From assembly GCA_016285615.1 (NCBI GenBank), contig JAEERB010000006.1, positions 1-40,251 on the forward strand: 40,251 nucleotides of DNA. Reading direction: 5' to 3'. The DNA is from Bacteroidales bacterium (lineage in GTDB: Bacteria > Bacteroidota > Bacteroidia > Bacteroidales > WCHB1-69). Made by a program: the position numbers and the translations under genes. Below are positions 1-40,251 of this stretch, piece by piece (within the stretch, counting starts at the first letter, position 1; the number at the start of each line of letters is the position of its first letter). The notes under the pieces are model-generated. The model was not told the DNA's origin. It made no database searches and saw only the letters and a program-made list of their open reading frames with translations.

Positions 1-1
1 A

Positions 2-226
2 GGACTGTATCCCAACCAGTTAGTGGAAATCCGCAACCTGATTAAGCAATACGGCAAAAACAAAACCGTCCTCCTCTCCACCCATATCATGCAAGAGGTG
101 GAGGCCGTGTGCGACCGTGTCATCATTATCAACCATGGCAACATTGTGGCCGACACCACCATCGACAAACTGCCTCGCGACAGCGCAAGTCTGGAGAACT
201 TATTCCACGAACTAACTCAAAAATAA
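2..226 (+). CDS. gldA: GldA-type ABC transporter ATP-binding protein, C-terminal end only
   Basis: The reading frame enters from outside the window, so only about 74 C-terminal residues are present. They hold the D-loop region (GLYPNQLVEIRNLIK), the H-loop (LLSTHIMQEVEAVCDRV) and the end of the nucleotide-binding fold. The LVEIRNLIK...STHIMQEVEA pattern is characteristic of the GldA ATPase, which works with membrane partners GldF/GldG in gliding motility and occurs in many non-gliding Bacteroidota. One oddity is the D-loop: the usual GLDP aspartate reads as Tyr here (GLYP). Walker A, Walker B and the signature motif lie upstream of the window, so the identity rests on the C-terminal part. The next gene follows after only 9 bases in the same direction, so co-transcription is likely. 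Confidence 0.7.
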   Translation, partial: GLYPNQLVEIRNLIKQYGKNKTVLLSTHIMQEVEAVCDRVIIINHGNIVADTTIDKLPRDSASLENLFHELTQK

Positions 227-235
227 GGCGTAGGC

Positions 236-1513
236 ATGAGAATTCTTACTCCACTTCAAAAGACTGATGGTCAGTTAGTTCCAATAACTTTTGACGAGGC
301 CTTCCAACAAATTCGCTCCCACATCCAACAACACCAACCCGAAGAGACGGCCGTTTTTGCGGGTGGAAAATTGTCGAATGAGGAACTTTACCTGATCCAA
401 AAATGGACGCGTATCGGCATTAAAACCAACGCTTTGGCTTCGTTCGAATATTTGGAGAGACCTGGCGCTTTCTGCTTCGACAAGAACGATATTGTGCCAC
501 TGGCCGAACTGGCAGGCACCACCCATAGCTTCTGCCTCGGCTTCGAGCGCAACACCACTCACCCGCAATTGCAACTTATCAACCGACTGCTGACAGAGAA
601 TGGCATTGATACCGTATATTTATCAGAACAAACTGATACACAAGATTTTTGCGCCTTTTTTAAAGCCGTCAATCTCTATATTGTCCGCCACCAACTTATG
701 CGCGGCATCTTCGTTGAGCGACTGGCCAAAAACCTGGAGCCGTACCTCTCTTCTCTCCTGCCCTACGACCTCTCGGCCGTAATGCAACAGGCTCATATAG
801 AAGAAGAAAAGTTAAAAAATTTTGTACAGAACTTCCTCAAAGCCCCCTGCCCTGTCATCATCTATTTCGAGCCCACCACTTCTGTAGAAACCATCAAGGA
901 ACTGAACAATCTGGCTTTGCTGACGGGCATTCAGGCGCAACAATCCTCTGGTTTACTGGGCATTAAACAGAATATCAACTCGCAGGGTTTGTTCGATATG
1001 GGCATCTTCCCGCATCTGAATGTGGGCGGCGATGCTTTTGATGAAGATAATTTACAGATTGCCACACAATTATATGGTTGCGAGCCCGCCCACCAACCCG
1101 TGGATGTGCAACAACAACTGCTCGATGGCCATTTTAAAACCTGCCTTATTTTTCAGGAAAATCCATTGGCCACTTTTAGCAACAAACAACTGATAAAGAA
1201 AGCGTTAGAAAATCCCTTCGTCGTTCTTCAGACCGACGAACTCAACGAAACTGCAGAAGTGGCCGACCTAATTTTACCAGCCACCCTACCCAGTGAAGAG
1301 AACGGCAGCTATACCGACAGTACCAGAGTGGCCTTTACCCTGAAAAAAGAAAAGTGTTGTGAAGTGAAAATGACTAATTTTGAACAAATTGCAGAATTAT
1401 GTCATCTCTTTGGACTTGAAAAACCAGCCTCCGCAACGGATGTTTTCTTGGAATATGTCTCCTTCTTAAAAACGGGCTGTCGCAGCGCACAACGCCACTT
1501 CTTCAAGTTCTAA
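236..1513 (+). CDS. Truncated molybdopterin-oxidoreductase-like protein
   Basis: The 425-aa product resembles the central molybdopterin-binding part of formate dehydrogenase alpha and NuoG-type proteins. The segment SSGLLGIKQNINSQGLFDMG matches their usual LREKNNSQG.xDMG region, and DLILPATLPSEENGSYT matches the ADVVLPA...E..GT..N segment. The N-terminal [4Fe-4S] domain with its CxxC...C cysteines is absent, as is the C-terminal dinucleotide-binding domain, so this is roughly half a normal enzyme. The frame is closed by the gldA stop codon just upstream, so no longer N-terminus is possible at this site. It may be a degenerate or repurposed relative or a scaffold; catalytic activity is doubtful. 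Its end overlaps the convergent hemW by 4 bases. Confidence 0.6.
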   Translation: MRILTPLQKTDGQLVPITFDEAFQQIRSHIQQHQPEETAVFAGGKLSNEELYLIQKWTRIGIKTNALASFEYLERPGAFCFDKNDIVPLAELAGTTHSFCLGFERNTTHPQLQLINRLLTENGIDTVYLSEQTDTQDFCAFFKAVNLYIVRHQLMRGIFVERLAKNLEPYLSSLLPYDLSAVMQQAHIEEEKLKNFVQNFLKAPCPVIIYFEPTTSVETIKELNNLALLTGIQAQQSSGLLGIKQNINSQGLFDMGIFPHLNVGGDAFDEDNLQIATQLYGCEPAHQPVDVQQQLLDGHFKTCLIFQENPLATFSNKQLIKKALENPFVVLQTDELNETAEVADLILPATLPSEENGSYTDSTRVAFTLKKEKCCEVKMTNFEQIAELCHLFGLEKPASATDVFLEYVSFLKTGCRSAQRHFFKF

Positions 1514-2634
1514 GCCAACAAATCCACCGCAATCTTATCGGCAAATCGCATGCCCTCAGCCGTCAATACATAACGATTAGCCTCTGGATGATTATAAAAT
1601 ACTGCAGGCATTTGTTTAAAATGTTGTAACACCTGATCGGCATATTGAACTCCAAATTGAATTTTAATGTGCTCTATATCAATACCTTTATAGGTTCTCA
1701 ACATCAGCATAACATACTCATTGAAACGCATTTCGGCGGTTAACTCCTCTTTCTCCTCTTCACGACAACCCGTCGCAATATTCTTCACATATTGCTGAAT
1801 ATCAGCTGGATTCCACTGTCGTGACTGCCCATCAAACGAGTGAGCCGACGGACCGAGCCCTAAGTAGGGGACACCTTCCCAATAAGCAAAGTTGTGCCGC
1901 GAAAAGCATCCATTTTTGGCAAAATTGGAAATCTCGTAATGCTCAAATCCTGACAATTTAGCTCTGTCAATCAGTTGTTTATAATTGTCTTCTTCCTTGC
2001 GCTCATCGATAGGCAAGAATTGTTTGTTCTTGATTTTCCGATCTAAAAGGGTAGAGGGCTCCACCGTCAGCGAGTAAGCAGACAAATGGGTAATAGGAAA
2101 AGAAAATGCTTTGGAAAGCTCATCATTCCACTGATTATCACTGCGATAGGGGATACCGTAAATCAAATCGATGGAAACATTATCGAAGCCGGCCTCAAAA
2201 ACAGTATGCAAAGCCTGTTCGGCATCCACGGCGGTATGACGACGTTTCAAGAGTTGGAGAATATCGTCTGAAAACGACTGAACACCAACGCTTAGCCTAT
2301 TAATACCTAAAGCTTTAAGGTCTTTAACATACTGCTTTTTTAACTGCTCCGGATTAGCCTCAAGGGTAATCTCCGCGTCGGCTGAAAAATCATAGTGGCG
2401 CGAAAGCGCATTCAAGATCGTTTCAACCTCTGAAACATCTAATAGTGAAGGTGTTCCACCGCCGAAATAGACTGTGACAACATGCTTATCAGGAAGATAA
2501 CCTGTCGTCATCTCCACCTCTTTCAAAAGAGCAGAAAGGTACGCCTCTTTGTGCTGCAGAGCGGCTACGGAGTAGAAATTGCAATAGATGCATTTCGACT
2601 TGCAAAAAGGAAAATGAATATATATACCGCTCAT
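1510..2634 (-). CDS. hemW: HemW, radical SAM heme chaperone
   Basis: The 374-aa protein begins with a radical SAM cluster-binding motif C11-x3-C15-x2-C18 followed by Asn-Phe, where true HemN coproporphyrinogen dehydrogenases carry a fourth cysteine. The SAM-binding YFGGGTPSLL follows near residue 55, and the HNxxYW motif typical of HemW occurs as RHNFAYW near residue 245. HemW proteins bind heme and a [4Fe-4S] cluster and are thought to insert heme into respiratory enzymes; older annotations call them oxygen-independent coproporphyrinogen III oxidase-like. The length matches the family. The start MSGIYIHFPFC leaves the usual very short lead before the first cysteine, which supports this choice. 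It lies downstream of tRNA-Glu but is separated from it by a terminator. Confidence 0.92.
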   Translation of the reverse strand: MSGIYIHFPFCKSKCIYCNFYSVAALQHKEAYLSALLKEVEMTTGYLPDKHVVTVYFGGGTPSLLDVSEVETILNALSRHYDFSADAEITLEANPEQLKKQYVKDLKALGINRLSVGVQSFSDDILQLLKRRHTAVDAEQALHTVFEAGFDNVSIDLIYGIPYRSDNQWNDELSKAFSFPITHLSAYSLTVEPSTLLDRKIKNKQFLPIDERKEEDNYKQLIDRAKLSGFEHYEISNFAKNGCFSRHNFAYWEGVPYLGLGPSAHSFDGQSRQWNPADIQQYVKNIATGCREEEKEELTAEMRFNEYVMLMLRTYKGIDIEHIKIQFGVQYADQVLQHFKQMPAVFYNHPEANRYVLTAEGMRFADKIAVDLLA

Positions 2635-2655
2635 TTACAATGCATTCTTCGGTCA

Positions 2656-2691
2656 ATAAAAAAACCTTTACTATCAATGATAATAAAGGTT
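2656..2691 (-). terminator. Intrinsic terminator after tRNA-Glu
   Basis: Read on the minus strand, AACCTTTA and TAAAGGTT (forward 2684-2691 and 2663-2670) form an 8-bp stem followed by a run of T. It ends the tRNA-Glu transcript before hemW. Confidence 0.7.
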
Positions 2692-2697
2692 CGGAAG

Positions 2698-2772
2698 TAC
2701 CGCATGGGGGATTCGAACCCCCGATTTCAAGGATGAAAACCTTGCGTCCTAGGCCAACTAGACGAATGCGGC
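2698..2772 (-). tRNA. tRNA-Glu (anticodon TTC)
   Basis: The 75-nt cloverleaf reads GCCGCAT / ATGCGGT for the acceptor stem (first pair G-U), GTCT/GGAC for the D stem, CAAGG/CCTTG for the anticodon stem with loop TTTTCAT giving anticodon TTC, and a GGGGG/CCCCC T stem with loop TTCGAAT. The discriminator base is A and CCA is not encoded. A consensus promoter lies upstream and a terminator downstream, so it is a monocistronic tRNA unit. Confidence 0.96.
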
Positions 2773-2789
2773 TCTCAATTTTACGGCTG

Positions 2790-2819
2790 CAAAAATAATA
2801 AAAAATCCGACATGACAAA
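2790..2819 (-). promoter_or_regulatory. Bacteroidota-type promoter for tRNA-Glu
   Basis: On the minus strand a TTTG (forward 2816-2819) is followed after 18 nt by TATTTTTG (2790-2797), matching the -33/-7 consensus. The box lies 17 nt upstream of the tRNA 5' end. Confidence 0.75.
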
Positions 2820-2837
2820 TAGTTTGTCCCAAATTTT

Positions 2838-3527
2838 TTATTCCTTGGCCTGCCGGTCTGGTTCAAACCTGAATCCCAGGCGTTTACCAGTCTTAATGGT
2901 CATTACTTGATCCTCAATTTGCATCATATCGTTGACCGTCAACTCCTTCACTTGCGTGTATTCTGGAACCAAAAGGTCGAAATTGATGGTATATTGGATT
3001 GCCGAGTAAAGGATTTCTTTCACCGATTCTTTCGTCAACTCGTTGGTACTAAAGTTATTCAACACCTGTGAAAGTTCTCTTTTGCCATCTATATAATAAT
3101 GTAAATCCTTGTTAATCAAGATTCTACCTATTAAATAGCCGATGTCGTTTACGCGGGTGTACTTGAAAGAGTCGGCTAAGAAGTTGAAAATCATAATCAT
3201 ACCGCAATACGAGCGTTCCTTATCTTCTTTGATATAGGAAGTACGCATCACTTCGTGGTCGCGTGAAAACTCAAATATATTGGTGTGCATCAGAAAGATA
3301 AGCACGTCACCAGCAAACTTCAGCTGGAACTCATACTGGCTTTTCTGAGTGAAATGCACATTGATCTTCTCGTGAGTCTCGCCATATTTCTCGTTAAACT
3401 CTTCCTCGAACTCCTTGGCAGCTTCCTTAAACATCTGCATCGTGTCTAAGGTGGTGTGGAAAATCTGCTGCTTCAACTCACCCTTCGAGATTAACAATTT
3501 TGATAAATCATCAAGATGTGTTTCCAT
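2838..3527 (-). CDS. Conserved hypothetical protein, cytoplasmic
   Basis: No family is recognised with confidence. The 229-aa product is rich in charged residues, has no signal peptide or membrane segment, and contains a helical N-terminal stretch (residues 1-60, KEAAKEFEEEFNEKYGE) that could form a coiled coil. The rest is mixed alpha/beta, with aromatic segments such as YCGMIMIFNFLADSFKYTRVND. The frame stays open upstream to a TTG at 3548, but that lies inside the promoter box, so the ATG (METHLDDLSK) is taken as the start. It is a single-gene unit between two tRNA genes. Confidence 0.75.
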   Translation of the reverse strand: METHLDDLSKLLISKGELKQQIFHTTLDTMQMFKEAAKEFEEEFNEKYGETHEKINVHFTQKSQYEFQLKFAGDVLIFLMHTNIFEFSRDHEVMRTSYIKEDKERSYCGMIMIFNFLADSFKYTRVNDIGYLIGRILINKDLHYYIDGKRELSQVLNNFSTNELTKESVKEILYSAIQYTINFDLLVPEYTQVKELTVNDMMQIEDQVMTIKTGKRLGFRFEPDRQAKE

Positions 3528-3545
3528 GTCGTTAATTTTGAACTG

Positions 3546-3553
3546 CAAATATA
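3546..3553 (-). promoter_or_regulatory. Promoter -7 box for the 2838-3527 gene
   Basis: TATATTTG on the minus strand lies 18 nt upstream of the chosen ATG and overlaps the alternative TTG start, which it argues against. Confidence 0.6.
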
Positions 3554-3625
3554 CACGAAATTATTCAAATAGATGAGACTTGTTAAAAAGGGGAATTTTA
3601 TGGTGGAAAATGCGCCGCAATTTCG

Positions 3626-3633
3626 TATTTTTG
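3626..3633 (+). promoter_or_regulatory. Promoter -7 box for tRNA-Arg
   Basis: TATTTTTG followed by C, 15 nt upstream of the tRNA 5' end. No good TTG is seen at -33. Confidence 0.6.
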
Positions 3634-3648
3634 CCTTTCAAAATTTTG

Positions 3649-3720
3649 GGCCTTGTAGTTCAATGGATAGAACGAAAGTTTCCTAAACTTTAAATTTGGG
3701 TTCGATTCCCAGCGAGGCTA
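3649..3720 (+). tRNA. tRNA-Arg (anticodon CCT)
   Basis: The 72-nt cloverleaf has acceptor GGCCTTG / CGAGGCT (G-U first pair and T-G sixth pair), D stem GTTC/GAAC, anticodon stem AAAGT/ACTTT with loop TTCCTAA giving anticodon CCT (reads AGG), and T stem TTGGG/CCCAG. The discriminator is A. A strong terminator follows, so it is transcribed alone. Confidence 0.94.
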
Positions 3721-3752
3721 CTAACCATTTAAAAATCAGCATGGTTTTTCAA

Positions 3753-3782
3753 AACAGGCTTTTTTAGCCTGTTTTTTGTTTT
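3753..3782 (+). terminator. Intrinsic terminator after tRNA-Arg
   Basis: ACAGGCT, a five-T loop and AGCCTGT form a 7-bp stem followed by T6-G-T. The next base pairs are A/T, which would allow weaker termination from the opposite side as well (mnmG transcripts arrive from there). Confidence 0.85.
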
Positions 3783-3860
3783 TTAAATCTTGCGTCTTGA
3801 AAAATTTTTTTTGATGTCTTATTTTTGATTTCAATATTTAAACAACTGTTACTCAGTTAT

Positions 3861-5735
3861 TTATACCGATTGTCGCAAATAAATCATCAGTGCAGCGATG
3901 TCGGAAGGACTCACGCCACTAATTCGGGAAGCTTGTCCGAGGTTGGCCGGCTTCACCCGTGTCAATTTTTCACGTGCCTCCATCGAGAGTGACACCAAAG
4001 AGTAATAATCGATTTGAGGGGGCAGTTTGATGTTCTCCAAGTTGACCATGCGGTGTGCTTGTTCTTCCTCTTTTTTGATATAGCTGGCATACTTAAGTGC
4101 AATCTCACTAATCTCCAACTCTTCATCGGTAGCCGATACCTCGCTTAGAAATTGCTGTAGGGCGGGGGAGGATTGTATCAATTGCTGAAGGTTGACTTGC
4201 GGGCGAAGGAGCAGCGTTTCATACTTAACAGGTTGTGAAAGTTGCGGTGTATCCAGCTCTGTCAGCAACGGATTCACTTCGGCAGGAACGGCATTATGTG
4301 TTCGGATAAAGTCCATAATGACAGCACGCTGCGAATATTTCTTATCCAGCGTACGCATTTGCTCGTCGGCCACCAATCCCAACTGATGTCCTAATGGTGA
4401 AAGTCGCTCATCGGCATTATCCTGGCGTAACAAAATTCTATACTCGGCGCGTGATGTGAACATTCGATAGGGATCCTCGACGCCTTTGGTTACCAAATCA
4501 TCAATAAGTACGCCAATATAAGCCTGCGAGCGGGTCAAGATGAACGGCTCTTCGTTATGCAAAGAACGGTGAGCGTTGATAGCTGCCATCAAACCTTGGC
4601 AAGCGGCCTCTTCGTAACCTGTTGTTCCATTAACCTGACCAGCCAAATAGAGGTTGGGAATCACTTTCGATTCGAGAGTAAAATGTAACTGTGTAGGATC
4701 GAAAAAGTCGTACTCAATGGCATAACCTGGGCGCAAAACCACCGCTTTTTCCAAGCCGGGAATATGGTGCAATGCCTCAATTTGAACATCCTCTGGCAAA
4801 GATGATGAAAAGCCGTTAAGGTAGCATTCGTACGTATTTCTGCCTTCTGGTTCCAAAAACAACTGGTGCCTGTCGCGCTCGGAAAAACGCTCAATTTTAT
4901 CCTCTATAGAGGGGCAATAGCGCGGCCCAACTCCCTTAATTCGACCCTGAAACATAGGCGAATCGCCGAAGCCTGTGCGCAATATTTCGTGCACCACTGT
5001 ATTGGTATAGGTTATCCAGCAACTGCGTTGATCTCGCAGAGGCGGGGTGGGGGTAAACGAAAAACAGCCAGGCTGATCATCGCCTTTTTGTTCTTCCATC
5101 TTTGAAAAATCCACCGAGCGACCATCTATGCGCACCGGCGTTCCAGTTTTCAATTTGCGCACTGTGATGCCAGCCTCTTTCAATTTATCCGACAAATTCA
5201 ACGACGAGGCTTCGCCCATGCGGCCACCCGAAAAATTCAATTTGCCTATATGGATTCTGCCGTTTAAAAAGGTGCCGTTGGTCAAAATTATCTTGGAGGC
5301 TCTGACGGTCAATCCTTGCAAGGTAACCACACCCACAGCCGCACCGTTCTCCATCACAATGTCGGTTACGGTATCCTGGCGAAGATGCAAATTGGGCTGG
5401 TTTTCGAGTACGGAGCGCCAAAAAAGCGAGAACTGCATCTTGTCGCACTGTGCCCTCGGACTCCACATGGCGGGACCCTTGGAACGATTCAACATACGGA
5501 ACTGTATCATCGTATGGTCGGTAACAACGCCCGACATGCCACCCAGAGCATCAATCTCTCGCACAATCTGCCCTTTGGCGATACCACCCATGGCAGGGTT
5601 GCACGACATCTGTGCCACCAGAGAAAGGTTCATGGAGATGAGCAGTGTTTTGGAGCCCATTTTGGCTGCCGCCACCGCTGCCTCACAACCCGCATGTCCT
5701 GCGCCAACTACCACTATGTCATACGATAATTCCAT
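3861..5735 (-). CDS. mnmG: MnmG (GidA), tRNA uridine-5-carboxymethylaminomethyl synthase subunit
   Basis: The 624-aa product is full length. It opens with the FAD-binding Rossmann motif [13 protein letters not shown] (residues 9-21), followed by [12 protein letters not shown], the conserved CPSIEDKI (near 270) and the [10 protein letters not shown] segment (near 380). A C-terminal helical MnmE-binding domain ends with [15 protein letters not shown]. With MnmE and GTP it modifies U34 of tRNAs that read two-codon boxes, using FAD and methylenetetrahydrofolate. It probably shares a transcript with ybeY, 62 bases upstream; the spacer contains a perfect 18-bp palindrome. In many bacteria mnmG lies near the chromosome origin, which makes the palindrome more interesting. 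Confidence 0.97.
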
Positions 5736-5758
5736 ATATCAACCTCTAAAAACTTCAG

Positions 5759-5776
5759 ATATTCCACGTGGAATAT
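5759..5776. promoter_or_regulatory. Perfect palindrome resembling a parS site
   Basis: ATATTCCACGTGGAATAT is an 18-bp perfect palindrome in the ybeY-mnmG spacer. Its 12-bp core TTCCACGTGGAA matches the core of ParB binding sites known in pseudomonads, a close variant of the general TTTCACGTGAAA core. A one-mismatch copy (TTCCACGTAGAA) occurs at 10240-10251. Whether ParB binds here is inference; a transcriptional regulator is another possibility. Confidence 0.45.
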
Positions 5777-5797
5777 ATAAGCTAATTATCAATAAAT

Positions 5798-6235
5798 CTA
5801 TTTTTTACAATTATCAACTGCCATTTTTTCGTACAATTCAATAGCCCATTTTTCCTGTTTCCTCATCTCTTCGGCTTCCGCTTTTTTCTTATCTTTATAG
5901 CCACATAAATGCAAAATGCCGTGCGCCATCACGCGGACCAACTCCTCTTGGAAAGTGACCGAATATTGCTGCGCATTTTCGCGGACCCGTTCCACGCTGA
6001 TGAAAATATCGCCGTTCAAAACATCCCCTTCGCAATAGTCAAACGTGATAATGTCGGTATAGGTGTCGTGTTGCAAATATTGCTGGTTGATCTCCAACAA
6101 GTACGCATCATCACAAAAAATATAGTTCACATCGCCTATTTTTTTGTTTTTGGATTGAACCATCTTGCCTATCCAAAGTCTATATAGTGTACGCTTGACA
6201 AAACGAAATTGATATTGGAAATTGAAAGTAATCAT
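5798..6235 (-). CDS. ybeY: YbeY, endoribonuclease in rRNA maturation
   Basis: The 145-aa protein carries the UPF0054 metal-binding signature as HGILHLCGYKDK (near residues 104-115). The first two His ligands are present; the third His of the usual HGxxHxxGYDH is replaced by the KDK variant that I recall from Bacteroidota YbeY. YbeY takes part in 16S rRNA 3'-end processing and ribosome quality control in the cytoplasm. The open frame extends 18 codons upstream, but a TATTTTTG promoter box lies in that extension, so MITFNFQYQF is preferred. It is probably the first gene of a ybeY-mnmG operon. Confidence 0.93.
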   Translation of the reverse strand: MITFNFQYQFRFVKRTLYRLWIGKMVQSKNKKIGDVNYIFCDDAYLLEINQQYLQHDTYTDIITFDYCEGDVLNGDIFISVERVRENAQQYSVTFQEELVRVMAHGILHLCGYKDKKKAEAEEMRKQEKWAIELYEKMAVDNCKK

Positions 6236-6258
6236 AACGACAGTCTCAAAACGAACGA

Positions 6259-6266
6259 CAAAAATA
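6259..6266 (-). promoter_or_regulatory. Promoter -7 box for ybeY
   Basis: TATTTTTG on the minus strand, 23 nt upstream of the chosen start codon. Confidence 0.6.
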
Positions 6267-6313
6267 CAAAAATTAGCATGACAAATCATTCAAAATAGAT
6301 AATCATCAAAACC

Positions 6314-6345
6314 TTGCGCTTTAAAACGGATTTTTATTATTTTTG
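6314..6345 (+). promoter_or_regulatory. Promoter for the thioredoxin/DUF6029/Omp28 operon
   Basis: TTG at 6314-6316 and TATTTTTG at 6338-6345, 21 nt apart, with the box 22 nt upstream of the first start codon. Confidence 0.6.
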
Positions 6346-6367
6346 CGAACAAATAAAAACAAACATC

Positions 6368-6886
6368 ATGAAAAAATTAGCTCTCTTCATCCTCCTGATT
6401 TCTTGCACGCTTCTTTCTTTCGGTCAAGAAGAAACCAAAGAGAAGAAATTGGCCACCATTCCTTCAGTGGATATCAAAGCTTTGGACGGACAATCCTTCA
6501 ACACCATCAATATCGACAACGACGGCAAGCCCATCATCATCAGCTTGTGGGCTACCTGGTGCAAACCCTGTATCGCCGAATTGTTGGCCATTGCCGACGT
6601 GTACGACGAGTGGGTGGAAGAGACCGGCGTAAAACTCTATGCCATCTCGATTGACGACGTGAAGACCGCCGCTCGCGTTGAGCCTTTCGTCAATGGAAAG
6701 AACTGGGAATACGAAGTTCTGTTGGATATCAACTCCGACTTCAAGCGCGCCATGAACGTAGTGGACGTGCCCTTCCTCTGCATCCTGAACGGCAACAGAG
6801 AGATTGTTTGGAAACACACCTCCTACGCCCCCGGTTCAGAAGAGGAAGTTTATGAAATTGTAAAAGGATTAGTGAATCAAAAATAA
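6368..6886 (+). CDS. TlpA-like periplasmic thioredoxin
   Basis: The 172-aa product starts with a Sec signal peptide (MKKLALFILLISCTLLSFGQ) and continues as a thioredoxin fold with the active site WATWCKPC (Cys pair near residues 64-67) and the cis-proline segment VVDVPFLCIL. TlpA/ResA-type proteins reduce disulfides in the periplasm. The predicted frame begins 18 codons earlier but would span the promoter, so the ATG before the signal peptide is chosen. It is the first gene of an operon; the DUF6029 barrel gene follows after 6 bases. A lipobox-like LISC lies unusually early in the signal and is probably not used. The substrate is unknown, but the downstream Omp28-like protein also carries a CxxC site. 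Confidence 0.85.
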   Translation: MKKLALFILLISCTLLSFGQEETKEKKLATIPSVDIKALDGQSFNTINIDNDGKPIIISLWATWCKPCIAELLAIADVYDEWVEETGVKLYAISIDDVKTAARVEPFVNGKNWEYEVLLDINSDFKRAMNVVDVPFLCILNGNREIVWKHTSYAPGSEEEVYEIVKGLVNQK

Positions 6887-6892
6887 ACCTGA

Positions 6893-8581
6893 ATGATGAG
6901 ATTTTTATTCCGTTCGCTTAAAACATTCGTCTTTATTCTTGCTTTCATCAGCTTCTCATCTCCGCTCAAGGCCCAAATCCCCGTAGGGAAAGGAACCATC
7001 AGCGGAGATTTTATGCTGAATGGCATGTTCTATATCCCCGACTCACTGATCGGGGCCGACAAGGTGGACTCAAAAGTGAGAGCCAACTCGTACATGTACC
7101 TTCAATATACCAATGGTGGTTTCACGGCCGGCATGAGGTACGAGTTTTACCTTTACCCGCTGATCGACTTTGAAGATATAGGCTATAAAGGCCATGGCAT
7201 CACCCACTATTTTGCCGACTATAAAAACGACTTTATCCAGGTGACTGCCGGTACTTTCTATGAACAATTCGGCTCCGGACTGACCTTGAGAACCTACGAA
7301 GACAAGTATCTCGGCATCGACAACAGCATCTTGGGCGCCCGCGTGAAAGTGACCCCCTACAAAGGTATCACCCTGAAAGGCGTGTGGGGCATCCAACGCA
7401 AGAATTTCGATTTCGAATATCTGAAACGTAAAGACCATGTGCGCGGCATTGACGGCGAAATATCTCTGACAGAGTTAATTCCGCAGATGTCGGAAAAAGG
7501 CTTCAGTACCTCTTTGGGTGCCAGCTTCGTGAGCAAATATGAGAAAGACGAGGACCCCACCTTCATCCTGCCACAGAACGTGGCCACCTGGGGTGCACGA
7601 CTCAATTTCGGATGGAAGGGACTGCGTTTTGAAGGCGAATATGCCCGCAAAATAAACGACCCCAACGCCACCAACGAGTATATCTACAAGCCTGGCGACG
7701 CTCTATTTGCATCGCTCACCTATTCGATGAAAGGCTTCGGCATTTCCACCTCCTTCATCCGCGCCGACAATATGGACTTCCGCTCGCAGAGAGGAACACC
7801 AGCCAACCTGGCATTACTCAATATCAACTATATACCGGCCATCAACCGACAGTACTCCTACCAGTTGATTAGCAACTATAGCTATGCCAGTCAGCCCAAC
7901 GGCCAAGTGGGAGCCCAGTGCCAGATCAACTATCAGATACCCAAAAAGACCAAGATTGGCGGCAAGTATGGCACCGACATCACCCTGAACTACGCCCGCT
8001 ACCATACCATCGACAAAACCATGCTGCCCATCGACTCTATCACAGGCTCGCAAAGCGGCACCGACGGCTACACCTCCAACTTCTTTAAGTGGGGTAAAGA
8101 GTTGCTGTATCAGGATTTAGGTGTGGAAATAAGTCGAAAGTTTGACAAGCGCTGGAAATTGATTGTGGCTTATAACTGGCTGATTTACAATATGGAAGTA
8201 TTGCAAGGACATGGCGGCATGTTCCACGGTCACAATGTGGCTGTCGACCTCACCTGCAAGATCAACAGCAAGCACGCGCTGCGACTCGAAGCACAGCACC
8301 TCTACTCGAAAGACGATCTTGGCAGCTGGGTTTATGCCATGCTCGAATACTCCATCAATCCGCACTGGTTCATCTCCATTGGCGACCAATGGAACTACGG
8401 CAATGCTGACAAATCGCGCCGTATTCATTACTACAATATTTCCGCTGCTTTTGCGATTAAAACTACAAGAATCGCGTTGTCGTACGGAAAAACCCGTGAA
8501 GGCATCCTCTGTGTGGGCGGCGTTTGCCGTACCGTGCCCGCCTCTTACGGTTTAGGCCTTTCGGTTACCACATCGTTCTAA
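6893..8581 (+). CDS. DUF6029-type outer-membrane barrel protein
   Basis: The 562-aa protein has a Sec signal peptide cleaved near PLKAQ (residues 25-28). A long alternating pattern of beta strands rich in Tyr, Gly and aromatic belts follows (FTAGMRYEFYLYPL, FYEQFGSGLTLRTYEDK), and the chain ends on a terminal Phe (SVTTSF), as expected for an outer-membrane barrel. The combination matches a family I recognise as DUF6029, common in Bacteroidota and of unknown function. It sits between a periplasmic thioredoxin and an Omp28 lipoprotein with 6- and 34-base spacers, implying one transcript and a shared envelope role. Two late cysteines (CVGGVC) could be a thioredoxin substrate. Confidence 0.8.
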   Translation: MMRFLFRSLKTFVFILAFISFSSPLKAQIPVGKGTISGDFMLNGMFYIPDSLIGADKVDSKVRANSYMYLQYTNGGFTAGMRYEFYLYPLIDFEDIGYKGHGITHYFADYKNDFIQVTAGTFYEQFGSGLTLRTYEDKYLGIDNSILGARVKVTPYKGITLKGVWGIQRKNFDFEYLKRKDHVRGIDGEISLTELIPQMSEKGFSTSLGASFVSKYEKDEDPTFILPQNVATWGARLNFGWKGLRFEGEYARKINDPNATNEYIYKPGDALFASLTYSMKGFGISTSFIRADNMDFRSQRGTPANLALLNINYIPAINRQYSYQLISNYSYASQPNGQVGAQCQINYQIPKKTKIGGKYGTDITLNYARYHTIDKTMLPIDSITGSQSGTDGYTSNFFKWGKELLYQDLGVEISRKFDKRWKLIVAYNWLIYNMEVLQGHGGMFHGHNVAVDLTCKINSKHALRLEAQHLYSKDDLGSWVYAMLEYSINPHWFISIGDQWNYGNADKSRRIHYYNISAAFAIKTTRIALSYGKTREGILCVGGVCRTVPASYGLGLSVTTSF

Positions 8582-8615
8582 TATTATGATTATGAATATA
8601 TTAAGATATAAAGAT

Positions 8616-9476
8616 ATGAAAAAGGTATTGGGAATATTCAGCATATTGGTCTTTTTATTTGCTTCTTGCGATATTATTGAAGGTCCTCGTTTGGAGCCTA
8701 ACAATGAAGAGAAAACAGAGGTGGATTTTCCTGATTTGAATAAGGATTCTGTCATTAGAAAAGTCTTATTTGAAGAATTTACCGGACACTATTGCACTAA
8801 CTGTCCCGAAAAAGGCCACCGCGTACTGGAAGGTCTGATTGACCAATATGGCGACTTGCTGGTTCCTATTACCATTCATGCCGGCGGTCTCGCAGCTCCT
8901 CGCGAGGAGCCTTATACTTACGACTTCCGCACAGAAACTGGCGACCAATTATACAGCGATTTTGGTGTCAACTCGGTGCCTTGCGCTATGGTTAACCGTG
9001 TGAAGAAGGGAACCTCCTGGATCTCTTTCTATCGCGATTGGGACGGACAGATAAACGCTGTAGATAAAAGCCAAATTGTAGCTGGCATTCAGATTATAAA
9101 CCAATATGACGAAACGAAAAGAACTATGGTGGCACATACCAAAACCACCATTTTCTCCGAATATGAGAATCCTATTATGCTCTGCGTTGTGATGATTGAA
9201 GACGGCATCGTTTCGCCGCAATTGGACAATAACGTTACCATTCCCGACTATGTTCATCATCATGCCTTGAGAGCCAGCCTGAACGGCACTTATGGCGCTT
9301 ATTTGAATGAAAACGGTATCGTTGAAAAGGATTCCGCCTACACAAAATCATACAAACTTGATTTCAACACACTGAAACAAGATATCAACTACCAGAACTG
9401 CACTATCGTAACTTACATTTACGACGCTGTTACCAAAGAGGTGCTGCAAGCAGAGAGCAGAAAAGTGGTTGAGTAA
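8616..9476 (+). CDS. Omp28-related lipoprotein with thioredoxin-like CxxC
   Basis: The 286-aa protein begins with a lipoprotein signal (MKKVLGIFSILVFLFASC, lipobox FASC with Cys at position 18). After a linker it carries VLFEEFTGHYCTNCPEKGHRVLE, the Omp28 hallmark with a CxxC pair in a thioredoxin-like fold, then a beta-rich C-terminal domain. Omp28 of Porphyromonas is a surface lipoprotein proposed as an adhesin; here the intact CxxC suggests redox activity or metal binding. Upstream in-frame ATGs exist at 8586 and 8592, but they would bury the signal peptide. It ends the operon and abuts the convergent next gene with no spacer. Confidence 0.85.
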   Translation: MKKVLGIFSILVFLFASCDIIEGPRLEPNNEEKTEVDFPDLNKDSVIRKVLFEEFTGHYCTNCPEKGHRVLEGLIDQYGDLLVPITIHAGGLAAPREEPYTYDFRTETGDQLYSDFGVNSVPCAMVNRVKKGTSWISFYRDWDGQINAVDKSQIVAGIQIINQYDETKRTMVAHTKTTIFSEYENPIMLCVVMIEDGIVSPQLDNNVTIPDYVHHHALRASLNGTYGAYLNENGIVEKDSAYTKSYKLDFNTLKQDINYQNCTIVTYIYDAVTKEVLQAESRKVVE

Positions 9477-10346
9477 TTACTCCAAGAACAGCAATACGGC
9501 GCTCGCTACACGGCGCTCGCCATAATGATCGAACTTCCCGTTATCCGACGGGAAGTTTATCATTCCGTGCTTTCCATCGTTGATGTACAAAGTGGAGGAG
9601 CCACCGCCATCCAAATTGAGCAGCGTGGCCACATCCAGGTATTTCATTGTGTAAGCAAACTCTTTCAGCGACATGCCGGCGGCATGCGAACTATGGCCAT
9701 CCACAACCACCCATAAAATCTTATTATCATGGGTGATACCCACGCCTGTGCGCGGGTGGCGTGACAATGAAAACGAGTTTTGAATGTAAGGCAATATACT
9801 ATCGGCAAACAGCAACATCGGGCCGGCGGTCAGCACCGATTCCTGAGCCAAAGAATCTTCGAAAAAGAGATTGGTATCGGGGAGAATAATCGACAATTGC
9901 GGCGACTTGTCGAACAGTGCCAATAAACCATTCTTGTATGATTTGCGCTTGCCCTCCTTTGGGACATTGTCGGCAATTTTGCGACCGTGAATGCGAATAT
10001 AATCTGTTGACTTACCACTCTTCATAAAGAAAAAGGTGCCGTTGATGGCCGCAAACGCCTTGTTCTTCTTACAAAAAGAAGATGTGCGTGTGAGCGTATC
10101 CGAATATATGAACTCCATTCTCAAGCTGCTTTGAGCAGTGTCTATTTCCAAAATGGAGATGTTTTGGTTGGAATTAAACAACGATTTATTCTGTATCGAC
10201 AATCTTTTCAACACCAAATGTGGTGTCAGCGTGTCGATATTCCACGTAGAAAGATTCAAAACCACTGAATCTGAGCTAGTTTGGGCAAATACAAAGTTGA
10301 TGCTAAAAATTATCAACAAAAATAGAGAGAGGGTTTGCTTTTTCAT
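9477..10346 (-). CDS. Secreted phosphodiester glycosidase-family protein (NAGPA-like)
   Basis: The 289-aa protein has a clear signal peptide (MKKQTLSLFLLIIFSINFVFAQ). The conserved core AINGTFFFMKSG, SRHPRTGVGITHDNKILWVVVDGH and LNLDGGGSSTLY matches the catalytic domain shared by human uncovering enzyme (NAGPA) and bacterial DUF2233 proteins, which remove sugars from phosphodiester or related linkages. The final LDGGGSSTLY segment is the strongest signature. The natural substrate in Bacteroidota is not known. The start is the ATG before the signal peptide; the longer open frame upstream lacks support. It is probably a single-gene unit, divergent from tilS. Confidence 0.85.
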   Translation of the reverse strand: MKKQTLSLFLLIIFSINFVFAQTSSDSVVLNLSTWNIDTLTPHLVLKRLSIQNKSLFNSNQNISILEIDTAQSSLRMEFIYSDTLTRTSSFCKKNKAFAAINGTFFFMKSGKSTDYIRIHGRKIADNVPKEGKRKSYKNGLLALFDKSPQLSIILPDTNLFFEDSLAQESVLTAGPMLLFADSILPYIQNSFSLSRHPRTGVGITHDNKILWVVVDGHSSHAAGMSLKEFAYTMKYLDVATLLNLDGGGSSTLYINDGKHGMINFPSDNGKFDHYGERRVASAVLLFLE

Positions 10347-10448
10347 AACACACTTTTTCAACAAACAAAAGTATGAAAAGTTATTGAAAGGTTGATAAAA
10401 AAGGATAATCTCTGCGGACACTCACTTCCCAAGCACGATTATAATTCG

Positions 10449-10456
10449 TATCTTTG
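10449..10456 (+). promoter_or_regulatory. Promoter -7 box for tilS
   Basis: TATCTTTG followed by C, only 8 nt before the tilS ATG, which implies a very short leader. Confidence 0.5.
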
Positions 10457-10464
10457 CTGCCAAG

Positions 10465-11787
10465 ATGAAAGCCCGATTTATTCAATATTTAAGAGAGTTG
10501 ACTTATCCATACGAGGATAAAAAATTCCTGCTGGCAGTCAGTGGGGGAAAGGACTCGTGTGTGATGGCGCATCTCTTTTTCGAAGCCGGACTCTCATTCG
10601 ACATAGCCCATTGCAACTTCAATTTGAGAGGGGAGGATTCCATTCGCGACAAGAATTTTGTTATCCAATTGGCTCAAAAATATAATGTTAAGTGTTTTAC
10701 AACCGATTTTGACACTATCAGGATCCAGAAAAATTCTGGCGAATCAATTGAGATGGTGGCCCGAAAATTGAGATACGATTGGTTTTATAAAATAGGGGAA
10801 AACTACGATTTTATTGTCACTGCCCACCATGCCAACGACAATGCCGAGACGGTTTTACTCAATATGATTCGCGGCACAGGATTAAAAGGAATCATAGGTA
10901 TTCCTGCCCAGAACGGCAAAATTATCAGACCTTTGCTATCATTTACAGCCGATGAAATTTCCAATTATGCGAAAGAACACAATCTAAAATATTGCGAAGA
11001 CTACACCAATAAAGAAAACAAATACCAGCGCAACAAAATTAGAAATCTGATTTTGCCGCAATTGAAAGAAATCAATCCGCAAATTATTCAAACACTGAAT
11101 AATAACACACACATTTGGAAAAAGCAGTATCAATTTTATCAAAGCAGTATCCATCAAAAAATAGAAAAATACTTACATCAGGAAAAAGATTATAAATACA
11201 TAAATATCAAAGATTTGGATAAAGATCCATTTAAAGATTTGATATTATATGAACTGCTTTTTCCCCACAGTTTTTCTGAAAGTGATATTCAAGATATGAT
11301 TGAAACACTAACGCATCAATCTGGAAAGAAGTTCTATTCACAAACTCACATTGTTTTTAAAGAAAGAGACAAACTGATCATCGCACTTTTGGAAAATGAA
11401 AATACTTTTTCAAAAACATATAACTCAATAGAGGAACTGGCTGAAGATAATTTTCAAATAGAGCTTATCTCTATAAAACAACATGACCATTTTTCCGTTA
11501 ATGCTAATACTGCTTACTTTGATGCCGACAAAATTAAATTTCCAATCACTGTAAGAAACTGGCAGAAAGGAGATTACTTCTATCCATTTGGCATGGAAGG
11601 AAAAATGAAAGTAAGTGATTTTTTCAACAACCAAAAAATCGACAACTATAAAAAAAGCAAAATAAAAATCATGTGTTCACAAAAAAATATAATTTGGATT
11701 GTAGGATACCGCTCAGACAACCGTTATAAAGTTGATACTCAAAAAACAAAGCACTATTATAAAATTACAAACATAAATTGTGAATAA
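10465..11787 (+). CDS. tilS: TilS, tRNA(Ile)-lysidine synthetase
   Basis: The 440-aa protein carries the PP-loop ATP pyrophosphatase motif SGGKDS at residues 26-31, the HCNFNLRGEDSIRD segment, and TAHHANDNAETVLLNMIRGTGLKG, which is diagnostic of TilS. A C-terminal domain with TVRNWQKGDYFYPFGMEGKMKVSDFF is the usual tRNA-binding part. The enzyme makes lysidine at C34 of tRNA-Ile(CAU), which is essential for reading AUA. The C-terminal half is much richer in A/T (Lys, Asn, Ile codons) than the first third. The stop codon lies inside a DnaA-box-like 9-mer that begins the AT-rich gap downstream. Confidence 0.95.
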   Translation: MKARFIQYLRELTYPYEDKKFLLAVSGGKDSCVMAHLFFEAGLSFDIAHCNFNLRGEDSIRDKNFVIQLAQKYNVKCFTTDFDTIRIQKNSGESIEMVARKLRYDWFYKIGENYDFIVTAHHANDNAETVLLNMIRGTGLKGIIGIPAQNGKIIRPLLSFTADEISNYAKEHNLKYCEDYTNKENKYQRNKIRNLILPQLKEINPQIIQTLNNNTHIWKKQYQFYQSSIHQKIEKYLHQEKDYKYINIKDLDKDPFKDLILYELLFPHSFSESDIQDMIETLTHQSGKKFYSQTHIVFKERDKLIIALLENENTFSKTYNSIEELAEDNFQIELISIKQHDHFSVNANTAYFDADKIKFPITVRNWQKGDYFYPFGMEGKMKVSDFFNNQKIDNYKKSKIKIMCSQKNIIWIVGYRSDNRYKVDTQKTKHYYKITNINCE

Positions 11788-12144
11788 GCTGTGTATAAAA
11801 TTTGATATTTTGAAGGTTATAAACAATACAGGAAAAAGCGACTTTTTTTTCAAAAATTTTCAATCAAAAAATCGGATTTTAAACATGAAAAATGAACAAA
11901 AAACAGAACAATTTTAAGATAAAAATATCAACAAATAACTTTTTAGCATAAAATTTAGAACCAATAAAAATCATTATAAAACAAGAGAATAACTAAAAAA
12001 GTGATGTTAATTAGATGTTGAAAAAGTGAGGATATTTATAATCCAAATTTTAGAGAAAAATATTTTCAACATATCAACAAGGACATTAAATATCATCTAT
12101 AAATTTTACTTTTAAAAATAAAATGATATTATAATTTTGCACCT
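11779..12144. other. AT-rich non-coding gap with DnaA-box-like pair
   Basis: The gap between tilS and the next gene contains no plausible gene. It is extremely A/T rich and has runs of A and T. TGTGAATAA (11779-11787) and TGTGTATAA (11790-11798) each differ by one base from the DnaA box TGTGGATAA and lie 11 bp apart, one helical turn. Several TCAACA motifs follow (near 11930 and at 12065-12080). It could be a replication-related site, or simply a long leader region. Confidence 0.35.
12132..12139 (+). promoter_or_regulatory. Promoter -7 box for the 12145 gene
   Basis: TAATTTTG followed by C, 5 nt before the ATG; the transcript would be leaderless or nearly so. Confidence 0.5.
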
Positions 12145-12918
12145 ATGAAAAAACTTTGGCTACTTATCATTTTTTTGATGGCAATTTTGGGAGGAATGTC
12201 TCAAAATTACAGTGCCAAGGTTTATGATGGTGTGACCTATATGCCAGTAGCAGGTGCACATGTTTACAACACCAAAACAGGCAAGTATGTATTTACCGAT
12301 AAAGATGGTAAATTTTCGATTGTGGCCAGAGTAAACGACACGTTGATCATATCAAAGTCGATTTACCGTCAGTTGATTGTGCCTTTGAACACTCAGCAGT
12401 ATAACAAAAAGAATGAAGACTATTTTCTTTATTATAAGGCAGTTATATTAAAAGAAGTGAAGGTTTATGCTTTGAATCCAAGTTATGAAGGATTTAAAAG
12501 AGATTTGATAGGAGTTAAACTGCCGGATGCCTATAGAAAGATTGAAGGAATTGAATTGTCGAAAGAGGATAAGCTGAATGCAGAACTGGCTCATTCTGGT
12601 CCGAATGTTTTGAGAAATACTCCTTTGGAACATCCTATCACGATGTTATACAATATGTTCAGTCGCAAGGCTAAAATGCAGAGATTGTATAATGAATTGG
12701 TTGAAAATCAGGATGAGATAGACCAGCTGCAGATGAAGTACAACAGAGAATTAGTTCATCAGATAACGGGTTTGGAAGGAGATGAATTGATGGAATTTAT
12801 GGTATTCTGCCGTTTCAGTTATTATGATTTAATCAGATGGACACCGCAGCAGGTTATTATCAATATTAAAAACAAATATATTGAATATCAATATTATAAA
12901 GCTCAACAATATGAGTGA
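12145..12918 (+). CDS. Secreted protein with carboxypeptidase-regulatory-like domain
   Basis: The 257-aa protein starts with a Sec signal peptide (MKKLWLLIIFLMAILGGMSQ). Residues about 24-110 form a transthyretin-like beta sandwich of the CarboxypepD_reg-like type (KVYDGVTYMPVAGAHVYNTKTGKYVFTDKDGKFSI), common in Bacteroidota envelope proteins. The rest is helical, charged and Tyr-rich, ends near the membrane-protein gene that follows, and matches no domain I know. The next gene starts inside its final codons (ATGAGTGA overlap), so translation is likely coupled. The role is unknown; a structural or assembly function in the periplasm is plausible. Confidence 0.78.
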   Translation: MKKLWLLIIFLMAILGGMSQNYSAKVYDGVTYMPVAGAHVYNTKTGKYVFTDKDGKFSIVARVNDTLIISKSIYRQLIVPLNTQQYNKKNEDYFLYYKAVILKEVKVYALNPSYEGFKRDLIGVKLPDAYRKIEGIELSKEDKLNAELAHSGPNVLRNTPLEHPITMLYNMFSRKAKMQRLYNELVENQDEIDQLQMKYNRELVHQITGLEGDELMEFMVFCRFSYYDLIRWTPQQVIINIKNKYIEYQYYKAQQYE

Positions 12919-13126
12919 TTTCAAGTCATTTTTGAAAAAGAACTTTACGATCTATCATATCATTGGTATGGTAGCAGGCGTGGCGTTGAGCGTTGTATAT
13001 TGGTATAAATCGGGCCAATTCAGCGACAATATACTCAAGAATAATTTGGCATTAATCATATTATGGGGATTATTGGTAGGATATATTACTTTTGACTTGA
13101 TTAGAAATTCGGCCAAAAAAATGTAA
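12911..13126 (+). CDS. Small two-helix membrane protein
   Basis: The 71-aa protein has two predicted membrane helices (about residues 17-33 and 46-64: IIGMVAGVALSVVYWY and NLALIILWGLLVGYITF) and a basic C-terminus. No function is recognised. Its start ATG overlaps the previous gene's stop by 8 bases; an upstream in-frame ATG at 12881 is less likely because it would extend the overlap without adding a recognisable segment. It precedes polA by 11 bases, so the three genes probably form one operon. Confidence 0.7.
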   Translation: MSDFKSFLKKNFTIYHIIGMVAGVALSVVYWYKSGQFSDNILKNNLALIILWGLLVGYITFDLIRNSAKKM

Positions 13127-13137
13127 AACTAAAAAAG

Positions 13138-15864
13138 ATGACTGAGAAAAAACTATTTCTTTTGGATGCTATGGCATTGATATACAGAGCTTATTATGCC
13201 ATGATAAGGTCACCCAGAATTTCTTCTAAAGGATTGAACACTTCAGCCATATTAGGTTTTACCAACATTTTGGTAGATATACTCAAAAACGAAAAACCCA
13301 CCCATATTGCCGTATCTTTTGACACAGGATCACCCACCTTGCGACATGCCGATTATGAAGAGTATAAGAGCAATCGTGAGTCAACCCCCGAAGATATTCT
13401 CATATCTATACCTTACATTAAACAGATTATAGAGGCATTCAACATTCCCATACTGTTGAAAGACGGCTATGAGGCTGATGACATCATAGGTACCGTGGCT
13501 AAACATGCCGAACTAAATGATTTCAAGGTATATATGATGACTTCCGACAAAGACTACGGTCAGTTGGTATCGGATAATATTTTTATTTACAAGCCTGGAA
13601 AATTTGGACAGAAAGCGGAGATAGTCGGTGTAAAGGAAGTTTGTGAAAAATACGGCTTACAGAATCCGGAGCAGCTCATCGACATATTGGGATTGTGGGG
13701 CGATGCCTCGGATAACATTCCTGGTGTGCCTAATGTGGGCGAAGTTAAGTCGAAAAAACTGATAGGACAATTTGGCTCCATTGAAAATATTTACAAGCAC
13801 ATTGATGAAGTAACACCTGAAAAGCTGAAAAACGACTTGCTCCAAAACAAAGATCAGGCGCTGATGTCCAAGTCGTTAGCAACCATAATTTTGGATGTTC
13901 CGTTGGATTATGACTACGACGCTATGCTCTATCGCGGGCCCAATGTGGACAAGTTGAAAGAGCTATTTGGCGAACTGGAATTCAGGAGTTTGGGCCAGCG
14001 CGTATTTTCGAGCAGTGAAATCATCAAAAACAGTGCAACAGAGTCACCGGCCGAAGACCTGTTCAACCAGCCGGCCGACGAAGCACAAAATTCCGTTTTA
14101 GAGCCACAAAAATCATTTAAAAACACCCAACATCAATTTCAACAGATAAACTCATTAGAAGAGTTTAAATCGACGGAAATCGGCGAAAAAGATCACCTTG
14201 TATGGTTTGATTGGATGTTGTATAACGGCAAAGTGGTGGGCTTTGTTTTCTCAACGGAAGGGAAGCCTGTCTATTACCACTTTTTAGAGCCTGGAAGTGA
14301 CGATTACAAGACCATCTTGACATCCTTGTTTGGCGAACCCCAACGCGTGATTGTCACATACGAATGCAAGCAGACACATAAAGTGCTCTATTCTTTAAAG
14401 ATAAAAAGAGTTTCTGAGCTCTATGATTTGCAGATTGCCCATTACCTGATTCGTCCTGACGGCACGCATACACTGGAGCGAATGGCATTGTCGTATCTTG
14501 ATTATCAAATACTTAAAGAAATCCCCGAAGGATCGGCATTTTTCAAAGAAGAGATTGTGAACCTTTATGGTGAAAGAATAGAGATTTACAAAGAACTTTA
14601 TCCATTGATTGACAATGAGTTGAAAGAGAATAAAGCCGATCATTTGCTCAATTCTATTGAGATGCCGTTGTCGGAAGTGTTGGCCGACATGGAACTGAGT
14701 GGCGTAAAGTTAGATGCGGAGGTGCTGGCACAAAGTTCGGAGCATTTGAAGGAGGAGTTGCAGCAGATAGAGAAGAAGATATACGAATATGCGGGTACCA
14801 CATTCAACATTGCATCGCCCAAGCAGTTAGGGGAGGTGTTGTTTGAAAAGTTGCGCATCATAGAGAATGCCAAACTAACCAAAACAAAGCAGTATCAGAC
14901 GGGCGAGGAGATTTTACAGCGATTATCGTCCAAGCATCCCATTGTGCCGCTCATTTTGGAATATAGGTCGTTATATAAGTTGAAATCCACTTACATTGAC
15001 GCATTGCCGCAGCTTATCAATCCGAAAACCAACAAGATACACACCAGTTTCACGCAGACGGTCACTACGACGGGCAGGTTGAGTTCCATCAATCCCAATT
15101 TACAGAACATACCTATCCGAACAGAACGCGGTCGTGAAATTAGAAAGGCGTTTGTAGCTTCTATGCCCGACTCTTATATTCTGGATGCCGACTATTCGCA
15201 GATTGAGTTGCGCATTGTGGCTCATGTGTGCAAAGATGAGAGTTTGATAGAGGCTTTCCGGAACAACGCCGACATTCACACCATGACGGCTTCCAAGGTT
15301 TACAAAGTGTCGCCCGAGGAGGTGACTCCCGACATGCGCCGTCACGCCAAGACCGTCAATTTTGGCATATTGTATGGCATTTCGGCGTTTGGCCTGGCCG
15401 ACCGCTTGCAGATTCCGCAGAAGGAGGCTCGTCAGCTCATAACCGAATACTACAACAGTTTTCCGAAAATCACGGAATATTTGGATAGCACTTTGGAATT
15501 TGCCCGTCAGAACGGCTATGTGGAGACGCTGTTTGGGCGCCGTCGTTACATCCGTGACATCAACTCGTCGAATGCCATCGTGCGCAAGGCGGCCGAGCGT
15601 AATGCCATCAATGCGCCCATTCAGGGCACGGCCGCCGATCTGATAAAGATTGCCATGGTCAACATTTGGCAGGCGATGAAAGCGCAGAATTTGAAGAGTA
15701 AGATGATTTTGCAAGTACACGACGAGTTGGCGTTTGAGGTGCCGAAAGATGAGTTGGAAACCATGCAACAGCTGGTGAAGGAAAAAATGACTACAGCCAT
15801 CCAGTTGGATGTGCCGTTAACGATAGACATTAACTATGGAAAAAACTGGTATGAAGCTCACTGA
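13138..15864 (+). CDS. polA: DNA polymerase I, proofreading domain degenerate
   Basis: The 908-aa enzyme has an N-terminal 5'-3' exonuclease (residues about 1-290, with DGYEADDIIGT and SDKDYGQLV), a central 3'-5' exonuclease-like domain (about 330-520), and a family A polymerase domain with motif A DYSQIELRIVAH (near 684), the O-helix RRHAKTVNFGILYGI (near 735) and motif C VHDELAFEV (near 860). In the central domain the Exo I motif DxE reads DWM (FDWMLYNGK), and the Exo II region reads ECKQTHKVL without the catalytic Asp. Proofreading is therefore probably lost, as in Taq polymerase. It does Okazaki-fragment processing and repair synthesis. tsaB begins inside its 3' end. Confidence 0.96.
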   Translation: MTEKKLFLLDAMALIYRAYYAMIRSPRISSKGLNTSAILGFTNILVDILKNEKPTHIAVSFDTGSPTLRHADYEEYKSNRESTPEDILISIPYIKQIIEAFNIPILLKDGYEADDIIGTVAKHAELNDFKVYMMTSDKDYGQLVSDNIFIYKPGKFGQKAEIVGVKEVCEKYGLQNPEQLIDILGLWGDASDNIPGVPNVGEVKSKKLIGQFGSIENIYKHIDEVTPEKLKNDLLQNKDQALMSKSLATIILDVPLDYDYDAMLYRGPNVDKLKELFGELEFRSLGQRVFSSSEIIKNSATESPAEDLFNQPADEAQNSVLEPQKSFKNTQHQFQQINSLEEFKSTEIGEKDHLVWFDWMLYNGKVVGFVFSTEGKPVYYHFLEPGSDDYKTILTSLFGEPQRVIVTYECKQTHKVLYSLKIKRVSELYDLQIAHYLIRPDGTHTLERMALSYLDYQILKEIPEGSAFFKEEIVNLYGERIEIYKELYPLIDNELKENKADHLLNSIEMPLSEVLADMELSGVKLDAEVLAQSSEHLKEELQQIEKKIYEYAGTTFNIASPKQLGEVLFEKLRIIENAKLTKTKQYQTGEEILQRLSSKHPIVPLILEYRSLYKLKSTYIDALPQLINPKTNKIHTSFTQTVTTTGRLSSINPNLQNIPIRTERGREIRKAFVASMPDSYILDADYSQIELRIVAHVCKDESLIEAFRNNADIHTMTASKVYKVSPEEVTPDMRRHAKTVNFGILYGISAFGLADRLQIPQKEARQLITEYYNSFPKITEYLDSTLEFARQNGYVETLFGRRRYIRDINSSNAIVRKAAERNAINAPIQGTAADLIKIAMVNIWQAMKAQNLKSKMILQVHDELAFEVPKDELETMQQLVKEKMTTAIQLDVPLTIDINYGKNWYEAH

Positions 15865-16573
15865 CAAAGAGAAACAAGATATTATCCTACTGCATATCGA
15901 GACGGCCACAGAGATTTGTTCGGTGTCGCTATCGAAGAATACGGAGCTGTTGGCTTGCAAGTCGATCCACGATGGCAATTCGCACGCCCGCAATCTGATT
16001 GTGTTGATAGAGTCGCTCATATCGGAGTTGGCGTTGCCCAAGACGGCCATAGATGGAATAAGTGTCAGCATGGGACCAGGATCCTACACGGGTTTGCGTA
16101 TAGGGGTCTCTACAGCCAAGGGACTTTGCTATGCTTTGCAAAGGCCTCTGATAGCGGTGTCCACGCTCGACAGCATAGCCGTGGGTGCCCAGCGGCAGCT
16201 CTTGTTGGGTGACGACGTGTTGTATTGTCCGATGATTGATGCCCGTCGTATGGAGGTTTATACCGAACTGGTGGATACAGCGTTGCAACCGGTTCAACCC
16301 GTGCAGGCGCTGGTAGTTGAGGAAAGCAGTTTTGAAGCTTTGCTTTCGGAGAAAAAAGTGGTGTTTTGCGGCAATGGTATGCCCAAATGTCGTCCCTTGC
16401 TGGAAAAACATCCCAACGCGCTCTTTGCCGATGCTGAGATTTCGGCAGAAAATATGGTAGGCATTGCTTATCAGAAATTTATCAAGGGCGAATTTGAAGA
16501 TGTGGCTTATTTTGAGCCTTTTTATTTGAAACAATACATTGCCAAGAAGTCGCATGTGAAAGGATTGGAATAG
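15836..16573 (+). CDS. tsaB: TsaB, partner in tRNA t6A37 synthesis
   Basis: The 245-aa protein is an ASKHA-fold member with LHIETATEICSVSLS (residues 19-33), HARNLIVLIESLI and the hallmark GPGSYTGLRIGVSTAKGLCYAL (about 81-102). TsaB is the catalytically inactive TsaD partner in the TsaBDE complex that makes N6-threonylcarbamoyladenosine on ANN-reading tRNAs. The first ATG overlaps polA by 29 bases; the second, at 15851 (MKLTDKEKQD), is equally possible. The universal-stress gene follows after 2 bases. Confidence 0.93.
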   Translation: MEKTGMKLTDKEKQDIILLHIETATEICSVSLSKNTELLACKSIHDGNSHARNLIVLIESLISELALPKTAIDGISVSMGPGSYTGLRIGVSTAKGLCYALQRPLIAVSTLDSIAVGAQRQLLLGDDVLYCPMIDARRMEVYTELVDTALQPVQPVQALVVEESSFEALLSEKKVVFCGNGMPKCRPLLEKHPNALFADAEISAENMVGIAYQKFIKGEFEDVAYFEPFYLKQYIAKKSHVKGLE

Positions 16574-16575
16574 AG

Positions 16576-17439
16576 ATGGAAGAAAACGAGGATATAGAAA
16601 AAATAGAGAAAAAGAACACCAACATCATTGTTCTGACCGACTTCGGTGAGTACGGCGATGTGGCCGTGCATTATGCCTCTGTGTTGGCATCCATTTTCCA
16701 TTCTTCGCTGACCATTGTTCACAATGTTTCTCCCCGTGGTCATCAGGCGACGCCGGTGGCACCTGTTTTCAGTGCCCAATACAAGCAGACGGAGCAGTTT
16801 TTGGACGAGAACAACATCAAGCATTTTCTTCTTTCTGACACTTTTTCACACAAGGACTTGTATGCTTATGCGGAAGAGACCAATACGATTATGTTTGTGA
16901 TTGCCGTAGCGCCGAAGAAGGGAATGTCGTTGTTCACCCGTCGTCAGGCTGTCAAGTTTATCCGGCCGTCGCGCGTTCCGGTGATGGTGGTGGGCAACAA
17001 GATGCCGGATGCCGATGTTTTCAAGCAGGTTATGTTGCCGCTGAATATCGATAGGCAGTCGAAAGAAAAGGCCCTTTGGGCAGGTTATTTCAGTCGCTAC
17101 TACGGTGCCATGGTCCACATTTTGTTCACCACGTATAGAGACGAGTTTTTAAGAAAGAGAGTGATTGAAAATGTGGAGTTTACCAAAAAGTTATACGAAA
17201 ACTTGGAGGTAACGTATGAACTGCACAAGATAGAGCCTACGGTGGACAATATGGACAAATATTCGCTCTCGTTTGCCCCACAGGTGGGGGCCTCGCTCAC
17301 GGTCATCATGATGACCAAATATTTCTCATTGATAGACTTCCTGTTCGGTCCGAAGGAGTTTGCCTTGATTGGCAACAAAGAGGGTTTCCCCGTGCTCTGC
17401 ATCAACGAGCGCGAGGATTTGTATGTGCTGTGCACCTAA
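16576..17439 (+). CDS. Universal stress protein family, tandem-domain
   Basis: The 287-aa protein has an N-terminal UspA fold (NIIVLTDFGEYGDVAVHYASVLASIFHSSLTIVHNV) ending in SRVPVMVVGNKMP near residue 138. A second, more divergent UspA-like half begins at VMLPLNIDRQSKEKALWAGYFSRYYGAMVHIL. The GxxGxnG(S/T) ATP-binding motif of ATP-type Usp proteins is not evident in either half. The function is unknown beyond a stress-related role in the cytoplasm. It lies 2 bases after tsaB and ends 1 base from the convergent EEP gene. Confidence 0.8.
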   Translation: MEENEDIEKIEKKNTNIIVLTDFGEYGDVAVHYASVLASIFHSSLTIVHNVSPRGHQATPVAPVFSAQYKQTEQFLDENNIKHFLLSDTFSHKDLYAYAEETNTIMFVIAVAPKKGMSLFTRRQAVKFIRPSRVPVMVVGNKMPDADVFKQVMLPLNIDRQSKEKALWAGYFSRYYGAMVHILFTTYRDEFLRKRVIENVEFTKKLYENLEVTYELHKIEPTVDNMDKYSLSFAPQVGASLTVIMMTKYFSLIDFLFGPKEFALIGNKEGFPVLCINEREDLYVLCT

Positions 17440-17440
17440 A

Positions 17441-18604
17441 CTACCATTTTTTCTGTAAGGAGAGTGTACAAAAGACAGGATAGTGGTCTGAAACATTCAA
17501 ATCCTTAGCCACAGTGTGCAGGTAGGAATTATACTGCTTGTCGTGGAAGATATAATCGATACGATATTTCGGAAAAGCATCGCCGTTGTAAGTGTAGCCC
17601 GTGCCTTTACCACTTTCGCGGAATGTGTCTTTAAAGCGGTGTCCAATCTTGTGATAGCTGTATGAGGCGGGCGAATCGTTGAAGTCGCCGCAAATGATGA
17701 TGGGGTAGTGGCAACTATCGATATGTTTGTGAATAGTAATGCTTTGCTGTTGCCGAGTGATGAAGGCCGTTTTTATTTTCTTGAAGATTTTTTTGGTTTT
17801 CTGGTTGAGATAGGGATCGTCGAACTTGCTGTTAAAAATCTGTTTACCAGTCGAATAATCGACATTGTCCATGTGTATGGATGCAAGGTGCAGGTTATAG
17901 ACGCGTATCGTGTCATTTTTGTACTTTATATCCACAAAGATGGCGCTGTTGGCTGAGCTGTCGGGGAAAATGATAGGTTCGGCGCGAATGATTTTATAGC
18001 GGCTGAAGATGGCCAGGCCGTAGTAATACTCTTCCCGCAGGTTGGTGGGAAAATATTGATAGTAGTGGTAGTTGTCGTTTTTTAGCGAGAGGATGCTCAG
18101 GATGGAGTCGGTGGTGGGAAAATTGAGTTTGCCGCTTTTGTCCCAGAAATATTCCTGGAAGCAGGTGATGTCGGGCTTTTCGGCACGCAGGAAGTCGAAG
18201 ATTTTTTCTTTTTGCTCGTCGCGTTGTTTCTCGTCGTAAGTGTAAACGCCAAAGAGCTGGGCGTTGTAGCTCATCACTTTCACACTCCGGCTGCAGTTGA
18301 TGGGCGCTGCGGCTTCGCGCAGCTGGAAATGCTTGTCTATGTTGTTTACATTGAGTAAGATAAGGCTGAGCGAGATGAAGGCGTAGGGATAGCGTATAAA
18401 CAGCCAAAGCACACAGAAAACACCATTGGCGATAAGGATGTAGGGGAATGCCAGTCCGCAGAAGGCTATCCACGAGGAGATGGAAGGACGGATGAGGTGA
18501 GCGAAGAAAGCCATCAGCAACATCAGCGCAGCAACGAGGTTGAGCGCCAACAGTATGACTTTGATGACTTTAGGGCCGAGATGTCGCTTGTTTTTCTTAT
18601 TCAT
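17441..18604 (-). CDS. Membrane-anchored endonuclease/exonuclease/phosphatase (EEP) family protein
   Basis: The 387-aa protein starts with two or three membrane helices (residues about 15-90) and continues as an EEP domain. Visible metal and catalytic motifs are VMSYNAQLFG (Asn, near 110), ITCFQEYFW (Glu, near 145), LHLASIHM, IICGDFNDSP (near 310) and the C-terminal NVSDHYPVFC (Asp-His). All key residues appear intact, so it should be a Mg-dependent phosphodiesterase, but whether it acts on DNA, phospholipid or another phosphodiester cannot be told. The catalytic domain follows the N-terminal helices and is probably periplasmic. Its start overlaps the end of the upstream rhomboid gene by 8 bases, implying an operon. 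Confidence 0.88.
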   Translation of the reverse strand: MNKKNKRHLGPKVIKVILLALNLVAALMLLMAFFAHLIRPSISSWIAFCGLAFPYILIANGVFCVLWLFIRYPYAFISLSLILLNVNNIDKHFQLREAAAPINCSRSVKVMSYNAQLFGVYTYDEKQRDEQKEKIFDFLRAEKPDITCFQEYFWDKSGKLNFPTTDSILSILSLKNDNYHYYQYFPTNLREEYYYGLAIFSRYKIIRAEPIIFPDSSANSAIFVDIKYKNDTIRVYNLHLASIHMDNVDYSTGKQIFNSKFDDPYLNQKTKKIFKKIKTAFITRQQQSITIHKHIDSCHYPIIICGDFNDSPASYSYHKIGHRFKDTFRESGKGTGYTYNGDAFPKYRIDYIFHDKQYNSYLHTVAKDLNVSDHYPVFCTLSLQKKW

Positions 18605-19634
18605 TGTTCTTCCTTTTGCTGGAGAAGAATAGGAAATCTTTTTCTTCTTTGGAGAGAGAGTCGTAGCCCGACTTGGAGATTTTGTCTAGAATGGCATCCA
18701 ACTTGTCCTCCATCTGCTTTTTGTTGTAGTTGTATTCTTCGTCAGAGACGACTCTTCCCTGTGACGGCTCGCTGTAGGAGGTGTAGAATTTTTTCTTCTT
18801 CTTGCGAGGACCGAAATAAAATTTGTTTTTGCTTTGTTGTCGCCAAATCAGGATGAGAATGATGCCGAACAGCATGCCGCCGAGGTGGGCGAAATGGCCG
18901 ATACCATCTTGTGTTCCCGTTACGCCGAAGAAGAGCTCAAGAGCACCGTATAGAACAACAAACCACTTGGCTTTCAGTGGGATAAGGAAGTAGATGTAGA
19001 TTTGGGCGTTGGGAAACAGCATACCGAAAGCCAGCAGCAATCCGAAGACGGCTCCTGAAGCACCAACAATGTTGAAAGAGTTGAGGAACATGCTCTTAGC
19101 TTGGCTGGTCACCATCGTCACTTCGTTAAGAGTGGAGGTGGTAGGGTTGTTTTGCAGGATAAGAAGATTCTGCTGCAGCATAGCTTGAAACCGCTCGTTG
19201 GTGTTATGTTCCACGAGATATTGGTACGATTCGATGCTGGGATTATCTAAGAACTGGTTCAACAGTGTCAGCACGGGGTGAATCTCGAAGAAGATCACCA
19301 GATAGTGCACCAAAGCGGCGCCGATACCGGTGAAAAAGTAGTAAAACAAGAAGCGTTTTGTGCCCCAGGCATTTTCAACGGCGCTACCGAACATCCAGAG
19401 GGCGAACATGTTGAAGAACAAGTGGCTGAAGTTGCCGTGCATGAACATGTAGGTGATAAACTGCCAGACATGAAAATCGGGTGCCCCAATGTAATGCAGT
19501 CCCAGCCATGCATCCAGGTCGATGCGCGAGGCCAAGGCAATCTTGGCTAAAAAGAATAACCCGTTGATTATCAATAAATTTTTAACGGCAATAGGGAGAA
19601 TATTGAAGCCGTTTACTCTAATATCTTCACTCAT
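18597..19634 (-). CDS. Rhomboid intramembrane serine protease
   Basis: The 345-aa protein has the rhomboid core: TYMFMHGNFSHLFFNMFALWMFG (near 63-85), the catalytic serine in GASGAVFG (near 192) and the catalytic histidine in GHFAHLGGMLFG (near 250). About six helices are visible, with a long insertion (residues about 118-185) before the GxSG helix, common in Bacteroidota rhomboids. The charged tail (RKKKKKFYTSYSE...) is cytoplasmic. It cleaves membrane proteins within the bilayer; the substrate is unknown. It is the first gene of a two-gene operon with the EEP protein and has its own promoter box upstream. Confidence 0.93.
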   Translation of the reverse strand: MSEDIRVNGFNILPIAVKNLLIINGLFFLAKIALASRIDLDAWLGLHYIGAPDFHVWQFITYMFMHGNFSHLFFNMFALWMFGSAVENAWGTKRFLFYYFFTGIGAALVHYLVIFFEIHPVLTLLNQFLDNPSIESYQYLVEHNTNERFQAMLQQNLLILQNNPTTSTLNEVTMVTSQAKSMFLNSFNIVGASGAVFGLLLAFGMLFPNAQIYIYFLIPLKAKWFVVLYGALELFFGVTGTQDGIGHFAHLGGMLFGIILILIWRQQSKNKFYFGPRKKKKKFYTSYSEPSQGRVVSDEEYNYNKKQMEDKLDAILDKISKSGYDSLSKEEKDFLFFSSKRKNNE

Positions 19635-19668
19635 ATCCTTAAAAATCTTTGATTTAACAACAGGGACG

Positions 19669-19676
19669 CAAAAATA
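19669..19676 (-). promoter_or_regulatory. Promoter -7 box for the rhomboid/EEP operon
   Basis: TATTTTTG on the minus strand, 34 nt upstream of the rhomboid start. Confidence 0.6.
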
Positions 19677-19710
19677 CGATTTTTTAGCCTAAATATTATT
19701 GATTTTTCTG

Positions 19711-19741
19711 TTGGTCATTCTAAAAAAATGATATACATTTG
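19711..19741 (+). promoter_or_regulatory. Promoter for prs
   Basis: TTG at 19711-19713 and TACATTTG at 19734-19741, 20 nt apart. The leader before the prs ATG is about 60 nt. Confidence 0.6.
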
Positions 19742-19809
19742 TGGTGTCGGAGTTGTAAAATCATATAGTTTATATATCAATCTTTTACAATTTTTAAAAC
19801 CACTCGCCC

Positions 19810-20757
19810 ATGGAAAAATCTTACGCAATAGTTACGGGAAGAGCTCATCCCGCGTTAGCAGAAGAGATTGCCAAAATTTTAAACAAACCTTTGTTAGACA
19901 TTGAGATAGCCCAATTCAAGGACGGCGAAATCCAGGTCTATTATCATGAAACCATCAGAGGTAAGCAAGTGTTTATCATTCAACCCACTTTCGCTCCTTC
20001 AGATAATATCATCGAGCTGTTGGTAATGATAGACGCCGCCAGACGCGCTTCTGCCGACAAGATTATTGCTGTGGTTCCCTATTTCGGCTATGCCCGTCAG
20101 GACCGCAAAGACCGTCCCCGCACCTCCATCGGTGCCAAGTTGATGTCGAACTTGCTGACGGTGGCTGGTATTGACCGACTGATAACCATGGACTTACACG
20201 CCGACCAGATTCAAGGATTCTTCGAAATTCCGGTGGACCACTTGTTCGCCTCTTCGGTATTTTTGCCCTATATTCGCAGTTTAAACATCCCCGACTTGTG
20301 CATTGTTTCGCCTGACACGGGCGGTTCCAAGAGAGCGGTTACTTACGCCAAGGCTCTCGATTGCGATTTGGCTATCGGCTTCAAACAGAGAGAGAAAGCC
20401 AATGTAGTCAGCAAGTTACAGATTATTGGCGATGTAAAGGATAAGAATGTCATCATCGTGGATGACATCATGGATACGGGTGGCACCATCTGCCGCGCCG
20501 CTTCTGTTATCAAGGAGCAGGGCGCCAAGACGGTGATGGCCATGTGCACGCACCCGCTGCTCTCGGGCGATGCCGTTGAGAAGATTGAGGCTTCAGTTCT
20601 TGACAAGGTGATTGTTACCAACAGTATTCCTTTGAAGACCAAATCGCCTAAGTTTGAGGTAGTTTCTATCGCTCCGCTGTTGGCCGAAGTGATTCAGAGT
20701 GTGTTGGAAAACACCTCCATCTTCTCGCTTTATGATATAAAGACCCAAAAGAAATAG
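19810..20757 (+). CDS. prs: Ribose-phosphate pyrophosphokinase (PRPP synthase)
   Basis: The 315-aa enzyme has the usual family length and motifs: the flexible loop YARQDRKDRPRTSIGAK (near 96-112), DLHADQIQGFF (near 130) and the PRPP-binding loop VIIVDDIMDTGGTICRAA (near 215-232). It makes PRPP from ribose 5-phosphate and ATP for nucleotide, His and Trp synthesis in the cytoplasm. thiL starts 6 bases downstream, so the two are probably co-transcribed. Confidence 0.97.
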   Translation: MEKSYAIVTGRAHPALAEEIAKILNKPLLDIEIAQFKDGEIQVYYHETIRGKQVFIIQPTFAPSDNIIELLVMIDAARRASADKIIAVVPYFGYARQDRKDRPRTSIGAKLMSNLLTVAGIDRLITMDLHADQIQGFFEIPVDHLFASSVFLPYIRSLNIPDLCIVSPDTGGSKRAVTYAKALDCDLAIGFKQREKANVVSKLQIIGDVKDKNVIIVDDIMDTGGTICRAASVIKEQGAKTVMAMCTHPLLSGDAVEKIEASVLDKVIVTNSIPLKTKSPKFEVVSIAPLLAEVIQSVLENTSIFSLYDIKTQKK

Positions 20758-20763
20758 TCGTAC

Positions 20764-21804
20764 ATGCTTTTACAAAACAAAGAGAGGCAAGAAGTTGCCA
20801 AAATCGGCAAGCAGGAACTGATTGACCGCTTGCTCGAAAAGTTTCCCATTGAACAAGCCACCACGACGTTGGGGCCAGGGCATGATGCCGCCGTCATTTC
20901 GCCTACGGAGCCGCATTTGTTGACCGCTTCGAAGCTGATGATTGAAAACATCCATTTCGACCTGACCTATTTCCCGCTGAAACATCTTGGTTATAAAGCG
21001 GTTGCAGCAACGGCAACAGATATTCTCGCCATGAATGCGCTGCCGTCGCAGTTGGTGCTGAATCTGGCGGTGTCAAATCGTTTTTCGATAGAAGCCATTG
21101 AAGATTTTATGGCTGGCGTTAATCTTTGCTGTCAGCGCTATCATATTGATTTGGTGGGCTTTGATATTACCACGTCGCAGTTGGGACTGATTATTTCAAC
21201 GCAAGTGATGGGGCAAGCGTCTGACAAGCAGTTGGTTAAGCGGACCACTGTCAATGAGAACGACCTGATATGTGTGTCGGGCGACCTGGCTGCAGCCTAT
21301 ACGGGTTTGCTGTTGTTGGAGCGCGAGAAGAAGGTGTTTGAGGTAAATCCTGATATGCAGCCCGACTTTGCAGGACACGAGTACGTGTTGGAGCGTCAGT
21401 TGAAACCGGAGCCACGCACCGACATTGTGGAAGCCTTGCGTAAAGAAGGTATTGTGCCCACAGGCATGATTGCGGTCAACAACGGACTGGCTGCCGCCCT
21501 GTTGCATTTGTGCCGTGCCTCTCACAAGGGTGCCGATGTGTATGAGAACAAGTTGCCGATAGATGTAACGACTTTTAATACACTGAAGGATTTGAAAATT
21601 GTGGCCGCTTCGATTGCTTTGAATGGCGGTGAGGATTACGAGTTGCTGTTTACCATTGCGCAAAAAGATTACGAAAAAGTGCAAAAAATGGCCAATGTGA
21701 CGGTAGTCGGGTTTGTGAAAGAGGAAGCTGCCGGTGTGCATCTCATCACGACCGATGATCGCCAAATAGCCCTCAAAGCGCAAGAATTCAGCAAATCGGA
21801 ATAA
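20764..21804 (+). CDS. thiL: Thiamine-monophosphate kinase
   Basis: The 346-aa protein has the AIR-synthase-like fold of ThiL: an N-terminal GPGHDAAVISPTE metal and nucleotide site (near 38-50), HFDLTYFPLKHLGYKAVAATATDILAMNALP (near 62-92), the ISTQVMGQ strand, VSGDLAAAYTGLLLLE, and a C-terminal ALNGGEDYELLFTI. It phosphorylates thiamine phosphate to thiamine pyrophosphate. Its metal-binding motif reads GHDAA where GDDAA is usual. The neighbours do not otherwise concern thiamine, so regulation is likely shared with prs. Confidence 0.93.
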   Translation: MLLQNKERQEVAKIGKQELIDRLLEKFPIEQATTTLGPGHDAAVISPTEPHLLTASKLMIENIHFDLTYFPLKHLGYKAVAATATDILAMNALPSQLVLNLAVSNRFSIEAIEDFMAGVNLCCQRYHIDLVGFDITTSQLGLIISTQVMGQASDKQLVKRTTVNENDLICVSGDLAAAYTGLLLLEREKKVFEVNPDMQPDFAGHEYVLERQLKPEPRTDIVEALRKEGIVPTGMIAVNNGLAAALLHLCRASHKGADVYENKLPIDVTTFNTLKDLKIVAASIALNGGEDYELLFTIAQKDYEKVQKMANVTVVGFVKEEAAGVHLITTDDRQIALKAQEFSKSE

Positions 21805-21945
21805 AAAAAGCCGAGCCAAATAATTGGTGTGGTAGAAAAAAATAATGGCGTAATATAAAACGTTGATAATTAAATTATTACAATAAAAAACAAAAAAAGT
21901 TCCTTCAGAAGGCAGAAACAAAGATGGAAATATGGTAAATTTTTG

Positions 21946-21953
21946 TATTTTTG
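21946..21953 (+). promoter_or_regulatory. Promoter -7 box for tRNA-Lys
   Basis: TATTTTTG followed by C, 12 nt upstream of the tRNA 5' end. Confidence 0.6.
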
Positions 21954-21965
21954 CCGCCTGAAAAC

Positions 21966-22038
21966 GTCTTCGTAGCTCAGCTGGTAGAGCAATTGACTCT
22001 TAATCAATGGGTCCAGGGTTCGAATCCCTGCGAGGACA
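21966..22038 (+). tRNA. tRNA-Lys (anticodon CTT)
   Basis: The 73-nt cloverleaf has acceptor GTCTTCG/CGAGGAC, D stem GCTC/GAGC, anticodon stem ATTGA/TCAAT with loop CTCTTAA (anticodon CTT, reads AAG) and T stem CAGGG/CCCTG. The discriminator is A. It marks the left edge of the AT-rich accessory cassette, and tRNA genes are common integration sites. Confidence 0.95.
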
Positions 22039-22041
22039 CTG

Positions 22042-22077
22042 AAAGCGAGACATCTAACAAGGTGGCTCGCTTTTTTT
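22042..22077 (+). terminator. Intrinsic terminator after tRNA-Lys
   Basis: AAAGCGAG (22042-22049) pairs with CTCGCTTT (22066-22073), and the T-run continues to 22077. Confidence 0.75.
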
Positions 22078-22087
22078 ACCGAGCGAG

Positions 22088-22256
22088 GCACACCTAACGG
22101 CGTGCCAAATACCGAGCGAAGCAGGCCTATGGGCCTGCTTTTTTTGCATGCAGATGGTTGAGGTATCTTATGCGCTTGGTTGCAGGCCTATGGGTCTGCA
22201 AAGCTTGGTAGAAACGGAACGATGTTGAAAAAATCCCCGCACGCCGTTAGGTGTGC
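22088..22256. repeat. REP/MITE-like palindromic element, copy 1
   Basis: The 169-bp element is bounded by an 18-bp perfect inverted repeat (GCACACCTAACGGCGTGC and its complement). Inside lie two further palindromes, GCAGGCCTATGGGCCTGC (22121-22138) and GCAGGCCTATGGGTCTGC (22182-22199). A conserved tag CCGAGCGA precedes the left palindromes and a related inverse form follows the right ones, as in paired, inverted REP sequences (REPINs). A longer homologous copy follows the transposase gene at 28058-28305, in the same orientation. The element has no coding capacity and probably relies on that transposase. Confidence 0.8.
22121..22145 (+). terminator. REP palindrome with T-run, acts as terminator
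   Basis: The GCAGGCC...GGCCTGC stem is followed by seven T, so this REP unit should also stop rightward transcripts. Confidence 0.55.
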
Positions 22257-22305
22257 GACGGAAAAAAGAAAAGCAAATAAATTTTTTAATTAGAGAATAT
22301 ACATA

Positions 22306-23136
22306 TTAAATAGCAGGCTGAATATGCTTAACAATGCGTACGCTAACCTCATATAAGAGATAAAGAGGAATGGTTACGAGAATGAGAGTCATTAGGTCAG
22401 GAGGGGTAATAATCGCAGCTGTTAGCATAATAATTATAAAGGCATGTTTGCGATATGTGTTGAGCACTTCATAACGAACTACTCCCATTTTGCCTAAAAC
22501 AAAAGCCACGACAGGTAGTTGGAATACCACTCCCATAACGAGAGTGAGTGAAACAAAGGTTCTAACATAGGAATCAAGGGTAATGTTACTTACCACTTGT
22601 GTTGAAACGCTGTATGTGCCTAAAAAACGGAACGAAATAGGAAAAAGAACAAAATAACTCATCAATACTCCAATGATGAATAATAGGTAAATAATCAAAG
22701 CCACTTGTACCGAATGTTTTCGTTCATTCTTATAAAGTGCAGGAGAAATAAAGTGAAACAACTCAAATAGAATATACGGAGATGCCCCTAATAAACCCAA
22801 ATAACAAGCCGTTGTAATATGTTTCATAAATTGACTTGACAAATCCGTGGCAATCATATTCACATGAAATTCCTGGAAATGGAAAGGAACGCCCATAAAT
22901 TGGATGATTTTCTCAATCCAACGATAGGTGCAGAAATCCCATTGACTTGGAGCAAGCAGTATTTGCCATGTAAAATCTTTGAAACAAAAAACCATCACGG
23001 CAAACACCCCTGTAATTGCAAAAATGCGAAAAAGCATTTGACGAAAAGCCTCGAGGTGACCACCGAAAGTTAACCGATTCGAGTCGGAATTATTGTTCAG
23101 ATTTGTTGTCTTCTCTGGGTTCGATTTCCGAGTCAT
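22306..23136 (-). CDS. tatC: TatC, twin-arginine translocase receptor subunit
   Basis: The 276-aa protein has the N-terminal cytoplasmic GGHLEAFRQMLFRIF (equivalent of the usual HLxELRxRL signal-binding helix) and six predicted membrane helices with the SPALYKNERKHSVQVALIIYLLFIIGVLMSYFVLFP region typical of TatC. TatC recognises twin-arginine signal peptides on folded proteins. Its start overlaps the end of tatA by 47 bases, so the two are translationally linked. It is the last gene of the CXXX-peptide cassette, whose two precursors carry Tat signals; that linkage is the main reason to assign it to this pathway. Confidence 0.93.
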   Translation of the reverse strand: MTRKSNPEKTTNLNNNSDSNRLTFGGHLEAFRQMLFRIFAITGVFAVMVFCFKDFTWQILLAPSQWDFCTYRWIEKIIQFMGVPFHFQEFHVNMIATDLSSQFMKHITTACYLGLLGASPYILFELFHFISPALYKNERKHSVQVALIIYLLFIIGVLMSYFVLFPISFRFLGTYSVSTQVVSNITLDSYVRTFVSLTLVMGVVFQLPVVAFVLGKMGVVRYEVLNTYRKHAFIIIMLTAAIITPPDLMTLILVTIPLYLLYEVSVRIVKHIQPAI

Positions 23137-23317
23137 TAATCACTTCTTCCTTTTTTTCTTCTTCCACGGGTTCTTTCATCCCTTGTTTGAAACTTTGTAC
23201 ACCTTTTCCCAAGCCTTTCATTAGTTCAGGAACCTTTTTACCACCGAAGATAAGTAAGGCAACTCCTGCGATGAGTAACAATTCAGTAGTGCCAATAAAT
23301 AACAAAGGTATAGTCAT
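23090..23317 (-). CDS. tatA: TatA, Tat pore-forming subunit
   Basis: The 75-aa protein has one N-terminal membrane helix (TELLLIAGVALLIFG, about residues 10-24), the FGGKKVPELMKGLGKGVQSFKQGMKE hinge and amphipathic helix that define TatA, and an acidic tail. No separate tatB is seen, which fits minimal TatAC systems. It starts 2 bases after the stop of the small modification protein, so the peptide-maturation and export genes are on one transcript. Confidence 0.93.
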   Translation of the reverse strand: MTIPLLFIGTTELLLIAGVALLIFGGKKVPELMKGLGKGVQSFKQGMKEPVEEEKKEEVINDSEIEPREDNKSEQ

Positions 23318-23319
23318 AA

Positions 23320-23592
23320 TTATGCAGTTACTAAAAAGATTTCACAATTATCGAAATTAATTTCCCAATGCCCATTAGGATCGCTGATCCATTGGTATTT
23401 ATTTGCCATTGAGTCCCACCAATTTTGGAATTTAGTGTTCGTCTCGCCCATATCTTTTACTAATTTTTCGTATAATTCGTTATTGTCTGAAGATAGAACT
23501 TTAGCAAGTTCCATCAGTCCGTTTTTACGCTCAAAAAGCGTTTGTATCTCATTTTTTTCTTCAATGGTTACTTTTCCTACTTTTTTTTTCAT
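23320..23592 (-). CDS. Small CXXX-peptide modification-system protein
   Basis: The 90-aa acidic, soluble protein (MKKKVGKVTIEEKNEIQ... LVKDMGETNTKFQNWWDSMANKYQW) resembles a family annotated in Bacteroides as CXXX repeat peptide modification system protein, which occurs only beside CXXX maturases. Its biochemical role is unknown; it could be a substrate-binding or carrier partner. The frame stays open to an ATG at 23643 that would overlap the maturase gene; the ATG at 23592 gives the usual short N-terminus. The conserved core is the aromatic WWDSM...YQWI segment. Confidence 0.7.
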   Translation of the reverse strand: MKKKVGKVTIEEKNEIQTLFERKNGLMELAKVLSSDNNELYEKLVKDMGETNTKFQNWWDSMANKYQWISDPNGHWEINFDNCEIFLVTA

Positions 23593-23617
23593 CATCAAAA
23601 ATATTTTAGTAAATAAT

Positions 23618-24562
23618 TTATTTCCAGGCGGTTGCTTTTTCAAAGGGATCTAAATAATCCAATTCAGTTATTGATTTGTCTTCAAAAATACCAAGCTTTT
23701 GAAGTTTTCTAAGCAAATCTTGACTTACACTTCGTTCAATATGGGCTGTAACACATTGTTCGTGAGATGGAGTATTGACCTCCAGTGTCATTTTACGGTT
23801 CAACCAAATACAGCGTTTACATTGATAGGCGTCACAAATTCGGCAAATAGGCGCATATGCAATTTTGTACAATTGAGGGTTAAGAATAACCAATCCCTTC
23901 TTTAAATTGCCGACGGAATCATCGGGATTTTCGTAATAAAAGGCAGGACAAACATAGAATTTTCCGTTGGGAGCTAATGTAATCGTTTCGTTTCCTGCTT
24001 CACAGTTGTTCATTTTATCCAACAAAATTCTATCGCTTAATAAATTGATTTGAAATGTATTGTTAGTCAATAGTTGTTCTTTGTACCAATCAGCCAGTTT
24101 TTGGAGGAATTCTTTATATTGGATAAAATCGGTTTCTGAATATTTGTCAACATCTTTTAGTACAATATTTAAACGTTGATAGATTGCTTTTTTTGAAGCA
24201 ATAATTTCAGCAACTTGACTAAAATCAGATTTTGTAATTTGCAAAGTATAAATTTTGTCCGTGTGGAGGTCTGTTTTTGAAAAATCATTCAAAGAACGAC
24301 AGACAATCACATCAGCATCCGAAGTATTATCATTTTTTGACGACATAATCTTACTGTGATCAATACTTTCAATAGTGTCAATATAATCTTTTGAGAGAGG
24401 ATAATCAGGGAAAACAAACTGAATCATCAGATTCTCCTTCATTCCCCAAATGATACCTTCTTTTAAATTTTCTATCGAAATCAGATTGCGTTCATTTTTA
24501 TTGTCATAATGACAAAATGAGGCAGATGAATCATCTAAAAGAATTACCAAATATTGTAACAT
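23618..24562 (-). CDS. CXXX-repeat peptide maturase, SPASM-like, no radical SAM cysteines
   Basis: The 314-aa protein begins MLQYLVILLDDSSASFCHY, the typical opening of proteins annotated as CXXX repeat peptide maturase. It lacks an N-terminal CxxxCxxC, but its C-terminal part has a SPASM-like auxiliary iron-sulfur pattern: NCEAGNETITLAPNGKFYVCPAF (near 202-224), then CRICDAYQCKRCIWL (near 256-270) and SHEQC. It may therefore bind one or two auxiliary clusters but not the SAM-cleaving one, acting as partner of the radical SAM protein just upstream. The ATG chosen leaves a 13-base spacer; the longer open frame overlaps the previous gene. Confidence 0.8.
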   Translation of the reverse strand: MLQYLVILLDDSSASFCHYDNKNERNLISIENLKEGIIWGMKENLMIQFVFPDYPLSKDYIDTIESIDHSKIMSSKNDNTSDADVIVCRSLNDFSKTDLHTDKIYTLQITKSDFSQVAEIIASKKAIYQRLNIVLKDVDKYSETDFIQYKEFLQKLADWYKEQLLTNNTFQINLLSDRILLDKMNNCEAGNETITLAPNGKFYVCPAFYYENPDDSVGNLKKGLVILNPQLYKIAYAPICRICDAYQCKRCIWLNRKMTLEVNTPSHEQCVTAHIERSVSQDLLRKLQKLGIFEDKSITELDYLDPFEKATAWK

Positions 24563-24575
24563 AACGCTTCTGTAT

Positions 24576-25787
24576 TTAACAAATAGATTCAGTGTCTTGT
24601 CGTTTATTTTTTTCAAATTCGTCGCGTAAACCGTCTTTTTCTAACTTGCGATAGAGTTTATTCCAATAGTAATTGTTAGCGCGAACTCTTGCTTTGTGCA
24701 TCTTACAAATGGCTGTGGCCCGTTGATAAATAGTGTTGGTTTGTGCAGCATCATAGTTTTCGCCTTGACACCAAGCACATCCACTTGCAACTTCACATTC
24801 TATACACATTTGTGGACTTTGTGTGCAACGGTCTAATGTTAAAAAAGGGCGTAGTAAATTATTATTGATACCCGTATCAACATGACCAATAATAAGAGCT
24901 TTTTTTTCACGTAAAGAGTATTGAGCAAACCTTGTGCAAGGATAAAAATTGCCAGCAGCATCTACAGAAAGCATTTTGCCCGCGCCGCACCAGTTGTTGT
25001 TGTCCCGCTCACTATCCATTGGTTTGCCAATATTTTCAGAAAAGAAAGAGCAGGCGTAGTCTTTATAATAATCTTGGTCAATAATAATATCAGCCAGTTT
25101 AATGAGTTGTTCTTCAAAAATGCTATCGTCACCATCATTCCACACATCTTCAAATACCACATTGATATTTACTTCGTGAATGCCTAAAGAGTAAAGATGT
25201 AATACACTTTCAACAATATATGGCAAATCAGGACTGCTTACAGTGACTTTTGTTGCGGCATTTGGAAATTGCTTTAACCAAAGAGGAATGTTTTTCACGA
25301 CATCTTTATATGACCCTCTTTCAGTTAGTTTATAAACACGATTCATGTCATGTTTTTTCTCTGTTCCATCAATAGTAATACCAATGCTGATGTGCGAGAC
25401 ATTTTTTTTGATGAAATCTTGCACTTTTTTCTCGTGGTAATTAATACCATTGGTGGAAAAACTAAAACGGTAGGAGTTAAACCAATGATGGTTCAAACGA
25501 AACATTTCCGTTTTTAGATAGTCGCAAATCTTATCTATAAGGTCAATCTCTAAAAAAGGTTCCCCTCCTATAAAATCATAAATAACAGATTCTTCTCGAA
25601 ACTCGTTTTCATGTCCTAGAATATAGTCTATCGCTTTCTTTGCAGTTTTAAAACTCATCCTTTCGGAGATGTTTTTTCCTACGAGATAACAGTATTTGCA
25701 AGCCAACTGACAATCTTTAGTAACAATGAATGTAATATGTTTGGCAATCCCTTCTTGCCATGAGTGAGAAGGTTGAAAAAATTCCAT
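24576..25787 (-). CDS. Radical SAM peptide maturase, CXXX-repeat target family
   Basis: The 403-aa enzyme carries C26-x3-C30-x2-C33 (KDCQLACKYCYL) and the SAM-binding GGEP at residues 74-77. A SPASM-type cysteine cluster lies at the C-terminus (WCGAGKMLSVDAAGNFYPC, then CTQSPQMCIECEVASGCAWCQG, and a late CKMH). This architecture is that of RiPP maturases that form thioether or other carbon-centred bonds. Its place next to two Cys-rich CXXX precursors identifies the likely substrates. The exact chemistry (for example Cys thioether crosslinks or epimerisation) cannot be read from sequence. It follows precursor B after 28 bases. Confidence 0.9.
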   Translation of the reverse strand: MEFFQPSHSWQEGIAKHITFIVTKDCQLACKYCYLVGKNISERMSFKTAKKAIDYILGHENEFREESVIYDFIGGEPFLEIDLIDKICDYLKTEMFRLNHHWFNSYRFSFSTNGINYHEKKVQDFIKKNVSHISIGITIDGTEKKHDMNRVYKLTERGSYKDVVKNIPLWLKQFPNAATKVTVSSPDLPYIVESVLHLYSLGIHEVNINVVFEDVWNDGDDSIFEEQLIKLADIIIDQDYYKDYACSFFSENIGKPMDSERDNNNWCGAGKMLSVDAAGNFYPCTRFAQYSLREKKALIIGHVDTGINNNLLRPFLTLDRCTQSPQMCIECEVASGCAWCQGENYDAAQTNTIYQRATAICKMHKARVRANNYYWNKLYRKLEKDGLRDEFEKNKRQDTESIC

Positions 25788-25815
25788 AAAAACAGATTAT
25801 CGTAATTGTAAGTAA

Positions 25816-26187
25816 TTAATGTTGTGATGCACTCTTACAAGATCCGGCACATCCTGATCCACAGCCATAACAGCCGCCGTCGCAACCACCATAACATCCT
25901 TTACATTGTCCCTGACAACTTGAACCTCCACAATTCCAAAGGCAACTATCTTTACATGTATTGTTGCAATTTGTACTGCAAGTACAAGAGGACGTTGTAG
26001 AACCGCCGCTACATGTATCAGAACATGTTCCAAAACAAGAATTCTTACATCCAGATATTTCTTCTTTTGTGCAACCACTCAAAGTTTGACCCAAAACAAC
26101 AGCGCCTAAAATAGGTAATATTGCGTACAGGCTTTTTTTAAAAAAAGACCTACGAGAGATAATATCTTTTGTTTTATCCTCTCCCAT
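25816..26187 (-). CDS. CXXX-repeat precursor peptide B, Tat signal with lipobox
   Basis: The 123-aa peptide has a twin-arginine motif S11-R-R-S-F-F-K17, a hydrophobic stretch, and a lipobox LSGC with Cys39. Nineteen cysteines in total follow a mostly four-residue rhythm from residue 47 to 117 (CKNSCFGTCSDTCSGG..., CYGGCDGGCYGCGSGC), with Gly, Ser and Thr between them. This is the hallmark of CXXX-repeat RiPP precursors. The lipobox suggests a Tat-exported, lipid-anchored product. A metallothionein-like metal binder is an alternative, but the adjacent radical SAM maturase favours modification. It starts 2 bases after the 80-aa gene. Confidence 0.88.
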   Translation of the reverse strand: MGEDKTKDIISRRSFFKKSLYAILPILGAVVLGQTLSGCTKEEISGCKNSCFGTCSDTCSGGSTTSSCTCSTNCNNTCKDSCLWNCGGSSCQGQCKGCYGGCDGGCYGCGSGCAGSCKSASQH

Positions 26188-26189
26188 AA

Positions 26190-26432
26190 TTATTTAATTT
26201 TCTTCTTAAAATATTCTTCACCTTTTTCATTTAAAACAATAGTAACACTATCCCCTTCATATATTTTTATATCACTAAAAAAATCAAAGAAGTGTAGATC
26301 CATTTCCTTCATCAAGATTATTAGGTCTTTTTTTAAGATCAATCCTTGTGAAGCACCGCCTTCCAGATATTTTTTATTGGAATAGTTAATCTCAAACGTT
26401 TTGTTTAAAATCGTTTTTGCCTTATCGGTCAT
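26190..26432 (-). CDS. Unrecognised 80-aa protein between the two precursors
   Basis: No family is recognised. The product (MTDKAKTILNKTFEINYSNKKYLEGGASQGLILKKD...) is lysine-rich and alpha/beta, with no signal peptide, cysteine or membrane helix. It ends EKGEEYFKKKIK. Its start is 43 bases after precursor A and its stop 2 bases before precursor B, so it is translated with them. It might be a leader-binding partner or chaperone for the peptides, but this is inference from position only. Confidence 0.65.
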   Translation of the reverse strand: MTDKAKTILNKTFEINYSNKKYLEGGASQGLILKKDLIILMKEMDLHFFDFFSDIKIYEGDSVTIVLNEKGEEYFKKKIK

Positions 26433-26475
26433 AATGTTACGAAAAATAAAGAAGAAATACAGAAACTGTCAAGGT

Positions 26476-26793
26476 TTAATAATTCCAACCACTACATCCC
26501 ACAGAACATGAACCTGAACAGCCGGTACAACTACCGGTACAGCGACCATAACAATCGTTGCCACAACCATACTGACAACCACCAGTGCAAGAACCAGAGC
26601 AACCCATACAACCTCCGCTGCATGAACTTGAACAATCTCCTGTGCAACCATAATAGCAGCCTGTGCTTTTATGCGTAGCATTACCAATAAATGGCATAGA
26701 TGTTAATGCAATCGCTCCGATAACTGGTAATACTTTTTTTGCGGCATTCTTGAAAAACTCGCGTCTTGATTGGATTTCATTGTTTTCTTTCAT
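26476..26793 (-). CDS. CXXX-repeat precursor peptide A, Tat signal
   Basis: The 105-aa peptide has the twin-arginine motif S9-R-R-E-F-F-K15, a hydrophobic region, and a signal peptidase I-like site (GNA, residues 37-39). From Cys46 it has 15 cysteines in CXXX spacing (CYYGCTGDCSSSC..., with two CXX steps) and ends SGWNY. Gly, Ser and Thr fill the spacers. Precursor B has a lipobox; A does not, so A may be released. It is the first structural gene after the cassette promoter. Confidence 0.9.
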   Translation of the reverse strand: MKENNEIQSRREFFKNAAKKVLPVIGAIALTSMPFIGNATHKSTGCYYGCTGDCSSSCSGGCMGCSGSCTGGCQYGCGNDCYGRCTGSCTGCSGSCSVGCSGWNY

Positions 26794-26834
26794 AACAAAA
26801 TAAAGTTCAAATTATTTTATTTAAAAATAGCACG

Positions 26835-26863
26835 CAAAAATATTATAATTCACAATGTTACAA
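26835..26863 (-). promoter_or_regulatory. Promoter for the CXXX/Tat operon
   Basis: On the minus strand TTG (26861-26863) and TATTTTTG (26835-26842) are 18 nt apart, an excellent consensus match, placed about 40 nt before the precursor A start. No terminator is seen between genes down to tatC. Confidence 0.75.
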
Positions 26864-26908
26864 TAGTTTACGGTGGAACAAAATCGTTTCATTTATGCAA
26901 CAAAAAAG

Positions 26909-27148
26909 TTACACTTGATGATTAGAAAATAAAGATTTGGAATATATGGAGAAAAAATCTTTGTTCAAAAGAGAAGATATGCGGAAAAGAGTTTGTGTGT
27001 CAATGCTGTAATTGTGAAATATACGATAACAGGCCATACGACTTGTGCCTAATTGCCGAGCGAACCATGCCACACTTCGTCCTTGGGAGCGCAACTCCTT
27101 TTGAATAATGAGTCCAATATGAATCGGTTCAGCCATAATGATTTCCAT
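26909..27148 (-). CDS. Small helix-turn-helix protein
   Basis: The 79-aa product has a five-helix XRE/Cro-like DNA-binding fold: HIGLIIQKELRSQGRSVAWFARQLGTSRMACYRIFHNYSIDTQTLFRISSLL, with the helix-turn-helix at about residues 26-46. There is no extra sensor domain. Its stop is 115 bases upstream of precursor A and the cassette has its own promoter between, so it could regulate that promoter. An alternative start is Met5 (27136). No strong promoter box lies directly upstream; the best candidate is at 27432. Confidence 0.75.
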   Translation of the reverse strand: MEIIMAEPIHIGLIIQKELRSQGRSVAWFARQLGTSRMACYRIFHNYSIDTQTLFRISSLLNKDFFSIYSKSLFSNHQV

Positions 27149-27205
27149 TTCTCTTATAGCGGCGGTTGCTTACAGGCATACGTATTCTTCATAGACATAA
27201 AAAAG

Positions 27206-27248
27206 AACGTGGACAAACCTTATCCACGTTTCTGAGGTCCTGAGAAAC
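27206..27248 (-). promoter_or_regulatory. Two overlapping, mutually exclusive hairpins
   Basis: AACGTGGA (27206-27213) pairs with TCCACGTT (27223-27230), loop 9 nt. GTTTC (27228-27232) pairs with GAAAC (27244-27248) through an imperfect 21-nt palindrome. They share 27228-27230, so both cannot form. Either a regulatory leader for the HTH gene or a transposon end is possible. Confidence 0.4.
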
Positions 27249-27431
27249 CCCGCAATTACAGACAAGTCTGTCCACGATTTACGCAGACATTTACGACTTA
27301 TTCGAGCAATTGCTTTATTTGAAAATTCTCAGGTTTCAGAAACGTTACCGAATAAATAGCAAACGCTATGGTTAATATGTTAGTTTAATGTGTTATTTTA
27401 CATGTTTTGGTTGTTTTTGAATTCTTAACCG

Positions 27432-27439
27432 CAAAGATA
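27432..27439 (-). promoter_or_regulatory. Candidate -7 box for the HTH gene
   Basis: TATCTTTG on the minus strand, 283 nt upstream of the HTH start; if used, it would give a long structured leader. Confidence 0.35.
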
Positions 27440-27552
27440 TTTAAAAAATCGATATAACGTGCATTTAAACCGTAATAAGAATCAAGAATCCCTCAATAAA
27501 TGTGTTATGTCATTTTGTTATTTAAAAGTTAAAATTTCATAATATGATTATG

Positions 27553-27560
27553 TATATTTG
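27553..27560 (+). promoter_or_regulatory. Promoter -7 box for the transposase
   Basis: TATATTTG followed by C, 29 nt before the transposase ATG. Confidence 0.5.
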
Positions 27561-27589
27561 CCTCATTAAAAACATTTTAAATCCCTATT

Positions 27590-28048
27590 ATGAACAACAC
27601 CTATTCACAGATTCACATTCATGTAGTATTTGCAGTAAGACGTCGGGAGGCTTTGATAGAGCCAATATGGCGCGAGAGATTGTATCAATATATAGCGGCT
27701 ATGATAAACAATAAAGGACATAAAACATTAGCCATTGGCGGAACAAAGAATCATATTCATATTTTGTTGGGCCTTCGGCCTCATCAATCCATATCATCTT
27801 TGATGTTAATGGTTAAGCGGGATTCATCCGTATGGATTAATAATGAACACCTTACGCCAAAGGTTTTCCAATGGCAGTCAGGATTTGGAGCGTTTACATA
27901 TTCCAAGAGCCAGTTGCCCCAAGTTATCCGATACATTGTAAGTCAGGAGAAACATCATGAAAAACAGACATTTAGAGATGAATACATTGATATTTTGAAA
28001 AAAAACGAGGTGGAATTTGATGAACGTTATATTTTCAAAGATGTGTAG
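27590..28048 (+). CDS. IS200-like / REP-associated Y1 transposase
   Basis: The 152-aa protein is a HUH single-strand transposase of the Y1 type: the HUH metal site is H55-I-H57 (TKNHIHILLG) and the catalytic tyrosine is probably Tyr115 in IRYIVSQ, with the conserved Gln119. A FQWQSGFGAFTYSKS segment and the QEKHH stretch match the stand-alone branch often found next to REP sequences. All key residues are intact. No TnpB partner is present. A REP-type element begins 10 bases after its stop codon, as in RAYT/REP pairs. It lies beyond the HTH gene at the right edge of the cassette. Confidence 0.88.
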   Translation: MNNTYSQIHIHVVFAVRRREALIEPIWRERLYQYIAAMINNKGHKTLAIGGTKNHIHILLGLRPHQSISSLMLMVKRDSSVWINNEHLTPKVFQWQSGFGAFTYSKSQLPQVIRYIVSQEKHHEKQTFRDEYIDILKKNEVEFDERYIFKDV

Positions 28049-28057
28049 CAGATGGCC

Positions 28058-28305
28058 GCACACCTATGGCGTGCGAAATACCGAGCGAAGCAGGCCTATG
28101 GGCCTGCTTTTTTTGCATGCAGATGGTTGAAGTATTTTATGCGATTGGTTACAGGCCCATAGGTCTGCAACGCTTGGCGTCATGAAAATACATATTTCTA
28201 AAATGATGCACTATATGAGGATTGGGTTGCAGGCCTATGGGTCTGCAACGCTTGGTAGAAACGGAATAATGTTGATAAAATCCCCCCGCACGCCGTTAGG
28301 TGTGC
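28058..28305. repeat. REP/MITE-like palindromic element, copy 2
   Basis: The 248-bp copy has the same right terminal repeat (GCACGCCGTTAGGTGTGC, 28288-28305) and a variant left one (GCACACCTATGGCGTGC, 28058-28074). It contains three internal palindromes (28090-28107, 28151-28168, 28229-28246) because of an internal insertion of about 75 bp with an extra REP unit. Orientation matches copy 1, so the two are direct repeats bracketing the CXXX/Tat cassette. Its end lies 10 bases from the sialidase stop codon. Confidence 0.8.
28090..28114 (+). terminator. REP palindrome with T-run after the transposase
   Basis: A GCAGGCC/GGCCTGC stem followed by T7, a likely terminator for transposase transcripts. 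Confidence 0.55.
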
Positions 28306-28315
28306 GACGACGAAA

Positions 28316-29959
28316 TCACCGACGAATATTGATAATTTCGTCCATCGACAGTTGCATATATTGCAAATCGGCTTGGCTGCCTTCGAAAAGGATGCCGATG
28401 GTGTGGTCGTCTACGGTGGTGATGCAGGAGTAGCCGTTGCCAATCCATTCGTCGAGGTTCTTCCAAAAGATTGAGGGCCAGGTCTCTCCGTCGTCAAAGC
28501 TGACTTTTAGTGTGTGGTTGTGGCGGTAGAGGGTGGAGTTGGGGTTGAAAAATAGCAATATCGGCTTTGTATTGTTTTGTTTTTCAGGCTTATAGAGACT
28601 TGCCATGCAGGTAGGTTCGATGAGGGCGCTAAAAGAGGTTGGGTGGGAAGTCCAAGTCTGGCCCAGGTCGTTGCTGACGGCCACCACACGACCATTGTGG
28701 CAGTCGGCATGGCGGCCACGGTTGCCTTTTTCTCTCATGTTCAGCATAAGAGAGCCGTTGGAAAGTTGCACCACCGAACATTCAATGGTGTTGTGGAAGG
28801 CGGGATTGGCGGTGTGCCAGCTCTGCCCGTGGTCCTTGCTCCAGGTGATGGTGGAGAAGGAGGTGCCGTCGTTTTCACGGCCTTGGGTGGGGAAAACCAG
28901 TGTGCCGTCGTTCAGGGTGATGCCGCTGCCAGGGCAAGGCGAGAAGAGGCACCACTCTTCCTTCTTTAACTGTCGTGTCAAATTCTGCGGCTCGCTCCAT
29001 GTGGCGCCGTCGTCGTTGCTCTTGACCATCAACACTTGTGAAGATTGGTTCAGCCCGTAGCCTGGCTTGGAGCCGTTGGGATTCCACTGGTGGTTCCACA
29101 CTTCCGACGCTTCGGTGAGGCCTTCCACCCACTTTCCACTTTCGGGGTCGATGACGCCGTGCATCCAGAGACCCATGACGAATATCTCGCCCGTCTGGCG
29201 GTCCACGAGAATCGAGGGATCATCCACACCGTTGAATTTTTCGGGCAGGCCACCGTAGGTGCCCATGTCGATGATTTTCTGCACGGGCTGCCAGGTTTTG
29301 CCTTTGTCGAAACTGCGTGTAATGCCGATGTCAATATCGTTGGCCAGGTCGATGTAACTGTGGTTGCGCATGGCGAAAACAGCAATCAGCGTGCCGTTGT
29401 TAGTGGTGACAAGTCCCGGAATGCGTGAGCCGCAAACGCCATCTTGTCCGTGTTGGCGCACAGCAACGCCAATACGATGGGTATTAAGAGAAGATAAAGA
29501 GAGGCAAGTTGGTTTCACAGCTCTTTTTTGTGTGGAGAATGTAGCGCTGATGAGGTTGGCTGTAATGCGGTGTGAAAGGTCTGTTTGGTCGCTTAATTTA
29601 ATTGAAATCCAGCCGATTACAGTATCTTTATCAAGAGTTAGGTTGGTTGGAAGAGAGGTTTCGGGGCGCACTTTCGAGGTTTCGGCCCATTTCTGTTCGG
29701 GGTCTAATTCATGTTCATTTTTCTCAGCATAAAAAGCTACCAATTCAATCTCATTTATATTAGAAGTGCCTTTGAATGAGATGTTTAAGCTTTTTAAAAT
29801 AGAGGGGTTGTCATCAGGTTTAATAATGCGCACCCGTATCAAGTGATTGGTTGCCTTATGAGTTAGAATAGGAATATTATATTGCTCTGTTTCAACTTTT
29901 TGAGCAAAAACAGCGGTCGTGCAAAAGAAAAACAGGCAAAGCAAAAAGGTATGTTTCAT
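28316..29959 (-). CDS. nanH: Secreted exo-alpha-sialidase
   Basis: The 547-aa protein has a signal peptide (MKHTFLLCLFFFCTTAVFAQ), an N-terminal beta-sandwich domain (residues about 25-155) typical of Bacteroides sialidases, and a six-bladed propeller. Visible are the arginine motif CGSRIPGLV (near 183), and five Asp-boxes: SFDKGKTW, SNDDGATW, SKDHGQSW, SNDLGQTW and SFDDGETW. The second arginine is in LNMREKGNRG and the nucleophile Tyr/Glu pair is probably in GYSCITT and HNTIECSVVQL. It would release sialic acid from host or dietary glycans in the periplasm or outside. Adjacent to lnt with 12 bases between; no Nan catabolic genes are in view. Confidence 0.92.
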   Translation of the reverse strand: MKHTFLLCLFFFCTTAVFAQKVETEQYNIPILTHKATNHLIRVRIIKPDDNPSILKSLNISFKGTSNINEIELVAFYAEKNEHELDPEQKWAETSKVRPETSLPTNLTLDKDTVIGWISIKLSDQTDLSHRITANLISATFSTQKRAVKPTCLSLSSLNTHRIGVAVRQHGQDGVCGSRIPGLVTTNNGTLIAVFAMRNHSYIDLANDIDIGITRSFDKGKTWQPVQKIIDMGTYGGLPEKFNGVDDPSILVDRQTGEIFVMGLWMHGVIDPESGKWVEGLTEASEVWNHQWNPNGSKPGYGLNQSSQVLMVKSNDDGATWSEPQNLTRQLKKEEWCLFSPCPGSGITLNDGTLVFPTQGRENDGTSFSTITWSKDHGQSWHTANPAFHNTIECSVVQLSNGSLMLNMREKGNRGRHADCHNGRVVAVSNDLGQTWTSHPTSFSALIEPTCMASLYKPEKQNNTKPILLFFNPNSTLYRHNHTLKVSFDDGETWPSIFWKNLDEWIGNGYSCITTVDDHTIGILFEGSQADLQYMQLSMDEIINIRR

Positions 29960-29971
29960 GTTCTGCGCTTA

Positions 29972-31618
29972 TCAGCGGGTTCTGCGTGAGATAGCGGTTT
30001 TGTTTTTGATAATCAGAATGATAAAGAATAACAAGGCTGCGGCTGCCAAGCCTACTGCGATGCGTGCCAGGTAGTCGCCGTGGCGCACATAGAAGGTAAG
30101 TTGGTCGTTGAGCGGGATGTTTTCTTTGATTGCGGTGCGCGTCTGGTATTGAGTGGCTTGGTGCACGTCGCCGTTGGGCATGATAAACGCCGAAATGCCC
30201 GTGTTGGCGGCGCGGGCGATGGCACGGCGCGTCTCTACGGCTCTCAATTTGGCCATCAGGAAGTGCTGTTTGTGGCCGGGTGTGTTCTTCCACCACGAGT
30301 CGTTGGTGATGACTGTCATCACTTGTGCTCCATCACGTACGAAGCGGGCAAACTCTTCACCGAAGATGGACTCATAGCAGATGGGTGCGCCCACTTTCGC
30401 TTTGCCACCATCAATGGTGGTGGTAAAGGCGTGTTGGGCCGTGTCGATGCCGAGCGAGCCACTGGGGCCGCCCAGGTCGATGACCAGATTCTCCAAAAAG
30501 CCGAAGATTTTCGGGAACGGCATCTTCTCCACGCCGGGCACAAGCTTACTTTTGTGGTAAAGTTCAATCTTTCCGCTGCGGTTGAAACAAGCCGAGGAGT
30601 TGAACATATCCAAGAAGTAACCGCCTTTGTCTCTGGCGGTGGGCGTGGCTTTATGGTCGTAGTAAGTGTAGGTCGAAAGGCCGGCGATTACATTGATATT
30701 GGGATAGTGGTAAATCAGCGAGTCGAGTAGCGTAAAACCGCCGTAGGTCTGACTAAATGGGTCGAAATTGTGTTGCAGCAGGTTATCGGTGCAAACAGAG
30801 TGGGCGATAGCCGATTCGGGGCAAACCAGCAATTGTGTCTGGTCGGTCAGCTGGGTAAAGGCCACTTGTAGCAGGCGGATGGCGTGTTGCGCATTCGACA
30901 TCTCATATTGTTCTTCCCACGGGTCGGTATTTTGCTGAACCACAACCGTTTCGATGGTTTCTTTGTAGGTCTTTTTTGACTCATGGTTGTACATCACGGC
31001 CGAAATAACCAGTGGAATGACAATCCAGCCGGCGGTGGCGGCCAGCAGAGCCCATCGTTTGGCCGACTTCTCGCGCAGTGCCTTGATAAGGTAATAGAGC
31101 AGGAAGTTGGCGGTCAGAATCCAGAGAGTGCCACCAAAGGCGCCAGTCCATTCGTACCACTGTACATATTGGGTGCAGCTGCCGAAGACGTTACCCAGAT
31201 TGAGCCACGGCCAGGTCAGATCCCAGTTGAGGTGCAGGTATTCCCACGACATCCAGAAAGCGATGAACACGATCGGCACGGTGATGGTGGGCGGGTTCTG
31301 TTTGCGGAAGGTGTGCCAGCAGGCGAAGACGATAGCCATAAAGGCGGCGTTGAGGACAAAAGCGGCGATGGAGCCGGGAGGTGTGCTGTTCCAAATCCAC
31401 CAGGTGGTAGCCACATTCCACAATAGGAAGGCGGGATAGGAGTAGATGAATCCTTGCCAGAAGGCCAACTTGCCGCCCCTTTGCAGCAGTCCGTCGCTGA
31501 GGAAGAAGAGCGGGATGAAGGCGAAAAATATCAGAAACGGCAACCCGGCTGCGGGCCACGATAGCCACAGCAAGATTCCCGATAAAAGGCTCAACAAAAG
31601 TAAGATGGATTTTTTCAT
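29972..31618 (-). CDS. lnt: Apolipoprotein N-acyltransferase
   Basis: The 548-aa protein has N-terminal membrane helices (about 1-200) and a nitrilase-like periplasmic domain with the catalytic triad Glu in LLVCPESAIAH (near 267), Lys in LYHKSKLVPGVEKMPF (near 340) and Cys in GAPICYESIFGEEF (near 395). A C-terminal helix ends the protein. It adds the third acyl chain to lipoproteins in the inner membrane, so it processes lipoproteins such as the Omp28-type protein and possibly CXXX precursor B. It is the first gene of an lnt-sialidase transcript. Confidence 0.95.
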   Translation of the reverse strand: MKKSILLLLSLLSGILLWLSWPAAGLPFLIFFAFIPLFFLSDGLLQRGGKLAFWQGFIYSYPAFLLWNVATTWWIWNSTPPGSIAAFVLNAAFMAIVFACWHTFRKQNPPTITVPIVFIAFWMSWEYLHLNWDLTWPWLNLGNVFGSCTQYVQWYEWTGAFGGTLWILTANFLLYYLIKALREKSAKRWALLAATAGWIVIPLVISAVMYNHESKKTYKETIETVVVQQNTDPWEEQYEMSNAQHAIRLLQVAFTQLTDQTQLLVCPESAIAHSVCTDNLLQHNFDPFSQTYGGFTLLDSLIYHYPNINVIAGLSTYTYYDHKATPTARDKGGYFLDMFNSSACFNRSGKIELYHKSKLVPGVEKMPFPKIFGFLENLVIDLGGPSGSLGIDTAQHAFTTTIDGGKAKVGAPICYESIFGEEFARFVRDGAQVMTVITNDSWWKNTPGHKQHFLMAKLRAVETRRAIARAANTGISAFIMPNGDVHQATQYQTRTAIKENIPLNDQLTFYVRHGDYLARIAVGLAAAALLFFIILIIKNKTAISRRTR

Positions 31619-31673
31619 GCCTGTAGAGGAAGGATTTTTATGAGGATGGTAATAATTGTTTTTTAGCGAAAAG

Positions 31674-31700
31674 CAAAAATAATTAAAAAATCAATGGCAA
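31674..31700 (-). promoter_or_regulatory. Promoter for lnt and the sialidase gene
   Basis: TATTTTTG (31674-31681) on the minus strand, with a TTG 16 nt upstream (31698-31700), about 56 nt before the lnt start. Confidence 0.5.
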
Positions 31701-31810
31701 TAATAATTGCTGCGAATCCTTATATGACAAGTATTTCAAGAGTTTTCTTTATAACATTGGGTTGTTAATATTCTTTTGTTTCTTCCAAAAATAATAGATT
31801 GGAAAAGAGA

Positions 31811-31818
31811 TACCTTTG
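31811..31818 (+). promoter_or_regulatory. Promoter -7 box for ftsK
   Basis: TACCTTTG followed by C, 35 nt before the ftsK start. No good -33 TTG is seen. Confidence 0.5.
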
Positions 31819-31853
31819 CAATTTGAAATCCTTATATGTAAGTTACAACATCT

Positions 31854-34430
31854 ATGTATATTAGCAATAATAGGCAAGTTACTCATACTACAACCAATCG
31901 GAGAGCCGCCTCTTCTAAAAAGAAAAAGTCTTCGAAAAAAGCAGGCAAGGAATCCACATCACCCAAGAAACACAAATCGTTGGGGCAGGTGCTGGGCGAT
32001 CCCCGCATGCTGAAAGTTTACGGCATCATTTTGCTGGCGTTCTCTTTGTTATTGCTGGTTTCCATTGTGTCGCACTTCTTCACGTTTGGTGAAGGAACAA
32101 CGGCGAAATTTTCAAAAGAAGAAATTAATAATTGGGCAGGTTGTGTAGGAGCGTTTTTAGCTTATGTGTTTGTAAATTATACTTTTGGTATTTTTTCAAT
32201 AGGATTCACACTCCTTTTTTTCCTTTATGGTGTCAAATTAACTTTTGACAAGTCGCTTCTTCCGCTGTTTGGCACAACAGTTACTACTTTGCTGACAATG
32301 TCTTGGTTGTCAATTGTAAGTGGATGTTTTGTATCAGATAAAAAAGCCGTTTTGATTGCTGGTTCGTTTGGTTGTGAAGTGTCGGAATGGCTCATTTACA
32401 AGACGGGTGGCTTTGTGACAGCTCTGATTCTGATAGTGCTCTTTTTCGCCATCTTGATTTTGTGTTATAATGTGACTTTCAGGCATTTCGCCATGATGGG
32501 TAATTGGATTGGCGGTCTTTTCCATCGTGAAGGGAAAGAGGTTGACAATCCGTCACGGCCTTCAAAACCTGCAACAGAGGATACGCATCAGAATCTGGAC
32601 GAATATATTGGCAAGCCCGACGGATTGAGCCAGGAGGTAGGAAAGGGTACAGTTTACGAGTTTGACGAGGAGCCGAAGATGCCTGCCGAGCCCGTAGAGA
32701 CGCCGCTATGGACGCCGATGGGTGTGCAGCCGAAGCCAGTGGCAGAGCCCGTTCCTTTCGAGATAAACGATCTTCTTTCGACACCCAAACAAGAGGAAAC
32801 GCCTCAACAAGAGGATGTTGACGATTCGTTTGAAGATGGATTAGATATTATTGAAGATACGGAAGGCGAAGAGCAAGAGGATTCGCAAGCCATTGTTCCA
32901 CTCGAAGATTACGACCCGCGTAAGGATTTGTCGTTGTATGAATTTCCGACTTTAGACTTGTTGAATGAATATGAGGTGAAGGAGGTGGATAAGAAGGCGA
33001 TGATGGAAGAGTTGCGCGAGAACAAGGAAAAAATTGAGAAGACCTTAAACAACTTCAAGATACCCATTACCAAGATTACGGCCACCATTGGACCAACGGT
33101 AACTTTGTATGAAATTGTGCCGGATGCTGGTATCAGAATCAACAAGATTAAAGGGTTGGAAGATGATATCGCCTTGAGTTTGGCAGCGTTGGGAATCCGT
33201 ATCATTGCACCTATCCCGGGCAAGGGCACCATCGGTATTGAAGTGCCTAACAAGAACCCCAAGATTGTTTCTATGCGCGAGATTTTGGCCTCCGACAAGT
33301 TCCAGAACAATAAGTTCGACTTGCCGATGGGCTTGGGCAAGACCATTAGCGACGAGCCGTTTGTGGTCGACTTGGCCAAGATGCCGCACTTGCTCATTGC
33401 TGGTGCCACTGGTCAGGGTAAGTCTGTGGGTTTGAACGCGATTATCACATCGTTACTCTATAAAAAGCATCCTTCAGAACTGAAATTTGTGATGGTGGAC
33501 CCCAAGAAGGTTGAGTTTACCCTCTATTCCATTCTCGAGAAGCACTTCTTGGCCGAGTTGCCAGATGCCGACGAGCCCATCATTACCGACACGAAGAAGG
33601 TGGTGCGTACGCTGAACTCGTTGTGCGTAGAGATGGATGCCCGCTACGACTTGCTCAAGCAAGCCAAGACACGTAATATCAAAGAGTACAACGCCAAGTT
33701 CTGTTCGCGCAAGTTATCGCCCGCCAACGGTCACCGTTATATGCCTTATATTGTGGTAATTATAGATGAGTTTGGCGACTTGATTATCACAGCGGGTCGT
33801 GAAGTGGAGACGCCACTCACCCGTCTGGCACAGTTGGCGCGTGCCATCGGTATTCATTTGGTTATCGCCACGCAGCGTCCTACTGTGAACATCATCACGG
33901 GTAGTATCAAGGCCAACTTCCCTGCGCGTATCGCATTCCGCGTGCAGGCAGGTGTCGACTCTAAGACCATCCTCGATGCCACGGGCGCCAACCAGTTGAT
34001 CGGTAAGGGAGATATGCTCATCTCAACGGGTAGCGACATGGTGCGCTTGCAGTGCGCTTTTGTGGATACGCCCGAGGTGGAGAAAATCACCAACTTCATT
34101 TCCGATCAGCAGGCCTATCCCGAGCCGTTCTATTTGCCCGAATATGCTGAGGAGGAGTCAGACTTTGAGTTTGGTGGCGAGGGCGAGCATTCCGACAAAA
34201 TAGACTCCTGCTTTATGGATGCGGCCACTTTGATTGTGCAAACGCAGCAAGGTTCTACGTCGTTGATACAAAGAAAGATGAGTCTTGGCTATAACCGCGC
34301 TGGACGAATTATGGACCAGTTGGAAGAGTTTAACATTGTTGGTCCTTCAATGGGCAGCAAAGCCCGAGAGGTGAAAGTCCATTCGCTGGAAGAGCTGCGT
34401 GTTATCTTCCAACAGATGGGCCTCATATAA
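31854..34430 (+). CDS. ftsK: FtsK/SpoIIIE DNA translocase
   Basis: The 858-aa protein has a basic N-terminus, four predicted membrane helices (about 55-210), an acidic linker (residues about 235-360, DDSFEDGLDIIEDTEGEEQED), an alpha/beta motor with Walker A GATGQGKSVGLN (near 517-528) and Walker B IVVIIDEFGDL (near 630), and a C-terminal winged-helix gamma domain (MSLGYNRAGRIMDQLEEFNIV, near 805). It pumps chromosome DNA at the division septum, guided by KOPS-type sequences, and activates XerCD recombination at dif. It stands alone, divergent from lnt, and ends in a strong terminator. Confidence 0.96.
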   Translation: MYISNNRQVTHTTTNRRAASSKKKKSSKKAGKESTSPKKHKSLGQVLGDPRMLKVYGIILLAFSLLLLVSIVSHFFTFGEGTTAKFSKEEINNWAGCVGAFLAYVFVNYTFGIFSIGFTLLFFLYGVKLTFDKSLLPLFGTTVTTLLTMSWLSIVSGCFVSDKKAVLIAGSFGCEVSEWLIYKTGGFVTALILIVLFFAILILCYNVTFRHFAMMGNWIGGLFHREGKEVDNPSRPSKPATEDTHQNLDEYIGKPDGLSQEVGKGTVYEFDEEPKMPAEPVETPLWTPMGVQPKPVAEPVPFEINDLLSTPKQEETPQQEDVDDSFEDGLDIIEDTEGEEQEDSQAIVPLEDYDPRKDLSLYEFPTLDLLNEYEVKEVDKKAMMEELRENKEKIEKTLNNFKIPITKITATIGPTVTLYEIVPDAGIRINKIKGLEDDIALSLAALGIRIIAPIPGKGTIGIEVPNKNPKIVSMREILASDKFQNNKFDLPMGLGKTISDEPFVVDLAKMPHLLIAGATGQGKSVGLNAIITSLLYKKHPSELKFVMVDPKKVEFTLYSILEKHFLAELPDADEPIITDTKKVVRTLNSLCVEMDARYDLLKQAKTRNIKEYNAKFCSRKLSPANGHRYMPYIVVIIDEFGDLIITAGREVETPLTRLAQLARAIGIHLVIATQRPTVNIITGSIKANFPARIAFRVQAGVDSKTILDATGANQLIGKGDMLISTGSDMVRLQCAFVDTPEVEKITNFISDQQAYPEPFYLPEYAEEESDFEFGGEGEHSDKIDSCFMDAATLIVQTQQGSTSLIQRKMSLGYNRAGRIMDQLEEFNIVGPSMGSKAREVKVHSLEELRVIFQQMGLI

Positions 34431-34498
34431 AGCAACCCCAAATCTGAATACTATGGCGCAATAAGTAGTAGTTTCAGTTTTTTCATAATAATTTGGTT

Positions 34499-34540
34499 GA
34501 GAAAAGGGTGACCGTGATGGCCACCCTTTCTCGTTTTTTT
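34499..34540 (+). terminator. Intrinsic terminator after ftsK
   Basis: GAGAAAAGGGTG...CACCCTTTCTC forms a long stem (one bulged A) closed by a short loop and followed by T7. It also lies just beyond the 3' end of the convergent mscS gene. Confidence 0.85.
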
Positions 34541-34566
34541 AACATTTTTTATTAGGATAAAAACGG

Positions 34567-35388
34567 CTATTCTTTGTCGAGATGCACTTGAACCTGCGGG
34601 AACGGGATGGAGATGTTTTGTTCATTAAATGCCTCATAAACAGATTGGTTGAGGTTGAACAGAACGCCCCAGTAGTCGGGAGATTTCACCCACACGCGCA
34701 GTTGCAGGTCAACCGAACTATCGGAGAGGGAGGTGAGATGAACCACGGGAGCATCGGGTTCATTCAAGATGCGCTGGTCTTGTTTGGCAAGGTTCAGCAT
34801 CACCTCGCGTGCTTTGTCCACCGATTCGCCATAGGCGATGCCCACATTCACATCCACACGGCGGATTTCGCCACGGGTGTAGTTGATGAGAGAGTTGGTT
34901 GCCAACTGCGAGTTGGGGATGATGATGATCTTATTGTCAACAGTGGAGAGTACCGTATGAAAGATCTGAATGCTTTTTACGGTGCCGCTGAAGGAGCCTT
35001 GCTCGATGAAATCGCCTACGCGGTAAGGCTTGAGCAACAGAATGATAACGCCACCGGCGAAGTTCTGCAGTGTGCCCTGCAGGGCCATGCCGACAGCCAG
35101 GCCGACAGCACCCAGGATAGCGACAAAAGAGGTGGCTTGAATGCCGATGATGCCCATGACGGTCAGGATGAGCAACACCTTCAATGTGATGTCAATCAGC
35201 GATAACAGGAAGGCCTGCAAAGATATGTCCACTTCTTTCTTGGTGAAGACTTTTTTCAAGGTTTTGTTCAAAAATTTGATCAGTTTCCAACCAATCCAGA
35301 GGATTAACAGGGCAATCAGAATTTTTGGGATGTTGTTGAAAATGACATTGGAAAGGAAATTCTTTCCTGCGGCAATTAATTGTTCCAT
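34567..35388 (-). CDS. mscS: MscS-type mechanosensitive channel
   Basis: The 273-aa protein has three membrane helices and the pore-lining TM3 signature GAVGLAVGMALQGTLQNFAGGVIILL (near 95-120), then the beta domain KPYRVGDFIEQGSFSGTVKSI and the alpha/beta vestibule ending in PFPQVQVHLDKE. Length matches E. coli MscS (286 aa). It releases solutes on osmotic downshock through the inner membrane. It is a single-gene unit with its own promoter box. Confidence 0.95.
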   Translation of the reverse strand: MEQLIAAGKNFLSNVIFNNIPKILIALLILWIGWKLIKFLNKTLKKVFTKKEVDISLQAFLLSLIDITLKVLLILTVMGIIGIQATSFVAILGAVGLAVGMALQGTLQNFAGGVIILLLKPYRVGDFIEQGSFSGTVKSIQIFHTVLSTVDNKIIIIPNSQLATNSLINYTRGEIRRVDVNVGIAYGESVDKAREVMLNLAKQDQRILNEPDAPVVHLTSLSDSSVDLQLRVWVKSPDYWGVLFNLNQSVYEAFNEQNISIPFPQVQVHLDKE

Positions 35389-35438
35389 AGTGTGTTAGAT
35401 TAGAATTATTAATGATTGATGAATGATTTTCAAGGCCG

Positions 35439-35446
35439 CAAAAATA
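35439..35446 (-). promoter_or_regulatory. Promoter -7 box for mscS
   Basis: TATTTTTG on the minus strand, about 50 nt upstream of the mscS start. Confidence 0.55.
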
Positions 35447-35564
35447 CAAAAAAAGAAAAAGAGCATCAGACGGAAGAGCGTATTGTTTTTTTTACTTATT
35501 TTTTTTGTTTTCATTTAAGTCTTATTAAGATTTACAAACCATTACTAACTAAAATATTTTGATC

Positions 35565-36074
35565 ATGAAAAAGTTCTTACTAACTGTATGTTTGGTTGCT
35601 TCGCTCATGATGGCAGCCAATGCCCAGCCTCGCGCCGTTGGCGGTCGTGTAGGATGGAATATGGAGGCTACTTACCAGCATAATTTGGCCATGGAAAAGT
35701 ATATGATTGACTTGACTGCAGGTGTTTCCTATTTCTTCAGTCGCTGGTGGTATTCTGATATTAACTGCGTTTTTGATTGGGTGTTCAATATTACTAGCGG
35801 ATGGAATTGGTATGTGGGCCCAGGCTTGGGATTAGGGTATGGCTTCGGAAAAAATTGGCACACAGACTATATAACAGAGTATCATGGCACACCATGGCGA
35901 CTTAACCTCGGTTTCCAAATAGGAGTAGAGTACCAATTCGACATACCGCTCAATTTGAGTATCGACTGGCGTCCCATGTGGAATGTGTTAGGTTTTGGCA
36001 GACCCGGTCCTTTCTTTAATGAGTATTATGGCGACTTTTTCAATTTCGGCATAGGCGTAAGATACCGATTCTAA
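35565..36074 (+). CDS. Small outer-membrane beta-barrel protein
   Basis: The 169-aa protein has a signal peptide (MKKFLLTVCLVASLMMAANAQ) and an eight-strand-like barrel pattern rich in Trp, Tyr, Phe and Gly (WWYSDINCVFDWVFN, GWNWYVGPGLGLGYGFGKNWH), ending in GVRYRF with a terminal Phe. It resembles OmpA-barrel or porin-like small outer-membrane proteins; the exact role is unknown. The predicted frame begins with a TTG two codons earlier, but the ATG before MKKF is clearly the start. A single-gene unit between mscS and tRNA-Ala. Confidence 0.8.
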   Translation: MKKFLLTVCLVASLMMAANAQPRAVGGRVGWNMEATYQHNLAMEKYMIDLTAGVSYFFSRWWYSDINCVFDWVFNITSGWNWYVGPGLGLGYGFGKNWHTDYITEYHGTPWRLNLGFQIGVEYQFDIPLNLSIDWRPMWNVLGFGRPGPFFNEYYGDFFNFGIGVRYRF

Positions 36075-36094
36075 GAAAAATTTAAGAAAGGTAT

Positions 36095-36123
36095 TTGTAA
36101 AATGAAAAAAAGTAGTATTTTTG
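36095..36123 (+). promoter_or_regulatory. Promoter for tRNA-Ala
   Basis: TTG (36095-36097) and TATTTTTG (36116-36123) are 18 nt apart, a full consensus match, 15 nt before the tRNA. Confidence 0.75.
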
Positions 36124-36138
36124 CACCTGTCTTTTGAT

Positions 36139-36212
36139 GGGGCGTTAGCTCAGTTGGCTAGAGCGTTTGACTGGCAGTCAAGAGGTCGTGAGTTCGATTC
36201 TCATACGCTCCA
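36139..36212 (+). tRNA. tRNA-Ala (anticodon GGC)
   Basis: The 74-nt cloverleaf has acceptor GGGGCGT/ACGCTCC with the G3-U70 pair that identifies alanine tRNA, D stem GCTC/GAGC, anticodon stem TTTGA/TCAAG with loop CTGGCAG (anticodon GGC) and T stem GTGAG/CTCAT. The discriminator is A. It is a monocistronic unit with a promoter and a terminator. Confidence 0.94.
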
Positions 36213-36228
36213 CAAACAGAAACAATTA

Positions 36229-36254
36229 GGGGCGAACATTTGTTCGCCCCTTTT
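36229..36254 (+). terminator. Intrinsic terminator after tRNA-Ala
   Basis: GGGGCGAAC and GTTCGCCCC form a 9-bp stem with a four-base loop, followed by T4-C-T4. It lies at the 3' end of the convergent ligase gene. Confidence 0.85.
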
Positions 36255-36257
36255 CTT

Positions 36258-37973
36258 TTATTCTTTTTTGTCGGTCTCTTCGTTTTCTGTTGTCTCCTCG
36301 CCTTCGGTGCCATCTTTCTTGTAGAGGAAACGCCGAATCTTCTGAGTGGCTGTTTTCTCAAAGGGGGTCTTCATGGCTTCCACTTTTTTGATTTTGGAGC
36401 TCTTATTCACCGCCTTGTTAACAAACTCGATAACGGACGTCTTTAGCGATTCTATCTTTTCAAACAGCTGGTCTTCAGATTCTTGGTTCCAATTAAGCAC
36501 ATTGTCTTCGAATTTGACAAGGGCTACCAGTTCACCGTTTTGCTCCATAACCAGTGATTCTTCCACGCCGTCGATATTATTGATAACCATTTCAATCTCT
36601 TCAGGATAGATGTTTTCGCCCGAAGGACCGAGGATGGTATTGTTGAGACGCCCTTTGATGTAGTAGTAGCCGTCTTTGTCAACGGTGGCCACGTCGCTGG
36701 TGCGGAACCAGCCGTCTTCGTCAAGCACTTTCATGGTCCGCTCGGGGTCTTTGTAGTAGCCGAGCATCACATTGTCGCCGCGGCAGACGATTTCGCCTTC
36801 GCCCGTTTGTGGGTCCACATTGTCGAGGCGGATATCCACTTTGTAGGAGGCCACGCCAATGGAGCCCAAGCGTTTCTTTTTGGTGACGATGACGTTGCAG
36901 ACGAGCGGGGCAGTCTCGGTGAGGCCGTAGCCCACAGCGTAAGGGAAGCCACATTTGATGAGGAATTCCTCCACCTTGGTGTCGATCTTGGAGCCGCCGA
37001 CGCCGAAAAAGCGCAGTTTGCCGCCGAAGGTCTTGAGGAGCCGCTTTCCAATCATCCAATAAAGGATGTGGGGCGTGTGTTGCTCCATCCAGGTCAGCAC
37101 GCGGCTTTTCTTGATGGTGGGCACCACACTGTTGTTATAGACCTTTTCGATAATGAGCGGCACGGCCAACATGATGGTGGGCTTCACCTTTTTCAGGGCT
37201 GGTAGCAAAATGGAAGGTGTAGGCGGCTTGGAGATGTAGTAGCAGCAGGCGCCCACATACATGGAGTAGAGACTCGAAACGCACATCTCGTAAGCGTGCG
37301 CCATTGGCAGGATAGAGAGAAAGCGGTCGTTTTTGAAACAGGGCTGTGCCTTGAACGAGGCTACCAGATTATGGCAGATGTTGCGGTGGCTCAGCATCAC
37401 GCCCTTGGCCTTGCCGGTGGTGCCCGACGTGTAGAGGATGGTAGCCAAATCGTCGGGTTGGGGGTCTTTAATCCAGCCGTTGCACTGGAAATCATCTTTG
37501 TTTTTCTTGATGAACTCCAGCGTCTCGATGTCCACTACCAGCGTCAGTTTGTCGATGCATTCCTGGCTGAGTTTGTATCGGAGCCGCTTGGAGATGAAAA
37601 TCACCTTACTCTCAGAGTGGTTGAGGATGTTGGTCACTTCGTTTTCCGAGCTGTCGGGTAGGATAGGTATGGCCACACGACCGAAAGCTGTGGCAGCAAA
37701 GAATGCCAGTGTCCAGTTGGGCATGTTCTGCGATAGGATGGCAACCTTGTCGCCTGCGCTGATGCCAAATCGTGACATTCTGGTGGAGAGCATGTTACAC
37801 TTCTCACCGAAGCTGCTGTAGGTATATTTTTGCTCGCCATCCACAAACTGAGCCATGGTGCGGTCCCAATATTTGGAGGTGGTATATTGGAAAACTTTGT
37901 TTAAAGTGGTACAGAATATTTCGCGGTATTTGTTCCGAACTTTATATGGCGTTTTGATTTTCTTTTTACTCAT
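36258..37973 (-). CDS. AMP-forming long-chain acyl-CoA ligase
   Basis: The 571-aa enzyme belongs to the ANL superfamily: P-loop ILYTSGTTGKAKGVMLSH (near 183-200), the YGLTETAPLV motif (near 345), the GEIVCRGDNVMLGYYKDPE segment (near 393) and the hinge and catalytic-lysine region NTILGPSGENIYPEEIE (near 460). No signal peptide. It activates fatty acids with ATP and CoA. The product of its operon partner, the PlsC-like acyltransferase 6 bases upstream, suggests uptake and incorporation of fatty acids into lipids. The C-terminal acidic tail (GTEGEETTENEETDKKE) is unusual and probably disordered. Confidence 0.9.
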   Translation of the reverse strand: MSKKKIKTPYKVRNKYREIFCTTLNKVFQYTTSKYWDRTMAQFVDGEQKYTYSSFGEKCNMLSTRMSRFGISAGDKVAILSQNMPNWTLAFFAATAFGRVAIPILPDSSENEVTNILNHSESKVIFISKRLRYKLSQECIDKLTLVVDIETLEFIKKNKDDFQCNGWIKDPQPDDLATILYTSGTTGKAKGVMLSHRNICHNLVASFKAQPCFKNDRFLSILPMAHAYEMCVSSLYSMYVGACCYYISKPPTPSILLPALKKVKPTIMLAVPLIIEKVYNNSVVPTIKKSRVLTWMEQHTPHILYWMIGKRLLKTFGGKLRFFGVGGSKIDTKVEEFLIKCGFPYAVGYGLTETAPLVCNVIVTKKKRLGSIGVASYKVDIRLDNVDPQTGEGEIVCRGDNVMLGYYKDPERTMKVLDEDGWFRTSDVATVDKDGYYYIKGRLNNTILGPSGENIYPEEIEMVINNIDGVEESLVMEQNGELVALVKFEDNVLNWNQESEDQLFEKIESLKTSVIEFVNKAVNKSSKIKKVEAMKTPFEKTATQKIRRFLYKKDGTEGEETTENEETDKKE

Positions 37974-37979
37974 TGTAGA

Positions 37980-38567
37980 TTAATGGGTTATGTAGTTCTC
38001 TTTGTGTCGGCCTTGTAAATCGAGGGTGGAATAATACTCTTGGATACGCCGCATATCTTCGTTGGCGTTGTCGGTGAGTTCCCAAGGAATGCCGACGGTA
38101 ATCTCCTTTTTGCCCCAGTTGTAGTAGCCGACATAGACAGTGGCTCCCGTTTCGCGGGCGATGAGGTGGAAGCCGGTTTTCCAGCGTTTCACAGGCTTGC
38201 GGGTACCTTCGGGGGCGATGGCCAGATGAAACACTTCGTTTTCGTTGAAAGAGCGGATGATACTTTTCACGGTGGCGGCGGCGTTGCTGCGGTCGACGGG
38301 CACAGCGCCGAAGGCGCGCAAGATAGGTCCCAGCGGCCAGAAGAAGAATTCCTTCTTCACCATGATGTGTGCCACTTTGCCATATTGGGCATAGAAAAGA
38401 TAGCAGATGGGAAAGTCGAGGATGGAGGTGTGCGGCACGCCCAGCACGATGGCCTTCTTGCCCTCCATGGGGCCGCTCAAGCTCTTCCAACCCAACTTCT
38501 TGAGTATCCACCCGCAGCACTTGGCCCAGCGTTTGCCTACGGTTGTTCGTACTTTGGTCATGGTCAA
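37980..38567 (-). CDS. PlsC-like lysophospholipid acyltransferase
   Basis: The 195-aa protein shows the acyltransferase block as PHTSILDFP (HxxxxD, near 43-48) and the second block APEGTRK (near 110-116), both as in PlsC family enzymes. It lacks a long membrane N-terminus, and the short form resembles glycerol-acyltransferase-like proteins common in Bacteroidota. It probably adds an acyl chain to a lysophospholipid or related acceptor at the inner membrane. It lies just upstream of the acyl-CoA ligase in one operon, which could supply its acyl-CoA. The start could also be at Met3. Confidence 0.85.
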   Translation of the reverse strand: MTMTKVRTTVGKRWAKCCGWILKKLGWKSLSGPMEGKKAIVLGVPHTSILDFPICYLFYAQYGKVAHIMVKKEFFFWPLGPILRAFGAVPVDRSNAAATVKSIIRSFNENEVFHLAIAPEGTRKPVKRWKTGFHLIARETGATVYVGYYNWGKKEITVGIPWELTDNANEDMRRIQEYYSTLDLQGRHKENYITH

Positions 38568-38624
38568 TGGTTTGGTTTGTCAAAAGGGCGTCATGGCGGT
38601 CATACATATTCGCCAAAACGTGTG

Positions 38625-38632
38625 CAAAAGTA
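38625..38632 (-). promoter_or_regulatory. Promoter -7 box for the plsC/ligase operon
   Basis: TACTTTTG on the minus strand, 57 nt upstream of the acyltransferase start. Confidence 0.5.
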
Positions 38633-38713
38633 CGAAAATAAGGGGAAACGGAAAGCATTCTCAAATTAGAAAGAATTACTCCTAATAAAAAGATATCTTT
38701 TTAAAGATGTTCT

Positions 38714-38737
38714 TTTTCTTTGCTGCGCCAAAGAAAA
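38714..38737. repeat. Imperfectly spaced hairpin in a repeat-like block
   Basis: TTTTCTTTG pairs with CAAAGAAAA around a six-base loop. The flanking text (CAAAAGAAAGGCGC and following CG-rich motifs) resembles interspersed repeats of Bacteroidota genomes, from memory only; a second copy is not in the window. Confidence 0.4.
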
Positions 38738-38939
38738 GAACCAAAAGAAAGGCGCTGTGCGCTACGCAAACGGATGCTAAAAATTGCAATCCGCGGGCTA
38801 CGGCGGCTAAACTTGCACGCTGGCGCGTGCTTCAAACAACGCCGCCGCTTAACGCCCACCCATTGCTAATTTTTTTACGCATCCTTATTGCTAATGCGCT
38901 TTCTAATATAACTAAGCAAGGATAAAGCACCATAATGAA

Positions 38940-39042
38940 GAACCCCGTTTAGGGGTTCTAGATTGGTAGCCATGGGTTGAGGAAGCGTAGCGACTGAAAC
39001 CCATGGATGAAAGGTTCCAATTTGGATCATGCGGCGCCGCAT
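38940..39042. repeat. Cluster of three palindromes, REP-like
   Basis: GAACCCC...GGGGTTC (38940-38958), CCATGGGTT (38970-38978) paired with AACCCATGG (38998-39006), and the perfect palindrome ATGCGGCGCCGCAT (39029-39042) follow one another. The spacing and pattern suggest a REP family distinct from the one at 22 and 28 kb. No transposase is next to it. Confidence 0.5.
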
Positions 39043-39155
39043 TGTAGTTGAAACGAAGAGAGATGAAAACACGCGCCGCAAATGTTGCATAAGTTACAAC
39101 AAAGACAATATGTTTAGAGAACAAACATTATGTTGTTCCGTAAAAGAAAAAAGAA

Positions 39156-39707
39156 TTATAACTTTTTCATGCGGGCATTAAAATCTTTTTTGTATTTCTC
39201 GGAGACATAAAAAGTTTTTTTTATGCCTTTCAAATAGATTAAATCTCCGTCAATTGTCTGAATATCGTTTAAGTTGATTAGATATTGTTTGTGAATTTGA
39301 AAGAAATGGTCAGGCAGATTTTTTATGATGTCTTCAAAATTACTTCTAACAGTATCAGTTTTTGACGAATTTTTATAATGAATCACCTTATTTCGCGGAT
39401 TACCATTTCCATTTTCCTTTTCCTTTTCTTCAGATTCTGTTATAATGTAACTAATATCATCACATTGGATCTTTAGATTACCAATGGTTACAAATTGTGG
39501 AGATGATTGAATGCTTTGTTCTTCAATTTGTTGTAATACTTCTGTGGATGGGTGTTTATTTATGGATAATAATTTTTTTATTAGAAACCAAATCAAGTAA
39601 ACTACGCCTATAAATAGGCCTACAACAAACATAAGTTGTAGAGTAGGATAAACAAAATACTTGTATGCGCCGTCCAAAAATCCGTTAATACTAAAACAAA
39701 AAAACAT
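39156..39707 (-). CDS. Membrane-anchored LytTR DNA-binding protein
   Basis: The 183-aa protein has a single N-terminal membrane helix (about residues 22-45, LQLMFVVGLFIGVVYLIWFLI), a linker, and a LytTR domain from about residue 70 to the end (FVTIGNLKIQCDDISYIITESEEK, VRSNFEDIIKNLPDHFFQIHKQYLINLNDIQTIDGDLIYLKG). There is no receiver domain, so it is not a standard response regulator; it would bind DNA from the membrane. An 11-bp inverted repeat covers its own promoter, suggesting autoregulation. Such membrane-bound LytTR proteins are typical of Bacteroidota. The target is unknown. Confidence 0.85.
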   Translation of the reverse strand: MFFCFSINGFLDGAYKYFVYPTLQLMFVVGLFIGVVYLIWFLIKKLLSINKHPSTEVLQQIEEQSIQSSPQFVTIGNLKIQCDDISYIITESEEKEKENGNGNPRNKVIHYKNSSKTDTVRSNFEDIIKNLPDHFFQIHKQYLINLNDIQTIDGDLIYLKGIKKTFYVSEKYKKDFNARMKKL

Positions 39708-39710
39708 ATT

Positions 39711-39738
39711 GCCCTATTTTTTGTTGCAAAAATAGGGC
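39711..39738 (-). promoter_or_regulatory. 11-bp inverted repeat over the LytTR gene promoter
   Basis: GCCCTATTTTT and AAAAATAGGGC (39711-39721 and 39728-39738) form a perfect inverted repeat, six bases apart. The right arm contains the minus-strand promoter box TATTTTTG (39727-39734), and the left arm lies 4 bases from the start codon. It may be an operator or an early hairpin. Confidence 0.5.
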
Positions 39739-39840
39739 TTTTGATGTTTTCTGCAAAGGAATAAATGACATTTTTTAGGGTTTAGGTGACAAAAAAATAG
39801 GCTTTGAGTTCGCAAAAAAGAAATAGGTATTTATTCAAGA

Positions 39841-39848
39841 TATTTTTG
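39841..39848 (+). promoter_or_regulatory. Promoter -7 box for the GHKL ATPase gene
   Basis: TATTTTTG followed by C, with a leader of about 120 nt to the ATG. Confidence 0.45.
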
Positions 39849-39913
39849 CCAACATCAAGCGCTTAATAAGACGACTTGAAACAATTTATGCTTTTTGAAT
39901 GGAAGTAAAAAAA

Positions 39914-39965
39914 ACCTTTCACGATGCCATTTTGAAAGCTTTTTAAATAATAAGTAGTGAAAGGT
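39914..39965 (+). promoter_or_regulatory. Inverted repeat before the GHKL ATPase gene
   Basis: ACCTTTCAC (39914-39922) and GTGAAAGGT (39957-39965) are exact 9-bp complements 34 bases apart, ending 6 bases before the ATG. Either an operator or a leader hairpin that hides the start is possible. Confidence 0.4.
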
Positions 39966-39971
39966 AACAAA

Positions 39972-40251
39972 ATGAAAAAAGATTTAAGAATCAATGATTC
40001 ATTCATTGCGAATGCTCTTAGAAATTGTGGGTACAACAATTATTCCGCTATTGCGGATATTATTGACAATTCGTTAGAACCAGAAGTCGGAAGTAGTTAT
40101 GTAAAGGTAGATTTTGAAACAAGTGGAACGGGCGCAGATGGAACTAAAATTCAAGCAATTCTCATTATAGATGATGGGTGTGGAATGTCAATGGATGTTC
40201 TTGAAGAAGCTATGAGTCTTGGTTCTGAGACAAAGAAGAGCGGAGATTGCA
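39972..40251 (+). CDS. GHKL-type (MORC-like) ATPase, N-terminal part
   Basis: About 93 residues are visible before the window ends. They carry the N-box AIADIIDNS (residues 26-34) and the G1 box DDGCGM (residues 67-72), followed by AMSLGSETK, as in HSP90/MORC-type GHKL ATPases. The opening MKKDLRINDSFIANALRNCGYNNYS is typical of prokaryotic MORC-like proteins, some of which occur in defence or restriction loci. The function of this one cannot be decided without its C-terminal part. Confidence 0.75.
   Translation, partial: MKKDLRINDSFIANALRNCGYNNYSAIADIIDNSLEPEVGSSYVKVDFETSGTGADGTKIQAILIIDDGCGMSMDVLEEAMSLGSETKKSGDC

Follow-up and report, generated by a model that had tools for sequence, protein, structure and literature searches.

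A CXXX-repeat peptide cassette of Bacteroidales, probably a portable unit that exports its product through its own Tat translocase

The stretch of DNA analysed here (the window, 40,251 nucleotides) carries on its minus strand, from 26793 to 22306, an operon that lies entirely within a genomic island. The features are as follows.

22077..28333, no strand: island enclosing the entire cassette, about 6.26 kb; the nearest compared genome (G001, contig C86) has 43 bp in its place
22099..22260, no strand: direct repeat, left copy, just within the island edge (D1, D2, D4; copies 91-93% identical)
22306..23136, minus: TatC of the cassette-associated clade; PF00902 188.6 bits (cut-off 25.1), TIGR00945 154.6 (cut-off 132.7)
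23090..23317, minus: TatA; TIGR01411 60.0 bits (cut-off 53.9), PF02416
23320..23595, minus: TIGR04116, CXXX repeat peptide modification system protein; 97.9 bits (cut-off 50)
23618..24562, minus: TIGR04119, CXXX repeat peptide maturase, pseudo-radical-SAM/SPASM partner; 243.5 bits (cut-off 150)
24576..25787, minus: radical SAM/SPASM maturase, TIGR04115; 623.6 bits (cut-off 350)
25816..26187, minus: precursor 2, 123 aa; TIGR04117 42.4 bits (cut-off 50), TIGR04114 21.5 (cut-off 20)
26190..26432, minus: 80-aa ORF within the operon, between the two precursors; no family above cut-off
26476..26793, minus: precursor 1, 105 aa; TIGR04117 52.4 bits (cut-off 50)
26909..27148, minus: small HTH protein, 5' of the operon; PF01381 20.3 bits (below the cut-off of 23)
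27590..28048, plus: IS200-like Y1 transposase within the island; PF01797 83.4 bits
28068..28309, no strand: direct repeat, right copy, with extra internal bases

All genes of the initial annotation were recovered at the same coordinates and on the same strand, and its description of a minus-strand operon of two Cys-rich CXXX precursors, maturases, a modification protein, tatA and tatC was borne out by families above curated cut-offs; the family-model search that it proposed for the maturases gave clear assignments for TIGR04115, TIGR04119 and TIGR04116. The gene list itself was incomplete, the 80-aa ORF having been left out. Outside itself (the only hit among three candidates scored in the protein database), this ORF has a phmmer match only in the nearest relative (L001/L016). 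The statement that the genes are 2-43 bases apart or overlapping needs amendment for two of them: the TIGR04119 and TIGR04116 genes likely start at ATG codons at 24562 and 23595, within longer TTG ORFs, so that neither would overlap its neighbour and they would begin 13 and 22 bases past the previous stop. The small HTH protein, with phmmer matches in 26 of 84 loci, is a possible regulator. At the Rfam gathering threshold, only four tRNAs were matched.

Both precursors carry a twin-arginine motif followed by a hydrophobic stretch, as expected of Tat substrates, and the canonical signals SRREFFK and SRRSFFK reported for them were confirmed. In precursor 1, which scores above the TIGR04117 cut-off, the signal (SRREFFK...LPVIG) leads into the CXXX repeats; no lipobox is seen by eye, and the peptide is probably cleaved by signal peptidase I. 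In precursor 2, above cut-off for TIGR04114 only, SRRSFFK...LPILG is followed by a lipobox (LSGC), T-K-E-E and then the repeats. This arrangement fits the lipoprotein export signal (LES) of Bacteroidetes, a lipobox followed by K-(D/E)2, as defined in PMC5080379. Among 140 related precursors, 34 have a lipobox by our own rule, and 9 of these 34 fit C-x-K-[DE][DE] exactly.

The signal recurs throughout the family. Of 150 distinct Cys-rich ORFs in the vicinity of the radical SAM gene, 146 have an RR motif (at least two of the 146 are spurious), and of the 135 related precursors picked up by the motif search, 131 have RR-x-F. Proline occupies position +13 of the signal in 138 of 145 precursors, against none of the 18 further Tat signals taken from the carrier genomes. 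These controls came from 20 fetched places, of which one lacked an in-frame RR and one (L233) was spurious; four pairs among them, from two Bacteroides genomes, are nearly identical. Judged by this residue, the twin-arginine signal of CXXX precursors is a special type. It is kept in 11 of 11 precursors at loci without tat genes, which suggests that the signal may double as a maturation leader. Downstream of it, successive cysteines are separated by exactly three residues in 2424 of 2733 gaps, the X positions being mostly Ser, Gly, Thr or Lys; the median is 16 Cys, and the largest figures are 340 aa and 74 Cys (two spurious ORFs of L028 were left out of the composition counts).

The radical SAM protein has a conserved CX3CX2C motif and seven conserved SPASM-type cysteines. 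Its best PDB sequence match is 5wgg (E 2.4e-20), which we take to be CteB, the thioether-forming SCIFF maturase, and among its NCBIfam models the PapB ranthipeptide maturase, NF047865, ranks second. The closest characterised relatives are thus PapB (freyrasin), by profile, and CteB (SCIFF), by solved structure. With 195.6 bits against a cut-off of 340 the protein is not PapB, and the SCIFF model TIGR03974 gives 102.8 bits against 425, so that it falls outside the ranthipeptide maturases as defined by either model. Compared with PapB and CteB, the cassette adds a motif-less SAM-fold protein and TIGR04116, and its substrate bears a Tat signal. The motif-less protein, TIGR04119, retains the 5wgg fold and lacks the CX3CX2C of an active radical SAM enzyme; on this structural support it is a pseudo-radical-SAM partner. 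It has seven invariant SPASM-type cysteines, and C17 is the only invariant Cys ahead of the SPASM part in 59 sequences. A clean profile-profile comparison with the radical SAM family gave a moderate match (E 3e-5, probability 73); an earlier value of 2.4e-32 was set aside because one row was a fusion containing both proteins. The AF2 model of TIGR04116 (pLDDT 94.7) has a beta-alpha-alpha-beta-beta arrangement and no clear match in the PDB. The radical SAM protein is fused to TIGR04119 in L180 and Anaerococcus, and TIGR04119 to TIGR04116 in L185 and L186, which suggests that the three proteins form one complex.

A minimal TatAC system is encoded next to these enzymes: TatA and TatC score above their family cut-offs, and the window TatC has the PALYxNE[RK] loop, presumably the TatC signal-binding loop, which is common in the cassette TatC clade. 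In the tree, 59 of 75 cassette TatCs form one clade (SH-aLRT 97-98; 55 rows in the first tree, 59 in the later one) in which no non-cassette copy is shown. Within it, the position of window residue 206 is Q in 52 of 55 sequences, against E in 48 of 53 others. The window TatC has lost the HLxELR glutamate, which was discarded as a special trait because many other Bacteroidales TatCs share the loss. A single clade for all cassette TatCs was rejected by the AU test (p 3.5e-8), and with it a single origin of the cassette tat genes; only four of the eight cassette TatCs of the even draw described below fall in the special clade. Since the cassette TatCs do not form one clade, the tat genes were acquired or swapped on more than one occasion.

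A further tatC match occurs in 49 of 61 genomes with a cassette tatC, and no other tatC was detected in the remaining 12 (a count that includes L054; L031, with a split TatC, L054 and L062 were assigned by hand). Among 11 genomes in which the cassette tatC is the only one detected, four show other Tat-like signals by TIGR01409; none of the places listed for this profile is a cassette precursor, the profile being too insensitive. By hand count, two or more tatC matches occur in 5 of 12 genomes above the TIGR04116 cut-off and in 17 of 381 others (Fisher p 2e-4). That the cassette TatC usually falls in its own clade despite a second tatC makes the pairing look specific and not accidental.

The initial annotation had called for a survey of tatAC at CXXX loci in other Bacteroidota. 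The closest 80 of 330 loci were taken, which favours similar layouts, and most come from MAGs; five ended before tat could be seen, leaving 75 informative loci. Tat genes follow TIGR04116 in 63 of them, as rechecked with family profiles, and the conserved order is precursor(s), radical SAM, pseudo-radical-SAM, TIGR04116, tatA, tatC. Among 393 Bacteroidales genomes drawn evenly, 12 were above the TIGR04116 cut-off; one (G762, L178/L184) had TIGR04116 alone and was removed. Tat genes were present in 8 of the 11 complete cassettes, at least three of which share their radical SAM protein with a locus among the 80. Twelve of the 75 loci and three of the 11 cassettes lack adjacent tat, so the adjacency is not obligatory; in the 12 loci, tatC lies elsewhere in 10 of the genomes and none was detected in two. 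A chance neighbourhood had been expected to go with another tatAC in the genome and with CXXX loci elsewhere devoid of Tat signals or tat neighbours. A second tatC is common, as the 49 genomes with a further match show, but the absence of Tat signals and tat neighbours is contradicted by the RR motifs and tat neighbours counted above. Nothing favours chance beyond the single window, and the recurring gene order leaves it practically no probability.

The cassette is a widespread family in gut and rumen Bacteroidales. Only one of 299 genomes of the phylum of G103 was above cut-off, G103 itself, whose contig is probably misbinned. The plasmid collection held at least one true member, from Anaerococcus, at 51% identity (among the best 10 of 61 matched records), and the phage collection one record at 74%. 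In the window, the flanks of the island align to the sister genome G001:C86 at 98.3% and 97.0% identity for roughly 1.1 kb on each side, and at 93 and 97% when roughly 3.5 kb per side is compared. The cassette behaves as one block, either present or absent.

Among known systems, the NCBIfam CXXX families TIGR04114-TIGR04119 contain, as here, a radical SAM protein, a partner, a modification protein and a precursor (precursor 1), each above cut-off, but by name they include neither tatA/tatC nor a special Tat signal. To our knowledge these families were named from genome context only, and as far as found they are uncharacterised. No paper among the literature matches listed connects Tat with CXXX peptides or with peptides modified by radical SAM enzymes. 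The fused radical SAM/partner proteins of L180 and of Anaerococcus prevotii plasmid pAPRE01 score above both cut-offs and belong to TIGR04118-type relatives of the cassette. TIGR04116 adjoins in L180 (89.3 bits), and pAPRE01 has a short 32.9-bit piece, under cut-off. Each has a small Cys-repeat ORF as candidate precursor without a twin-arginine signal; that of L180 gives 33.4 with TIGR04118 (cut-off 35), and that of Anaerococcus matches no CXXX model. The neighbours of both are ABC exporters, with a subtilase also in L180. In the deep relatives L180 and L193, an ABC exporter adjoins the candidate precursor that has no Tat signal, and none of the 80 loci has relatives of these two exporters or of the L180 subtilase close to its radical SAM gene. 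QhpD/PeaB cross-links the QHNDH gamma subunit, which is Cys-rich and periplasmic, through thioethers before export, and this subunit leaves via its own ABC transporter, not Tat; the radical SAM protein gives 99.6 bits with the corresponding profile TIGR03906, far below the cut-off of 453. RiPP clusters of the same taxonomic order, with radical SAM enzymes as here, are described in PMC10352776; of the nine clusters shown there, three have pseudo-radical-SAM partners and all but two a C39-peptidase ABC transporter, and the words CXXX, Tat and twin are absent from that text.

We therefore read the cassette, with a probability of roughly 0.7, as a portable unit to make, modify and export CXXX peptides, in which each fourth residue is Cys, via its own Tat translocase. 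The signal peptide would be the leader recognised by the maturases, for which we see an even chance. The radical SAM enzyme, aided by its pseudo-SAM partner and TIGR04116, would install cross-links in the cytoplasm, most likely Cys thioethers, the modification to which we give slightly better than even odds. A stapled peptide might be rigid enough to become a Tat substrate; signal peptidase would free the soluble forms, and those with a lipobox, precursor 2 among them, would be lipidated, with surface display where a K-(D/E)2 signal is present. Tat is quite probably the export route, though twin-arginine signals by themselves are no proof of it, and the peptides would undergo cross-linking or cofactor loading ahead of export. 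A more far-reaching version remains tentative and is rather doubtful as a whole: a Tat lineage specialised for RiPP-like peptides, with one leader/signal element, Tat as a folding gate passing only stapled peptides, and as product a rod built of four-residue rings in series and containing 7 to 74 Cys, in part a surface-anchored lipoprotein.

The CXXX peptides might instead be metal or Fe-S proteins, their Cys ladder loaded in the cytoplasm with the SPASM partner as cluster donor and Tat needed for the folded cargo. Tat classically carries cofactor-loaded proteins, the regular spacing and sheer number of cysteines would suit such a ladder, and TIGR04119, with invariant SPASM-type cysteines but no SAM-cluster motif, would be suited to handling clusters. 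However, the radical SAM protein is closest to the thioether formers PapB, by profile, and CteB (5wgg), by PDB sequence, the partner has the same fold, and X positions rich in Ser, Gly, Thr and Lys would be unexpected in an Fe-S protein; this makes metal loading quite unlikely. A secreted antimicrobial peptide or signal, with Tat export a lineage quirk and lipoprotein forms by-products, is hardly more probable. Ruminococcin C, a related Cys-rich radical SAM product, is reported to be anti-clostridial, and several small precursors at many loci, with their median of 16 Cys, agree with such a role, but precursors of up to 340 aa and the lipobox forms would better suit a surface structure.

It also seems improbable that the cassette tat merely supplies a general Tat function or travels along, the peptides being able to use any Tat. 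Carriage on an island, the 12 genomes without another detected tatC and the retention of Pro+13 at loci without tat, mostly in genomes with tatC elsewhere, are compatible with this. On the other hand, most genomes with a cassette tatC have a further one, and the cassette TatC clade, without a shown non-cassette copy, differs at conserved sites such as Q206.

RiPPs usually leave through ABC transporters after leader cleavage. Since many related bacteria also combine such a cassette with Tat, modification of the peptide seems to be coupled to its export in folded form, and a conserved association of radical SAM peptide cassettes with a Tat of their own would, if true, represent a different export logic. 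As the CXXX substrate may be unfolded unless stapled by the enzyme, the cassette may offer a natural test of Tat fold sensing, and the Tat link would hint at what this so far uncharacterised family does in Bacteroidales of the gut and rumen.

The maturation genes of the window were compared with NCBIfam models, a check proposed in the initial annotation, which had read the two precursors, the maturases, tatA and tatC as one minus-strand operon. The radical SAM/SPASM protein, the partner maturase and the modification protein matched the CXXX-repeat families TIGR04115, TIGR04119 and TIGR04116 respectively, all well above cut-off, precursor 1 was assigned to TIGR04117, and tatA and tatC were ordinary members of their families. 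Together with the gene order, these matches confirm the operon, whose features are as follows.

26793 to 22306, minus strand: cassette operon, in the order precursor 1, 80-aa ORF, precursor 2, radical SAM/SPASM protein, partner maturase, modification protein, tatA, tatC
26190-26432, minus strand: 80-aa ORF between the two precursors
24576-25787, minus strand: radical SAM gene; the last residue of the protein is Cys

The 80-aa ORF matched no family model above cut-off and nothing but itself in the protein database; phmmer found it again only in the closest relative (L001/L016). The C-terminal Cys of the radical SAM protein is also present in 77 of 82 relatives.

Relatives of the radical SAM protein were collected by scanning one genome per species, which gave 330, and the best 80 of these were kept. 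When the window proteins were searched by phmmer in 84 loci, these 80 and four short pieces, matches to the partner came from 82 loci, to the modification protein from 80, to TatA from 65 and to TatC from 61. Among the best 80 of 330 loci the usual order is precursors, radical SAM, partner, modification protein, tatA, tatC. Five of the 80 (L035, L078, L080, L083 and L094) stop short of the tat position and were excluded; in the remaining 75, tat is present in 63 (tatC in 61, plus tatA at the contig end in two), while 12 have enough room but no tat, also by TatA and TatC profiles built from the sequences collected here. Since a set chosen by closeness is biased towards similar loci, 393 genomes drawn evenly from the order were examined as well. 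TIGR04116 was detected in 13 of these genomes, in 12 of them over cut-off; one of the 12 (G762) has only lone copies and was left out, and tatA-tatC adjoin eight of the 11 complete cassettes. The two samples overlap, the radical SAM proteins of L174, L176 and L179 being those of L046, L050 and L038. A phylum sample of 395 genomes contained TIGR04116 in two only, both of one genus and without adjacent tat. A lack of tat neighbours at CXXX loci elsewhere had been set beforehand as part of a possible refutation of the link; such neighbours are found both among the best 80 loci and in the even draw. These results indicate that the joining of a radical SAM peptide cassette to a Tat translocase is real and conserved.

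Several single loci deserve mention. The lone TIGR04116 genes of G762 lie behind an apparently decayed Cys-rich precursor (L178, 7856-8470) and in L184. The contigs of L019 and L077 are labelled Lachnospiraceae and Clostridia and are probably misbinned; their cassettes are Bacteroidales-like, and L077 groups with L078. L061, from the culturable Bacteroides congonensis, encodes the maturases and a precursor, with no tat beside them. Furthermore, MT837480, an unverified record from human faeces in a phage collection, codes for a radical SAM protein of 74% identity (L215, 2779-3945), and is likely bacterial DNA.

Tat signals at other CXXX loci were also expected if the link was not due to chance. 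Of 150 distinct ORFs that lie near a radical SAM gene and contain five or more CxxxC, 146 show an RR motif, two or more of these being spurious, which bears this out. In an alignment anchored at the arginines, 130 of 144 signals have the majority sequence E-L-Q-S-R-R-E-F-F-K-x-A-A-K-x-x-L-P-[IV]-[LI]-G, in which the two Phe are conserved to 99% and 97%, Lys to 92% and Pro to 99%. This Pro, at +13, is present in 138 of 145 precursors of a wider set, and in all 11 precursors of loci without a tat gene. As controls, 20 other Tat-like places from eight carrier genomes were taken; 19 had an in-frame RR, one of them spurious, and Pro at +13 occurred in none of the 18 left, which amount to about 14 independent controls since four pairs from two Bacteroides genomes are near-identical. 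Judged by its sequence, the precursor signal is a special type of twin-arginine signal. The maturases are a more likely reader of the conserved motif than the special TatC, because precursors obliged to use the housekeeping Tat retain it. Because the alignment of the precursor model TIGR04117 takes in the signal region, the Tat motif may already have been noticed by the curators of that model. Among the papers listed by our literature searches, none described a Tat link of CXXX/radical SAM peptides, and a word search in PMC9576775 gave no matches.

In the repeats themselves, 2424 of 2733 neighbouring Cys-Cys gaps in 143 precursors are exactly three residues long. Ser, Lys and Thr predominate at the first X; the second is Gly in 37% and the third is Ser, Gly or Thr in 70%, and Pro is nearly absent. 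The number of Cys per precursor ranges from 7 to 74, with a median of 16.

L040, 8938-9978: largest precursor, 340 aa with 74 Cys

By a rule of our own, a lipobox is present in 34 of 140 precursors from the 80 loci, nine of them with an exact C-x-K-[DE][DE]; K-(D/E)2 is given as a lipoprotein export signal in PMC5080379. The window holds one precursor of each kind, precursor 2 being the one with a lipobox (LSGC-TKEE).

In two deep relatives, L180 and the Anaerococcus prevotii plasmid pAPRE01, the candidate Cys-repeat precursors lack a Tat signal.

L180, 2561-8085: variant cassette in which radical SAM and partner are fused, with a precursor of the non-Tat kind, an ABC exporter and a subtilase

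The L180 precursor resembles TIGR04118 (33.4 bits, slightly below the cut-off of 35), and the small ORF of pAPRE01 matched no CXXX model. ABC exporters adjoin both candidates. A phmmer search at E 1e-5 for relatives of these exporters and of the L180 subtilase, covering the region from 4 kb upstream to 5.5 kb downstream of the radical SAM start, found none at any of the 80 loci. A lanthipeptide cluster comes next in pAPRE01, to which the exporter there could therefore belong. In L181, L182, L185 and L186, which are also deep members, the precursors bear a Tat signal and tat genes do not lie alongside. It seems that the export route changes along with the precursor signal, two examples being few.

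In G001, the nearest genome compared, the flanks are 98.3% and 97.0% identical to the window, and 43 bp stand in place of the island that holds the cassette.

22077-28333: cassette island, absent from G001

The island is separated by 37 bases from a tRNA-Lys, has direct repeats (91-93% identical) at its edges and contains an IS200-like Y1 transposase; it is probably a mobile block, either gained here or lost in G001. A stretch at 27200-27387 has further copies in two other genomes, G108 and G039 (77-83% identity). It is apparently non-coding, with a terminator-like hairpin seen by eye at its end, and reached no Rfam family at the gathering threshold. G001 has one tatC, so the genome of the window may well carry a second.

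The initial annotation had also held that another tatAC in the genome, combined with an absence of Tat signals or tat neighbours at other CXXX loci, would speak for chance. TatC searches of the 80 carrier genomes showed that a further match does occur in 49 of the 61 genomes whose cassette includes tatC, the cassette copy being the sole one detected in 12 (L054 placed among these by hand); yet most cassette TatCs form a clade of their own. In the even draw, tatC was detected in 329 of 393 genomes, and at least two matches were present in five of the 12 genomes with TIGR04116 over cut-off versus 17 of the 381 others (Fisher p 2e-4; tallied by hand, and fragments may be among the matches). In a phylogeny built from 120 TatCs, one clade (SH-aLRT 97) contained 55 sequences, of which 49 were cassette copies and six had first been labelled as other. 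Five of the six (L187-L191) turned out to sit in cassettes; the sixth, L164, lies at a contig end, and the contig with the cassette of that genome stops after tatA, so that L164 is probably a cassette copy too. After addition of eight even-draw cassettes, four of which fell inside, the clade held 59 of 75 cassette TatCs (69 labelled as such plus the six above; support 98), and the remainder grouped with housekeeping copies, in trees that were quick and have some long branches. Residue 206 of the window TatC, which would correspond to E170 in the E. coli protein, is Q in 52 of the 55 members of the large clade versus E in 48 of 53 others. A single clade for all cassette TatCs was rejected (AU test, p 3.5e-8); therefore, tat joined the cassettes more than once or was exchanged. 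Such repeated acquisition or exchange argues for function, and the union of radical SAM peptide cassette and Tat translocase is probably a functional one.
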